From Betaproteobacteria bacterium (GTDB lineage Bacteria; Pseudomonadota; Gammaproteobacteria; Burkholderiales; Thiobacillaceae), in assembly GCA_016219425.1 (NCBI GenBank), contig JACRNB010000010.1:186001-250000 (forward strand): 64,000 nucleotides of DNA. Reading direction: 5' to 3'. Both the position numbers and the translations under genes were made by a program. Below the pieces are notes generated by a model that did not search any database, had not been told where the DNA came from, and worked only from the letters and a program-made list of their open reading frames with translations. How positions within the stretch are numbered: the stretch's first letter is position 1; every line of letters begins with the position of its first letter. Below are positions 1 to 64,000 of this stretch, piece by piece.

Positions 1-672
1 GAATACGCCCGCAACGCCCTGCGCATGTCCGCCCTGATGAAGCAGCGCGTGGTGTACGTGTTCACGCACGACTCCATCGGCCTGGGCGAGGACGGCCCGA
101 CGCACCAGCCGGTCGAGCAGACCGCCACCCTGCGCATGATCCCCAACATGTCGGTCTGGCGTCCCTGCGACACCACCGAGACCCTGGTGGCCTGGCAAGC
201 CGGCGTGGAAAAGATGGACGGCCCCACCTGCCTGATCCTGTCGCGCCAGAACCTGCCCTTCGTGGCGCGTTCCGAGGCCCAGATCGCCGACATCCGCAAG
301 GGCGGCTATGTGATCTCCGACGCCGCCGACGCCAAGGTGATCCTGATCGCCACCGGTTCCGAAGTGGAACTGGCGATGAATGCGCAGAAGGCGCTGGCCG
401 CCGACGGCATCGCCGCCCGCGTGGTGTCCATGCCCTGCACCAACGCCTTCGACAAGCAGGACGCCGCCTACAAGGCCAGCGTGCTGACCGCCGGCGTGAA
501 GCGTGTGGCGATCGAGGCCGGCGTTACCGACGCCTGGTACAAGTACGTCGGCCTGGACGGCGCCGTGGTAGGCCTGGACCGCTTCGGCGAATCCGCCCCC
601 GCCCCGCTGCTGTTCAAGGAGTTCGGCTTCACCACGGAGAACGTGGTGGCCAAGGTCAAGGCAGTTCTGTAA
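1..672 (+). CDS. tkt: Transketolase, C-terminal part (5' end outside window)
   Basis: Thiamine-diphosphate enzyme that moves two-carbon ketol units between sugar phosphates in the pentose phosphate and Calvin pathways. The reading frame is open from base 1, so only about the last 223 residues are visible. They start in the pyrimidine-binding domain with the transketolase signature [19 protein letters not shown] and run through the C-terminal domain ([20 protein letters not shown]). It is the first gene of a same-strand run with gap, pgk, pyk and fba; gap follows after 28 bases, which suggests one sugar-phosphate operon. Confidence 0.97.
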
Positions 673-700
673 TTCGATTCATTCAATCAGGAGCACTTAA

Positions 701-1699
<999 letters not shown>

Positions 1700-1708
1700 T
1701 CATGTGGC

Positions 1709-1738
1709 GTCGGGTTACGGCCTTTGGCCTAACCCGAC
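1709..1738. repeat. Hairpin between gap and pgk (dispersed palindrome type)
   Basis: Arms GTCGGGTTA and TAACCCGAC enclose a smaller GGCC/GGCC stem around TTT. No T-run follows, so it is not a classical terminator. It resembles the short palindromes scattered between proteobacterial genes and could act as an mRNA-stabilising or processing element inside the operon (inference). Confidence 0.6.
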
Positions 1739-1805
1739 CTACTGCTTGAGCTGTAAGGCCTGAGCCTCCTCAGCCCTCACCGCTTAACTCTTCAGGAGCA
1801 TCCCA

Positions 1806-2990
1806 ATGGCCAAATTCCTCCGCATGACCGACCTCGACCTCAAGGGCAAGCGCGTGTTCATCCGCTCTGACCTGAACGTGCCCGTCAAGGAAGGCAAGGT
1901 CACCTCCGACGCCCGCATCACTGCCTCCATGCCCACCATCGAGCACGCCATGAAGGCCGGCGCACGGGTCATGGTCACCTCCCACCTGGGTCGCCCCACC
2001 GAGGGCGAGTGGTCGCCGGAGGTCTCCCTGCAACCCGTGGCCGACGTGATGTCCGCCAAACTGGGCAAGCCCGTGCGTCTGATCAAGGACTGGGTCGATG
2101 GCGGTTTCGAGGTCGCCGAAGGCGAAGTCGTCCTGCTGGAGAACTGCCGCGCCAACAAGGGCGAAAAGAAGAACGTGGAAGAGACCGCACGCAAATACGC
2201 CGCCCTGTGCGATGTGTTCGTGATGGACGCCTTCGGCACCGCCCACCGCGCCGAGGCTTCCACCTACGGCATCGCCCAGTACGCCCCCGTGGCCTGCGCC
2301 GGCAAGCTGGTGTCGGAAGAGCTGGAGGCGCTGGACAAGGCCCTGGCCAATCCCGCCCGGCCCATGGTCGCCATCGTCGGCGGCTCCAAGGTCTCGACCA
2401 AGCTCACCGTGCTGGAGGCCCTGTCCGAGAAGTGCGAACAACTCGTGGTGGGCGGCGGCATCGCCAACACCTTCCTGGCCGCCACCGGCAAGAAGGTCGG
2501 CAAGTCGCTGTGTGAAGCTGACCTGATCCCCACCGCCCAGGCCCTGATCACCAAGATGACCGCCCGCAGCGCCACCATCCCCATCGCCGTGGACGTGGTG
2601 TGCGGCAAGCAGTTCGACGCCAACGAGCCCGCCGTGGGCAAGGCCGCCGACGCCGTGGCCGACGACGACATGATTTTCGACATCGGCCCGAAGAGCGCCC
2701 AGGAGCTGGTGGACATCATCATGAAGGCCGGCACCGTGGTGTGGAACGGCCCTGTCGGCGTGTTCGAGTTCGACCAGTTCGGCGCCGGCACCAAGGCCAT
2801 CGCCCAGGCCATCGCCGAGACCAAGGCGTTCACGCTGGCCGGCGGCGGCGACACCATCGCCGCCATCCAGAAGTACGACATCTACGACAAGGTGTCCTAC
2901 ATCTCCACCGCCGGCGGCGCTTTCCTGGAATACCTGGAGGGCAAGGTGCTGCCCGCCGTGGACATCCTGGAAAAGCGGGCGCAGGGCTGA
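1806..2990 (+). CDS. pgk: Phosphoglycerate kinase
   Basis: Transfers phosphate between 1,3-bisphosphoglycerate and ADP in glycolysis, or runs in reverse for gluconeogenesis and carbon fixation. The 394 residues match the bacterial family. Recognisable features are the N-terminal RSDLNVP substrate motif, [14 protein letters not shown] and the C-terminal nucleotide-binding GPVGVFE and GGGDT segments. A CAGGAG site precedes the ATG by about 6 bases. The pyk start follows 11 bases after the stop, so the two are cotranscribed. Confidence 0.98.
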
Positions 2991-3001
2991 CCGCACAAGT
3001 C

Positions 3002-4435
3002 ATGATTCGACGAACCAAGATCGTAGCTACCCTGGGCCCCGCCTGCGCCGACCCCAAGGTGCTGGACCAATTGCTGGAGGCCGGGGTGGACGTGGTCCGC
3101 CTCAACTTCTCCCACGGCTCCCCGGAAGAGCACCAGCAGCGTTGCGACCTGGTGCGCTCCATGGCCAAGACCCGCGCCCGCGCCGTCGGTGTGCTGGTGG
3201 ACCTGCAAGGCCCCAAGATCCGCATCGGGCGCTTCAAGGACGGCAAGATCAAGCTCGCCCCCGGCGACCAATTCATCCTTGACGCCACCTGTGAGCTGGG
3301 CGACCAGACCCGCGTCGGCCTCGACTACAAGGAACTGATCCGGGATGTCGCCCGCGGCGCCACCCTGTTGCTGGACGATGGTCGCATCGAGATGTGGGTG
3401 GAAGAGGTTCGGGGCGACGAGGTCCACTGCAAGGTGGTGCAGGGCGGCGTGCTCTCCAACAACAAGGGCATCAACCGCAAGGGCGGCGGCCTCTCCGCTG
3501 CGGCCCTGACCGAGAAGGACATCGAAGACATCAAGACCGCCGCGATGATCAAGGCGGACTATCTGGCAGTCTCCTTCCCGCGTTCCGCCGCCGACATCCA
3601 GCAGGCGCGCGAGATCCTGCGCGGGGCCGGCGGCAAGGCCTGGATCGTGGCCAAGATCGAACGCGCCGAGGCCATCACCGCCCTGGACGAGATCATCGAA
3701 GCCTCTGACGCCATCATGGTGGCGCGCGGCGACCTGGGCGTGGAGGTGGGCGACGCCGCCGTGCCCGCGCTGCAAAAACGCATGATCCGCATGGCGCGCG
3801 AGAAGAACAAACTGGTCATCACCGCGACCCAGATGATGGAGTCGATGATCGAAAGCCCCATCCCCACCCGCGCCGAGGTCTCCGACGTCGCCAACGCGGT
3901 GCTGGACGGCACCGACGCGGTGATGCTCTCCGCCGAGACCGCCGCCGGCAAATACCCGCTGGAAGCCGTCTCAGCGATGAACCGGGTATGTCTGGAGGCG
4001 GAAAAGGAATACGACTCCATGGCCACCAGCCGGGTGTTCGACCAGGGGTTCCTGCGTGTGGACGAGGCCATTGCCATGTCCGCCGCGTTCACCTCGCTGC
4101 ACCTGAACATCAAGGCCATTGCCGCCATGACCCAGTCCGGCTCCACGGCCCTGTGGATGTCCCGCATCAGCACCCGCGTGCCGATCTACGCCCTGACGCC
4201 CGAGGTCGAGACCCGCCGCAAGGTCACCCTGTTTCGCGGCGTCTATCCGGTCAACTTCCGCCCCTCCAGCAACGAGCGCGACCAGCTTTTGGCCGAGGCG
4301 GAAGACGAACTGCGGCGACGCGGCGCGGTGCGCAACGGCGACCTCATCCTGCTCACCATCGGCGAGCCCATCGGCAAGCCCGGCGGCACCAACACCCTCA
4401 AGATCGTTCGCGTGGGCGAACGCAAGAAGGCTTAA
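3002..4435 (+). CDS. pyk: Pyruvate kinase
   Basis: Converts phosphoenolpyruvate and ADP to pyruvate and ATP. The ATG opening MIRRTKIVATLGPA is chosen because this is the conserved family N-terminus; the frame stays open upstream but overlaps pgk with unrelated sequence. The resulting 477 residues match the family. Visible motifs are LNFSHG, the Lys in WIVAKIERAEAI, the metal-binding segment IMVARGDLGVEV and ITATQMMESM. It is downstream of pgk and upstream of fba within the same operon. Confidence 0.97.
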   Translation: MIRRTKIVATLGPACADPKVLDQLLEAGVDVVRLNFSHGSPEEHQQRCDLVRSMAKTRARAVGVLVDLQGPKIRIGRFKDGKIKLAPGDQFILDATCELGDQTRVGLDYKELIRDVARGATLLLDDGRIEMWVEEVRGDEVHCKVVQGGVLSNNKGINRKGGGLSAAALTEKDIEDIKTAAMIKADYLAVSFPRSAADIQQAREILRGAGGKAWIVAKIERAEAITALDEIIEASDAIMVARGDLGVEVGDAAVPALQKRMIRMAREKNKLVITATQMMESMIESPIPTRAEVSDVANAVLDGTDAVMLSAETAAGKYPLEAVSAMNRVCLEAEKEYDSMATSRVFDQGFLRVDEAIAMSAAFTSLHLNIKAIAAMTQSGSTALWMSRISTRVPIYALTPEVETRRKVTLFRGVYPVNFRPSSNERDQLLAEAEDELRRRGAVRNGDLILLTIGEPIGKPGGTNTLKIVRVGERKKA

Positions 4436-4462
4436 CACCCCATCTCGAAAGGAGAACGACAC

Positions 4463-5530
4463 ATGGCCCTGATTTCCCTGCGTCAACTGCTGGACCACGC
4501 CGCCGAGCACGGCTACGGCCTGCCCGCCTTCAACGTCAACAACATGGAACAGGTGCAGGCCATCATGCAGGCCGCCGCCGCTACCGACAGCCCGGTGATC
4601 CTGCAAGGCTCCGCCGGCGCGCGTTCCTACGCCGGCGAACCCTTCCTGCGCCACCTGATCCTGGCCGCCATCGAGTCCTACCCGCACATCCCCGTGTGCA
4701 TGCACCAGGACCACGGCGCATCGCCCAGCATCTGCTTCCGCTCCATCCAGTCCGGCTTCAGCTCCGTGATGATGGACGGCTCTCTGGGCACGGACGGCAA
4801 GACCCCGTCCACCTATGAATACAACGTCAACACCACTCGCCACGTCGCCGAACTGGCCCACGCCTGCGGCGTGTCCGTGGAAGGCGAACTGGGTTGCCTG
4901 GGCTCCCTGGAGACCGGCAAGGCGGGCGAGGAAGACGGCCACGGCGCGGAAGGCGTGCTGGACCACTCCGCCCTGCTGACCGACCCCGACGAGGCCGCCG
5001 ATTTCGTCGCCAAGACCCATGTGGACGCCCTGGCCATCGCCATCGGCACCAGCCACGGCGCCTACAAGTTCACCCAGAAGCCCACCGGCAAGGTGCTGCG
5101 CATCGACCGCGTCAAGGAAATTCACGCCCGCATCCCCAGCGTGCACCTGGTCATGCACGGCTCTTCTTCCGTGCCGGAAGACTGGCTCGCCATCATCAAC
5201 AGCTACGGCGGCGACATGGGCCAGACCTACGGCGTGCCGGTGGAAGAGATCGTGGAAGGCATCAAGAACGGCGTGCGCAAGGTCAACATCGACACCGACC
5301 TGCGCATGGCCTCCACCGGCGCGATTCGCAAGCATCTGGTTGAAAACAAGGCCAACTTCGACCCGCGCAAGTTCCTGAAGGAAGCCACCAAGGGCATGTC
5401 CGGCATCTGCCAGGCGCGCTACGAAGCCTTCGGCGCCGCCGGCATGGCCAGCAAGATCAGCAAGATCTACAACCTGGAAGACATGCAGAAGCGCTACGAC
5501 AAGGGCGAGCTGGACCCCAAGGTCAACTGA
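4463..5530 (+). CDS. fba: Fructose-bisphosphate aldolase, class II (Calvin-cycle subtype)
   Basis: Zinc-dependent reversible aldol cleavage of fructose-1,6-bisphosphate; this subtype also makes sedoheptulose-1,7-bisphosphate in autotrophs. It has 355 residues, with zinc-site segments HQDHG and VEGELG, the catalytic loop around [15 protein letters not shown], and the phosphate-binding NIDTDLR near residue 275. The start follows AAAGGAGA. It is the last gene of the tkt-gap-pgk-pyk-fba run and is followed by a strong terminator. The CbbA-like type fits an organism with Calvin-cycle ancestry, but no RuBisCO gene is in the window. Confidence 0.96.
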
Positions 5531-5542
5531 GCCTCACCCGCG

Positions 5543-5576
5543 ACGTAAAAAGCGGCCTTCGGGCCGCTTTTTACGT
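5543..5576 (+). terminator. Rho-independent terminator after fba
   Basis: A 15-base-pair stem (ACGTAAAAAGCGGCC with its complement) closes a TTCG tetraloop and contains the T-run CTTTTT. It begins 13 bases after the fba stop codon and ends the glycolytic operon. Confidence 0.93.
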
Positions 5577-5631
5577 TCTGAGAACCGCAGTTGATGGACC
5601 GATTCACTACGGCGCAATGCGTTGCGAGTTG

Positions 5632-5690
5632 CCTGTAGGTGCGAATTCATTCGCACTGGACGAGTGTGCGAATGAATTCGCACCTACAGG
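5632..5690. repeat. Palindromic dispersed repeat (GTAGGTGCGAATTCATTCGCAC type), copy 1
   Basis: Two inverted arms of about 24 bases, each containing GTGCGAATGAATTCGCAC in one orientation or the other, are separated by a short loop. A second copy lies at 54532-54591 with different loop sequence. Both sit in intergenic space. The form is that of REP/BIME-like elements; no transposase is nearby. The rest of 5577-5714 shows nothing else recognisable. Confidence 0.85.
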
Positions 5691-5714
5691 CATTTCTATC
5701 TGCGGTTTCCAGGT

Positions 5715-6344
5715 TTATGTCTGTTCGCGCGATCGGTCGCGTATGCGGGCGAACACCGCCCGGAACATCTCCGGCGTGAGCCTGCGGGTCTGGGTGTTGT
5801 AGCGCGAGCAGTGGTAGCTGTCGTACAGGGTATGGCGGCCCAGTGGATGCACCGCGCCGTGGCCGAAGGGGTGCTCCCCCTGTTTCCGGCCCAAGGCCAT
5901 CAGCACCGCCTTGTGCGCGATCAGGCCCAGGGCCAGCAGGGCCGTTCCTTCCGGCAAGGCCGCCAGTTCCGCCTTCAGATACCCGTTGCAGCGCTTGATC
6001 TCGGCGGTTTCAGGCTTGTTCTCCGGCGGTACGCACTTCACCGCGTTGCTGATGCGGCAGCCGGTGAGGACGAGGCCGTCGTCGGCGGATTCGGAAACAG
6101 GTCGGCTGGCGTAGCCGAAGGCGTGCAGGGTCTCGTACAGCAGCACCCCGGCGTAGTCGCCGGTGAAGGGGCGTCCGCTGCGGTTGGCGCCGTGGAGGCC
6201 GGGGGCGAGGCCGACGATCAGCAGTCCGGGCGCGTCCGCGCCGAAGGCGGGCACGGGGCGGCAGAAGTAGCCGGGAAAGCGGGTGCGCGCCTGGTCCAGG
6301 AAAGCGGCGAGGCGCGGGCAGGCGGTGCAGTCGGCAAGGTCCAT
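5715..6344 (-). CDS. Uracil-DNA glycosylase family 5 (UdgB-like)
   Basis: Predicted base-excision repair enzyme removing uracil and other deaminated bases from DNA. The 209-residue protein has CTACPRL near the N-terminus and the motif GLAPGLHGANRSGRPFTGDY, where UDGb enzymes carry GLAPGxHGANRTGRPFTGD. Cys residues in the N-terminal part and in CRISNAVKCVPP fit an iron-sulphur cluster as in families 4 and 5. The start ATG overlaps the upstream DUF2863 stop (TGATG), so it is translationally coupled as the last gene of the acpS operon. Confidence 0.85.
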   Translation of the reverse strand: MDLADCTACPRLAAFLDQARTRFPGYFCRPVPAFGADAPGLLIVGLAPGLHGANRSGRPFTGDYAGVLLYETLHAFGYASRPVSESADDGLVLTGCRISNAVKCVPPENKPETAEIKRCNGYLKAELAALPEGTALLALGLIAHKAVLMALGRKQGEHPFGHGAVHPLGRHTLYDSYHCSRYNTQTRRLTPEMFRAVFARIRDRSREQT

Positions 6345-7504
6345 CAGTGCAGATGCGCCGGCGTGTCCTGCATGTCTTCCGGCAGTTCGGTGTGGATGTT
6401 CTCGCCGTCCGCGTTGGGGAACAGGGGCGCGCCGCAGTCGTCGCAGTATTCCAGCGGCATGCGGGTATCCAGGATGCGCACGTCGATCACCCCGGCCTCC
6501 TTGAGCAGGGCCTCGATCTGGGCGGCGATGTCGGCCTGCTCTTCATCCTGTTCCATCAGGGGCCAGGTGACGCCATGCACCACCTGGGGGTCGTCGCCGA
6601 CGCTGAAGCCCACGCGCCACTCTTCCAGAAAGCGGTCGAAGTAGGGCGCGGCGACGGCGTGGATGTGGCTGGCGGGGATGCTGAACAGGGTTTGCAGATA
6701 GGCCGCCGCCGACTTCAGGGCGAAGCCGCGCGTCTCCCGATCCGCCTTGCGCCAGGCGGCGAAATAGGCGTCCGGCAACAGGGCCTGGAGGGTGCAGCCG
6801 GTGAGCAGCCCTTGCAGGAGGGCGCCGCCCTGGTTGGTCCAGGCCAGTTCGGCGGCCTCGCGGCTGCCATCCGGTTCGTTCCAGCGAAACACGGGCTGGC
6901 CCGCCGGGACTTCCACGCAGGCCAGGAGATAGCGCACGTCGGAGACGAAAGACTGGCTCTCGGGCAGGTGGCGGGCGTCCACCTTCAGATCCTTGCCGGC
7001 GGCTGCCGCTTGCCAGAGGTCTTCGGCCAGGGCGTGGGTGTCGCCGTAGCCCTGGGGCATTTGATCCGGGCTGAACAGGTAGTCGGCAAACGCCACCTTG
7101 GCGCCGGCGGCCAGGACATGGCCGTGCAACTGGGCGCGCAGGGCGTCCAGGGTGGCGGCGGGGAGGCTGCGGGTGGCAATGCTGTAGCGCGACCAGGCCA
7201 GCACCGGCAGGGCGATGACGAGCCGGCCCACGCCGTCGCCGCGGTTGATCTCGCAGCCTGCCTCGATCATGTCGGCGAGTTCGTCGTAGGCGCGCGGGTT
7301 GGTCTCGTGCAGACGGTCGAGCGCCTGGTTGAGCGCGTCTTCATCGCCGCCGCGCAGGAGCTTTTCGATCAGGGCGGAGAGTTCGCCTTCCCACCAGGCG
7401 TCTTCCAGGCGGCTGCCCGAGTCGGTCAGGCCCTGGGCCAGCCAGATCAGGCGGTCGGAGTCGCGCGAGGGGCGATGGCGGGTATGCAGGGGGCGGCGTT
7501 TCAT
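6344..7504 (-). CDS. DUF2863 family protein
   Basis: Protein of unknown function, 386 residues. The N-terminal segment (SDRLIWLAQGL, SRLEDAWWE) and overall layout match the DUF2863 family I know from betaproteobacteria. Two CxxC-like elements near the C-terminus (YCDDCGAPLFPN) suggest a small metal-binding knuckle. No membrane segment or signal peptide is evident, so it is probably cytosolic. It sits 4 bases downstream of the cation efflux gene and overlaps the glycosylase start, so it belongs to the acpS-nagZ operon. Confidence 0.75.
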   Translation of the reverse strand: MKRRPLHTRHRPSRDSDRLIWLAQGLTDSGSRLEDAWWEGELSALIEKLLRGGDEDALNQALDRLHETNPRAYDELADMIEAGCEINRGDGVGRLVIALPVLAWSRYSIATRSLPAATLDALRAQLHGHVLAAGAKVAFADYLFSPDQMPQGYGDTHALAEDLWQAAAAGKDLKVDARHLPESQSFVSDVRYLLACVEVPAGQPVFRWNEPDGSREAAELAWTNQGGALLQGLLTGCTLQALLPDAYFAAWRKADRETRGFALKSAAAYLQTLFSIPASHIHAVAAPYFDRFLEEWRVGFSVGDDPQVVHGVTWPLMEQDEEQADIAAQIEALLKEAGVIDVRILDTRMPLEYCDDCGAPLFPNADGENIHTELPEDMQDTPAHLH

Positions 7505-7508
7505 GGGG

Positions 7509-8396
7509 TCATTCCTTGATCTCGGGTTGCAGCGTCACATGGCGGATGCCGTGGCTGCGGTCCAGTACGGCGCGGCAGTCGGTGAGGATGCGAGCCCAGT
7601 CGTTGAAGCTGTCCAGTTCCAGGTGGGCGGTGAGGCCGATCTGGCCGGAAGAAAGGGTCCAGATGTGCAGGTCATGCACGCGGCGTACGCCGGGGATGGT
7701 GACGATGTCCCGCGCCACCCGGTCCACGCTGGTGTGGAAAGGCGTTGACTCCAGCAGTACATGCAGGCTCTCCCACAGCAGACGCACCGCCGAAACCAGG
7801 ATGAGCAGCGCCACCACCATGGAGAGAATGGGGTCGATGGGGGTATAGCCGGTGAACCAGATGATGGCGCCGGCGCAGAGTGCGGCGATGGAGCCGAGCA
7901 GGTCGCCCAGCACATGCAGAAAGGCGGCGCGGGTGTTGAGGCTGTTGCCGCCGTGGTGCAGCACCCAGGCCACCGCCACGTTCACCAGGAGGCCCAGGGC
8001 GGCCACCGCCATGACTGCGCCGCCCATCACCGGCTGGGGCGTGGCGAGGCGCTGGATCGCCTCCCAGGTGATGAAGCCGATGAGCCAGAGCATGAAGCAG
8101 CCGTTTGCCACTGCGGCGAAGATCTCCAGCCGCACCAGGCCGTAGGTGTGGCGTTTGGAGGGCGGCTTGCGCGCGAGCCAGGCGGCCAGGGCGGCCAACC
8201 CCAGGGCGAGGGAGTCGGTGAGCATGTGGCCCGCATCCGAGAGCAGGGCCAGGGAGCCGGACCACACCCCCGCCGCCGCTTCGACGAAGGAGAAGGCCAG
8301 GGTGAAGAGCAGGGCGATGATCAGGGGCTTGCCGCCCTGGTCATGGCCGACGTGGTGGTGCACGTGGTCGGTGCCGCGATCGACAGAGAGGGCCAT
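7509..8396 (-). CDS. Cation diffusion facilitator transporter, probable Zn(II)/H+ antiporter
   Basis: Inner-membrane exporter of divalent cations, most likely zinc. The 295 residues begin with a His-rich cytosolic tail (HVHHHVGHD) followed by about six membrane helices and a C-terminal ferredoxin-like domain. The transport-site motifs are HMLTD in helix 2 and HVLGD in helix 5; the HxxxD pair is the zinc-type signature. The ATG directly follows the nagZ stop with no gap, showing coupling. A zinc-uptake operon lies 11 kb away, but no shared operator was seen here. Confidence 0.9.
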   Translation of the reverse strand: MALSVDRGTDHVHHHVGHDQGGKPLIIALLFTLAFSFVEAAAGVWSGSLALLSDAGHMLTDSLALGLAALAAWLARKPPSKRHTYGLVRLEIFAAVANGCFMLWLIGFITWEAIQRLATPQPVMGGAVMAVAALGLLVNVAVAWVLHHGGNSLNTRAAFLHVLGDLLGSIAALCAGAIIWFTGYTPIDPILSMVVALLILVSAVRLLWESLHVLLESTPFHTSVDRVARDIVTIPGVRRVHDLHIWTLSSGQIGLTAHLELDSFNDWARILTDCRAVLDRSHGIRHVTLQPEIKE

Positions 8397-9494
8397 TCAG
8401 CCTTTCCCGCAGGTATTGGTGGGGTCGTTCAGCCCCAGTTCCGCATCCACCTGCCCCAGCCCGGCCAGATGGCGCAGGCATGCGGTGAAACGGGGACTCC
8501 CCAGCAGGTCGGTGCGGCTGGGCGGGTGCGGGCGTCCATGCATGCGCGCGAGGCGGATCAGGGAGACCGGAGGCAACGGGTGTTTCAACTGCGCCAGCAC
8601 CTGGTCCGCCAGGTCCGGGCGGTTGCACACCAGCACCATGTCGCAGCCGGCGCTCAGAGCCGCTTCGGCGCGGGCGACGATGTCTCCCGCCACGCTGGCC
8701 CCTTCCATGGTGAGGTCGTCGCTGAAGATCACCCCCTCGAAGCCGAATCGCGCCCGCAGCACTTCCCATAGCCAGCGGCGCGAGAAGCCCGCGGGCAGGG
8801 CGTCGATCTTCGGGTAAATGACGTGGGCGGGCATGATGGCCGCCAGCCCCAGGTCGATGAGGTGGCGGAAGGGCATCAGGTCGGCGAACTCCAGGTCCGT
8901 CAGGCTGCGCTCGTCCACCGGCACATCCTTGTGGGAATCGGCGCGCACGTAGCCATGTCCGGGAAAGTGCTTGGCCACGGCGTTCATGCCCGCTTCCGCC
9001 AGTCCCAGCATGAGTGCGTGGCCCAGTTCGGCCACCACCTGGGGGCTCTTGTGAAAGGCGCGGTCGCCGATCACGCCGCTTTCGCCCCAGTCCAGGTCCA
9101 GCACCGGGGCGAAGGTGAAATCCACCCCCACGGCGCGCAGTTCCGCACCGATTACATAGCCGGTGTCCCGCGCCAGACGCTTGGCGCGCTGGGGCTGAAT
9201 GCCCCACATCTCGCCCAGGATGCGCATGGGGGGGATGGCGGTGAAGCCTTCGCGGAAGCGCTGCACCCGTCCGCCTTCATGGTCCACCCCCACCAGCAGA
9301 TGCGGGCTGCGCAGGGCGTGGATCTCGCGGATGAGCGCCTCCACCTGGGCCGGGCTTGCGTAGTTGCGCTTGAACAGGATGACGCCGCCCACGCAGGGAT
9401 GCAGCAGGCGCTGACGTTCCATCGGGGTGAGTTCCAGGCCGGCCACGTCCGCCATGACCGGGCCTAGGGGGAGATGGGCGCCAACAAGGTTCAT
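8397..9494 (-). CDS. nagZ: Beta-N-acetylhexosaminidase (peptidoglycan recycling)
   Basis: Cytosolic glycoside hydrolase family 3 enzyme that removes N-acetylglucosamine from muropeptides during cell-wall recycling. The chosen start (MNLVGAHLPLGPVM) gives 365 residues. Motifs are VDHEGGRVQR, KHFPGHG followed by the catalytic-loop Asp-Ser-His (RADSHKDVP), and SDDLTM, which carries the nucleophile Asp. The frame is open further upstream but that part overlaps acpS. The start ATG overlaps the acpS stop by ATGA; acpS-nagZ is a common betaproteobacterial pair. Confidence 0.94.
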   Translation of the reverse strand: MNLVGAHLPLGPVMADVAGLELTPMERQRLLHPCVGGVILFKRNYASPAQVEALIREIHALRSPHLLVGVDHEGGRVQRFREGFTAIPPMRILGEMWGIQPQRAKRLARDTGYVIGAELRAVGVDFTFAPVLDLDWGESGVIGDRAFHKSPQVVAELGHALMLGLAEAGMNAVAKHFPGHGYVRADSHKDVPVDERSLTDLEFADLMPFRHLIDLGLAAIMPAHVIYPKIDALPAGFSRRWLWEVLRARFGFEGVIFSDDLTMEGASVAGDIVARAEAALSAGCDMVLVCNRPDLADQVLAQLKHPLPPVSLIRLARMHGRPHPPSRTDLLGSPRFTACLRHLAGLGQVDAELGLNDPTNTCGKG

Positions 9495-9871
9495 GCGGTC
9501 TCCAGGATGACGAAGGCGATGGCGTTGTTCTGCTCGTCGGACAGGGAAAGGTGGGCTGCGAAGATACCGCGTTCCTGCATCCAGGCGGCCAGGGCGGGGT
9601 CGTAGGCAAAGCCGGGACGCCCCAAGGCGTCGTGGGTGACGCGCAGGGCGGAAAGGTTGACGGGCGGGCGCACCCCGGTCCCCGCAGCCTTGGCGAAGGC
9701 CTCCTTGGCGGCGAAGCGCTTGGCCAGGAAACGCCCCTTTTGCGCTGCGGCGGCGTATTCGGCGCGTTCTTCCCCGGCAAGGATGCGCTGCGCGAAACGC
9801 TCGCCATGACGCTGCACGATGGCGTCCATGCGGGGGATGGCGACGATGTCGGCGCCGATGCCGTAGATCAT
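9491..9871 (-). CDS. acpS: Holo-[acyl-carrier-protein] synthase
   Basis: Transfers 4'-phosphopantetheine from CoA to the acyl carrier protein. The start is placed at MIYGIGADIVAIPRMD, the conserved family N-terminus with the Mg-binding Asp, giving 126 residues. The second signature, FAAKEAFAKAAGTG, holds the conserved Glu and Lys. It is the first gene of a five-gene minus-strand operon (acpS, nagZ, cation exporter, DUF2863, glycosylase) and is divergent from the symporter; the 133 bases between them must hold both promoters, though none is clear. Confidence 0.95.
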   Translation of the reverse strand: MIYGIGADIVAIPRMDAIVQRHGERFAQRILAGEERAEYAAAAQKGRFLAKRFAAKEAFAKAAGTGVRPPVNLSALRVTHDALGRPGFAYDPALAAWMQERGIFAAHLSLSDEQNNAIAFVILETA

Positions 9872-10004
9872 CCTGGAGGGGCAGGTTAAGGGGGGAGGGC
9901 GGATTGTAGGGGCTAAGGAACCCTGCCGCTCCGGGGGGGATTGGGGAAAATCTTGATACCCTCGCTTTACCTGATTTTTCGTTTGATCCTTCGCCCGGAC
10001 CGCC

Positions 10005-11489
10005 ATGCTGATCACCTTCGTCATCCTCTACCTGATGCTCTCCGTGGGTATCGGCCTGTTTGCCGCCACCCGCGTGCACAACGCCAAGGACTTCGCCGTG
10101 GCGGGCCGCAGCCTGCCCCTGCCGGTGGTCACCGCCACCGTGTTCGCCACCTGGTTCGGGGCCGAGGCGGTGTTCGGCATCTCCGCCACCTTCGTGAAGG
10201 ACGGCCTCACCGGCGTGGTGGCGGACCCGTTCGGCTCCTCCCTGTGCCTGGTGTTCGCGGGCGTCCTGTTCTCACGCTATCTGTACAAGCTCAACATCCT
10301 CACCCTGGGCGACTTCTACCGCATGCGCTACAGCCGCCCGGTGGAGGTGATCACCACCTTATGCATCGTCGCCTCGTACCTGGGCTGGGTGGCGGCGCAG
10401 ATCAAGGCGCTGGGGCTGATCTTCTATGTGGTCACCGACGGCGTGGTGAGCCAGGAGGCCGGCATGATCCTGGGCACGGCCATCGTCCTGGCCTACACCA
10501 CCTTCGGCGGCATGTTCTCGGTGGCGATCCTGGATTTTGTGCAGATGGCGGTGTCCATGGGCGGGCTGTTGTTCATCGCCTTCGTGGTGAGCGGCAAGGT
10601 GGACGGCGGCGCTTCCCATGTCATCGCCCATGCGCGGGACGCCGGCAAGCTGGAGTTCTTCCCGCCCGCCGACCCGATGTTGTGGCTGACCTTTCTGGGC
10701 GCGTGGGTGACCATGATGCTGGGCTCGATCCCGCAGCAGGACGTGTTCCAGCGCATCACCTCCGCCAGCAGCCAGAAGATCGCGCTGTGGGGTTCGGTGC
10801 TGGGGGCCTCGATCTACTTCTGCTTCACCTTCGTGCCCATGTTCATCGCCTATTCGGCGACGCTGATCGACCCGAAGCTGTTCGCCGACCTGCTGGAGAA
10901 GGATACGCAACTGCTGCTGCCCACCCTGGTGCTGCAACACACGCCGCTGGTGGCGCAGGTGCTGTTCTTTGGCGCGGTGCTGTCGGCCATCATGAGCTGT
11001 TCCTCCGCCACCCTGCTCGCACCCTCCGTCACCTTTGCCGAGAACGTGTTGAAGGGCTTCTACCCGGGGATGCGCGACCACCAGTTTCTGTGGGCCATGC
11101 GCGGCAGCCTGGTGGGCTTCGCCGTGATCGTGCTGAGCTTCGCGCTCCACTCCGAGTCGTCCATCTTCAAAATGGTGGAGAACGCCTACAAGGTGACGCT
11201 GGCAGGGGCGTTCGTGCCGCTGCTGGCGGGAATTTTGTGGCGGCGCGCCACGAGCCAGGGCGCGCTGGCGGCCATCGTCGGCGGCCTGGGTTCGTGGATT
11301 CTGATCGAGGTGATGGAGGGGGAGGCCAGCCCGGTACCGCCTCAACTCATCGGCCTGGGGGTTTCCTTGCTTGGAATGTGGGCGGGGTCGTTGCTGCCGC
11401 AGTGGATCGCCCATCCCCAGTCCGCCCATGATCTGCACGCCACGATGCACCGCAAGACGGCTGCGCATACGGGGCATGTGGCGCATTGA
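10005..11489 (+). CDS. Sodium:solute symporter (SSS family)
   Basis: Inner-membrane transporter of 494 residues with about 12-13 hydrophobic helices. Family features include KDFAVAGRSLPLP after helix 1, ATWFGAEAVFGISATF in helix 2 and the run MLGSIPQQDVFQRI in the middle of the protein. The substrate cannot be read from sequence; relatives carry carboxylates, proline or solutes of unknown nature. The C-terminus is a short His-containing tail (HRKTAAHTGHVAH). It stands alone, divergent from acpS and followed by a dispersed repeat. Confidence 0.88.
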   Translation: MLITFVILYLMLSVGIGLFAATRVHNAKDFAVAGRSLPLPVVTATVFATWFGAEAVFGISATFVKDGLTGVVADPFGSSLCLVFAGVLFSRYLYKLNILTLGDFYRMRYSRPVEVITTLCIVASYLGWVAAQIKALGLIFYVVTDGVVSQEAGMILGTAIVLAYTTFGGMFSVAILDFVQMAVSMGGLLFIAFVVSGKVDGGASHVIAHARDAGKLEFFPPADPMLWLTFLGAWVTMMLGSIPQQDVFQRITSASSQKIALWGSVLGASIYFCFTFVPMFIAYSATLIDPKLFADLLEKDTQLLLPTLVLQHTPLVAQVLFFGAVLSAIMSCSSATLLAPSVTFAENVLKGFYPGMRDHQFLWAMRGSLVGFAVIVLSFALHSESSIFKMVENAYKVTLAGAFVPLLAGILWRRATSQGALAAIVGGLGSWILIEVMEGEASPVPPQLIGLGVSLLGMWAGSLLPQWIAHPQSAHDLHATMHRKTAAHTGHVAH

Positions 11490-11521
11490 GGCCGATGCAA
11501 GGGCGAGCGATGGAAGCACCC

Positions 11522-11609
11522 TGTAGGAGCCCGGCTGTGCCGGGCGATGCCTTGGCGCGGCCTTGGCGCGACGCGGGGGTGGATCGCCCGGCACAGCCGG
11601 GCTCCTACA
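11522..11609. repeat. Palindromic dispersed repeat (GTAGGAGCCCGGCT type), copy 1
   Basis: Inverted arms TGTAGGAGCCCGGCTGTGCC and the matching right arm, about 27 bases each, enclose a 34-base loop. The same arm sequence recurs at 19396, 25671, 25786, 29767 (half), 41826 and 52316, always at gene ends or between genes. REP/BIME-like; no mobility gene is adjacent. Confidence 0.9.
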
Positions 11610-11702
11610 AGGGGGACATGATCGGGGGGGACGACCATCCTCATCGGCGTCTGCACCGCCGCCACCGTTGTTTGTTCGCCCTCGGCAATCTTGTTGCGCG
11701 CA

Positions 11703-11738
11703 GCAAAACAAAAGGCCGCTTCTTTTGAAAGCGGCCTT
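11703..11738 (-). terminator. Terminator after ahcY
   Basis: On the minus strand a 10-base-pair stem (AAGGCCGCTT with AAGCGGCCTT, 7-base loop) is followed by TTTTGTTTT. It lies about 36 bases beyond the ahcY stop codon. Confidence 0.85.
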
Positions 11739-11774
11739 CGGTGTTAAGGCGGGTTTGACCGAGTACTGCGCCGA

Positions 11775-13187
<1,413 letters not shown>

Positions 13188-13274
13188 GCGAACTCCTTTG
13201 CGTGTGGCCGGGGGAATGTGATCGAGGCGTCTTGCTGTTGCGGCTCACCCGACATTCCAGACCCGGCAGGGTTG

Positions 13275-13336
13275 GTCAGGCGAGCGCAGTTGTTCGGTCC
13301 GAGCCTGGCGGAAAATCGTCGCAGCGCTCCTCGGAG
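13275..13336 (-). ncRNA. SAH riboswitch (ahcY leader)
   Basis: On the minus strand the leader begins CTCCGAGGAGCGCTGCGACG, continues with CCAGGCTCGG, and ends with AACTGCGCTCGCC. This is the order and sequence of the SAH-riboswitch aptamer: CCGAG pairs with CTCGG to form P1, and the distal GCGCTC can pair with GAGCGC to make the pseudoknot. It starts at the predicted transcription start and precedes ahcY, the canonical target. SAH binding is expected to turn expression on. Confidence 0.9.
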
Positions 13337-13343
13337 GGGCGCG

Positions 13344-13349
13344 ATTATA
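13344..13349 (-). promoter_or_regulatory. -10 element of the ahcY promoter
   Basis: A perfect TATAAT on the minus strand places the start about 7 bases on, at the first bases of the SAH aptamer. No good -35 is present at 16-18 bases. The hexamer overlaps the last codons of the upstream minus-strand gene. Confidence 0.6.
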
Positions 13350-13608
13350 GCCGCGCTTCGTCGCTCTCCATGCGGCAGCGAATGTGCCGGGTGCCGGCAA
13401 CGCCCAGGCTGGTGATCCAGTCGCTCTTCTTTTGCAAACGCGCGAGATCCAGGGCGTACAGCGTCATGCGGCAGGGAAACGGCTCCCCGCTGCGTTTGGC
13501 CGCTTCATGGTTGCGTTGCGTCCAGATCCCGTCTTCTTCCAGAAAGCACCGCCCTGGTTCACAGTGGCACGCCACCCTGTATTCCTTGTCGTTGTTGCCG
13601 TCCTGCAT
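13345..13608 (-). CDS. Small conserved-looking protein of unknown function
   Basis: Not recognised. The ATG at MQDGNNDKEY is preferred because CAGGAG lies 6 bases upstream; this gives 87 residues, soluble, with a Cys-containing segment (VACHCEPGRCF) and a charged C-terminus. A longer start 16 codons upstream has no clear ribosome site. Its last codons overlap the ahcY -10 element, so transcription of this gene could interfere with or feed into ahcY. It is divergent from the HTH regulator at 13719, with a palindrome between them. Confidence 0.6.
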   Translation of the reverse strand: MQDGNNDKEYRVACHCEPGRCFLEEDGIWTQRNHEAAKRSGEPFPCRMTLYALDLARLQKKSDWITSLGVAGTRHIRCRMESDEARL

Positions 13609-13680
13609 GTTTTCTCCTGATGATTTGGTCGGTTTGGAGAAAGGATAGACCGCCATTTACTTTTGGGGCAACAGGCAAGT

Positions 13681-13695
13681 TCTACTGAAAGTAGA
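13681..13695. promoter_or_regulatory. Candidate operator between divergent genes
   Basis: Perfect inverted repeat TCTAC-TGAAA-GTAGA, 24 bases before the ATG of the HTH protein and in the shared upstream region of the divergent small gene. Autoregulation by the HTH protein is an inference from position only. Confidence 0.4.
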
Positions 13696-13718
13696 GATCG
13701 CCGTTGTTAGCGTTGGTC

Positions 13719-14150
13719 ATGCAATCAATTCTGGAACGAGAAGCCTTCAGCCTCCGGCTGCGCGAGTGTCTGGCGCGCATGGGTGCGGGGTCGGGTACGG
13801 GGCCGAGCTGGCTGGCTCGGGAATTCAATCGCCGCTATCCGGGTGCGCCGGTCAGCCTGCATGCCGCGCGCAAATGGCTGTTGGGCGAGGCCATACCGGC
13901 TCAGGACAAACTGCGCGTCCTTTCGGACTGGCTGGGAGTGACGGCGGAATGGCTGCGCTACGGGGCCGGTTCCGCTTACGTCCTGAGAGAACCCTCACCC
14001 GGCGCGGGGCTGGATTACCCGCTCATGCGCGAGATTGCGGCCTTGTCCGACCTGCACCGCGAGGCGGTGCGCGAACTGGTCAGCGCATTGCGGCGCGCGG
14101 AAGAGGTGGAAAAAACGAGGTGTGGCGGAAAAAACGAGGTGTCGGAATAG
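13719..14150 (+). CDS. Small HTH transcriptional regulator (Cro/C1-like)
   Basis: 143-residue protein. Residues about 10-80 resemble a phage-repressor-type helix-turn-helix domain: LRECLARM, then SWLAREFNRRYP, VSLHAARKWLLGE and LRVLSDWLGVTAEWLRYG, a layout common in small betaproteobacterial XRE regulators. The C-terminal part (PLMREIAALSDLHREAVREL) is helical. The ATG at MQSILERE is chosen over a TTG five codons earlier. The last codons contain a tandem 16-base repeat that may also serve the next gene's promoter. Targets are unknown; the palindrome at 13681 is a candidate. Confidence 0.75.
   Translation: MQSILEREAFSLRLRECLARMGAGSGTGPSWLAREFNRRYPGAPVSLHAARKWLLGEAIPAQDKLRVLSDWLGVTAEWLRYGAGSAYVLREPSPGAGLDYPLMREIAALSDLHREAVRELVSALRRAEEVEKTRCGGKNEVSE
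14108..14142 (+). repeat. Tandem 16-base direct repeat, possible upstream activator sites
   Basis: GGAAAAAACGAGGTGT occurs twice with a 19-base period at the end of the HTH gene. The copies lie about 110-150 bases upstream of the start site predicted from the sigma-54 element at 14229, the usual range for enhancer-binding-protein sites. Function is inferred from position. Confidence 0.45.
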
Positions 14151-14228
14151 TTAACGTTTTGTTCGCGTATTTTTCCAATACAGGGAAAAAGGTTTTTCTT
14201 TTCATGATGTTATTCAAGTAAATGCGGG

Positions 14229-14244
14229 TGGTCCGATTCTTGCT
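14229..14244 (+). promoter_or_regulatory. Sigma-54 (-24/-12) promoter of the PEP-CTERM gene
   Basis: TGGTCCGATTCTTGCT keeps the invariant GG and GC with exactly ten bases between and matches TTGCW in the -12 half. Transcription would start near 14255, about 30 bases before the ATG. AT-rich DNA (14151-14220) lies just upstream, as expected for bending. PEP-CTERM genes in related bacteria are known to be controlled by PrsK/PrsR and RpoN; rpoN is in this window. Confidence 0.7.
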
Positions 14245-14285
14245 GAATGCTGCCCGTTCCAATGACTCGCCTCGGAGTTGATCGC

Positions 14286-14930
14286 ATGAAACCCCAAACC
14301 ATCGTCCTGGCGCTCGCCCTGAGCGCCGCCGGTAGCGCCCAGGCAGGCATCGTGTCCGCCTTCTCGGAAAACTTTGAAGGCACGCTCGCCGCCTGGACGG
14401 ATCGCAATCCGTCGAATCCCGAAGCCGCCATCGTCATCGACCCGCTGCGCGCCGGGAACCATGTCCTCAGCTTCAACCGGCTGGGGTCTGCGGGAAGCAT
14501 TTACACCACCGACCTCATCACCAGCAGCGGCAATTTCACGGTTTCCTTTGAATACCTGGGCCGTCTCGGCCAGGGCGGCGCACCCAACGACCTGGGCGGT
14601 TTCTTCGGCATCAGCCAGGGCCTGCCCGGCACGCATTACTGGGTGGCGGGAACCGGCTCCTACCCCGCGCCCATCGACCTGATCGACGACGGAACGTGGC
14701 ACTCCTACACCCTCACCTTCGCCTCGCCCGTGGGCTCGCTGGTGCATCTGATGTACGAGGACTACGCGGGTTCGGGCGGGGTGGCGGGGGATGTGTATTT
14801 CGACAACATCCGCTTCAACGACCAGAACGTCCCCCCCGCGCCGTTCCAGGCTGTGCCGGAACCGCTCTCGACCGCGCTGTTTGGCGTGGGTCTGGCGGCC
14901 CTCGGTTTCAGCCGTCGCCGCAAGGCGTAG
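14286..14930 (+). CDS. PEP-CTERM sorting domain protein, exported
   Basis: 214-residue secreted protein. It has an N-terminal signal peptide (MKPQTIVLALALSAAGSAQA), a single beta-rich domain without a recognised activity (it includes FSENFEGTLAAW and VYFDNIRFND, reminiscent of carbohydrate-binding jelly-roll folds), and a C-terminal PEP-CTERM tail: VPEPLS, a hydrophobic helix and RRRKA. The tail is the substrate of exosortase (EpsH/XrtA) in exopolysaccharide producers; the sorting enzyme is not in this window. The gene has its own sigma-54-type promoter and a terminator shared with metK. Confidence 0.9.
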   Translation: MKPQTIVLALALSAAGSAQAGIVSAFSENFEGTLAAWTDRNPSNPEAAIVIDPLRAGNHVLSFNRLGSAGSIYTTDLITSSGNFTVSFEYLGRLGQGGAPNDLGGFFGISQGLPGTHYWVAGTGSYPAPIDLIDDGTWHSYTLTFASPVGSLVHLMYEDYAGSGGVAGDVYFDNIRFNDQNVPPAPFQAVPEPLSTALFGVGLAALGFSRRRKA

Positions 14931-14955
14931 CGACGGAGGTTTTTCCGCCCTCCTG

Positions 14956-14991
14956 AAACGACAAGCCCGGCATTTGCCGGGCTTGTCGTTT
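14956..14991. terminator. Bidirectional terminator between the PEP-CTERM gene and metK
   Basis: A 16-base-pair stem AAACGACAAGCCCGGC closes a 4-base loop. A T-rich end on both strands lets it stop both convergent genes. Confidence 0.85.
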
Positions 14992-15014
14992 GTGTTGGCG
15001 GCTGCGCCGTGGCC

Positions 15015-16208
<1,194 letters not shown>

Positions 16209-16348
16209 TTTTGAAACTCCTGTTGTGTCGCCCCCAATTTGCCGGCGTAACCGGCTCCGGGGCCAGGAGCGGGGACGCTTTAGCTGCATTTGTATCCCGC
16301 CCGCAATTTGTCTAGTGCATGACTGCAATTAACTCGGCGGCTGCGATA

Positions 16349-16378
16349 ATTCTACGCACCTGCACAAAACCCGGTCAA
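16349..16378 (-). promoter_or_regulatory. Sigma-70 promoter of metK
   Basis: Minus-strand TTGACC (16378-16373) and TAGAAT (16354-16349) are separated by 18 bases, upstream of a 134-base leader. The only A+T-rich stretch in the metK/acyltransferase intergenic region falls here. Confidence 0.6.
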
Positions 16379-16385
16379 ACCCGCC

Positions 16386-17246
16386 TTGCCTTTCCTACTT
16401 CGCCTCCTTGCCCGATTCCCGCTGCCGCTGATTCATCTCCTGGGCGCGCTCATCGGTCTGCTGGCTCTGTTGCGGGGGCGACATCGCCGCATCATGCGGG
16501 AAAACCTGCGTACCGCAGGCCTGGACCGACCTGGCATGGTGTTGGCGGCCAGCATCGAATTCGGCAAGGGCGTGGTGGAGCTCTTTCCCGTCTGGCTGCG
16601 GCCTTACGACCAGATCTTGCGTTGGGTGCGCGAGGTGCATGGTTGGGAACATGTGGAAGCGGCGCTGGCGCGGGGCAAGGGGGTGATCGTGCTGGGGCCG
16701 CATCTGGGCTGTCTGGAATTGGCGGGCCTCTACATTGCCAGCCGGCTTCCCATCACCGCCCTGTACAGCCAGCCGCGCCAGGACTGGGTGCACGCGATGA
16801 TGCAGGCGGGGCGCAACCGGGGAAAGGCGCAGATGGTGGAGCCTTCCCTGAAAGGCGTGCGCGCCCTGCTCACCGCCTTGCGCCGCAACGAGGCCGCCTG
16901 GGTGCTGCCGGACCAGACCGCGAATCGCGGTGACGGCCAGTGGATGCGTCTGTTCGGGCGCTGGGCCTACATGCCCACCCTGTTTTACCGGCTCCAGTCC
17001 GCCACCAGCGCCGCCCCGCTGATCTTCGCCGGCGAGCGTCTGCCGTTCGGGCGCGGCTACCGCCTCTGGATCGAACCCCTGCCGGAGCTGCCGGCGGAAG
17101 CGGGGCGCGCCGCCGAGGTGGTGAACGGCAGCATCGAGGCCATGATCCGCCGCTTTCCCGCCCAGTACCTGTGGAGCTACCGCCTGTACCGTTTCCAGGC
17201 CGACGTGCCGCCGCCGCCCGGAGAGGCGTCCGGAGTGACGTCGTGA
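16386..17246 (+). CDS. Lysophospholipid/lipid A acyltransferase (LpxL/HtrB family), first copy
   Basis: Inner-membrane acyltransferase predicted to add a secondary acyl chain to lipid A. It uses a TTG start (PFLLRLLARFPLP), 286 residues. An N-terminal membrane helix (LIHLLGALIGLLALL) is followed by the HX4E catalytic motif in VLGPHLGCLELAG and by the LPDQTANRGDGQW segment. GTGA overlap couples it to a second homologue, so the pair probably supplies two late acylations. It is divergent from metK, and the promoter must lie within the 177 bases between them. Confidence 0.9.
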   Translation: MPFLLRLLARFPLPLIHLLGALIGLLALLRGRHRRIMRENLRTAGLDRPGMVLAASIEFGKGVVELFPVWLRPYDQILRWVREVHGWEHVEAALARGKGVIVLGPHLGCLELAGLYIASRLPITALYSQPRQDWVHAMMQAGRNRGKAQMVEPSLKGVRALLTALRRNEAAWVLPDQTANRGDGQWMRLFGRWAYMPTLFYRLQSATSAAPLIFAGERLPFGRGYRLWIEPLPELPAEAGRAAEVVNGSIEAMIRRFPAQYLWSYRLYRFQADVPPPPGEASGVTS

Positions 17247-18130
17247 GCCGCCTGGGGCCGGCCCTGCTCTGGCTGCTTTGGCGTCTGCTGCCCCGCGCCG
17301 CGCTGGCGGGATGCGGGAGCGCCCTGGGCGAGCTCATCTTTCACCTCGCCCCGTCGCGTCGACGCATCGCCCGCACCAACCTGCGCCTGTGTTTTCCGGA
17401 CAGGAGCGAGGCCGATATTCGCCGCATCATCCGCGCCCAGTTTCGCGCCCTGGGCCGCGTCACCCTGCTGGAGGCGGTGTCCTGGTGGGGCAGCCGGGCG
17501 GAGGTGGAGGCACTGACCCGCTTCGAGGGCATGGAGCACATGACGCCCCACCTGGGCCAGCCCGTGATCTGGCTCGCGCCCCACTTTCTCGGTCTCAACA
17601 TCGGCGGGGTGCGGGTGACGGCGGAGTTCGCGCCCATCGTCTCGCTCTACTCCCGCATCAAGAATCCCCGCCTGGATCGCCTCATGCTCCACGCCCGCAC
17701 CCGCTTCGAGCACGGCGGGCGGCATTCGCTGATGTACTCCCGCCAGGACGGCATCAAGCCGGTGGTCAAGGCCATCCGCCAGGGGCTCCCCTTCTACTAC
17801 CTGCCGGATATGGACTACGGCGCGCGCGACGCCGTATTCGCGCCCTTCTTCGGCGTACCCGCGGCCACCATCACCGGCCTGCCGCGCCTGGCCCGCGCCA
17901 CGGGCGCGGTCGTCATTCCCGCCATCACGCGCCAGGAAGGCGGCGGCTTCGTCACCCGTTTCTACCCGGCCTGGGAGCGCTACCCCACGGACGATCTGGA
18001 CGCCGACGTGCGGCGCATGAACGCCTTTATCGAAGACCGCATCCGCGAGATGCCGGAGCAGTATTTCTGGCTGCACAAGCGCTTCAAGACTCGCCCGCCG
18101 GGCGCGCCCAGCCTGTATGAGGAGACCTGA
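17243..18130 (+). CDS. LpxL-family acyltransferase, second copy, with altered catalytic motif
   Basis: 295 residues from a GTG start that overlaps the previous stop (GTGA). It has an N-terminal hydrophobic segment, SRRRIARTNLRLCFPD, the motif region WLAPHFLGLNIGG and YLPDMDYGARDAVF. Active LpxL/LpxM enzymes carry His followed four residues later by Asp or Glu; here the acidic position is Asn (His114, Asn119, codon AAC), one base from Asp. It might be inactive, altered in rate, or a sequencing difference. It is followed one base later by the CoA-binding protein gene. Confidence 0.88.
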   Translation: MSRLGPALLWLLWRLLPRAALAGCGSALGELIFHLAPSRRRIARTNLRLCFPDRSEADIRRIIRAQFRALGRVTLLEAVSWWGSRAEVEALTRFEGMEHMTPHLGQPVIWLAPHFLGLNIGGVRVTAEFAPIVSLYSRIKNPRLDRLMLHARTRFEHGGRHSLMYSRQDGIKPVVKAIRQGLPFYYLPDMDYGARDAVFAPFFGVPAATITGLPRLARATGAVVIPAITRQEGGGFVTRFYPAWERYPTDDLDADVRRMNAFIEDRIREMPEQYFWLHKRFKTRPPGAPSLYEET

Positions 18131-18131
18131 C

Positions 18132-18551
18132 ATGCTGTTCCAGAACCCCGCCCCTGAAGACATCAAGGCGCTGCTGACGCGCGTGAAGACGATTGCCGTG
18201 GTGGGCCTCTCGCCCAAGCCGGATCGCCCCAGCTATGGCGTGTCCCTGGCCATGCAGCGTTTCGGCTACCGCATCGTGCCGGTGCGTCCGGCCCTGGACC
18301 AGGCCCTGGGTGAAAAGGCGTACGCCCGGCTGGCGGACATTCCCTTCCCGGTGGACCTGGTCAACGTGTTCCGCGCCGCCGCCGCCATCCCCGGCGTGGT
18401 GGAAGAAACCCTGGCCATCGGCGCGCCCGCGATCTGGATTCAGGAAGGCATCGTCCATGACGAGGCCGCCGAGCGGGCGCGGGCGGCGGGTCTCACTGTG
18501 GTGATGGACCGCTGTATCTGGAAGGAATATGTGGGACGGATGACGGCATGA
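18132..18551 (+). CDS. CoA-binding (YccU-like) protein
   Basis: 139-residue Rossmann-fold protein of the CoA-binding domain family: [19 protein letters not shown] near the start, YRIVPVRP, and [17 protein letters not shown] toward the end. Relatives bind CoA or nucleotide, but their role is not settled. GGAGA lies just upstream of the ATG. The stop overlaps the dapF start (ATGA), so it is translated with dapF and the acyltransferases. Confidence 0.88.
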
Positions 18552-19399
18552 AACTGAAATTCACCAAGATGCAGGGCGCGGGCAACGACTTCGTGGTGCT
18601 CGATGGCGTGCGCCAGAGGCTGAACCTGAGCCCCGACCACTACCGCGCCCTGGCCGAGCGCCATTTCGGCATCGGCTGCGACCAGATCCTGGTGGTGGAA
18701 CCCGCCACCCAGCCCGATTGCGACTTCCGCTACCGCATCTTCAACGCCGACGGCGGCGAAGTGCAGCAATGCGGCAACGGCGCGCGCTGCTTTGTGCGCT
18801 TCGTGCACGACCAGGGGCTCACGCCCAAGCGCGAGATTCGCGTCGAGACCGCCGCCGGCGTCATCGTGCCGCGCCTGGAAGACGATGGCCGTGTCACCGT
18901 GGACATGGGACCGCCCCGCTTCGCCCCCGCCGCGATCCCCTTTCTGGCCGACGCCGAGGCGCTGACCTATGTGCTCGACGTGGACGGCGAGCCCGTGGAG
19001 GTTTCCGCCCTCTCGATGGGCAACCCCCATGCCGTGCGCGTGGTGTGCAACCTGGACGCCGCCCCGGTGCAGGAACTGGGCGCGAAGATCGAACGCCACC
19101 CCCGCTTCCCGGAACGGGTCAATGTCGGCTTCATGCAGGTGCTGCACCGGCGCGAGGTGCGCCTGCGCGTCTACGAGCGCGGTGCGGGCGAGACCCTGGC
19201 CTGCGGCACCGGCGCCTGCGCCGCCGTGGTCGCCGGCATCCGCCGCGACCTGCTCGACGACGAGGTGCGGGTGCACGCCCTGGGCGGCGACCTCAACATC
19301 CGCTGGGGCGGCGTCGGGCAATCGGTGTTCCTCACCGGGCCGGCGGAGACCGTGTTCACGGGCGAAATCACCCTACCAACTCCCCGCCCCACCGCGTAG
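18548..19399 (+). CDS. dapF: Diaminopimelate epimerase
   Basis: Interconverts LL- and meso-diaminopimelate for peptidoglycan and lysine. It has 283 residues. The two catalytic cysteines are Cys75 in QQCGNGARC and Cys219 in LACGTGACA. The stop codon TAG is made by the left edge of a dispersed palindrome (GCG TAG GAG), so an insertion there has probably set the C-terminus. In many proteobacteria dapF is followed directly by DUF484 and xerC; here 4.7 kb of zinc-transport genes intervene. Confidence 0.97.
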
Positions 19400-19475
19400 G
19401 AGCCCGGCTATGCCGGGCGATCAACGTTGACGCCTGGGCAAACCGCTGATCGCCCGGCATAGCCGGGCTCCTACA
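19396..19475. repeat. Palindromic dispersed repeat (GTAGGAGCCCGGCT type), copy 2
   Basis: Arms GTAGGAGCCCGGCTATGCC and complement surround a 27-base loop. It overlaps the dapF stop codon and precedes the zinc operon, marking the left junction of that block. Confidence 0.9.
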
Positions 19476-19496
19476 GGCTGGGGCTTTCGCGCTACC

Positions 19497-19513
19497 ATGC
19501 AACCGTGTTGCAT
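19497..19513. promoter_or_regulatory. Candidate Zur-type operator ahead of the zinc operon
   Basis: Perfect palindrome ATGCAAC-CGT-GTTGCAT, 13 bases before the CobW start. Its position, size and A/T-ended symmetry fit a Fur-family operator, and Zur is the expected repressor of such an operon. No zur gene is in the window and the site differs from the enterobacterial consensus, so the assignment is inferred. Confidence 0.55.
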
Positions 19514-19526
19514 TAACGGCCTGACC

Positions 19527-20627
19527 ATGATCCCCGCCACCCCCCTTCCCGTCACCCTGCTCACCGGCTTTCTCGGCAGCGGCAAGACCACCCTGCTCAA
19601 CCACCTGCTGCGTCACGCGCCGCTCACCGCCGTGGTGATGAACGAATTCGGCGAGATCGGGCTGGACCACCAATTGCTGGAAGAGACCCGCGGCCCCCTG
19701 GCGCTGCTCTCGGGCGGCTGCATCTGCTGCCAGGTGCAGGGCGCGCTGGGGCCGACCCTGAAGAACCTGTGGATGGGGCGCGAAGACGGCAAGCTGCCGC
19801 CGTTCGAGCGCGTCATCATCGAGACCACCGGCATTGCCGACCCCGCCCCCATCCTCGACACCCTGCTCAACGACCGCTTCGTCGCCGCGCGCTATGCCAT
19901 GGACGGCGTGGTCACCACGGTGGATGCGGTGCTGGGCGCGCAGCAACTGGAAAGCTACCCGGAGGCCCTGCGCCAGGCCGCGGTGGCGGATCGCATCGTG
20001 CTCACCAAAACCGACTTGGCCGACCCCGCCGAGCGCCCGGAACTGGAGCGTCAACTGGACGAGATCAACCCCGCCGCGCCGCGTTTCGAGGCGGTGAAGG
20101 GGGAGCTGGACCCCGGCCTGATCCTGAACGTGGGGGCCTATGTAACGGACGCCAAGCACCCCGATGTGCTCAAGTGGCTGGCCCAGGCCCGCTACCGGCC
20201 CGCCACCGGCTCCCTGCTGGGGGTGAGGCCGGCCCCGCCGCCCAAACCGGACGCGGCCCACGCCCGCATTCACAGCTTCACCGTCACCTTCGACGAGCCG
20301 CTGGACTGGGAAGGCCTGGGCTCCGCGCTCGACATGCTCACGGTGTTCCGCGCCTCCAGCCTGCTGCGCATGAAGGCCATCATCTACATCGCCGGACGCG
20401 ACAAACCCATGGTCCTGCACGGCGTCCAGCATGTGATCTACCCGCCCGCGGAACTCCCGGCCTGGCCGGATGCAGACCGGCGCAGCCGCTTCGTCTTCAT
20501 CACCGACGGCCTGGAGCCGGAGTTCGTGCGCAAACTGCTCACCGATTTCACCCAGGCCGCCAAAGACGGCGCGCTCGACACCCACAGCGCGGCGGCCCAA
20601 CTCCTGCGGGAAGCGCGGGGCGCATAG
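19527..20627 (+). CDS. CobW/COG0523-family GTPase, probable zinc metallochaperone
   Basis: 366 residues from the ATG at [14 protein letters not shown]; an in-frame ATG ten codons earlier falls in the operator palindrome and is less likely. Walker A is GFLGSGKTT (residues 14-22), the metal-binding CxCC is Cys65-Cys68 in GGCICC, and the G-domain TKTD motif follows. The C-terminal CobW domain begins near residue 250. COG0523 members next to zinc-uptake genes are known as zinc-starvation GTPases that deliver metal to client enzymes. First gene of the zinc operon. Confidence 0.9.
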
Positions 20628-20628
20628 C

Positions 20629-20943
20629 GTGAACACCGCGCCGCGCGCCGTCGCCTGGCTGCTGCTGGCTCTGGCCCTGCTGCTGGGACAGACCCTGGCG
20701 GCGGCCCACGGCATCGTCCATGCCGACCATGGGCCGGGGCAGCATCATTCCCCGCATCACCCGGACAAATCGGACCCGCTCTGCGCCGCCGCAGACCTGC
20801 TCTCGGGCGGCGTGGCCGTCTCCACCCCCTCTGCGGCCCAGGTTCCGGCGCAGGCCCACATGCCGGCGACGCGCCCCGCGCAGGCCGTCTCCATCCCGTT
20901 TCCCGGCTGGTTTTTCAGCCGCGCCCCGCCCCTCCTGAACTGA
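20629..20943 (+). CDS. Small His-rich exported protein (DUF2946-like)
   Basis: 104 residues from a GTG start one base after the CobW stop. It has an N-terminal signal sequence or anchor (AWLLLALALLLGQTLAAAHG), then a cluster of about nine histidines (HADHGPGQHHSPHH) and a single Cys; it ends SRAPPLLN. Its shape resembles DUF2946 proteins and periplasmic metal buffers. Binding of zinc in the periplasm is inferred from the histidines and the operon. The start codon choice is uncertain. Confidence 0.6.
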   Translation: MNTAPRAVAWLLLALALLLGQTLAAAHGIVHADHGPGQHHSPHHPDKSDPLCAAADLLSGGVAVSTPSAAQVPAQAHMPATRPAQAVSIPFPGWFFSRAPPLLN

Positions 20944-21003
20944 CTCCCAGCGTCCCGCAGCGCCCCCCGGCGCAAGTCGTTCCATTGTTCAGGAGTTTTT
21001 CCC

Positions 21004-22320
21004 ATGCCCCGTTTTGCCCCCCTGGCACTGGCCCTGGCCGCCAGCCTGCCCCTGCCTGCCTTCGCCGTGAGCGAAGCTGATCTGCAAACCCTGCGCGCTG
21101 AGCTGGCCCAGCTCAAGAGCGCGTACGAAACCCGCCTCAAGGATCTGGAATCCCGTCTGGCGCGAGCCGAAGAAAGGCCCGCCCCGGCGTCGAACGCCGC
21201 CACCCCGGCCCGCACTCTCAATCCCGAGATCGCCCTGGTCCTCTCCGGCGTCTACACCAACCTGACGCAGAACCCCGCCAACTACCGCATCACCGGCTTC
21301 GCGCCCGGCGGCGAGATCGGCCCCGGCAACCGGGGTTTCAACCTGTCGGAATCCGAATTGGGCCTGGCCGCCAACATCGACGAGCGTTTTCGCGGCAGCC
21401 TCACCTTCGCCCTGGCCCCGGACAACACCGTCTCGACCGAAGAGGCCTACCTCCAGACCACCGCCATGCCCCACGGACTCAGCCTCAAGGCCGGACGCTT
21501 TCTGTCCGGCATCGGCTATCTCAATGAACACCACGCCCACACCTGGGACTTCGTGGACGCCCCTCTGGCCTACCAGGCCTTCCTGGGCGGGCAGTTTGGA
21601 GACGACGGCGTGCAACTGAAATGGCTCGCACCCACCGAGCAGTTCCTGGAGTTGGGCCTGGAGATGGGCCGGGGACGCAATTTCCCCGGTACGAACCAGG
21701 ACAAGAACGGTCTGGGCTCCGGGGCGCTCTCCCTGCATACCGGCAGCGACCTGGGGCGCGACCAGAGCTGGCGCGGCGGCGTCTCCTGGCTGGCCTCTTC
21801 GCCGCGAGGCCGCACCTGGGAGGAAAACAACCTGGCCGGCGCAGCGGTGAACAACCGCTTCACCGGCCAGAGCCGCCTGTGGCTGGCGGACTTCATTTGG
21901 AAATGGCAGCCGGAAGGGCGGCGCACCAGCCTCAAGGTGCAGGGGGAATACCTGCATCGCCGCGAATCCGGCAGCCTGACCTATGACACGGCAGGCGCGG
22001 CCAGCAGCGACGTCTACCGCACCGTCCAGTCCGGCGGATATCTTCAGGGCGTGTACCAGTTTCTGCCCGCCTGGCGCATCGGCCTGCGCCAGGACTGGCT
22101 GGATACCGGGACGATCTCCCTGGGGAGCAACGCCGCCAATCTCGCCGCCCCCGCCTTTCGCCCGGCAAAAACCAGCCTGATGCTGGACTGGAATCCCAGC
22201 GAATTCAGCCGCATCCGCCTGCAATACGCGCAGGACCAATCCCGCCAGGGCCTCACCGATAACCAATTGTTCCTGCAATACCAGATGAGCCTGGGCGCTC
22301 ATCCGGCGCACGCGTACTGA
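21004..22320 (+). CDS. Outer-membrane beta-barrel protein of the zinc operon
   Basis: 438 residues. Signal peptide (MPRFAPLALALAASLPLPAF), a short coiled coil at residues 20-58 (LQTLRAELAQLKSAYETRL), then alternating beta-strand pattern through a C-terminal aromatic residue (Tyr), as in porin-type barrels. A periplasmic coiled coil ahead of a barrel is typical of trimeric porins. It lacks a TonB box or plug domain that I can see. Placed between a zinc chaperone and ZnuA, it may let zinc or a zinc chelate cross the outer membrane (inference). Confidence 0.8.
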   Translation: MPRFAPLALALAASLPLPAFAVSEADLQTLRAELAQLKSAYETRLKDLESRLARAEERPAPASNAATPARTLNPEIALVLSGVYTNLTQNPANYRITGFAPGGEIGPGNRGFNLSESELGLAANIDERFRGSLTFALAPDNTVSTEEAYLQTTAMPHGLSLKAGRFLSGIGYLNEHHAHTWDFVDAPLAYQAFLGGQFGDDGVQLKWLAPTEQFLELGLEMGRGRNFPGTNQDKNGLGSGALSLHTGSDLGRDQSWRGGVSWLASSPRGRTWEENNLAGAAVNNRFTGQSRLWLADFIWKWQPEGRRTSLKVQGEYLHRRESGSLTYDTAGAASSDVYRTVQSGGYLQGVYQFLPAWRIGLRQDWLDTGTISLGSNAANLAAPAFRPAKTSLMLDWNPSEFSRIRLQYAQDQSRQGLTDNQLFLQYQMSLGAHPAHAY

Positions 22321-22330
22321 GGAGAACGGC

Positions 22331-23203
22331 ATGAAAACCCTGTTGACCCTGCTGTTCCTGGCCTGGGCCTGGCCGGCTCAGGCGGCGCTCCAGATCTTCG
22401 CCTGCGAGCCGGAATGGGCCGCCCTGGTGCGCGAACTGGCGGGCGAGCGCGTCCGCGTGTTCACCGCCACCCGCGCGTCGCAAGACCCGCACCACGTCCA
22501 GGCCCGGCCCAGCCTCACCGCCGCCATGCGCAATGCTGATCTGGTCGTATGCACCGGCGCGGAGCTGGAGGCGGGCTGGCTGCCCCTGCTGCTGCGCCAG
22601 GCGGGGAGCAAACCGGTGTTCGAGGCCGCCGCGCAGGTTCCCCTGCTGGAGATTCCCGCGCGCCTGGACCGGGCCGACGGCGACGTGCACGCCGCCGGCA
22701 ACCCGCACATCCAGACCGACCCGCGCCACTTCCTGCCCATCGCCGCCGCCCTGAGTCGGCGTCTGGCCGAACTGGAGCCGGAGCGCGCCCAGGACTACCG
22801 CGCGCGCCACGCCGACTTCGCCGCGCGCTGGCAGGCCGCCCTGCAACGCTGGGAGCGCCAGGCCGCGCCCCTGAACGGCGTCGCCATCGTGGTGCAGCAC
22901 AAGGGCTTTCCCTATATGGAAAGGTGGCTGGGCCTGAAACAGGTGGCGGTGCTGGAGCCCAGGCCCGGCGTGGAACCCGGCGCCGCCCATCTGGCCAAGG
23001 TGCTGGAACAGGTGCAGCGCCAACCGCCCCGGTTGATCCTGCGCGCCGCCTACCAGGAGGGCCGCGCCTCCGAATGGCTGGCGCAACGGACGGGTCTGGC
23101 GGTGGTCGCACTGCCCTACACCGTGGGCGGCAGCGAGGCGGCGCAAGACCTGTTCAGCCTGTTCGACGACACCCTGACGCGCCTGCTGGCGGCGCTGAAG
23201 TAA
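22331..23203 (+). CDS. znuA: Zinc ABC transporter substrate-binding protein (ZnuA-like)
   Basis: Periplasmic cluster 9 metal-binding protein, 290 residues, with a signal peptide ending near PAQAA. Candidate metal ligands are His54/His55 in DPHHVQ, His126 in GNPHIQ and His190 in VVQHKGF. It lacks the long His/Asp-rich loop of enterobacterial ZnuA. GAGGAG precedes the ATG; it is 10 bases after the barrel gene. Expected to hand zinc to the permease encoded downstream. Manganese specificity cannot be excluded, but the CobW neighbour favours zinc. Confidence 0.88.
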   Translation: MKTLLTLLFLAWAWPAQAALQIFACEPEWAALVRELAGERVRVFTATRASQDPHHVQARPSLTAAMRNADLVVCTGAELEAGWLPLLLRQAGSKPVFEAAAQVPLLEIPARLDRADGDVHAAGNPHIQTDPRHFLPIAAALSRRLAELEPERAQDYRARHADFAARWQAALQRWERQAAPLNGVAIVVQHKGFPYMERWLGLKQVAVLEPRPGVEPGAAHLAKVLEQVQRQPPRLILRAAYQEGRASEWLAQRTGLAVVALPYTVGGSEAAQDLFSLFDDTLTRLLAALK

Positions 23204-23206
23204 ACC

Positions 23207-23263
23207 GTAGCGCCGGCATCCCTGCCGGCTCTTGCGCATTGCCGGCAGGGATGCCGGCGCTAC
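23207..23263. repeat. Long perfect palindrome (GTAGCGCCGGCATCCCTGCC type)
   Basis: Arms of about 22 bases, GTAGCGCCGGCATCCCTGCC in the left one, enclose an 13-base loop. It starts 4 bases after the znuA stop and ends 14 bases before the permease start. It belongs to the common 'CGGCATCCCTGCCG' dispersed palindromes. It occupies the place where the ATPase gene of a znuACB operon would be. Confidence 0.85.
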
Positions 23264-23276
23264 AAAAGGCCGTTTC

Positions 23277-24035
23277 ATGAACCTCTCCGCCCTGGACCCC
23301 GCCCTGCTCCTGCCGCCGTTTCTGGCGGGTCTCTTGATCCTCGCCACCCACGTCCCTCTGGGGCGTGAGGTGCTGGCTCGCGGCATCGTCTTCATTGATC
23401 TGGCCATCGCCCAGATCGCCGCCCTGGGCGTGCTGGCGGCCCAGGTCTGGCTGCACCAGCCCGGCCCCCTCCAGGTCCAGGCCGCCGCCGCCGGGGCCGC
23501 CCTGCTGGGGGCGCTGGCACTGACCTGGACGGAACGCCGCTGGCCCGAGGTGCAGGAGGCCGTCATCGGCGTCGCCTTCGTGCTGGCTTCCAGCCTGGGC
23601 CTGCTCCTGCTGGCGGGAAACCCCCACGGCGGCGAACACCTGCATGACCTGCTGGCGGGGCAGTTGTTGTGGGTGACGCCGCCCGCCCTGGGCTGGCTGG
23701 CGCTGGTCACGGCGGCCCTGGCGGCGGGGTTGGCCCTTTCCCTCCCCCGGCGGGGGGCGTCACCAGGACGTCTGGGCTTCTACGCCCTGTTCGCCCTGGC
23801 GGTCACCGCCTCGGTGCAGATCGCCGGGGTCTATCTCGTGTTCGCCAGCCTCATCGTGCCCGCCCTGGCCACCCGGAGACTGACGGCCAGGGCGGCGCTG
23901 GTGCGGGGCGGAGTTCTGGGCGCGGCGGGCTACGCCCTGGGCCTGACAGCCTCCGCCCTGTTCGACCTGCCTGCCGGAGCGACCATCGTCTGCTTTCTGG
24001 CGCTATCCGGCCTGACGCTGCTCCGGCTCCGGTGA
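23277..24035 (+). CDS. znuB: Zinc ABC transporter permease (ZnuB-like, ABC-3 family)
   Basis: 252 residues with about seven or eight membrane helices; the ABC-3 signatures are DLAIAQIAALGVL near residue 38 and SVQIAGVYLVFASLIVPA near residue 180. The start is ATG at MNLSALDPALL; the ribosome site is weak (AAAAGG). It should form the membrane channel for the ZnuA-like protein. No ATP-binding subunit is encoded in this operon or elsewhere in the window, so one must be supplied in trans if the system works. Confidence 0.88.
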   Translation: MNLSALDPALLLPPFLAGLLILATHVPLGREVLARGIVFIDLAIAQIAALGVLAAQVWLHQPGPLQVQAAAAGAALLGALALTWTERRWPEVQEAVIGVAFVLASSLGLLLLAGNPHGGEHLHDLLAGQLLWVTPPALGWLALVTAALAAGLALSLPRRGASPGRLGFYALFALAVTASVQIAGVYLVFASLIVPALATRRLTARAALVRGGVLGAAGYALGLTASALFDLPAGATIVCFLALSGLTLLRLR

Positions 24036-24094
24036 GGCGCGTGCAGTGACATACTTGCGCCCGTCCCTCCACTTCCCCCCGGCGCACGGCAGAC

Positions 24095-24745
24095 ATGAAC
24101 ATCACCCCTGAACAGATCGACGAATTCCTCAAGCTCAACCCCGATTTCTTCCAGAACCATGTGGAACTCCTGGCGGACATCAAGGTGCCCCACCCCCACA
24201 GCGGCCAGACCATCTCCCTGGGAGAGCGGCAGGTGCTGTTGCTGCGGGAGAAGGCGGGCAACCTGGAGGCCAAGCTGCGCGAGTTCATCCAGTTTGCGGA
24301 AGAGAACGACTCCATCGGCGACAAGCTGCACAAGCTGTCCCTGGGCCTGATGCGGGCGCGCAGCCTGGAGGCGGCCCTGCAATCGCTCTACCTTTCCCTG
24401 TCCGACAGCTTCGCCGTACCCCATGCCACGGTGCGCATCTGGACTGAGGAGGAGGGCCTGGATATCCCCGAGTTCACCCGCGTCAGCCCGGATATCCGCG
24501 TACTGGCCGCCGGCCTTTCGCAGCCGCAATGCGGACCCGATGCGCCGGACGAGGTGCGCGCCTGGTTCGGCGAATCCGGCGCCCATCTGCGCTCCTTCGC
24601 CATTACTCCCCTGAACGACGGACGCGCCGAAGGGGTGCTGGTGCTGGCCTCGGAAGACCCCAAGCGCTTCTTCCCCGAGATGGGCACCTTGTACCTGAGC
24701 TGGCTCGGGCAACTCACCGGCGCGGGCATTTCCCGCTTCGTCTGA
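24095..24745 (+). CDS. DUF484 family protein (GAF-like)
   Basis: 216 residues. N-terminal segment ITPEQIDEFLKLNPDFFQNH is diagnostic of DUF484, followed by VPHPHSGQTISLGERQVLLLREK, a short coiled coil, and a GAF-like domain (residues about 85-215). The function is unknown; in most proteobacteria it is encoded between dapF and xerC, and the same link to xerC (4 bases) is kept here although dapF is 4.7 kb away. Confidence 0.92.
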   Translation: MNITPEQIDEFLKLNPDFFQNHVELLADIKVPHPHSGQTISLGERQVLLLREKAGNLEAKLREFIQFAEENDSIGDKLHKLSLGLMRARSLEAALQSLYLSLSDSFAVPHATVRIWTEEEGLDIPEFTRVSPDIRVLAAGLSQPQCGPDAPDEVRAWFGESGAHLRSFAITPLNDGRAEGVLVLASEDPKRFFPEMGTLYLSWLGQLTGAGISRFV

Positions 24746-24749
24746 CCCC

Positions 24750-25640
24750 ATGGCCGAACCGGGGCCGCTTTCCGTCGCCGCCGACGCCTTTCTGGCCCAT
24801 CTGCGGGCGCGCAACTACAGCCCCGCCACCCTGGAGAGTTACGCCCTGGACATGGCCCGCCTGAAGAGCCGGGTGGGCGAGGCGGCGGCGGATTCCCTGA
24901 CTTCCCATGACATCCGCCGCGCCCTGGCCGGGCTGCATGCCCAGGGCCTGGCCCCGAGAACCCTGGCGCGCTGTCTTTCGGCCTGGCGCAGCCTGTTCCA
25001 CTTTCTCGCGCGCCAGGACCAGGTGCGCGCCAACCCCTGCCTGGGCCTGCGTCCGCCCAGGGGGGAGAAACGCCTGCCCAACACCCTGTCGGTGGACGAG
25101 ATGGCGCAATTGCTGGATGCGCCGGGGGATGAGATCTGGCAGGTGCGGGACGCCGCCATGTTCGAGTTGATGTATTCCTCCGGCCTGCGCCGCGCCGAGG
25201 TGGTGGGGCTGGATCTGGGGGATGTGAGCCTGGATGAGGCGGAGGTGCGGGTCACCGGCAAGGGCTCCAAGGCGCGCATCGTGCCCGTCGGCGCCAAGGC
25301 GATGGCGGCGATCCGCCGCTGGCGGGCCGTCCGGGACGCCGTGGCGCGGGATGAAAAGGCCCTGTTCCTGGGCATTCGCGGCGGGCGCATCACGGCATCG
25401 GCGCTGGCCAGGGCGCTGAAGCAACTGGCGATCCGGCATGGCGTGAGCGCCCATGTACACCCCCATGCCCTGCGCCACTCCTTCGCCAGCCATGTGCTGC
25501 AATCGTCCGGAGACCTGCGCGCGGTGCAGGAGATGCTGGGCCACGCCAGCCTGTCCACCACCCAGGTCTACACCCACCTGGATTTTCAGCATCTGGCCAA
25601 GGTCTACGACCAGACCCACCCGCGCGCGAAGAAGAAATAA
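24750..25640 (+). CDS. xerC: Tyrosine recombinase XerC
   Basis: Resolves chromosome dimers at dif together with XerD. It has 296 residues: an N-terminal SAM-like core-binding domain (residues 10-90) and a catalytic domain. The active-site set is complete: Arg147 (SSGLRRAE), Lys171 (TGKGSK), His239 and Arg242 (HPHALRH), His265 (MLGHAS) and nucleophile Tyr274 (TQVYTH). It follows DUF484 after 4 bases. A duplicated repeat block lies immediately after its stop. Confidence 0.96.
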   Translation: MAEPGPLSVAADAFLAHLRARNYSPATLESYALDMARLKSRVGEAAADSLTSHDIRRALAGLHAQGLAPRTLARCLSAWRSLFHFLARQDQVRANPCLGLRPPRGEKRLPNTLSVDEMAQLLDAPGDEIWQVRDAAMFELMYSSGLRRAEVVGLDLGDVSLDEAEVRVTGKGSKARIVPVGAKAMAAIRRWRAVRDAVARDEKALFLGIRGGRITASALARALKQLAIRHGVSAHVHPHALRHSFASHVLQSSGDLRAVQEMLGHASLSTTQVYTHLDFQHLAKVYDQTHPRAKKK

Positions 25641-25814
25641 CGCCCCACCCCGGAAATAACGCGACGCTCGTGTAGGAGCCCGGCTATTGCCGGGCGATGA
25701 GCCGCATACACGAGCGCAGGGGGATCGCCCGGCGCAGCCGGGCTCCTACGCACTACGCCCCGCCCCGGAAAGAACGCGACGCTCTTGTAGGAGCCCGGCT
25801 ATTGCCGGGCGATG
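25641..25814. repeat. Tandemly duplicated block containing the GTAGGAGCCCGGCT palindrome
   Basis: A 115-base unit starts right after the xerC stop (CGCCCCACCCCGGAAATAAC, then a complete palindrome at 25671-25749). The unit begins again at 25756 with a few substitutions and contains only the left palindrome arm (25786-25814) before the convergent kinase gene. It shows that the repeat has been copied together with flanking DNA. Confidence 0.88.
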
Positions 25815-25819
25815 AGCGG

Positions 25820-27526
25820 CTACAGCAGGGTTTCCTGCCATAGGGTGAAGCACACCTCGCCATCGCCGTTGCGCGACAGTTCCAGGCGGTAGCCCAGTCC
25901 GCGCGCCTGCTTGGCGGCCTGGTAAAGGCCGATGCCGAGACCGTCATGGCTGGAGACCGGCGAGTGGAACATCTTCTCCACCACCACGCCGGGGGCGGCC
26001 TCGCCGGTGTCGCACACGATCAGTGTGGGCACCGGGGTGGTGACCAGTTCCACGCCGATGTGGATGTCCGGTTCCGACAGGCGTTTGCGCAGGGCGTTCT
26101 GCACCAGGTTGTCGGCCACGCTGTCGAACAACTCGTGCGGCAGCCACACCGCCGAATTCATGTCGTCCACCTCGAACGACAAGCCCTCCCGGCCATAACG
26201 GCTTTTCAGGTTGCGCCACCATTCCCGCGCCAGGATGTGGTTGCGGTCGGCGGCGCGCTCGGGCGACTTGAGCTTGTCCAGGGTGATCTCCAGCCGCTTC
26301 GCCATCTGCGGCAGTTGCCGCTGCATCAGGTTTTGCAGCGACTGGGCCTGATCCGGCGTGCTGTGTTCGGCGGCGGAGCACAGGGTCTTGAGCGACTGGA
26401 GCATGTTTTTGACGTCGTGGGTCAGGCGCGAGCCGGTCTCGTACACGGCCTGGCTGTAGGCGTTGGCCTGCATCTCGCGCTCGCGGATCTTGGCGGAATA
26501 GAAATAGCCCATGACCTCCGCCAGCATGCGCAGATGCAGGGCGAAGGCGGGGTTGATGGCGGAGTCGGTGAAGAAGGTGATCTCCACCCCGGCCTGGGTG
26601 AAGGTGATCATGTGGGCGCTGGGTTGCCCCAGTTCGCCGCGGGAATGCAGGCTGCGCCAGCCCACGCCGGTGGACCAGGGCAGGTGGATGAAGCCGTTCA
26701 TGGCCCGCTCCAGAAAGCGTTCCGGTTCCGGTTCCGCCTCCGCCGCCTGGGAGAGTTCCGTAAGCCACTCTTCCAGCGGCAGCCCCATGGACAGCACATA
26801 GCGGGAAAACAGGTTCTTCAATCCGGTGGTGGCGCCGCGCGGTTGCCATAACCACACCACGATCATGAGGGCCAGGAGCAGGGTGGCGACGCTGACCAGC
26901 ACCCCCATGGGGTAGCTGGTCTGGAGCAGATGCATGGCGGCATAGCTGCCCAGCACCAGTTCGCCGATCAACAGGGCGAACAGCAGGGTGTAGAGCAGGT
27001 CCACCATGCCGAGCTTGCGGTTGACCTCGGAGGGCGTCAGCAGGGCCATCCACAGGGGCAGCAGGAGGATGACGTCACGCCAGGGCTGGATGCCGTCCGC
27101 GCCATGGTTCGACAGCACTCCGACCCCCAGCGGCAGCAGCCAGAGGAACAGCACCAGCAGGAGATAGGCCACGGCGAGCCAGAGGGAAAGCCTTTGGCGG
27201 GGATCGCGCACCCCCATGGCGCCGGCCCCAAGCAGGCCGGCCAGGAGTACGCACCAGAGCGAGATGGCCCAGAGGTGGTCCCAGACCGCCAGAAGGATGC
27301 CCACCGCCAATACGCCCAGAACCCGCGGCCAGGTCAGCTGCTGCTGGCTGCGGAACACCGGCTGCCAGAGCAGGAACACGCCGTAGTGGGCCAGGGCCAG
27401 GGCCTGGCCCCAGAGATGCCCGTGCCCCCAGACAAAGGCCGCATGCAGCAGCGCCAGCATCAGGGCCATCAGCCGATTGCCCTGACGGTCCAGCATCTTC
27501 AGGAAAGGCTCGGAGGTGGGGATCAT
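25820..27526 (-). CDS. Membrane-bound sensor histidine kinase, orphan
   Basis: 568 residues. The N-terminal half has about eight or nine hydrophobic helices (residues 15-245); then comes a linker and a kinase core. The phosphoacceptor is probably His in SRLTHDVKNMLQSL, the N-box is DNLVQNALRKR and the G-box is DGLGIGLYQAA. The layout, a multi-helix sensor with a GAF-like middle part and a short kinase core, recalls PrsK of the PEP-CTERM regulon, but the H-box differs and I cannot assign it. No response regulator is adjacent. Confidence 0.82.
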   Translation of the reverse strand: MIPTSEPFLKMLDRQGNRLMALMLALLHAAFVWGHGHLWGQALALAHYGVFLLWQPVFRSQQQLTWPRVLGVLAVGILLAVWDHLWAISLWCVLLAGLLGAGAMGVRDPRQRLSLWLAVAYLLLVLFLWLLPLGVGVLSNHGADGIQPWRDVILLLPLWMALLTPSEVNRKLGMVDLLYTLLFALLIGELVLGSYAAMHLLQTSYPMGVLVSVATLLLALMIVVWLWQPRGATTGLKNLFSRYVLSMGLPLEEWLTELSQAAEAEPEPERFLERAMNGFIHLPWSTGVGWRSLHSRGELGQPSAHMITFTQAGVEITFFTDSAINPAFALHLRMLAEVMGYFYSAKIREREMQANAYSQAVYETGSRLTHDVKNMLQSLKTLCSAAEHSTPDQAQSLQNLMQRQLPQMAKRLEITLDKLKSPERAADRNHILAREWWRNLKSRYGREGLSFEVDDMNSAVWLPHELFDSVADNLVQNALRKRLSEPDIHIGVELVTTPVPTLIVCDTGEAAPGVVVEKMFHSPVSSHDGLGIGLYQAAKQARGLGYRLELSRNGDGEVCFTLWQETLL

Positions 27527-27665
27527 CGGTGCAAGCGGGTCATTGGGCGGCGGTCTTCATGGCTCGACATTGTCGATGAAAGATCGGCAGGCGCCGGGGC
27601 TTTCGCCGGGAAAAAGGTTCTGCAAGCCGGGTTTTCACGGGTTCGCTTTTTGCTTGCACGGGGGC

Positions 27666-27806
27666 ATGGTCAGAAAACACGGCATCACCTTGTTCCAACT
27701 CGCGCTTCTCCTGGTGGCGGCGGGGCTGCTGCTGGCCGCGTTCTTCTGTTACGCGGAGTGGACGCCGGGCCTGTCGGCGGGCGCTGCCGGGTTCATGCGC
27801 CGTTGA
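27666..27806 (+). CDS. Possible small single-helix membrane protein
   Basis: 46 codons: a basic N-terminus (MVRKHG), one hydrophobic helix (FQLALLLVAAGLLLAAFFCY) and a short tail. It lies in the space upstream of the kinase and overlaps the end of the antiporter gene tail-to-tail by 14 bases. No strong ribosome site. Plausible but unsupported by homology I can name. Confidence 0.35.
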   Translation: MVRKHGITLFQLALLLVAAGLLLAAFFCYAEWTPGLSAGAAGFMRR

Positions 27807-29748
27807 CCCGCAGTTCCGCCGCCGCCAGGGCGTCGGGGTCGCCGCGCAGTACCAGCACATCGCCCTCCAGCAATACCGTGGCCGCTTCCGGAGCCAGCTC
27901 CGGCTGGCCGCGTCGGCGCAGCGCCACCAGGGTGACGCTCAGGGCTTCCAGCCCCAGTTCTCCCAGCATCCTGCCCACGCCGCCTGCGCCCTTGCGCAGC
28001 AGCAGCGAGGCCAGCCGCTCCCCGCCTTGCTCCTCGCTTTCGTCGCTGAGGCCGCGGAAATATCCGCGCATGGCCCCGTAGCGCGCCTCTCTGGTCTGGC
28101 GGATGCGCTTCAGCACCCGCGCCAGGGGCAGTCCCACCATGAGCAGGGTCTGCGAGGCCAGCATGAGCGCGCCTTCCAGCACGTCCGGCACTACCTCCGC
28201 CGCGCCGGCGCGTTTGAGGGCGTCGAGATGGGTGTCGTCCACCGTACGCACGATCACCGGCGCTTCCGGGCGCAGGCGCTGCACCGCCGAGAGGATCTTC
28301 AGCGCCGACGGCACATGCGCAAAGCTGACCACCACGGCGCGCGCGCGATGCAGGCCGGCGGCCATCAGCACCTCCACCCGCGCCGGGTCGCCGAACACCA
28401 CCTTGTCGCCGGCCTGGGCGGCGGCGCGCACCCGGCGCGGGTCGTGGTCGAGGGCGATGAAGGGGATCTTTTCCGCCTCCAGCATGCGCGCCAGCTTCTG
28501 GCCGCTGCGCCCGTAGCCGCACAGGATGACGTGCTTCTGGATGCCGAAGGCGCGCGATGCGATCTCATGCACCCCGCGCGCCTGCTCCAGCCAGGAGCCC
28601 CCTTCCAGCCGGCGTGAAAGCCGTTCCCCCAGCATGAACACCAGGGGGGCCAGGAGCATGGACAAGACCATGGCGGCCAGCACGGTCTGGTGCAGGTCGC
28701 CCGGCAGCAGGCCGTTTTCGCGCGACAGGGTGAGCAGCACGAAACCGAATTCGCCGGCCTGGGCCAGGCCCATGGCCACGCGCAGCACCGTGGGCCAGTT
28801 CTGGGTGAAGAGGCCGGCGGCCAGGGCGGTTACCAGCAGCTTGGCGGCGATGAGGGCGAGCAGGATGCCCAGCACCTCGTCCCAGTGCCGCACCACCACG
28901 GCGGGGTCCAGCATGAGTCCGACGGTGACGAAGAACAGGCCCATGAGCACGTCGCGGAACGGGCGGATGTCGGATTCCACCTGATAGCGGTATTCCGTCT
29001 CTGCGATCAGCACGCCGGCGAGAAAGGCTCCCAGCGCCAGGGACAGACCGGCGCGGTCGGTCAGGTAGGCCAGCCCCAGCGTGACCAGCAGGACGTTGAG
29101 CATGAACAGCTCCGCCGACTTGGCCTGGGATACCCACTGGAACCACGGGCGCATGATGCGCTGGCCCAGGGTCAGGATCAGGGTCAGCGCCAGCGCCGCC
29201 TTGAGGCCGGCGAACAGCAGCGCTTCGGCCATGCCCGCGCTTTGCGCCAGGGCGGGGACGAAGATGATGAGGGGCGCCACCGCCAGGTCCTGGAACAGGA
29301 GCACGCCCAGGATCAGGCGTCCGGGTTCGCTGTCCAGTTCGTCGCGGTCGGCCAGCAGGCGGCTGACGATGGCGGTGGAGGACATGGCCAGCACTCCGCC
29401 CAGGGCCAGGCCCGTATCCCAACCCAGCCCCAGTCCCAGGCCCGCCACCATGACGATGAGCATGGTGATGGCCACCTGCATCCCGCCCAGCCCGAACACC
29501 GCCTGGCGCATGCTTTTCAGCCGCCCGAGGGAGAATTCCAGGCCGATGGAGAACATCAGGAACACCACGCCGAACTCCGCCAGATGACTGGCGGGGGAGT
29601 TCGCATCCTGGTGCGGAATGAATATCCCCAGGCCGATGCCGATGAGGACGTAGCCGATCAGCGCAGGCAGACCGGCGGCGCGCATCGCCGCCACGGCGAT
29701 GACGCCGGCGGCGAGCAGGATGAGGGTCAGTTCCAGTGTGGTCGGCAT
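27793..29748 (-). CDS. Kef-type monovalent cation:proton antiporter (CPA2) with TrkA-N domain
   Basis: 651 residues from ATG at MPTTLELTLILL. About twelve membrane helices (residues 1-390) include the CPA2 segment FLMFSIGLEFSLGRL. A Rossmann TrkA-N domain (HVILCGYGRSGQKLA, residues about 410-530) for nucleotide or glutathione gating and a C-terminal TrkA-C domain follow. Expected to move K+ or Na+ out in exchange for protons. It is divergent from kdsD; a CPA-type exchanger beside kdsD is a common arrangement. The 94 bases between them hold a half repeat. Confidence 0.9.
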   Translation of the reverse strand: MPTTLELTLILLAAGVIAVAAMRAAGLPALIGYVLIGIGLGIFIPHQDANSPASHLAEFGVVFLMFSIGLEFSLGRLKSMRQAVFGLGGMQVAITMLIVMVAGLGLGLGWDTGLALGGVLAMSSTAIVSRLLADRDELDSEPGRLILGVLLFQDLAVAPLIIFVPALAQSAGMAEALLFAGLKAALALTLILTLGQRIMRPWFQWVSQAKSAELFMLNVLLVTLGLAYLTDRAGLSLALGAFLAGVLIAETEYRYQVESDIRPFRDVLMGLFFVTVGLMLDPAVVVRHWDEVLGILLALIAAKLLVTALAAGLFTQNWPTVLRVAMGLAQAGEFGFVLLTLSRENGLLPGDLHQTVLAAMVLSMLLAPLVFMLGERLSRRLEGGSWLEQARGVHEIASRAFGIQKHVILCGYGRSGQKLARMLEAEKIPFIALDHDPRRVRAAAQAGDKVVFGDPARVEVLMAAGLHRARAVVVSFAHVPSALKILSAVQRLRPEAPVIVRTVDDTHLDALKRAGAAEVVPDVLEGALMLASQTLLMVGLPLARVLKRIRQTREARYGAMRGYFRGLSDESEEQGGERLASLLLRKGAGGVGRMLGELGLEALSVTLVALRRRGQPELAPEAATVLLEGDVLVLRGDPDALAAAELRVNGA

Positions 29749-29766
29749 GGGCGGAAAGAACGTACC

Positions 29767-29787
29767 TGTGGGAGCCCGGCTGCGCCG
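29767..29787. repeat. Half copy of the GTAGGAGCCCGGCT repeat
   Basis: TGTGGGAGCCCGGCTGCGCC matches the left arm of the dispersed palindrome but has no right arm. It lies between the divergent antiporter and kdsD genes. Confidence 0.6.
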
Positions 29788-29842
29788 CCGGATCGCGGAG
29801 GGGCGAGCCCTATCCGCTCTCCCCGTATACTTCCGCCCCATT

Positions 29843-30841
29843 ATGACATCCGCCCAACCCACCCAAAGCGCCAGCCCGGAAGCCATTCTGGAGACGGCCC
29901 GGCGCACCCTGGAGATCGAAGCCGAGGCCGTTTCCGCCCTGGCCGGTCGGCTCGATCACGACTTCCTGCGCGCGGTGGACCTGCTCCTGGCCTGTCGCGG
30001 GCGGGTGGTGGTGAGCGGCATGGGCAAATCCGGCCACATCGGCGGCAAGATCGCCGCCACCCTGGCCTCCACCGGCACTCCCGCCTTCTTCGTCCATCCC
30101 GCCGAGGCCAGTCATGGCGACCTGGGCATGATCACGGCGGACGATGTGGTGATCGCCCTTTCCAACTCCGGCGAGAGCGCGGAGATCGTCGCCATCCTGG
30201 CCCTGATCAAGCGGCGCGGTGCGCGCCTCATCGGCATGAGCGGACGCCCCGGTTCCACCCTGGCGCGCGAGTCCGACATCCATCTCGACGCCGGCGTGGC
30301 GCAGGAGGCCTGCCCGCTCAATCTCGCCCCCACCGCCAGCACCACGGCGGCCCTGGCTCTGGGCGACGCCCTCGCGGTGGCCACCCTGCTGGCGCGGGGC
30401 TTCACCGCCGAGGATTTCGCCCGCACCCATCCCGGCGGCGCGCTGGGGCGGCGTCTGCTGGTGCATGTGCGCGACCTGATGCACAGCGGCGATGCCCTGC
30501 CGGTCGTGCCGGAGTCCGCCAGTTTGAAGGACGCCCTGCTGGAAATGACGCGCAAGGGACTGGGCATGACCGCCGTGACCGACCCTGATGGAAGGCTGCT
30601 GGGCGTCTTTACCGACGGCGATCTGCGCCGTCTGCTGGACCAGGATGTGGATGTGCGCACGGCCATGATCGCCGACGTGATGAAGCGCGGCCCGCGCACC
30701 ATCTCCCAGGACGTGCTCGCGGTGGAGGCGGTGCGCCTGATGCAGGACGCCAAGATCAACGGCCTGCTGGCGCTGGACGAGACGGGCCGTCTGGCGGGCG
30801 CTCTGAACATGCATGATCTGTTACAGGCGGGAGTGGTATGA
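29843..30841 (+). CDS. kdsD: Arabinose-5-phosphate isomerase
   Basis: Converts ribulose-5-phosphate to arabinose-5-phosphate, the first step to Kdo of lipopolysaccharide. 332 residues: SIS domain (GMGKSGHIGGKIAATLASTG, SNSGES, and the catalytic His in RTHPGGALGRRL) and two CBS domains (from about residue 210). First gene of the long plus-strand cluster kdsD-kdsC-lptC-lptA-lptB-rpoN. Its stop overlaps the kdsC start (ATGA). Confidence 0.97.
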   Translation: MTSAQPTQSASPEAILETARRTLEIEAEAVSALAGRLDHDFLRAVDLLLACRGRVVVSGMGKSGHIGGKIAATLASTGTPAFFVHPAEASHGDLGMITADDVVIALSNSGESAEIVAILALIKRRGARLIGMSGRPGSTLARESDIHLDAGVAQEACPLNLAPTASTTAALALGDALAVATLLARGFTAEDFARTHPGGALGRRLLVHVRDLMHSGDALPVVPESASLKDALLEMTRKGLGMTAVTDPDGRLLGVFTDGDLRRLLDQDVDVRTAMIADVMKRGPRTISQDVLAVEAVRLMQDAKINGLLALDETGRLAGALNMHDLLQAGVV

Positions 30842-31362
30842 GCGATCTGGAAACCCGCGCACGCGCCGTGCGCATGCTGGTGTTCGTTGTGGACGGCGTG
30901 CTCACCGACGGCAGCCTGTTCTACGGTGACGACGGCCAGGAGTACAAGGCCTTCAATTCCCGCGACGGCCACGGCATCAAGATGTTGCGCGACGCCGGGG
31001 TGGAGATCGGCATCATCACCGGACGCACCTCCCAGGTGGTCCTGCACCGGGCGCGCAATCTGGGCATCACGCGCATCTTCCAGGGCGCGGGCGACAAGCT
31101 GATTCCGTACCAGGAACTGCTGGCCCAGACCGCCCTGGCGCAGGAACAGGTGGCCTACATGGGGGACGATCTGGTGGACCTGCCGGTGTTGCGGCGCTGC
31201 GGTCTGGCGCTCACCGTGCCGGATGCGCCGGATGAGGTGAAGGCGCGCTGCCACTTCGTCACCCGCGCCGGTGCGGGGCGCGGCGCGGCGCGCGAGGCGT
31301 GCGAACTGATCCTGCGCGCCCAGGGCGCCTGGGATGCCCAGTTGGCGCACTACGACCGTTGA
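30838..31362 (+). CDS. kdsC: Kdo-8-phosphate phosphatase (KdsC) with substituted nucleophile
   Basis: HAD-family C0 phosphatase expected to release phosphate from Kdo-8-phosphate; 174 residues, family-typical. The second motif (GRTS), Lys (GDKLIPYQELL) and the metal-binding MGDDLVDLPVL are normal. Motif I, usually DVDGVLTDG, reads VVDGVLTDG: the first Asp, the phosphoryl-accepting nucleophile, is Val17 (codon GTT at 30886-30888, one base from GAT). If the base is real the enzyme should lack normal catalysis. Start by ATGA overlap with kdsD. Confidence 0.93.
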   Translation: MSDLETRARAVRMLVFVVDGVLTDGSLFYGDDGQEYKAFNSRDGHGIKMLRDAGVEIGIITGRTSQVVLHRARNLGITRIFQGAGDKLIPYQELLAQTALAQEQVAYMGDDLVDLPVLRRCGLALTVPDAPDEVKARCHFVTRAGAGRGAAREACELILRAQGAWDAQLAHYDR

Positions 31363-31369
31363 CCCTGCC

Positions 31370-31942
31370 ATGAGCGCTCAATTTCATGTGCACTGGCCGC
31401 CCCTCGGCATGGCGCTCGTCCTCGCCCTGGTGGCGTTCTGGCTGAATCAGGAGGCCAGACGGCCCCTGCCGGTGGACGATCCCAGCTTCGATCTGACGCC
31501 GGATTTCAAAATCGTCAACTTCGACGCCACGACCTTTGGCGTGGATGGCAAACCCCGGCACAACCTGATCGCCACCCATCTCAGCCACATTGAGCCGGAT
31601 GACAGCACCGAGATGATCGCCCCCCGTTATCGCACCTTCAACCCGGAGTACCCGGTGGTCATCACCTCCAAGCGGGCGCTGTTGCTGGGGGCTTCCACGG
31701 TGCACTTTCTTGGCAGCGTTCATGTGGTGCGGAAAAACCCCGGCGACGCCCCTCTCCTCATGGACACCGAACATCTGGTGGTGCATCCTGACCTGGACTC
31801 CATGAACACGGAGAAATTCGTCACCCTGAGGCAAGGCAAGTCCATCACCACGGCTGGCGGCGGGTTGACCGCAGACCAGACCACCAAGCAAATCGTTCTC
31901 GTCGGAGGAGTGCGAGGAATCTATGAAGCAAAGAAGCATTAA
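31370..31942 (+). CDS. lptC: LPS export ABC transporter periplasmic protein LptC
   Basis: 190 residues: a single N-terminal membrane anchor (GMALVLALVAFWL) and a periplasmic beta-jelly-roll. The family is divergent; recognition is from size, anchor, FKIVNFDATTFGVDGKPRHNL and position between kdsC and lptA. It passes LPS from the LptBFG complex to LptA. It overlaps the lptA start by 20 bases. Confidence 0.9.
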   Translation: MSAQFHVHWPPLGMALVLALVAFWLNQEARRPLPVDDPSFDLTPDFKIVNFDATTFGVDGKPRHNLIATHLSHIEPDDSTEMIAPRYRTFNPEYPVVITSKRALLLGASTVHFLGSVHVVRKNPGDAPLLMDTEHLVVHPDLDSMNTEKFVTLRQGKSITTAGGGLTADQTTKQIVLVGGVRGIYEAKKH

Positions 31943-32558
31943 TCCCGTTTTCGCCCTGATCCTGCTGGCCCTGGCCTTGCCTGCCCTGGCGGAAAAGACG
32001 GATCGCGACAAGCCGGTCAATGTGGAGTCGGACACCGCCTACATGGACGACGTCAAGAAGATCGGCATCTACGAGGGCCGCGTCGTACTCATCCAGGGCA
32101 CCCTCAAGGTCCACGCCCAGCGTTTGGAGGTGCAACAGGATGCAGAGGGTTTTTCCAGCGCCGATGCCGTCGGCGCGCCGGCCTATTTTCGCGAGAAGCA
32201 GGAGAACAGCGAGGAGTATGTGGAAGGCTGGGCCAAGCACATCGAATATGACGGACGCGCCGAGAAGGTGAAGCTCACCGGCCTGGCCCATGTCAAACGC
32301 GGGATCGACGATCTACGCGGCGAGGTGGTGACCTATGACCAGAAGACCGGGCAGTTCAACGCCGTCAGCGCCACCGGCGCACCGGTTCCGGGCACGACCC
32401 GACGCGTCCATGCCGTGATCCGGGCCAAGGAAAAGACGACGACGAAGCCCGTCGCCCCCGCACCGGCCCCGGCGCTTCCCGTCGCCCAGGAAAAGATCGT
32501 GATCCCGCCGCCGCCCGCCGCTCCGATGGAGAAGACCCTCCCGGCGCCGCAACCGTGA
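31923..32558 (+). CDS. lptA: LPS transport periplasmic protein LptA
   Basis: 211 residues. Signal peptide ([17 protein letters not shown]), then the OstA-like domain with [15 protein letters not shown] and [19 protein letters not shown], which forms the periplasmic LPS bridge. An unusual C-terminal extension of about 45 residues is rich in Pro, Ala and Lys ([19 protein letters not shown]) and looks disordered. The start lies inside lptC; the stop overlaps the lptB start (GTGA). Confidence 0.93.
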
Positions 32559-33277
32559 GTGCATTGGTCGCGGAAAACCTGGGCAAGCGCTACAAGGCGC
32601 GCCAGGTGGTGGCAGGCGCTTCCATCCGCGTCGAGAGCGGCGAGGTGGTGGGCCTGCTCGGTCCCAACGGGGCGGGCAAGACCACTTCGTTCTACATGAT
32701 CGTGGGCCTGATCCGCGCCGATACCGGGCGCATCCTGCTGGACGATGCGGACATCACGCGCATGCCGGTCTATCAGCGCGCCCGCCTCGGCATCTCCTAT
32801 CTGCCGCAGGAACCTTCCATCTTCCGGCGTCTGACCGTGAGCGAGAACATCGCCGCCATGCTGGAACTGAAGGGGTATGCCGAGGATGAAGTGCTTTCCC
32901 GTCTGGAGGGGCTGCTGGAGGATCTGCACCTGACCCATCTGCGCGAGGCCCCCGCCGCAGGGCTTTCCGGCGGCGAGCGTCGTCGGGTGGAGATCGCCCG
33001 CGCCCTGGCCACCTCGCCCCGTTTCGTGCTGCTGGACGAGCCCTTCGCCGGCATCGACCCGATTTCCGTGATCGACATCCAGCGCATCGTCAACTTTCTT
33101 ACCGAGCGCGGCATTGGCGTCCTCATCACCGACCACAACGTGCGCGAGACCCTGGGCATCTGCCACCGCGCCTACATCCTCACCGAGGGCAAGGTGCTGG
33201 TCTCTGGCAAGCCGGATGAGGTCATCAACAACGAGGATGTGCGCAAGGTCTACCTGGGCGAGCACTTCAAGCTTTAG
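32555..33277 (+). CDS. lptB: LPS export ABC transporter ATP-binding protein LptB
   Basis: Cytosolic ATPase that powers LPS extraction by LptFG. GTG start overlapping lptA; 240 residues. Walker [11 protein letters not shown]-loop [12 protein letters not shown], signature [15 protein letters not shown], Walker [13 protein letters not shown] and H-loop [10 protein letters not shown] are all intact. Followed by rpoN after 27 bases, as in many proteobacteria. Confidence 0.97.
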
Positions 33278-33304
33278 CCCCGCCGATCCGATATCCGCTT
33301 CAAG

Positions 33305-34720
33305 ATGAAGCAAAGCCTCCAACTCCGACTCCACCAGCAGCTCACCCTGACGCCGCAGTTGCAGCAGTCCATCCGGCTGTTGCAGCTCTCCACCCAGGAT
33401 CTATCCCAGGAGATCTCCCAGATGCTCCAGGAAAACCCCATGCTGGAGCGGACCGACGGGGAGGACCGCTTCGACGCCCCTCTGGGGGAGAGCGCCAGTG
33501 CGCCGGAACCGCATGAGGAATCCAGCAGCCATGACCAGGTCTATGAGGAAATGGCCTGGGGGGATCGCAGCGTCACGCCGGGGTCCGGCAACAGCAACGA
33601 TGAGGACGACGATCACGTCTTTCAGCAGGCGGACACAGCCCGCCAGTCGCTGCAACAGCACCTGATGGACCAGACCGGCTTGACCCCGCTCACCCTGCGC
33701 GACCGGCAACTGCTCATGGTGCTGATCCAGGCCCTGGATGACGATGGTTACCTCACCTCCAGCCTGGAAGAGGTCGCCGAGATGCTGCCGGAGGAACTGG
33801 AGATCGACCCTCTGGAGCTCAGCACCGCCCTCAAGCTGTTGCAGAGCCTGGAGCCGGTGGGCGTGGGGGCGCGTGATCTGGGGGAGTGCCTGCGCATCCA
33901 GCTCGACGCCTTGCCGGACGACACCCCCTACCGCCAGGTGGCGCGGGAGATCGTCACCACCCAGATCGCCCTGCTGGGCGAACGTGAATACGGCAAGCTG
34001 AAGAAGGCCCATAACCTGACGGATGGCGAATTCATCCTGGTGCGCCAGCTCATCACCTCCCTGAACCCTCGCCCCGGCGCGGACTTTTCCTCTGCGGAAA
34101 CCCGCTATGTCTCTCCCGACGTGTTCGTGCGCAAGGTGCGGGGGTTGTGGGTCACCAGCCTCAATCCGGAGGTCATGCCCAAACTGCGCATCAACGAGAT
34201 GTACGCCAGCATCCTGCGCAACAACCGCGACGGCGGCGCCGGCCTCTCCTCGCAACTGCAAGAGGCGCGCTGGCTGATCAAGAACGTGCACCAGCGATTT
34301 GAGACTATCCTGAAAGTGTCCCAAGCCATCGTAGATCGTCAGCGGATGTTCTTTGAACACGGCGAGGTCGCCATGAAGCCGCTGACACTCAAGGAAATCG
34401 CAGAAGCCGTGGACCTGCACGAATCCACCATTTCCCGCGTCACCACCCAGAAGTACATGATGACTCCGCGCGGACTGTTCGAGTTCAAGCACTTCTTCGC
34501 CCGGGCGCTGGCCACGGAAGACGGCGGGGCCGCCTCCAACACCGCCATCCGCGCCCTGATCAAGCAGCTGGTCGAAGCGGAGAATCGCGTCAAACCCTTA
34601 TCCGACAACACCATTGCTGAACTATTGGGCAAACAGGGGCTGGTCGTCGCACGGCGCACTGTTGCCAAATACCGGGAGCTGATGAACATTCCTCCCGCCA
34701 ACCAACGCAAGTCGCTCTGA
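33305..34720 (+). CDS. rpoN: RNA polymerase sigma-54 factor
   Basis: 471 residues. The Gln/Leu-rich activator-interacting region (LTLTPQLQQSIRLLQLST) is residues 12-50; an acidic linker follows, then the core-binding domain, the HTH (TLKEIAEAVDLHESTISRVT) and the C-terminal RpoN box VARRTVAKYREL that contacts the -24 element. It directs genes with GG-N10-GC promoters, such as the PEP-CTERM gene at 14286. It lies between lptB and hpf, the conserved order. Confidence 0.97.
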   Translation: MKQSLQLRLHQQLTLTPQLQQSIRLLQLSTQDLSQEISQMLQENPMLERTDGEDRFDAPLGESASAPEPHEESSSHDQVYEEMAWGDRSVTPGSGNSNDEDDDHVFQQADTARQSLQQHLMDQTGLTPLTLRDRQLLMVLIQALDDDGYLTSSLEEVAEMLPEELEIDPLELSTALKLLQSLEPVGVGARDLGECLRIQLDALPDDTPYRQVAREIVTTQIALLGEREYGKLKKAHNLTDGEFILVRQLITSLNPRPGADFSSAETRYVSPDVFVRKVRGLWVTSLNPEVMPKLRINEMYASILRNNRDGGAGLSSQLQEARWLIKNVHQRFETILKVSQAIVDRQRMFFEHGEVAMKPLTLKEIAEAVDLHESTISRVTTQKYMMTPRGLFEFKHFFARALATEDGGAASNTAIRALIKQLVEAENRVKPLSDNTIAELLGKQGLVVARRTVAKYRELMNIPPANQRKSL

Positions 34721-34745
34721 CCTGCGCAACCACAAAGGAGCACGT

Positions 34746-35078
34746 ATGAACCTCACCATCACCGGTCATCATCTGGAAGTGACCCCCGCCATACGCGGAT
34801 ACGTGGAAGAGAAGATTGGTCGCGTCACGCGGCATTTCGACCAGGTGATCGACGTCACCGTCATCCTCGCGGTGGAGAAGCTCAAGCACAAGGCTGAGGT
34901 CAACCTGCATGTACGCGGCAAGGACATCTTCGTCGAGTCCACGGATGCCGACATGTACGCCGCCATCGACTCCCTGGCCGACAAACTGGATCGCCAAGTG
35001 ATGAAATACAAGGAGAAAATTACCAACGTGCATCGTGAATCCGGTGGCGTAAAAGGCCAGAGCGCCGACCTCGGCTGA
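34746..35078 (+). CDS. hpf: Ribosome hibernation promoting factor (short form)
   Basis: 110 residues; MNLTITGHHLEVTPAIRGYV and the basic/acidic alpha-beta sandwich are typical of HPF/YfiA. Its length fits the short HPF that acts with RMF on 100S ribosome formation. CAAAGGAG lies 6 bases before the ATG. It follows rpoN by 25 bases and is closed by a terminator that separates it from ptsN. Confidence 0.95.
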   Translation: MNLTITGHHLEVTPAIRGYVEEKIGRVTRHFDQVIDVTVILAVEKLKHKAEVNLHVRGKDIFVESTDADMYAAIDSLADKLDRQVMKYKEKITNVHRESGGVKGQSADLG

Positions 35079-35092
35079 TTCCGGCATGACCC

Positions 35093-35119
35093 AGCAACCC
35101 CGCCTGTGGCGGGGTTGCT
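35093..35119 (+). terminator. Terminator-like hairpin between hpf and ptsN
   Basis: An 11-base-pair stem AGCAACCCCGC/GCGGGGTTGCT with a 5-base loop, followed by CTTTGG. The T-run is short, so it may attenuate rather than stop transcription into ptsN, which starts 17 bases later. Confidence 0.7.
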
Positions 35120-35135
35120 CTTTGGAACCCTTCCC

Positions 35136-35591
35136 ATGAACCTCATCTCCCCTCTGCTTACGCCCGCCAACGTCCTGGCTGCGTGCGAGACCTCCAGCAA
35201 GAAACGCCTGTTCGAGCAGGCGGCGCAGTTGTTCGAGGCGGGCGGGCAGGCCCCCGCCGCAGAAGTATTCGAAAGCCTGTTCAGCCGCGAGAAACTCGGT
35301 TCCACCGCCCTGGGCTACGGCATCGCCATTCCGCATGGCCGCATCAAGCACCTGAAAGACACCGCCTGCGCCTTTCTGCGCCTCAAGACCCCCATCGAAT
35401 TCGACGCCCCGGACGGCGGGCCGGTGGACCTGGCGTTCATCCTGCTCGCGCCTGCCGCCGCCACCGATGTGCACCTGCAAATCCTGGGCGAACTGGCCGC
35501 CATGTTTTCCGACGAAGACTTCCGCGAGCGCCTGCGCCAGGCTGCCGACGCCGACGAACTGCACCGCCTGATCACCGGATGGACGCCCTGA
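35136..35591 (+). CDS. ptsN: Nitrogen-regulatory PTS EIIA protein
   Basis: 151 residues from ATG at MNLISPLLTP. The phosphorylated His is residue 67 in GYGIAIPHGRI. PtsN receives phosphate from NPr or HPr and regulates potassium uptake and sigma-54-linked processes. Its end overlaps hprK by 13 bases; the ptsN-hprK-rapZ order is typical of betaproteobacteria. No HPr gene is in this window. Confidence 0.95.
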   Translation: MNLISPLLTPANVLAACETSSKKRLFEQAAQLFEAGGQAPAAEVFESLFSREKLGSTALGYGIAIPHGRIKHLKDTACAFLRLKTPIEFDAPDGGPVDLAFILLAPAAATDVHLQILGELAAMFSDEDFRERLRQAADADELHRLITGWTP

Positions 35592-36568
35592 GCGACCCCG
35601 GCGGCGCCACCCCGGCGCAACACATCACCGCCCACTTCATCACCGTGGCGGACCTGTTCCGTCAGGCTGCCGATCGCCTGCAACTCACCTGGATCTCCGG
35701 GCGCGGCGGTGGTGACCGACAACTCACCTCCGACATCCTGCAAAAACCCACCCTGGCCCTGATCGGCCACCTCAACTTTGTGCATCCCAACCGGGTGCAG
35801 GTGCTGGGCTGCGCGGAGATGGACTACCTGCGTCGTCTCCCCCCGGAGGCCCTGAATCATGCGGTGGGCAACCTCTTTTCCACCGAGATCGCCGCCGTGG
35901 TCGTCGCCAATGGCGAGGACGTCCCCGCCGCCATGGTTCAGGCTGCCGAACGGGCCGGCACGCCCCTGTTCACCTCCCCCCAGGCCAGCCCCATGCTCAT
36001 GGGCATCCTGGGGCACATGATGACCCAGGCCCTGGCCCCCTCCACCATCCTGCATGGCGTGTTTCTGGAGGTCTCCGGCCTGGGCGTGTTGATCATGGGC
36101 GATCCGGCAGTGGGCAAGAGCGAACTGGCGCTGGAACTGATCTCGCGCGGCCACCGTCTGGTGGCGGATGACGCGGTGGAAGTCTTCTCGGTCTCCCCCG
36201 ACACCCTGGAGGGCCGCTGCCCCGCGCTCCTGCTCGACTTCATGGAGGTGCGCGGCCTGGGCGTCATCAACATCCGCCGCCTGTTTGGCGAGACCGCTGT
36301 AAAGCAGAAGAAAAATCTCAAGCTCATCATCCACCTCACGCCCTGGGCGCAATGGCAGGAAGTGGATCGTCTCGACATGCGCGCCGGCCAGTGCAACATC
36401 CTCGGCGTGGACATCCCCGAGGTGCGCATCCCCGTGGCCGTGGGACGCAACCTTGCGGTGCTGGTGGAGGTGGCCGTGCGCAACCACATCCTCAGGCTGC
36501 GCGGTTTCAACTCGTCCGAGGAATTCGCCACGCGCCAGCGCGCAGCCATGGAGGCGAACGAACCATGA
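35579..36568 (+). CDS. hprK: HPr kinase/phosphorylase
   Basis: Bifunctional serine kinase/phosphorylase of HPr. 329 residues from the ATG MDALSDPG, which begins inside ptsN; the frame is open further back but only as antisense-like extension through ptsN. Walker A is GDPAVGKSELAL, the catalytic base region is LVADDAVE, and the conserved MEVRGLGVINIRRLFG and RAGQCNILGVDIPEVRIPV segments are present. Coupled to rapZ by ATGA. Confidence 0.96.
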   Translation: MDALSDPGGATPAQHITAHFITVADLFRQAADRLQLTWISGRGGGDRQLTSDILQKPTLALIGHLNFVHPNRVQVLGCAEMDYLRRLPPEALNHAVGNLFSTEIAAVVVANGEDVPAAMVQAAERAGTPLFTSPQASPMLMGILGHMMTQALAPSTILHGVFLEVSGLGVLIMGDPAVGKSELALELISRGHRLVADDAVEVFSVSPDTLEGRCPALLLDFMEVRGLGVINIRRLFGETAVKQKKNLKLIIHLTPWAQWQEVDRLDMRAGQCNILGVDIPEVRIPVAVGRNLAVLVEVAVRNHILRLRGFNSSEEFATRQRAAMEANEP

Positions 36569-37395
36569 GACTCGTCCTGATCAGCGGGCTTTCCGGCTCC
36601 GGCAAGAGCGTGGCGCTCAAGGCGCTGGAAGACGCCGGTTTCTACTGCGTGGACAACCTGCCTGCGCCGTTGCTGCCGGAGACGGTGGAATACCTGCGTC
36701 TGTCCAGCATCAAGGAAGCCGCCATCAGCATCGACGCCCGCAGCGCCAACCTCACCGGCCTGCCCCAGGAGATTGAACGCCTGAGCGCGCGCATGCAGGT
36801 GCGGGTGCTGTTCCTCACCGCCAAGGAGGAAACGCTGGTCAAGCGCTTCTCCGAGACCCGCCGCCGCCACCCCCTGTCCACCGGCGAGCGCTCCCTGGAG
36901 GAATGCATCCGCCAGGAGCGCGACATGCTGGCGGGCATCTCCGACAACGCCCATCTGCTCGATACCAGCGACGTCTCCGCCAACGCCCTGCGCGCCTGGA
37001 TCAAGGACATCCTGCAACTGGAGAACAGCAAGTTCACCCTGGTGTTTCAGTCCTTTGGTTTCAAGCACGGCATCCCCATGGATGCCGACCTGGTGTTCGA
37101 TGTGCGCTGTCTGCCCAACCCCTATTACGACCCCGGCCTGCGTGCGCTGACCGGACGCGACGCCCAGGTCATCGCCTTTCTGCAGAGCCAGGAAACGGTG
37201 CGTTCGATGCTGGAAGACATCCGCACCTATGTGGAAAAGTGGCTGCCTTCCTACATGCGGGACAACCGCCACTACTTCACCGTCGCCCTGGGCTGCACCG
37301 GCGGCCAGCACCGTTCGGTCTATTTCGCCGAGATGCTGGCGGACCACTTCCGCGAGACCCAGCAGGTGCTGGTGCGCCACCGCGAACTGTCATGA
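36565..37395 (+). CDS. rapZ: RNase adapter protein RapZ
   Basis: 276 residues. Walker A GLSGSGKS in the N-terminal P-loop domain, DNLPAPLLPE, and the C-terminal RNA-binding domain with DVRCLPNPYYDPGLR and GCTGGQHRSVYFAE. In enterobacteria RapZ guides RNase E to the GlmZ small RNA; here it sits in the PTS-Ntr cluster. ATGA overlaps with both neighbours indicate strict coupling. Confidence 0.96.
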   Translation: MRLVLISGLSGSGKSVALKALEDAGFYCVDNLPAPLLPETVEYLRLSSIKEAAISIDARSANLTGLPQEIERLSARMQVRVLFLTAKEETLVKRFSETRRRHPLSTGERSLEECIRQERDMLAGISDNAHLLDTSDVSANALRAWIKDILQLENSKFTLVFQSFGFKHGIPMDADLVFDVRCLPNPYYDPGLRALTGRDAQVIAFLQSQETVRSMLEDIRTYVEKWLPSYMRDNRHYFTVALGCTGGQHRSVYFAEMLADHFRETQQVLVRHRELS

Positions 37396-37745
37396 CCCGC
37401 TTGCGTCCCGGCGATTGGCTCCTGCTGCTCGCCGGGTTTGCCGGGCTTGCGCTCCTCTGGACGCGGCAGGCCGGCAGTCTGGAAGGCAGGGTGATCGTGC
37501 GGGTGGATGGCCGGGTGACGCAGGAATCCAGCCTGCGCCTGGATCGTGAGATCACCGTTAGCGGCCCTTTGGGCTCAAGTCGTATCGAGATTCGGGAGGG
37601 TCGCGTGCGCATCGCCGCCGACCCCAGCCCGCGCCAGCTCTGTGTGCGCCAGGGCTGGATACCGCCCGGCGGCGCGGCGGTCTGCCTGCCCAACCGCGTC
37701 AGCGTGGAAAACGCCGCGGCGGGGTATGACTCGCTGAATTACTAG
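37392..37745 (+). CDS. NusG domain II-containing exported protein
   Basis: 117 residues: basic N-terminus and one membrane helix (WLLLLAGFAGLALLW), then a small beta domain with QLCVRQGWIPPGGAAVCLPNRV, the hallmark of stand-alone NusG domain II proteins. The two cysteines could form a disulphide outside the membrane. In other genomes this family accompanies ApbE/thiamine-type transport genes; here it ends the rapZ operon, overlapping rapZ by ATGA. Function unknown. Confidence 0.8.
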   Translation: MTRLRPGDWLLLLAGFAGLALLWTRQAGSLEGRVIVRVDGRVTQESSLRLDREITVSGPLGSSRIEIREGRVRIAADPSPRQLCVRQGWIPPGGAAVCLPNRVSVENAAAGYDSLNY

Positions 37746-37754
37746 GCCAGGTTA

Positions 37755-41606
<3,852 letters not shown>

Positions 41607-41825
41607 GGCGTCAGGCCCTGAAGGGCGGCTGGATCGGGCGCGCGAGTTTAGCACCGGGGGGGAGGGCCCCTTCGGATGGACCATGCCAAGGGGATGGGCG
41701 GGAGGCGCCTGGTTCGAACAGGACATCTGCGCCCACCAAGGGGGCGCTTCCACGCCCGTTGGCAACATGGATAGCGCCATATCCGTCGCGCATCTCCGAT
41801 GTTGTCATCCCCGCGCAGGTGGTTT

Positions 41826-41908
41826 TGTAGGAGCCCGGCTGTGCCGGGCGATTGCGCCCGTTCACAGTGTTCGTGCGGATGATCGCCCGGCACAGCCGGG
41901 CTCCTACA
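41826..41908. repeat. Palindromic dispersed repeat (GTAGGAGCCCGGCT type), copy at island edge
   Basis: Complete palindrome upstream of metH and at the left edge of the accessory island. The stretch 41607-42020 otherwise holds the metH promoter region (no clear -35; a TAAACT lies near 41645 on the minus strand), this repeat and the hairpin at 41944; no other gene is convincing. Confidence 0.9.
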
Positions 41909-41943
41909 GGGTGGAGCGTCACCCAAGACAGCCGGTGGCATCC

Positions 41944-41964
41944 CAGGCTCAGGTTTTGAGCCTG
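41944..41964. repeat. Hairpin CAGGCTCA-N5-TGAGCCTG, left of a pair
   Basis: An 8-base-pair perfect stem with a 5-base loop. A second hairpin with the same GGCTCA-N5-TGAGCC core lies at 45575. Each lies 42-43 bases before an ATG preceded by CCCC, at the head of a short membrane-protein reading frame. Confidence 0.55.
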
Positions 41965-42020
41965 ACTGCGGTTAGAACGGTAGTGTGGATACCCGTTCGG
42001 AGCCCCCATGGGATGCCTGA

Positions 42021-42185
42021 TTGGCATTCGGGCCGCTGGGGATTTTTCTGCTGGGGCTGGCCCTGCTGATCCACCGCGCTGTGGTCGATTCAGCGGGAGC
42101 GCCCACGGCTCCACGTTCGTTGTTTTTTTCACTGATCGCCCTGCTTGCAGTCTGGCTCCTGGGGCGGACAGATGACGATGCGTAA
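42021..42185 (+). CDS. Possible small two-helix membrane protein
   Basis: 54 codons from a TTG: a first helix (LGIFLLGLALLIHRAVV), a Pro/Ala loop, a second helix (SLFFSLIALLAVWLLG) and an acidic end (RTDDDA). An ATG at 42008 lies in a different frame, so either the TTG is used or the gene is frameshifted. There is no good ribosome site. Similar small proteins flank the other side of the J-domain operon. Confidence 0.35.
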   Translation: MAFGPLGIFLLGLALLIHRAVVDSAGAPTAPRSLFFSLIALLAVWLLGRTDDDA

Positions 42186-42243
42186 TAGGTTCGGCGCCGT
42201 TTTTTGAATGACAAGTGACAAAAAGACAAAACAGGAACTTTCC

Positions 42244-43068
42244 ATGACCAACACCACCCTGCACCCGGACTGGGTCGCCCTCACGGACCGAGTCGCCCGC
42301 CTCAAGGAGGGGCTCGCGCTACTGCTGGAAGAGGAATCCCGACTCCTGCTCCAGGAACAGCCGGTGCTGTTCGCCGAATACCAGGCCAATCTGGGGGCGC
42401 TGGACCTGGACCAGCTGGTTCTCGACGCGGAATGCGCCACCCTGCGTTACCGGGTCGAACGCATCACCGCCCGCAAGAACCGGGTCGAGCCGATCAACGC
42501 CGAATGGCTCGCCCGACTGGATCAGGAAGTGGCCCTGGAACAAGCCGCCTGGGTCGAACGCCTGGCCGCGCGGGAAGTGGAACTGGCCAAGGGACTGGCG
42601 GGTTACCTCAGTCTGGCTCCGGTGGACCCGGTGATCCACGCCCGCTGCAAACAGGCCTATCGCCGTCTGGTGCGGTTGCTGCACCCGGACGTGACCCAAG
42701 ACCCGGAAGCCAGCCGGCGCTACTGGCAGGCGGTTCAGGAGGCGTACCGGGCGTGGGACGCCGATGCCCTGGAAGGCCTGCTGGCAGTGGTCCGGGTCGG
42801 AGACGAAACCCCCGAGGATGCACCCCAGGGGCTGGATGCCCTTGTCCAGGAAGTCTGTCGCCTGGAAACCCTCACCGACACCCTGCGGCAACGCCAGACT
42901 GCCCTGCTGGAGCGCATCCCCTTCTGCTACCGCGATCTCCTGGCTGATTCAGCACAGGTGGCCGCCCTGCGCCAGGAACGGCACGAAGCCATCGTCCGCG
43001 CCCGTACCCGGCGCGACCAGTTGGCGGCCCTGGTGCAGACCCTGCTGGAACCTCCGGTCTATCACTGA
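42244..43068 (+). CDS. J-domain (DnaJ-like) protein with long coiled-coil N-terminus
   Basis: 274 residues from ATG MTNTTLHPDW, with CAGGAA upstream; an in-frame ATG 12 codons earlier is possible. Residues about 10-125 are charged and helical (probable coiled coil). Residues about 130-185 form a J-domain: CKQAYRRLVRLLHPDVTQD with the essential His-Pro-Asp at 147-149, then YWQAVQEAYRAWDADALEGL. A second helical stretch follows. It would stimulate an Hsp70; no DnaK is nearby. Followed by the HIRAN gene after 1 base. Confidence 0.75.
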   Translation: MTNTTLHPDWVALTDRVARLKEGLALLLEEESRLLLQEQPVLFAEYQANLGALDLDQLVLDAECATLRYRVERITARKNRVEPINAEWLARLDQEVALEQAAWVERLAAREVELAKGLAGYLSLAPVDPVIHARCKQAYRRLVRLLHPDVTQDPEASRRYWQAVQEAYRAWDADALEGLLAVVRVGDETPEDAPQGLDALVQEVCRLETLTDTLRQRQTALLERIPFCYRDLLADSAQVAALRQERHEAIVRARTRRDQLAALVQTLLEPPVYH

Positions 43069-43069
43069 C

Positions 43070-43492
43070 ATGACCACGACCATCGCCTTGCCCGATACCG
43101 ACCTCAGCCGCCAGCTCATGCAGCATGGCCTGGGCGGGAGCGGCCTGCCCATCCCCTTCCTGGGACGGGAGATTGAACTGCTGGTCACCTACATCGCCGG
43201 TATGGAACACCACAACAGCCAGGAGCAAGCCCGCGCCCTGCCGCTGGAAGGGGAGTGCACCCTGCGGCGCGAGCCGGACAACGCCCACGATGAACGGGCC
43301 ATCGCCGTGCACTGGCAAGGCCGGCGCATCGGCTACGTCCCGCGTCGCTCCAACCCGGTTCTGGCTGCCCTGATGGACGCTGGCAAATTGCTTCGGGCGC
43401 GCCTGCTGGCCACCCGGCCCAAATGCCCCGCCTGGATGGTCAAGCAGGAGGGCCTTGACCGGGAAATCCGCATTCTTCTGGCGGAGCTATGA
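43070..43492 (+). CDS. HIRAN domain protein
   Basis: 140 residues. The C-terminal two thirds match the HIRAN fold: LRREPDNAHDERAIAVHW, then GRRIGYVPRRSNPVLAALMDAG. HIRAN domains bind DNA ends or stalled-fork structures and occur in SNF2 helicases (HLTF/Rad5) and as stand-alone bacterial and phage proteins. The N-terminal part (LPIPFLGREIELLVTYIAG) is the usual lead-in. Start is 1 base after the J-domain gene; the stop overlaps the next ATG (ATGA). DNA-damage sensing is inferred from the family. Confidence 0.82.
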   Translation: MTTTIALPDTDLSRQLMQHGLGGSGLPIPFLGREIELLVTYIAGMEHHNSQEQARALPLEGECTLRREPDNAHDERAIAVHWQGRRIGYVPRRSNPVLAALMDAGKLLRARLLATRPKCPAWMVKQEGLDREIRILLAEL

Positions 43493-45060
43493 ACCGAGGT
43501 CTTGTGAAAGGGCTTCTACAGCCGAGACTGCCGGTCGCTTTGCGCTGGTGCATGGCCCGTGCGGCCATTTTGTTCAATCGAGCTACTCGATGCCCTGAAC
43601 AACTGCGCCAGGACGATCTGCGGCGGATGCTGAATCTGGTTGGAGTGCTTTATGAGGCCACCCCAGGGCCGCTCAAAGGGCCGGACTTCCTGGCGCCCCA
43701 CTGGATCAGGAGCCTGGGCAACCTGACGAATTTGCCCATGGATGCCTGGGATTCGCGAACCGCCCGCCATGCGTATATCTGGCTGTGCTTCCTGCGTGGG
43801 CCGGTGGAGGGTTCTGTGCTGAGGCGCTATCCACTGCGGGTTGGGGAGGTTTTTGAATTGCCGCCTGGTTTGACCGACAAACTGGGCTACAGCGCATGGC
43901 GCGTACAGGAATTGGACGGGGCGGGGGCTTTCCTGACGCGCGGGCATGACGCAGTCTGGGTCCATTCACTCTTGGCGGGACTCTGGCTTACAGACCCGGT
44001 GGCGAGGGTTGAAGAGTTTGACGAGACGCTCCCGCTTTCGCATCGGTACTCCCCCAGGTTGGTCAGCCCAGCGCTGGGATACAGGGGGGCTGTTGTACAG
44101 CCTCAACGCGGGCAACCGGCAACTCACTCGCTAGGACAGCACTTCCAGGGAAACGCCCTGTGGGGATGGATCCAATGGACGATCTGTGCTGAACGGGACA
44201 CCGTTCTCAGCTTGAGTTATGTCTACCCTCCCTTCCTGGACATCTGGCTTTGGAATATCCACATCGCGGCAGATTGCTTGCCCTGCTCTCTTCATCTTGA
44301 TTGCGAGGGATACCAGCCCCGACTTACAGCCTTCATTCCCGCCGATGACCCGACCGCAATTGGTATCTCATTCCATAGCAGGGAAGACGAAGTTGGAGTG
44401 GTGATCGTACGCATGCCCCGCGAGAACTGGGTGCGACAGATGGGACAGGTGTTCCAGGATTTCTTCGCGGCGGATTACATCCCCTACCTATGGGAGACCG
44501 AGACCTTGGGGCAGGACCAGCCGGAATACCTGCCCTGGCATTTTCCGGCAGCCCTATATCAGGCCAGACCCGCCTATTCCCCGTTACAAAACCGCGCGCA
44601 ACTTTGGTTACGCCTGGCTTGGTGGTCGCACCGGACAGGCGGCAGTGGGTGTCAAAAGGAGATAGACGAGGCGTCTCGCAGGGCGAGATACCAGGGCCAA
44701 ACCTTGAACTGGGCGCTTTTCGCCTGGCTTTCCGCCAACGACCTGATGCCGGAAACCCCAACACCGCAAGCACTGCGTAACGCCTACGCCTTGCTTCCCG
44801 AAGAGTTGCGCGCCGCACTGGAAGAGGGGGACGCCGCCATCCGTCGATTTAAAGCCGAGGTTCGTGCATACAAGCCGGAACGTGATGCGGACGTACCTGA
44901 CCTGGCAAGGCTGAATTGGAAGGTTGCCATGGCGTTGGCCTGGGTCACACGACGGTTGAGGCGCTATTGGCCTGCACTCCCTAATGACCCGAATTGTCCG
45001 CTCGCTATAGCCAGTTCAGGATTGCTTGGGGGTGGAACCTCGAAGTCTGTGGCGTCGTGA
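43489..45060 (+). CDS. Large Trp-rich protein of unknown function
   Basis: 523 residues, not recognised. Trp is frequent (roughly 5 percent), with clusters such as LWGWIQWTI, IWLWNIH and LWLRLAWWSH. There are two possible halves: about 1-350 with mixed beta pattern and 360-500 more helical. No signal peptide, clear catalytic motif or nucleotide-binding loop was seen. Codon use is less GC-biased than in the flanking housekeeping genes, suggesting transfer. It is translationally coupled (ATGA) to the HIRAN gene, so J-domain, HIRAN and this protein probably act together. Confidence 0.7.
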   Translation: MNRGLVKGLLQPRLPVALRWCMARAAILFNRATRCPEQLRQDDLRRMLNLVGVLYEATPGPLKGPDFLAPHWIRSLGNLTNLPMDAWDSRTARHAYIWLCFLRGPVEGSVLRRYPLRVGEVFELPPGLTDKLGYSAWRVQELDGAGAFLTRGHDAVWVHSLLAGLWLTDPVARVEEFDETLPLSHRYSPRLVSPALGYRGAVVQPQRGQPATHSLGQHFQGNALWGWIQWTICAERDTVLSLSYVYPPFLDIWLWNIHIAADCLPCSLHLDCEGYQPRLTAFIPADDPTAIGISFHSREDEVGVVIVRMPRENWVRQMGQVFQDFFAADYIPYLWETETLGQDQPEYLPWHFPAALYQARPAYSPLQNRAQLWLRLAWWSHRTGGSGCQKEIDEASRRARYQGQTLNWALFAWLSANDLMPETPTPQALRNAYALLPEELRAALEEGDAAIRRFKAEVRAYKPERDADVPDLARLNWKVAMALAWVTRRLRRYWPALPNDPNCPLAIASSGLLGGGTSKSVAS

Positions 45061-45066
45061 ATTAGG

Positions 45067-45228
45067 TTAAGGGCTACGGGCGCTAAGTAGGCGCAGGGCC
45101 AGCCAAGCAAGCCGCAAGCAGAGTGCAGCGAACAGGATGCCGAAGATGGTAAAGGCCCATATCTGCATGGAGAGGAGAGTCAGCGTAGAGCCGATCAGTG
45201 CGAGCAAGAGGTAGGCGTCGGCGGACAT
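45067..45228 (-). CDS. Possible small two-helix membrane protein
   Basis: 53 codons on the minus strand starting MSADAYLLLALIGST; hydrophobic helix at residues 5-20, second helix IWAFTIFGILFAALCLRLAW, basic C-terminus (RLLSARSP). It ends 6 bases from the end of the Trp-rich gene. The ribosome site is weak. Grouped with the other short membrane frames of this island. Confidence 0.4.
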   Translation of the reverse strand: MSADAYLLLALIGSTLTLLSMQIWAFTIFGILFAALCLRLAWLALRLLSARSP

Positions 45229-45266
45229 GGATCAGTTATGGCCTTTGAACAAACTAAGTTGTGCTG

Positions 45267-45473
45267 TCAACGGGATATTCGGAAGCAAGGCGAGCTTAGA
45301 GTTGCCATCATTCGCCTTCGCCAGATGAATCCGATGATTGCCCCAAGGACGGCCATCAGCCACACACCGAATAGCAGCACGGCACCCAGAAACAGAGGTG
45401 CCACTGGGGAAATCCAAGTCAACACCGCCACCAAAGCGGCGCAAGCCAGCGGAATGTTCAGGGCGCCTGTCAT
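45267..45473 (-). CDS. Possible small two-helix membrane protein
   Basis: 68 codons from ATG MTGALNIPLACAAL; two hydrophobic helices (ALVAVLTWISPVAPLFLG, GVWLMAVLGAIIGFIW) followed by a basic tail (RRRMMATL). The frame is open 50 codons further upstream with no hydrophobic content. Codirectional with the small gene at 45067. Confidence 0.42.
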   Translation of the reverse strand: MTGALNIPLACAALVAVLTWISPVAPLFLGAVLLFGVWLMAVLGAIIGFIWRRRMMATLSSPCFRISR

Positions 45474-45574
45474 GGCGTCAGTATAGATATCCCATGTGGG
45501 GTGTATTGGACGCCAACGTCCATCTCTCCACCCAAGTGCCCGCAAGACTCCGCAGATCCATTCCCATCGCCAGA

Positions 45575-45595
45575 CGGGCTCATGTTCTGAGCCCG
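45575..45595. repeat. Hairpin CGGGCTCA-N5-TGAGCCCG, right of a pair
   Basis: Same stem length, loop length and GGCTCA/TGAGCC core as the hairpin at 41944. It lies 42 bases before the ATG at 45638. Confidence 0.55.
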
Positions 45596-45637
45596 GCCCG
45601 GTCCACACTGGGGATGCCCTCACAACCGGAGTGCCCC

Positions 45638-45856
45638 ATGTCTCCCTTTGATCTGTTGTGCAAATTGCTGGATGTCCTATTCATCGGGATCATGAATCTG
45701 GTTTCCCTGATGTTCTTTGCCATATTGGTCTCGCTGATAGTCTGGATGGAGCCCATCTTGGGATACGCCGTCGGCCTGGCAATTGCCTATCAGTTTGTGT
45801 TGCCTTTACTCCCCAGGGGTTCCAGGTGGGCGAGAACGGAGCAACGACGCGGATGA
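45638..45856 (+). CDS. Small two-helix membrane protein
   Basis: 72 codons from ATG MSPFDLLCKLLDV. Hydrophobic helices IGIMNLVSLMFFAILVSLIVW and ILGYAVGLAIAYQFVLPLL are followed by a short basic end (RGSRWARTEQRR). The best-looking of the four short membrane frames here; no family known to me. Confidence 0.5.
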   Translation: MSPFDLLCKLLDVLFIGIMNLVSLMFFAILVSLIVWMEPILGYAVGLAIAYQFVLPLLPRGSRWARTEQRRG

Positions 45857-45935
45857 GATGGATGGGAGAAGCCCCGTTGCCCTCCCCATTCCGACGGCTT
45901 ACATTTCGATCAATTAAGTAATTCAGGAGCTCGCC

Positions 45936-46160
45936 ATGCGCAGCACCCTCACCGAACGGGGCCAGACCGTGGTGCCCGCTGCGGTGCGCAAGCACTTTTC
46001 CCTCACTCCCTCGGATCGGCTGGAGTGGATCATCGAAGGCGACAGCCTGCGGGTGACGCCGGTACATGCCGACCCCATCGAAGCCTTTCGCGGACGCGGC
46101 AAGGGCGGGGCCGCCGACCGCCTGCTGGCGGAGCGCCACGCCGACGGCGAAGGCGAATGA
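45936..46160 (+). CDS. vapB: AbrB/MazE-type antitoxin (VapB-like)
   Basis: 74 residues with the swapped-hairpin AbrB motif at the N-terminus (STLTERGQTVVPAAVRKHF, LEWIIEGDSLRVTPV) and an acidic C-terminal tail that would bind the toxin. CAGGAG sits 8 bases before the ATG. The stop overlaps the toxin start (ATGA). Expected to repress its own operon, which here would include the restriction-modification gene. Confidence 0.88.
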   Translation: MRSTLTERGQTVVPAAVRKHFSLTPSDRLEWIIEGDSLRVTPVHADPIEAFRGRGKGGAADRLLAERHADGEGE

Positions 46161-46573
46161 AGCGCTGGCTGCTGGATACCTCCGCCCTGCTCGCCCTGCG
46201 GGATGACGAACCGGGTGCGGACGAGGTGGCCGATCTGCTGCGGCAGGCGCAACAGGGCAAGGCGCGCTGCTTCGGCTGCTTCATGACCCTGATGGAAGTG
46301 CATTACCGGGTCTGGAAGGATGAAGGCGAGGCGGCGGGGCGGCTCGCCCTGGCCCAATGCCAGGCCCTGCCCATCGAATGGCGGCACGAAACCCCCGAGA
46401 TGCTCGAAGCCGCCGCCCGTCTCAAGGCCACCCGGCGGGTTTCCCTGGCGGATGCCTGGATCGCCGCCTGCGCCGAACTCGAAGCCGCCACCCTGGTGCA
46501 CAAAGACCCGGAGTTCGAACCCCTGCCCTTGCCGCAAAAGCGCCTTCCCTACAAAGACAACCAACCAGCATGA
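46157..46573 (+). CDS. vapC: PIN-domain ribonuclease toxin (VapC-like)
   Basis: 138 residues. Acidic PIN residues: Asp7 in [11 protein letters not shown], Glu in [11 protein letters not shown], Asp in [13 protein letters not shown], and a final Asp in HKDPEFE. Predicted Mg-dependent RNase inhibited by the VapB-like protein. ATGA overlaps join it to the antitoxin upstream and to the MmeI-like gene downstream, making one translational unit. Confidence 0.9.
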
Positions 46574-48429
46574 CCCCCGAAACCTTCATCGCCCGCTGGC
46601 GCGACGCCGACGGCAGCGAACTCGCCAACGCCCAGAGCTTCACGCGGGAACTGTGCGAACTGCTGGACGTGCCCATCCCCGACCCGGCGCGGGCCGACAC
46701 GGCGGAAAACGCCTATGTGTTCGAGCGCCGCGTCACCTTCCGCCACGGCGACGGCAATACCAGCGAAGGCCGCATCGACTGCTACCGGCGCGGGGTGTTC
46801 GTGCTGGAGGCGAAAAAACTCAAACTGGGCGGCCATACCAAAGGCTTCGACGACGGCCTCCTGCGCGCCCGCGCCCAGGCCGAGGGCTACGCCCGCGCCC
46901 TGCCGGCGGAAGAGGGGCGCCCGCCCTTCCTCATCGTCGTGGACGTGGGCAACGTCATCGAGCTGTACGCCGAATTCAGCCGCAGCGGCGCCACCTACAC
47001 CCCCTACCCGGACCCCCGCTCCCACCGCCTGCGCCTCGCCGACCTGGCGGACCCGGCGGTGCGGGAGCGCCTGCGCCAGGTCTGGCTCGACCCCGTAAGC
47101 CTGGACCCGGCCCGCATCTCCGCCCGCGTCACCCGCGACATCGCCACCCGGCTGGCGGACGTGGCCAAGAGCCTGGAGGCCGATGGCCACGCCGCCGAAA
47201 CCGTGGCCGGCTTCCTCTCCCGCTGCCTGTTCTGCATGTTCGCGGAAGATGTGGGCCTGCTACCCCGGCGCGCCTTCTCCGACCTGTTGGAAAGCCTTTT
47301 GCTCCCCTCCCCCGCCGGGGGAGGGGTTGGGGGTGAGGGAGCAACGGTTCCATACCCGCAACCGTCGCTCCCTCACCCCAGCCCTCTCCCAAAGGGAGAG
47401 GGGGCAGCCTCCCAGTTCGTCCCCCAGTTCGTCCCTCTCATCGGCGAACTCTGGCGCGCCATGGATACCGGCGCGTTCTCCGTCGCCCTGCGCGCCCAGC
47501 TCCCCCGCTTCAACGGCAAGTTGTTCAAGGACGCCACCGTCCTCCCCCTCCACGCCGGCCAGATTCAACGCCTGCTCCACGCCGCCCGCGCCGACTGGAC
47601 TCTGGTGGAACCCGCCATTTTCGGCACCCTGCTGGAACGCGCCCTCGACCCCCTGGAGCGCCACGCCCTGGGCGCCCACTACACCCCGCGCCCCTACGTC
47701 GAACGCCTGGTCCTGCCCACGGTGATCCAGCCCCTGCGCGCCGAATGGGCTGACGTGCAGGCTGCCGCCCTGGTGCTGGCGGGGGAAGGCAAACTCGACG
47801 CCGCCCGCGACGCCGTCAACGCCTGGCACCACCGCCTGTGCCAGGTGCGGGTGCTGGACCCGGCCTGCGGCTCCGGCAACTTCCTCTACGTCAGCCTGGA
47901 GCACATGAAACGGCTCGAAGGCGAAGTGCTGGGCTTTCTCGACCAACTGGGCCACGGCCAGGCGCGCCTGGAGACCGAAGGCCTCACGGTGGACCCGCAC
48001 CAGTTCCTCGGCCTGGAACTCAACCCCCGCGCCGCCGCCATCGCCGAACTCGTACTCTGGATCGGCCACCTGCAATGGCACTTCCGCACCCGGGGACAGG
48101 CCTTGCCGCCCAACCCCATCCTCAAAGACTTCCGCAACATCCAATGCCGCGACGCCGTGCTCGCCCATGACGGCTTCGACTACGCCACCGACGCCCGCGG
48201 CGCGGTACAGAGCCGCTGGGATGGCCGCAGCTTCAAAAAGCACCCCGTCACCGGCGAAGACGTGCCGGACGAAGCCGCCCAGGTTCCGTTGGAGCGCTAC
48301 CGCAACCCCCGCCCCGCCGCCTGGCCCGAAGCGGATTTCGTGGTGGGCAACCCGCCCTTCATCGGCGCCGGCCCCATGCGCGCCGCCCTGGGGGACGGCT
48401 ACGTCGAAGCTCTGCGCGGGGCGTGGTAG
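46570..48429 (+). pseudogene. MmeI-like restriction-modification enzyme, N-terminal half, ended by in-frame amber
   Basis: 619 residues before a TAG at 48427-48429. The nuclease motif Asp70-X9-Glu80-X-Lys82 ([17 protein letters not shown]) has the MmeI-family spacing. Then come [35 protein letters not shown]-binding motif [12 protein letters not shown] (Asp430) and catalytic NPPF (Asn594). Expected to be a fused type IIG/IIL adenine methyltransferase-endonuclease. Protein similarity continues in the same frame past the stop, so this is a nonsense-interrupted gene unless TAG is read through. A C/G-rich repeat is inserted in frame at 47301-47405. Starts by ATGA overlap with the toxin gene. Confidence 0.85.
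47301..47405. repeat. C/G-rich palindromic repeat in frame inside the MmeI-like gene (1)
   Basis: Read as [15 protein letters not shown] then [12 protein letters not shown]. Between the nuclease/helical region and the methyltransferase domain. Confidence 0.88.
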
Positions 48430-48575
48430 GACGTGCCCGACTCCGCCGATTTCGTCATGTACTGGTGGCATCTCGCCGCGCAACAGGCCCGGGCCGGACG
48501 CCTGCGCCGCTTCGGCTTCATCACCACCAACTCCATCCGCCAGACCTTCAACCGGCGGGTGATCGAAGGGGCTTT

Positions 48576-48757
48576 GCTCCCCTCCCCCTCGCCTTTACCC
48601 CCCTTTTCCAAAGGGGGGCCAGGGGGGATTCCTACGGCCCTGCCCCCCTCCCCCGCCGGGGGAGGGGCTGGGGGTGAGGGAGCAACGTCCGCCAAGCACG
48701 ATGCCGCTGCTCCCTCATCCGGCCCTGCGGGCCACCTTCCCCCGGAGGGGGAAGGGC
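48576..48757. repeat. Composite repeat inside the MmeI-like gene (2)
   Basis: A C/G-rich palindrome whose left part is interrupted by a second type of element (CCCCCCTTTTCCAAAGGGGG, then GCCAGGGGGGATT). Read in frame as PPFSKGGPGGIPTALPPSPA and [10 protein letters not shown]. The nested type also occurs at 58864. Confidence 0.85.
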
Positions 48758-49076
48758 GGATACACCTCGCTTACGCCATCCCCGACCACCCCTGGGTGGA
48801 CAGCGCCGACGGTGCGGCGGTGCGCATCGCCATGACCGTGGGCGCGCCGGGGCCGGGCGAGGGGCTGCTGGCGCGGGTGACGGCGGAACGGGAAGGCAAG
48901 GGCGAAGGCCTGGAAGTGGACCTGGACGAACGCCGGGGCGTGATCCATGCCGACCTCAGCGCCGGCGCCAACGTGGCGGCGGCGGTGGCGTTGCGGGGGA
49001 ATGGAGGCGTCAGCTCGCCGGGATTCAAGCTCCACGGCGCGGGCTTCATCGTTACCCCCGAGCAGGCCGCCGCCCT

Positions 49077-49192
49077 GCTCCCCTCCCCCTCCGGGGGAGG
49101 GGCTGGGGGTGAGGGAGCAACGTTCGCCAAGCATGCCGCCGTTGCTCCCTCATCCGGCCCTTCGGGCCACCTTCCCCCGGAGGGGGAAGGGT
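49077..49192. repeat. C/G-rich palindromic repeat inside the MmeI-like gene (3)
   Basis: Read as [15 protein letters not shown], then SSGPSGHLPPEGEG. The right arm is the CCGGCCCTTCGGGCCACC variant shared with 48576 and 57528. Confidence 0.88.
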
Positions 49193-49910
49193 TGATTCGC
49201 CCCTACCGCAATGGGCGCGACCTGACGGACAAGCCGCGCGGGGTGAGGGTCATCGACGCCTGGGGGCTCAGCGAACCGGACCTGCGCCAGCGTTACCCCG
49301 CCATCTGGCAATGGCTGTATGAGCGGGTGAAGCCGGAGCGGGACCACAACGCCCGCGCCAGCTACCGCGACAACTGGTGGTTGTTCGGTGAACCGCGCCG
49401 GGAACTGCGCGCCATGCTCGCCGGCCTCCCCCGCTACATCGCCACGGTGGAGACCGCCAAGCACCGGGCCTTCCAGTTCCTCGACGCCGCTATCGCCCCG
49501 GACAACATGCTGGTCTGCATCGCCGTGGACGACGCCTATGCCCTGGGCGTGCTCTCCTCCCGCATTCATGTCACCTGGGCGCTGGCGACGGGCGGCACCC
49601 TGGAGGATCGGCCTCGCTACAACAAAACCCGCTGCTTCGAAACCTTCCCCTTCCCCGACCCTGGTCCCGAGCAGGCCCAGCGCATCCGCGCCCTGGCGGA
49701 AGAACTCGACGCCCACCGGAAGCGCCAGCAGGCCGCCCACCCGGACCTCACCCTCACCGGCATGTACAACGTGCTGGAGGCCCTGCGGGCGGGCCGCGCC
49801 CTGACGGCCAAGGAAAAAATCCTCCACGAACAGGGTCTGGTCTCCCTGCTCAAGCAGATCCACGACGACCTGGACGCCGCCGTGCTGGCAGCCTACGGCT
49901 GGGATGACCT

Positions 49911-50035
49911 GCTCCCCTCCCCCTCCGGGGGAGGGGCTGGGGGGCGAGACGGGGGTTTCGCTGAGCATGCTCAGCGCCCGTCGAGCGGCCCCGGCATGCA
50001 GGCCGGGGCGCGCCCTGCAAGGGAGGGAGCAACGG
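49911..50035. repeat. C/G-rich palindromic repeat inside the MmeI-like gene (4)
   Basis: Left arm as in the other copies ([14 protein letters not shown]); the right part is rearranged, with CTGAGCATGCTCAG and a GCCCCGGCATGCAGGCCGGG hairpin inside. Still in frame. Confidence 0.8.
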
Positions 50036-50145
50036 TAAGGGACGAGCAACTGCTGCACCGCCTCGCCGCTCTCAACACCCAACGCGCCGCCGAAGAGGCC
50101 CAGGGCCATATCCGCTGGCTGCGTCCGGCGTTCCAGACCCCCGAG

Positions 50146-50257
50146 GCCCGTAGCCCGGATGCAGCGCAGCGGAATCCGGGGCTGTTGCTGGAAGAGGGGG
50201 AGGGCGAGGCCGCGGCCCTGGATTCCGGGGCTGTCGCCCCTGCATCCAGGCTACGCC
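50146..50257. repeat. GTAGCCCGGATGCAGCGCAG-type repeat inside the MmeI-like gene (5)
   Basis: Outer arms TAGCCCGGATGCAG and CTGCATCCAGGCTA with inner GGAATCCGGGGCTG/GGATTCCGGGGCTG segments. A different dispersed family from the C/G-rich one, also in frame (read as RSPDAAQRNPG). Confidence 0.8.
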
Positions 50258-50487
50258 CCGCCGACCGCCAGCCCTGGCCCGCCGCCCTGCCGGAACAGGT
50301 GGCCGCTGTGGCCGCCGTGCTGCGCGTCGCCCTGACCCCGCTGACGGAGTCGGACATCGCCGCCCGCTTCGCCGGCAAGGGGCCGTGGAAGAAGCGCTTG
50401 CCGCAACTGCTGGATACCCTCGTCGCCCTGGGCCGCGCCCGGCAGGCAGGGGAGGGCTTCGTGAGCGCCAATCAATAGAAATAACTG

Positions 50488-50515
50488 TTGGCTATATAAA
50501 TTGACTGAATAGAAT
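50488..50515 (+). promoter_or_regulatory. Possible sigma-70 promoter of the rhodanese gene
   Basis: TTGGCT and TAGAAT with a 16-base A/T-rich spacer, right after the MmeI-like gene and about 125 bases before the rhodanese ATG. The rest of 50479-50642 holds nothing else I can identify. Confidence 0.4.
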
Positions 50516-50642
50516 GAAATCAGACCTTCGATTCCTGAGCGCCATGACCTTGCCGATACCTCCGTTTTTCCCTCTCCTGGTTCGATGTCGGTGCTGCGCT
50601 TCTGTCCACAGCACCGCATGAATTGACCACCTGGAGACCGCC

Positions 50643-51029
50643 ATGAAACACCTGACCCCGAAAGAAACCGCTGATTTTCTGCATGCCAACCCCAACGCCG
50701 TGTTCATCGACTGCCGCTCGGAATGGGAATTCCTGTTCGTGGGCCACCCCATCGGTTCCATCCTGATTCCCTGGTACGAGGGTGAGAACTGGGATCTGAA
50801 CCCGCGTTTTCTCGGCGAAGTGCGCATCGCCACCTCCCATAACCGCCCGGTGGTGCTGATCTGCCGTTCCGGTAACCGCTCGCGCGAGGCGGGGGAGTTC
50901 CTGGATCAGCATGGCTTCCCGGAGGTCTACAACGTGCTGTTTGGGTTTGAGGGGGAGCTGGATGAAAATCATCGGCGCTCCACCCAGAACGGCTGGCGTT
51001 TCGATGGATTGCCCTGGGAACAATGCTGA
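50643..51029 (+). CDS. Rhodanese-like sulfurtransferase
   Basis: 128-residue single-domain rhodanese, cytosolic. FIDCRSEWEFLFVGHPIGS corresponds to the CH2A region; the active-site loop is LICRSGNRSREAG with catalytic Cys in CRSGNR. Donor and acceptor are unknown; such proteins move sulfane sulphur. Stands between the accessory island and two small exported proteins. No clear operon partner. Confidence 0.9.
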   Translation: MKHLTPKETADFLHANPNAVFIDCRSEWEFLFVGHPIGSILIPWYEGENWDLNPRFLGEVRIATSHNRPVVLICRSGNRSREAGEFLDQHGFPEVYNVLFGFEGELDENHRRSTQNGWRFDGLPWEQC

Positions 51030-51057
51030 TTGAGCGCAGGTTGAACGGAGGATGGTC

Positions 51058-51381
51058 ATGAACATGCACAGGCTGGTCGCGCTGGCGGCCCTGTTGGGCG
51101 GAGGGGCCGAGGCGGCTTCGCTGGAAAAGTATTCCGAACCCGCCGCCCCCCTCCAGGCGTTTCCGGCGCAAAACATGCCGGCGCCGCCGCGACCGATGTT
51201 GACGCCCTTGAGCGTGCGTCAGCAGCAGGCCCTGGCGACGCTGCGCAAGCTGTCCCCCCCGGAACGCAGAAAATGGCTGGAGTCGTTTGCCAGCCGCGAG
51301 AGGGAGGCGGTCAGCCGGAAGAACTACGAGGCGGCGCGCTATTACCGTGACATCCTGACCGAAGCGCAGAGGGGGCAATGA
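51058..51381 (+). CDS. Small exported protein of unknown function
   Basis: 107 residues from the ATG at MNMHRLVALAALLG, chosen because GGAGG lies 6 bases upstream. Signal peptide ending near AEAA, a Pro-rich stretch, then a charged helical region (RQQQALATLRKLSPPERRKW, NYEAARYYRDILTEA). Coupled by stop/start overlap to the next gene. Confidence 0.65.
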   Translation: MNMHRLVALAALLGGGAEAASLEKYSEPAAPLQAFPAQNMPAPPRPMLTPLSVRQQQALATLRKLSPPERRKWLESFASREREAVSRKNYEAARYYRDILTEAQRGQ

Positions 51382-51839
51382 TGCGTATCCTGTTTTTTCT
51401 GGTTTGCGTCCTGTTTTCCAACGCCTGGGCGCAGGAGGCTGCGCCCCAGCCTTCGCCCGCGCAGGGCCCGGATATCGCTGATTTCTACTACCAGCCCGTT
51501 CCCGCCCCCGCTCCCGTTGCGGTGGAGCAGGTCGCTCCGCGCCCCGTTCAGGAGCAGCGCATCAGCAATGAGTTCTGGTATGTGCTCATGCTGGGCGGGC
51601 TGAGTCTGGCCTCGTTGACCGTGGTGCTGTATTTCCTGCGTTCCAGGAACACCGCGGCGCGGGAGATGGTGAGCGCCGCCGGGCTGATTCTGATCACCTT
51701 CGGCACCATCATTCTGGTGCTGGTGGTGGACACCTCGGAACAACTGACGGCAGCCACTGGCATCCTCGGGGCCATTGCCGGGTATCTGTTCCGGTCGGCT
51801 CAGGAAGAGGCCCCGCCCGCCGCCCCTCCGGCGGATTGA
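51378..51839 (+). CDS. Exported/membrane protein of unknown function
   Basis: 153 residues. Signal peptide (ILFFLVCVLFSNAWA), a Pro/Ala/Gln-rich extracytoplasmic stretch, then two membrane helices (WYVLMLGGLSLASLTVVLYFL and AGLILITFGTIILVLVV) and a Pro-rich tail. ATGATG gives two equivalent starts. Stops 1 base before the convergent dut stop. Probably works with the small exported protein before it. Confidence 0.65.
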   Translation: MMRILFFLVCVLFSNAWAQEAAPQPSPAQGPDIADFYYQPVPAPAPVAVEQVAPRPVQEQRISNEFWYVLMLGGLSLASLTVVLYFLRSRNTAAREMVSAAGLILITFGTIILVLVVDTSEQLTAATGILGAIAGYLFRSAQEEAPPAAPPAD

Positions 51840-52286
51840 TCAGCCCTTGCCGGTGCTGCCGAAGCCGCCTTCGCCGCGGTGGCTGGCGTCGAACTCGTCC
51901 ACCAGGTTGAACTGCGCCTGCACCACCGGGACGATGACCATCTGCGCGATGCGCTCGAATGGCTGCACGGTGAAGGGTTCGGCGCCCCGGTTCCATAGCG
52001 AGACCATGAGCTGGCCCTGGTAGTCGGAGTCGATCAGGCCGACCAGGTTGCCCAGCACCACCCCATGCTTATGCCCCAGGCCGGAACGCGGCAGGATCAT
52101 GGCGGCGTAGCCGGGGTCGGCCAGGTGCATGGCCATGCCGGTGGGGATCAACTTCGTTTCCCCCGGATTCAGGGTGAGGGCGGCTTCCAGGCAGGCGCGC
52201 AGGTCGAGTCCGGCGCTGCCGGGGGTGGCGTAATGGGGGAGCGGGTCTTTGACGCGGGGGTCGAGGATCTTGAGGTCGATGTGCAT
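51840..52286 (-). CDS. dut: Deoxyuridine 5'-triphosphate nucleotidohydrolase
   Basis: Hydrolyses dUTP to dUMP, keeping uracil out of DNA. 148 residues with the five trimeric dUTPase motifs: [43 protein letters not shown] and the C-terminal GEGGFGSTG arm. Downstream of coaBC on the same strand, the common dut-coaBC neighbourhood, but separated here by a dispersed repeat. Confidence 0.97.
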
Positions 52287-52315
52287 GACGGTTTCGTGGT
52301 CAACAAGGATGGGGT

Positions 52316-52394
52316 TGTAGGAGCCCGGCTGCGCCGGGCGATGCGAGGGTGGCCGGGGTGAGCGGCAGATCGCCCGGCGTAGCCGGGCTCCTAC
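52316..52394. repeat. Palindromic dispersed repeat (GTAGGAGCCCGGCT type) between coaBC and dut
   Basis: Full palindrome with arms TGTAGGAGCCCGGCTGCGCC and complement. Occupies most of the coaBC-dut gap. Confidence 0.9.
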
Positions 52395-52410
52395 GGGCGG
52401 GCGGGGAGCG

Positions 52411-53598
52411 TCAAGGGTAACTCTCGTTGTACAGCCGCGCGACGTGTGCGATCAGGCGGCGCGCCTGGGTGAGCTTGTCGGCCTTGTCCAGTACATGCCG
52501 CCCGGCGTCGTCGAGCAGGATCAACTGCACTTCGTCTCGGCCCACCGCCTGTTTCACGTCGTTGGCGACGATCAACGGCAGGTGCTTGCGGCGGCGTTTC
52601 AGCTCGGCGTATTCCTCGATGTTCTCGCTCTCGGCGGCGAAGCCGACGCAGAAGGGCGGCTCGGCGCGGCTGCTGATGTTGGCGAGGATGTCCGGGTTGG
52701 GCGCGAGTTCCAGGGTGAGGATGTGGGCGTCCTTCTTGATCTTCTGTTCGGAGGGGTTGAGCACGTAGTAGTCGGCCACGGCGGCTACGGCGATGAAGAT
52801 GTGGGCGTTCCGCACCACCGATTCCACCGCGCCCAGCATCTCCTTGCTGCTGATGACGGGGATGGTGCGGGCTTCGCGCGGCGGGGTCAGGCTGGTGGGG
52901 CCGCTGACCAGGGTGACTTCCGCCCCGGCTTCCACGGCGGCGCGCGCCACGGCGTAGCCCATCTTGCCGGAACTCAGGTTGGTGATGCCGCGCACCGCGT
53001 CGATGGTCTCGAAGGTGGGGCCGGCGGTGATGACCACCTTGAGACCCTTGAGCCGCTTGGGCTGGAACCAGGCGGCGACGGCGGCCTGGAGGTCTTCCGG
53101 CTCCAGCATGCGCCCCGGCCCGACCTCGCCGCAGGCCTGCTCGCCGTGGTCCGGGCCGAGCAGTTCGACATCGTCTTCGAGCAGCTGGCGCACGTTGCGC
53201 TGGGTGGCGGGGGCCTCCCACATCTGCCGGTTCATCGCCGGCGCGGCGAGCAGGGGGCAGTCGCGCGCGAGGCAGAGGGTGGAGAGCAGGTCGTCGGCGC
53301 GGCCTTGCGCCAGCTTGGCAAGAAAGTCGGCGCTGGCGGGGGCGACCAGGATGGCGTCGGCGTTGCGCGAGAGGTCGATGTGGGCCATGCCGTTGTCCAC
53401 GCGCGCGTCCCACAGGTCGGTGAACACGGGTTGGCCGGTGAGGGCCTGGAAGGTGGCCGGGCCGATGAAGTGGCGCGCGGCCTCGGTCATCACCACGCGC
53501 ACCTCGAAGCCGTCCTTGGTCAGCAATCGGGCCAGTTCCGCCGCCTTGTAGGCGGCGACGCCGCCGGTCACGCCGAGGAGGATGCGTTTGCCTTGCAT
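52411..53598 (-). CDS. coaBC: Bifunctional phosphopantothenoylcysteine decarboxylase/phosphopantothenate-cysteine ligase
   Basis: Two successive steps of CoA synthesis. 395 residues: the FMN-dependent decarboxylase domain ([17 protein letters not shown], catalytic His in [20 protein letters not shown]) spans about 1-185; the ligase domain ([24 protein letters not shown], then [14 protein letters not shown]) fills the rest. GCAAGG sits at the start region. Divergent from phoU. Confidence 0.97.
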
Positions 53599-53707
53599 GG
53601 GCGCGCCTCATTCATGTAACGAACCGGGCGCATTGTATGCGGGGCAAGGGGCGGTGAAATGTCCGTCCGCTTCACAGAGTTGTCATATTCGCCGAATTGG
53701 CGCGACC

Positions 53708-53713
53708 TATAAT
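53708..53713 (+). promoter_or_regulatory. -10 element of the phoU promoter
   Basis: Perfect TATAAT 37 bases before the phoU ATG. A TTGTCA lies 22 bases upstream, too far for a normal -35; TTGTCAT is half of a possible Pho box but the second half is not present. Confidence 0.5.
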
Positions 53714-53750
53714 CCCGCGTCAGCCCGAGTCCCGGCAGGAGACGAAATAA

Positions 53751-54452
53751 ATGCCCAGTGAACATATCTACAAGCAGTTTGACGCCGATCTGGAGGCCGT
53801 GCGCGCCCGCGTACTGGAGATGGGCGGTCTGGTGGAGGAGCAGGTCAACAAGGCGATAGAGGCCTTGATCAGCGGCGACTCGGAGTTGGCCGAAGAAGTG
53901 GTGGCCAGGGATACGCAGGTGAATTCCATGGAGGTGGCGGCGGACGAGGCATGCACCCACATCATCGCCCTGCGCCAGCCCACCGCGGGCGATCTGCGCA
54001 TGATCCTGACCATCATCAAGACCATCACTGACCTGGAACGCATCGGCGACGAGGCTTCCAAGATCGCCCGCTTTGCCATCAAGAGCAACGAAGCGGACCG
54101 CGTCATGGTGCCCCGCTTCAACGAGATCAAATACATGGCGGAGCTGACCACCAAGATGCTGCGCGAATCCCTGGACGCCTTTGCGCGTCTGGACGTCTCC
54201 GGCGCCGGCGCGGTGGCGCGCCAGGACATCGAGGTGGACGATGAATTCCACCGCATCACGCGCCACCTCATCACCTTCATGATGGAAGACCCGCGCACCA
54301 TCTCCACCTTCATCGACCTGCTGTTTGTGGTGAAGGCCATCGAGCGCATCGGCGACCACGCCAAGAACATGTCCGAATATGTGGTGTTCATGGTCAAGGG
54401 CAAGGACGTGCGCCACACCACCATCGAGCAGTTGGAGCAGGAAATTCAGTAG
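53751..54452 (+). CDS. phoU: Phosphate signalling protein PhoU
   Basis: 233-residue all-helical protein made of two three-helix PhoU repeats; metal-binding signatures ERIGDEASKIAR and ERIGDHAKNMSEYV are intact. It links the Pst phosphate transporter to the PhoR kinase and dampens the Pho response. Pst genes are not adjacent, so it is a stand-alone copy. GCAGGAGA precedes the start. Ends at a strong terminator. Confidence 0.96.
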   Translation: MPSEHIYKQFDADLEAVRARVLEMGGLVEEQVNKAIEALISGDSELAEEVVARDTQVNSMEVAADEACTHIIALRQPTAGDLRMILTIIKTITDLERIGDEASKIARFAIKSNEADRVMVPRFNEIKYMAELTTKMLRESLDAFARLDVSGAGAVARQDIEVDDEFHRITRHLITFMMEDPRTISTFIDLLFVVKAIERIGDHAKNMSEYVVFMVKGKDVRHTTIEQLEQEIQ

Positions 54453-54468
54453 GGCGACCTGCGTCAGC

Positions 54469-54500
54469 AAAAAAGGGCCGGAGCGATCCGGCCCTTTTTT
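54469..54500 (+). terminator. Rho-independent terminator after phoU
   Basis: A 14-base-pair stem, AAAAAAGGGCCGGA with its complement, GCGA loop and a T-run. Begins 17 bases after the phoU stop. Confidence 0.95.
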
Positions 54501-54531
54501 CGTTCAGCCTGGAAACCGTTGTCGAAACGCG

Positions 54532-54591
54532 TGTAGGTGCGAATTCATTCGCACAATCAATGACTTTTGTGCGAATGAATTCGCACCTACA
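54532..54591. repeat. Palindromic dispersed repeat (GTAGGTGCGAATTCATTCGCAC type), copy 2
   Basis: Same arms as the copy at 5632, with a different A/T-rich loop. Lies between the convergent phoU and HD-GYP genes. Confidence 0.88.
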
Positions 54592-54660
54592 GATAACTCG
54601 TAACGCATTGAATCGTCATGAATTTATCCGTCAACTGCGTTTTCTTGGTTCAGTGCTTCC

Positions 54661-55896
54661 TTAAGCGCCCAGCCAGCGTTTGGGGTCGATGCCCCAGGCT
54701 TCGAATTCCTCGTGCCCGACCACCCGGTCGGTGCAGCCGTGGCGGGACAGGTCCAGGTCTTCCGGCGGCAGGTAGCGGCGATGCTCGGCGTGGTAGATCA
54801 CCTTCACCACGGGTTGCAGCGAGTTGGCCTCGTGCTGTTCCATGACCAGCGCCAGACGCCCGCTTTCCAGCCGTACCAGGGTGCCGGTGGGGTAGATGCC
54901 GACGCTGCGGATGAAGGACTTCACCAGGGCCGGGTCGAAGTGGAAACCGCTCCATTCCAGCAGGCGGCCCAGCGCGGCGGTGGGGGACATGCCTTTGTGA
55001 TAGACGCGGTCGGAGGTGAGGGCGTCATAGACATCGACGATGGCCCCCATGCGCCCGTACAGGGAGATGCCTTCGCCCTTGAGTTTGTTGGGGTAGCCGG
55101 AGCCGTCGTGGCGCTCGTGGTGCTGGCCGGCGACATCCAGCGCCACCTGGCTGATGCCGGGCGTGTTTTGCAGGATGACGATGCTCTGCACCACATGCGA
55201 CTTCATCTTGGCGAACTCGGCCTCGGTGAGCTTGGCGGGTTTGTTGAGGATGTCGTCCGGCACCTTGGCCTTGCCCACGTCGTGCAGCAGCCCGCCCAGG
55301 GCAATCTCCTTGATCAGCGCCCGTTCCAGCTTGAGGGAACGGGCAAAGGACACCAGCAGGGCGCAGACCGAGACCGAGTGCTGGAAGGTGTAGTTGTCGT
55401 GGTCTTTGAGGCGGCCCAGCGGCAGCAGGGCGTCCTGGTTGCGGAAGATGGAATCGACCATGTTTTCCACCATGGGCTCCACCTGTTCCAGTTCGATCTG
55501 CTTGCCCAGGCGTACATCGTTGAGCATGCCCTTGACCACCTGGTTGGCCTCGGTGTGGAGCTTGCGGGCGCGTTCGATTTCCTGACGCAGTTCGACCCGG
55601 CGCGGCTCCTCCTCCGGGGTCTGGACGATGGCCACCATGTCCGCCTCGATGGAACGCGCCACCTCTTCCTGGGTGGGCGCATCGTCTCCGGCTACGTCCA
55701 GCCCCTTGCGGGTGTCGATGTAGACCTCGCGCATCCCGAGGGATCGAATCTCCGCCAGCCGCTTGTCGTCCGTGATCTCGAAGCGGTTGGTGGTGAAGGG
55801 GTGGTCCATCCAGGAGCAGTTGATGTCATGGATGTACATGCCGACGCGCAGGGCTTCGAGCGGAACCTTCTTGATCTGCTGGGCGATGTTGGACAT
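54661..55896 (-). CDS. HD-GYP domain protein, probable cyclic-di-GMP phosphodiesterase
   Basis: 411 residues from ATG MSNIAQQIKKVPLEALRVGM; a TTG 16 codons upstream is possible. An N-terminal DUF3391-like domain (VGMYIHDINCSWMDHPF, residues 10-130) precedes the HD-GYP domain: HSVSVCALL, HDVGKAKVPDDILNKP and HHERHDGSGYP, with all metal ligands and the GYP motif present. Expected to break down cyclic di-GMP and promote motility over biofilm. Stands alone, 83 bases downstream of tex. Confidence 0.93.
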   Translation of the reverse strand: MSNIAQQIKKVPLEALRVGMYIHDINCSWMDHPFTTNRFEITDDKRLAEIRSLGMREVYIDTRKGLDVAGDDAPTQEEVARSIEADMVAIVQTPEEEPRRVELRQEIERARKLHTEANQVVKGMLNDVRLGKQIELEQVEPMVENMVDSIFRNQDALLPLGRLKDHDNYTFQHSVSVCALLVSFARSLKLERALIKEIALGGLLHDVGKAKVPDDILNKPAKLTEAEFAKMKSHVVQSIVILQNTPGISQVALDVAGQHHERHDGSGYPNKLKGEGISLYGRMGAIVDVYDALTSDRVYHKGMSPTAALGRLLEWSGFHFDPALVKSFIRSVGIYPTGTLVRLESGRLALVMEQHEANSLQPVVKVIYHAEHRRYLPPEDLDLSRHGCTDRVVGHEEFEAWGIDPKRWLGA

Positions 55897-55979
55897 GACG
55901 GCGTGTGCGAACCGGATGTCCCGCTTATCGGCATGCCCGGTCAAATCTGTAGATTTCGTAGCGCAGGCGCCTGCGCCAC

Positions 55980-58385
<2,406 letters not shown>

Positions 58386-58591
58386 GGTCGAGGCGCGGGG
58401 AAAAGGGTGCGGCAGGATGGGCAAATCGGCGCGGGCCGGCAAGTCTTGACAGACGCGGCCTCCGGGGTGCGACGGAGGTTTCATGCCGAATGTCAAACCT
58501 TAAGTGAGCCATAAGACTGGCCTACGAGAATGAGCCATGCCGAACGCCGAAACGTACGGTAGTTCAGACCTCAACCTTTAAGGAGTTACTC

Positions 58592-58798
58592 ATGAACAAG
58601 ACCCTGATCGCCCTGCTGACCGCCGCTTCCTTCCTGTCCTTTGGCGCCGCCCAGGCTGCCGACAAGCCGATGGACAAGCCCGCCGCCGAAGCCGCCGCTC
58701 CCGCCGGCGACGCCGCCAAGCCCGCCAAGCACGTCAAGAAGGCCAAGCACACCAAGAAGGCCAAGCACGCCAAGAAGGCCGACAGCGCTGCCAAGTAA
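58592..58798 (+). CDS. Small exported Ala/Lys/His-rich protein
   Basis: 68 residues with AAGGAG before the ATG. Signal peptide (TLIALLTAASFLSFGAAQA), an Ala/Pro stretch, then repeated KKAKH units (KHVKKAKHTKKAKHAKKA), giving a strongly basic mature peptide of about 45 residues with four His. It may bind nucleic acid, anionic polymer or metal in the periplasm; no family assigned. It has its own strong terminator, implying a highly expressed monocistronic gene. Confidence 0.75.
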   Translation: MNKTLIALLTAASFLSFGAAQAADKPMDKPAAEAAAPAGDAAKPAKHVKKAKHTKKAKHAKKADSAAK

Positions 58799-58812
58799 TC
58801 CTTTCAGTGCAG

Positions 58813-58844
58813 AAAGGCCGGACGACGCGAGTCGTCCGGCCTTT
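58813..58844 (+). terminator. Rho-independent terminator after the small basic exported protein
   Basis: A 14-base-pair stem AAAGGCCGGACGAC with GCGA loop and CCTTTTCT tail, starting 14 bases after the stop. Confidence 0.93.
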
Positions 58845-58863
58845 TCTATTCGAGGGCCGGAAG

Positions 58864-58960
58864 TCCCCCCTTTGAAAAAGGGGGGGCAGGGGGGATTTCT
58901 GAGCCGGCCCGGCTGGCCTCGGTTGCTAAATCCCCCTCAATCCCCCTTTGCAAAGGGGGA
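58864..58960. repeat. TCCCCCCTTTGAAAAAGGGG-type repeat block
   Basis: Two palindromic units (TCCCCCCTTTGAAAAAGGGG and TCCCCCTTTGCAAAGGGGGA) flank a 50-base middle. The right unit supplies the last codons and stop of the pirin gene. The same type is nested in the repeat at 48576. Confidence 0.85.
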
Positions 58961-59797
58961 AGGCGCCAGCGTCAGTCTTCCCGCCCGGTAGTCCGCGATG
59001 GCCTGTTCGATCTCCGCGCGCGTGTTCATGACGAAGGGGCCGTGCTGCACGATGGGTTCGCCCAGGGGCCGCCCCGCCACCAGGATGAAGCGCGCGCCCT
59101 CCCTCCCCGCCTCGATCTCGACGCCTTCCCCCGCGCCCAGCACGGCCAGGGCGTGACGGGGCGCGGGCTGGCCCGCCAAGGCCGCGTCGCCTTCGAACAC
59201 GTAGACGAAACCCTGGTGCGCGGCGGGCACGGCCTGGCGGAAACGCGCGCCGGCGGCGAGCGTCACATCGAGATACAGGACCGAGGTGGCGGGGTCGTCG
59301 ATCACGCCTTCCCGCCCCGCATACGACCCCGCCAGCACGCGCACCCGCGTGTGCGCCTCGACCACCTCCGGGATCGCCGCAGCGGCAAACTCCTGATAGG
59401 CCGGGTCGGACATCTTTTCGGCGGCGGGCAGGTTGATCCAGAGCTGAAAACCGCGCATGCGGCCCTCGCTCTGCTGCGGCATCTCGGAGTGCAGTACGCC
59501 GCGCGCCGCCTTCATCCACTGTGCGCCGCCCGCCTTCAGGTCGCCCCGGTTGCCGAGGCTGTCGCGGTGCTCCATGTGGCCGTCCAGCATGTAGGTGAAG
59601 GTGATGAAGCCGCGATGCGGATGCTCGGGAAAACCGGCGATGTATTCGTCCGGGTTGTCGCTGCCGAAGTGGTCGAGCATCAGGAAGGGGTCGAGGTTCT
59701 TCAGGGCCGGCGTGCCGATGCTGCGATGCACGGTCACGCCGGCGCCTTCGCTGATTTCCAGGGCGGGGACGAGTTGCCGGATGGGGCGGGGGGTCAT
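58937..59797 (-). CDS. Pirin family protein
   Basis: Bicupin of 286 residues from MTPRPIRQLVPALE, with AAAGGAG upstream. Metal-binding N-terminal cupin: PHPHRGFITFTYMLDGHMEH and AARGVLHSEMPQ. Relatives act as quercetin dioxygenases or redox-sensing regulators; the activity here is not known. The last residues (APSPFAKGD) are encoded by the neighbouring dispersed repeat, so an insertion has rewritten the C-terminus. A 7-base inverted repeat upstream may be an operator. Divergent from uvrA. Confidence 0.93.
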   Translation of the reverse strand: MTPRPIRQLVPALEISEGAGVTVHRSIGTPALKNLDPFLMLDHFGSDNPDEYIAGFPEHPHRGFITFTYMLDGHMEHRDSLGNRGDLKAGGAQWMKAARGVLHSEMPQQSEGRMRGFQLWINLPAAEKMSDPAYQEFAAAAIPEVVEAHTRVRVLAGSYAGREGVIDDPATSVLYLDVTLAAGARFRQAVPAAHQGFVYVFEGDAALAGQPAPRHALAVLGAGEGVEIEAGREGARFILVAGRPLGEPIVQHGPFVMNTRAEIEQAIADYRAGRLTLAPSPFAKGD

Positions 59798-59811
59798 GGC
59801 GGTCTCCTTTA

Positions 59812-59833
59812 CATAGTGCATATCCCCACTATG
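59812..59833. promoter_or_regulatory. Candidate operator upstream of the pirin gene
   Basis: Inverted repeat CATAGTG-N8-CACTATG, 15 bases before the pirin start, in the position of a repressor site over the promoter. The regulator is unknown and not encoded nearby. Confidence 0.45.
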
Positions 59834-59919
59834 CGGCCCGTTTTCCAGGTTGCAATGCGGTTTGAGCCGCGTCATGACGCCCGCGTATAGTTGGCCGTTT
59901 CTCTCCCACGGCCCTCTCC

Positions 59920-62742
59920 ATGATCCGCGTCCGCGGCGCCCGCACCCACAACCTCAAGAACGTCAACGTCGATCTGCCCCACCACAAGCTGGTGGTGATT
60001 ACCGGGCTGTCCGGTTCCGGCAAGTCTTCCCTGGCCTTCGACACGCTCTATGCCGAGGGCCAGCGGCGCTATGTCGAATCGCTTTCCGCCTACGCGCGCC
60101 AGTTCCTGCAACTGATGGAAAAGCCGGATGTGGACCTGATCGAAGGCCTCTCGCCCGCCATCTCCATCGAGCAGAAGGCCACGTCGCACAACCCGCGTTC
60201 CACCGTGGGCACCGTCACCGAGATCCACGACTACCTGCGCCTCCTGTTTGCGCGCGCCGGTACGCCGCGCTGCCCGCATCACGGCATCGAGCTGGCGGCG
60301 CAGACCGTGTCGCAGATGGTGGATACGGTGCTGGCGCTGCCGGATGAGACCAAGCTGATGGTGCTGGCTCCGCTCGTGGTCGGGCGCAAGGGCGAGCAAC
60401 TGGGGCTGATCGACGAACTGCGCGCGCAGGGCTTCGTGCGCCTGCGCGTGGATGGCGAGGTGTGCGACATCGACGCCGTGCCGCCCCTGGAGAAGAACCG
60501 CAAACACACGCTTGAGGCGGTGGTGGACCGCCTCAAGGTGCGCCCGGACATGAAGCAGCGCCTGGCGGAATCGTTCGAGACCGCCCTGCGCCATTCCGAC
60601 GGCAAGGCTTTGGCGGTGGAGATGGATTCCGGGCGCGAGATGCTGTTCTCCGCCAAGTTCGCCTGCCCGGTGTGCGACTACGCCCTGGCGGAACTGGAGC
60701 CGCGCATCTTCTCCTTCAACAACCCCATGGGCGCCTGCCCCAAGTGTGACGGCCTGGGCAACATCACCTTTTTCGACCCGGATCGGGTGGTGGCCTTCCC
60801 GCACCTGTCGCTCGCCGCGGGCGCGATCAAGGGCTGGGACCGGCGCAACGCCTTCTTCCACCGCATGCTGGAATCGCTGGCGATGCACTACGGCTTCGCC
60901 ATCGACACCGCCTGGGAAGAACTCCCCTTCGCCCTGCGCCAGATCATCCTGCACGGCAGCGGACGCGAGGAGATCCCCTTCCATTACCTGGGCGAGAACG
61001 GGCGCAAAACCATCCGCAAGCACCGCTTCGATGGCGTCATCCCCAGCCTGGAGCGGCGTTACAAGGAGAGTGAGTCCCAACTCGTGCGCGAAGAACTGGC
61101 CAAGTTCATCGCCAACCGCCCGTGCCCGGAATGCGGCGGCTCGCGCCTGCGCCTGGAGGCGCGCCACGTCACCATCGGCGGGCGCAGCCTGCACGACCTC
61201 TCGCGCCTGCCCATCCGCCAGTCGCTGGAGTTCTTTGACGCCCTGCGCCTGGTGGGCAGCCGCGCCCAGGTGGCGGACAAGATCGTCAAGGAGATCAGCG
61301 CGCGCCTGTCGTTCCTGAACAACGTGGGCCTGGATTACCTGAGCCTGGACCGTTCCGCCGACACCCTTTCGGGCGGCGAGGCGCAGCGCATCCGCCTCGC
61401 CAGCCAGATCGGCTCCGGCCTCACCGGCGTGATGTATGTGCTGGACGAGCCCTCCATCGGCCTGCACCAGCGCGACAACGACCGCCTGCTGGACACCCTG
61501 CGCCGCCTGCGCGACCTGGGCAACACGGTGATCGTGGTGGAGCACGACGAAGACGCCATCCGCCACGCCGACTACATCGTGGACATGGGGCCGGGCGCGG
61601 GCGAGCACGGCGGCGAGATCATCGCCCAGGGCAGCCTCATGGACATTCTTGAATGTGAGTCCTCGCTCACCGGCCAGTACCTGTCCGGGCGGCGCGCCAT
61701 CCCCCTGCCCGAAACGCGCCGCACCCCGCGCGAGGGGCGCGTGTTGAAGCTCATCAACGCCTGGGGCAACAACCTCAAGAACGTCACCCTGGAACTGCCC
61801 ACCGGGGTGTTCGTGTGCATCACGGGCGTGTCCGGCTCGGGCAAATCCACCCTCATCAACGACACCCTTTATGCCATCACCGCCAACCAGTTGAACGGCG
61901 CCGCGCACGCACCCGCGCCGTATGAGGCGGTGGAAGGCGTGGAGTTCTTCGACAAGGTGGTGAGCGTGGACCAGGCCCCCATCGGACGCACCCCGCGCTC
62001 CAACCCCGCCACCTACACCGGCCTGTTCACCCCCATCCGCGAACTCTTCGCCGGCGTCCCCGCCGCACGCGAGCGCGGCTACGAGGTCGGACGCTTCTCC
62101 TTCAACGTCAAGGGCGGACGCTGCGAGGCCTGCCAGGGCGACGGCATGATCAAGGTGGAGATGCACTTTCTGCCCGACATCTACGTCCCCTGCGACGTCT
62201 GCCACGGCCAGCGCTACAACCGCGAGACCCTGGAGGTGCAATACAAGGGCAAGAACATCCACGAGGTATTGCAGATGACGGTGGAAGAGGCGTTCGCCTT
62301 CTTCAACGCCGTGCCCACGGTGAACCGCAAGCTGCAAACCCTGATGGACGTGGGCCTCACCTACATCCGCCTGGGGCAAGCCGCCACCACGCTCTCCGGC
62401 GGCGAGGCGCAGCGCGTGAAACTGGCGCTGGAGCTATCCAAACGGGATACGGGCCGCACCCTGTACATCCTGGACGAACCGACCACGGGCCTGCACTTCC
62501 ACGACATCGACATGCTGCTGACCGTGCTGCAACGCCTGGTGGGGCACGGCAACACGGTGGTGGTGATCGAACACAACCTGGATGTGATCAAGACCGCAGA
62601 CTGGATCATCGACCTGGGCCCGGAAGGCGGGGAGGGCGGCGGACGCATCCTGGCGCAGGGCGCGCCGGAGGACATCGCCGCCAACCCGGAGAGCCATACC
62701 GGGCGGTATTTGCGCGCGGTGCTGGGGCGGGGGAGCGCATGA
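59920..62742 (+). CDS. uvrA: Excinuclease ABC subunit A
   Basis: Damage-recognition ATPase of nucleotide excision repair, 940 residues. Two ABC ATPase halves: Walker [17 protein letters not shown] and [13 protein letters not shown]; signatures [14 protein letters not shown] and [14 protein letters not shown]. Zinc modules CPVCDYAL...CPKCDGLG and CEACQGDG...CDVCHGQ are complete. Its stop overlaps the start of a zeta-toxin-like kinase (ATGA), an unusual pairing. Confidence 0.98.
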
Positions 62743-63269
62743 GGAAGATCATCCTCATCGCAGGGCCGAACGGGGCGGGGAAAACCACCTTTGCGTGCGA
62801 GTTCCTGCCCAACGAGGCGGCTTGCCCCAATTTCGTCAATGCGGACCTGATTGCGGCGGGGCTTTCTCCCTTCGCTCCGGAAGCGGCGGCAGTGCGGGCC
62901 GGGCGCATCATGCTGGAACAGATTGCAGCGCATGTCCGGCGGCGGGAGGACTTCGCGCTCGAAACCACGTTATCCGGGCGAGGCTATGCCAAACGCATTC
63001 CGGAATGGCAGGCCTTGGGCTATCGGGTGGAGCTGTTTTTTCTGGCGCTGCCGTCGCCGGAAATCGCCATTGCCCGTGTCGCAATGCGGGTGCGACAAGG
63101 TGGGCATGATGTGCCGGAAGCCGTCATCCGGCGCCGTTTTGATGCAGGAAAACGTAACTTCGCCCGCACCTACTGTCCGCTGGTGGACGCCTGGGCGCTA
63201 TATGACAATGAAGGCAGCGAACCCGTACCACTGGATTGGGGAGAGAAGCATGAACACGAAACCGATTGA
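62739..63269 (+). CDS. Zeta-toxin-like P-loop kinase
   Basis: 176 residues: Walker [41 protein letters not shown], and a downstream Arg-rich helix ([18 protein letters not shown]) that binds phosphates. This is the zeta/PezT-related AAA group that phosphorylates UDP-N-acetylglucosamine or similar small molecules; the substrate is not known here. The ATG lies inside the uvrA stop, so translation depends on uvrA. A 54-codon gene overlapping its end is a candidate partner. Confidence 0.85.
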
Positions 63270-63414
63270 ACAGGCCAAAACCCAGGATTTGGCGAAATCC
63301 CTACCTGCACTACGCAGAGCCGCACAACGCGCCCAGACGTTGGCCAAGACATCGGCGCAAGGCGCCCAGGCCGGGGACGCGCAAAGCCATCCCTCCCGGA
63401 AGAAGCCAATCTGA
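63250..63414 (+). CDS. Small protein overlapping the zeta-like gene, possible antitoxin
   Basis: 54 codons from [22 protein letters not shown], overlapping the kinase by 20 bases. The first 35 residues are helical (LRRAAQRAQTLAKTSAQ) and resemble the short partners often found after such kinases; the last 20 are basic and low-complexity and may have drifted. No ribosome site stands out; coupling is likely. Confidence 0.5.
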   Translation: MNTKPIEQAKTQDLAKSLPALRRAAQRAQTLAKTSAQGAQAGDAQSHPSRKKPI

Positions 63415-63547
63415 ACCTCTTTCCCGTCCCTGTGGAAACCATGGGAAAGATCGGCATGAGTGCAACCAACACTCTTTCCAGCAAGTCGGGCTGGCGGCTT
63501 AAGCGTGTTGCAGCTCACGCCAAGTGTTTGGCGCAGGCCATGATCCT

Positions 63548-63660
63548 AGCAGGGCACGCCGGAGGACATCGCGGCGCACCCGGAGAGCCATGCCGGGCGG
63601 TATTTGCGGGCAGTGCTGGGGCGGGGAAACAACCTTTGCACGGGAGTTCCTGCCCAACGC
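63548..63660 (+). pseudogene. Decayed second copy of the uvrA/zeta junction
   Basis: Bases here match 62655-62822 closely (the last uvrA codons and first zeta codons), except that 48 bases are missing between two GGGGCGGGG direct repeats (62724 and 62772 in the parent). The loss removes the zeta start codon and most of its P-loop; sequence after about 63660 is unrelated. The stretch 63415-63687 holds only this remnant. Confidence 0.8.
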
Positions 63661-63687
63661 ACAGCATTCCAACTGCCGTTTCCAGGA

Positions 63688-64000
63688 TCAAGAAATGCCG
63701 AGGGTGGTGCGGGCGTGCAGCGATTCCGCCTGGGCAATGCACTCGGCGAGCAGCGCCTCGTTGACGCCATCGCCGGTGTAGTCGTTCAGATTGCGCTGTT
63801 TGCGTAGCGCGTCGAGGACGATGACGGTGGCGCTGTCCAAAGCCAGAGTTAGCGGCAGCGCCTGGATGGCGGTCTGGTGGTGGCCTGGCTCGCTGGTGGA
63901 GGTGCGGAAACCTTTGGCCCAGAGCGCGGCCATCGCGCATTGCAGGATGGCTTTGTAGGCGGCATCAAAACGGTTTTCCGCGCTGATCGTGGTGACCTTT
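63688..64000 (-). CDS. HEPN-like domain protein, 5' end outside window
   Basis: Open to the window edge on the minus strand; the last 103 residues or so are visible, including RFDAAYKAILQCAMAALWA, STSEPGHHQTAIQ and LDALRKQRNLNDY. Helical content and this layout match small HEPN-type proteins. The usual Rx4-6H nuclease motif is not intact (RN...Y at the expected place), so it may be a regulator or antitoxin-type HEPN. A nucleotidyltransferase partner might lie outside the window. Confidence 0.6.
   Translation of the reverse strand, partial: KVTTISAENRFDAAYKAILQCAMAALWAKGFRTSTSEPGHHQTAIQALPLTLALDSATVIVLDALRKQRNLNDYTGDGVNEALLAECIAQAESLHARTTLGIS

Follow-up and report, generated by a model that had tools for sequence, protein, structure and literature searches.

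Gene content of the island

The window analysed here, a whole stretch of 64,000 nucleotides, contains a 9.0 kb island (41610..50642) lying between metH, whose start is at 41609, and a rhodanese gene (50643-51029). Three forward-strand genes form its most distinctive part. The first (42244..43068) codes for a J-domain protein of 274 aa, in which a long helical hairpin is followed by a minimal J motif and a second helical hairpin, the second (43070..43492) for a HIRAN-domain protein of 140 aa, and the third, hereafter gene 3 (43489..45060), for a Trp-rich protein of 523 aa (4.4% Trp). A single base separates the J gene from the HIRAN gene, and the HIRAN stop and the gene 3 start share an ATGA overlap. 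This layout, with the HPD motif at residues 147-149 of the first protein, had been described in an earlier sequence-only reading and is confirmed from the sequence.

Around the trio there are four short ORFs, each with two hydrophobic segments, in agreement with the membrane frames noted earlier. They lie at 42021..42185 (forward, immediately 5' of the J gene, 54 aa from a TTG start), 45067..45228 (reverse, a short ORF), 45267..45473 (reverse, from the inner Met start of a longer frame) and 45638..45856 (forward, 72 aa from the inner Met of a longer frame, with no Pfam or PADLOC match). Since two are found on each strand, no more than two can be on the transcript of the trio; the membership of these two is unproven, and nothing found ties any of the four to the three genes.

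The remaining cargo of the island consists of a VapBC-like pair (45936..46573, forward), made of a MazE/AbrB-type antitoxin (45936-46160) and a PIN-domain protein (46157-46573), and of an MmeI-like type IIG restriction-methylation gene (46570..50478, forward). Both the toxin-antitoxin pair and the restriction gene had been proposed before, and Pfam and PADLOC bear them out. The restriction gene harbors one in-frame stop (48427-48429), which may reflect a genuine mutation or an error in sequencing. No integrase was seen among the island ORFs read. A perfect 27-nt inverted repeat is present at the metH edge (41826-41908), and G/C-rich repeats of about 45 nt, with inverted copies, occur at 38361-38856, 47300-47405 and 48641-49956, where they fall inside the metH and restriction-gene frames and add Pro/Gly-rich stretches.

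The metH regions of 11 relatives were taken from the 34 relatives with a metH match, aiming at about 14 kb beyond the match (two stretches, L154 and L160, are short, with 1.8 and 5.2 kb). In six of them the distance from the metH match to the end of the rhodanese match is 57-254 bp, revealing an empty site of the kind that the earlier reading had proposed to look for in relatives; in the other five the rhodanese match is absent from the stretch. None of the 11 stretches contains a match to the J, HIRAN, gene 3, VapBC-like or restriction genes. As far as sequence comparison can tell, these data support the view that the trio locus is an acquired island.

The J-like protein

The first protein matches the Pfam DnaJ profile over positions 17-51 of 63, with an E-value of 8.3e-6 and 26.3 bits, slightly short of the curated threshold (27.8). 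These correspond to helices II-III, and helix I is absent from the match. Given the score below the cut-off and the partial domain, the protein is most safely called J-like. The family libraries searched matched it over its J part only, with no other DnaJ domain in Pfam and no matching PADLOC model. An AlphaFold model built on a 14-row alignment, in which the HPD motif is invariant, has a mean pLDDT of 77.3 and a pTM of 0.58, and predicts a helical hairpin (8-118), two J helices flanking the HPD motif (129-146 and 154-169) and a second hairpin (197-268). A fold search of this model against viral structures gave no E-value better than 0.014 and top TM-scores near 0.2; ranks 2-4 were named J-domain or DnaJ-like phage proteins.

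Matches to the J protein were found in 17 of 101 genomes of relatives and in 69 of 369 genomes of the class, own genome included, mostly covering the J motif only; a single weak match was long (G349, residues 20-245, E 2.6e-4). No match was obtained among plasmids (E 1e-3) or phages (E 1e-2). A consensus for a J family of Clostridia that we take to share the layout of the protein was aligned with it, and the alignment was used to scan genome contigs with patterns from the J protein only, HIRAN not being used. The scan recovered 18 loci, all from Bacillota by title, each spanning at least 230 of the 274 residues with a best-segment identity of 21-29%. Among 398 genomes of Pseudomonadota, the only full-length match to the J profile was that of the window's own genome, together with one match cut by a contig end (G587) and three further partial ones, which makes the window pair a rare member in its phylum. 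Close J relatives were present in three of 21 genomes from the G838 class, a count that includes G838 itself.

Some J proteins carry an additional N-terminal part (L129, with a DUF6508 match, L138 and L147), and at L164 a repeat-type protein, by reading, overlaps the J gene by 4 bases. Possibly another J-family operon is found in the same class as the window genome (L056, 8694-10600), where a Sel1-like repeat gene, by reading, directly precedes a J-type gene, with an ATPase next in line.

The HIRAN protein

The second protein passes the Pfam HIRAN cut-off clearly (49.5 bits against 24.7) and has no strongly hydrophobic segment. PADLOC returned only PDC-M03B, which may be HipN, through the HIRAN part (profile from about position 130 of 250). 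Our HIRAN profile, A3, matches the structures 3k2y (lp_0118) and 4s0n/4xzf (human HLTF), whose N..D stretch it aligns; we presume that this stretch contains the residues touching DNA. In this presumed contact motif, N-x-Y-D, N71 and D74 are invariant in A3, and the window protein has His73 in place of Tyr. The HIRAN domain of HLTF binds DNA ends, and the window protein is probably a binder of DNA ends or ssDNA as well. According to one study, most of the bacterial HIRAN domains compared are without a Phe that duplex binding requires and possibly bind single-stranded DNA, and the HLTF domain is implicated in replication-fork remodelling (PMC8262856). Another study describes the HIRAN domains of prokaryotes as uncharacterised (PMC11090510).

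A HIRAN gene is present in 72 of 101 genomes of relatives (e.g. L001 1489-1878, L088-L117). Those read are a different gene from that of the window, and many of them (L001, L088-L117) start with an apparent export signal by eye, which is odd for a DNA-binding domain. No other J gene was detected by a simple HPD pattern within about 1.5 kb of the HIRAN loci L061-L117, and none is annotated near three plasmid HIRAN loci, one of which lies beside a manganese catalase (L118 4917-5321, Pelagibacterium) and another beside a nuclease (L120 5842-6288, Lactobacillus). HIRAN matches were also found in 32 phage records (H46-H77), mostly from phages of Pseudomonas, Xanthomonas and Stenotrophomonas. The majority of HIRAN genes encountered thus far have no J gene beside them, and HIRAN genes in general are not tied to J proteins.

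Conservation of the J-HIRAN pair

A HIRAN gene of 131-136 codons lies directly downstream of the J gene in 17 of the 18 Bacillota loci, the exception (L137) being a close J relative with no HIRAN in its genome. A further sample of 20 genomes from the class of G838 gave three J hits, two of which are true relatives, both followed by HIRAN. The third, an ordinary DnaJ beside an apparent DnaK by reading, was left out of the count. Pooled, 19 of 20 near-full-length J relatives from Bacillota have a matching HIRAN gene directly downstream; this set is partly redundant, as L163 and L129 look the same, as do L135 and L134, and there is also a resemblance of L128 and L131 to L121 and L126. When viral contigs were searched with the HIRAN profile, four were recovered, two of them with identical DNA, and all have a J gene upstream. 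Across the 20 pairs tabulated, the gap between the two genes is between -16 and +8 bp. For nine of the 18 loci, HIRAN was also searched for in the genome as such; eight of these genomes harbor a single match at 1e-6, beside the J gene, and the ninth none.

Pairwise distances among J proteins and among HIRAN proteins are strongly correlated (r = 0.976 for 21 loci, window included, and 0.972 for 12 non-redundant ones), a value never reached in 2000 permutations. At the level of sequence this shows joint inheritance, not contact, and would follow from plain vertical descent too. Among Pseudomonadota, the remoter J relatives L056-L059, recognised solely by profile or phmmer, lack HIRAN within the 11-20 kb inspected at each. 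The same holds, over 5-20 kb, for J proteins of the approximately 400-aa type in the genus and order of the window genome (L021, L022, L024 and L025). Taken together, J and HIRAN almost certainly form a conserved pair. The three-gene module of the sequence-only reading stands for J with HIRAN, given the adjacency in 19 of 20 close Bacillota relatives and the correlated distances, but is not supported for the Trp-rich protein, for which no search found a relative and which differs in codon use.

Defence-type surroundings, also suggested earlier, recur elsewhere: restriction genes are found near the pair in eight of 18 loci scanned. Counted over J loci, they occur in 10 of 21 against none of 20 control stretches, a comparison that is partly circular and uses unmatched controls. 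Other pairs (e.g. L136, L133-L135) appear to lie in ordinary chromosomal surroundings with, by reading, no mobile or defence gene nearby, and the commonest Pfam family among scanned neighbours is NUDIX (5 of 113 proteins). As an accessory element, the J-HIRAN unit can pass from one genome to another, in some cases beside restriction systems.

The Trp-rich protein

Codon use in gene 3 had been called less GC-biased, which its GC3 of 0.66 bears out against 0.79 for J and 0.82 for HIRAN. Scored by the codon usage of six neighbouring genes, its own frame is the best of six, with -0.52 bits per codon, far below the J and HIRAN genes (+0.36 and +0.32). An open frame of its length was seen in none of 1000 order-1 Markov sequences generated from its own composition, and we take it to be a real gene, of different origin. 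An AlphaFold prediction from the sequence by itself is of no use (mean pLDDT 38.1).

No match to gene 3 was found in Pfam, PADLOC, NCBIfam or PHROGs, and no relative in plasmids, phages or the PDB, nor in genome or viral contigs, where scanning depends on exact short peptides and picks up close relatives only. Besides its own genome, none was present in 100 genomes of relatives, 368 of the class and 119 of the phylum, these samples overlapping, or among the neighbours of the 18 J loci, where a looser scan returned noise only (E 1.9 and above). Co-occurrence of the whole trio, which the earlier reading had looked to, was accordingly not found in any of these genomes and loci. A 516-aa protein beside a Lactobacillus plasmid HIRAN gene was considered as a parallel and rejected, being unrelated to gene 3.

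The lack of relatives and the differing codon use leave the ATGA overlap as the one feature joining gene 3 to the unit, and its absence from every search argues against an essential part. We propose that it is a lineage-specific addition to a J-HIRAN operon, outside the conserved unit; its role could be that of an effector, of a recent partner or of a client whose folding J/DnaK maintains, or it could be cargo. It is quite possible, if somewhat less probable than an even chance, that a foreign gene was simply dropped behind J-HIRAN and that the three-gene adjacency is accidental. Such an accident, which concerns gene 3 only and is compatible with other readings of the pair, fits its isolation and low GC3, but the overlap suggests that HIRAN and gene 3 are coupled in translation.

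Possible function of the pair

J proteins with an HPD motif activate Hsp70. For a pair kept over such distances, the simplest explanation is that HIRAN positions the J protein, and hence DnaK, on DNA to remodel protein complexes. We infer from this a physical interaction of the two proteins, DNA binding, use of DnaK and a corresponding biological role, a model we hold tentatively, at slightly under even chances. The HIRAN protein would bind ssDNA or DNA ends and partner with the J protein through the helical hairpins of the latter, whose HPD motif would recruit and fire the host Hsp70 (DnaK). DnaK may then pull apart or reshape protein complexes on damaged, stalled or foreign DNA, candidate targets being stalled replisomes, invader complexes or a toxin, and the role would be repair or action against invading DNA. 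Sensing of damage or phage with a membrane effector, as raised in the sequence-only reading, would be a hypothetical role. Several findings speak against our model: L137 lacks HIRAN, L056-L059 lack it in the stretch read, HIRAN genes in general are not tied to J, some loci look housekeeping-like, the J match is below the cut-off without helix I, and the window has His73 for Tyr.

Two narrower roles appear unlikely. In one, the pair would be a housekeeping aid to DNA repair or fork rescue that hitch-hikes on islands, gene 3 being unrelated cargo on the same transcript. The apparently ordinary surroundings of L136 and L133-L135 agree with this, as does the implication of the HLTF domain in remodelling replication forks (PMC8262856), but the patchy spread does not, with a full-length match in the own genome only among 398 of the phylum and in 3 of 21 of the class of G838. 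The other, to which we give a similarly low probability, is a dedicated anti-phage or anti-plasmid system, in which HIRAN would sense DNA ends or replication intermediates of an invader, J/DnaK would signal, and an exchangeable effector, here the Trp-rich protein, would respond. The acquired island with its toxin-antitoxin pair and restriction gene, the partly circular excess of restriction genes over unmatched controls, the N-terminal additions to the J proteins of L129, L138 and L147 and the overlapping protein of L164 point in this direction. Against it, no third gene common to the loci was found, PADLOC reaches the HIRAN domain only (PDC-M03B) and leaves J and gene 3 unmatched, several pairs have housekeeping-like surroundings, and NUDIX is the commonest neighbour family. 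We consider it rather improbable that J-HIRAN forms the centre of a so far undescribed type of conflict system, in which the HIRAN reader would aim Hsp70 at foreign or broken DNA and the effector would be exchangeable: the Trp-rich protein here, J-fused N-terminal parts in certain Clostridia, and in other cases a protein of the repeat type.

Comparison with known systems

Both domains are known, and the conserved J-HIRAN pair appears to be undescribed. No description joining the two families was found in the literature, most subscription papers lying outside the search, so that this absence is no proof; among known anti-phage systems, PADLOC has no model for J and gene 3 and touches the HIRAN part only via PDC-M03B. 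The pair represents a concrete, testable proposal for aiming chaperone power at particular DNA structures, and each family gains a partner to test, in repair or defence.

The HipIN and HipL modules are similar in being small operons with a HIRAN protein suspected of reading DNA ends (PMC8262856). They differ in that the partner of the window HIRAN is a J protein, the PDC-M03B match is limited to the HIRAN part, and no HipA-type kinase, which in HipN/HipL is expected beside the HIRAN protein or fused to it, was found among the nine island and flank proteins scanned with Pfam. With the DnaJ/CbpA co-chaperones the window J protein shares the HPD motif and helices II-III, but it lacks a helix I match and the other DnaJ domains, having helical hairpins instead. 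HLTF (4s0n, 4xzf) and lp_0118 (3k2y) likewise have a HIRAN domain detectable by sequence, whereas that of the window is a stand-alone protein of 140 aa with no helicase attached. Finally, DnaK and DnaJ remodel the replication complex of phage lambda. This offers an analogy in the way of working, with Hsp70 dismantling proteins on DNA, but DnaJ itself finds its client there, whereas for the window J protein we propose a separate DNA-binding partner.
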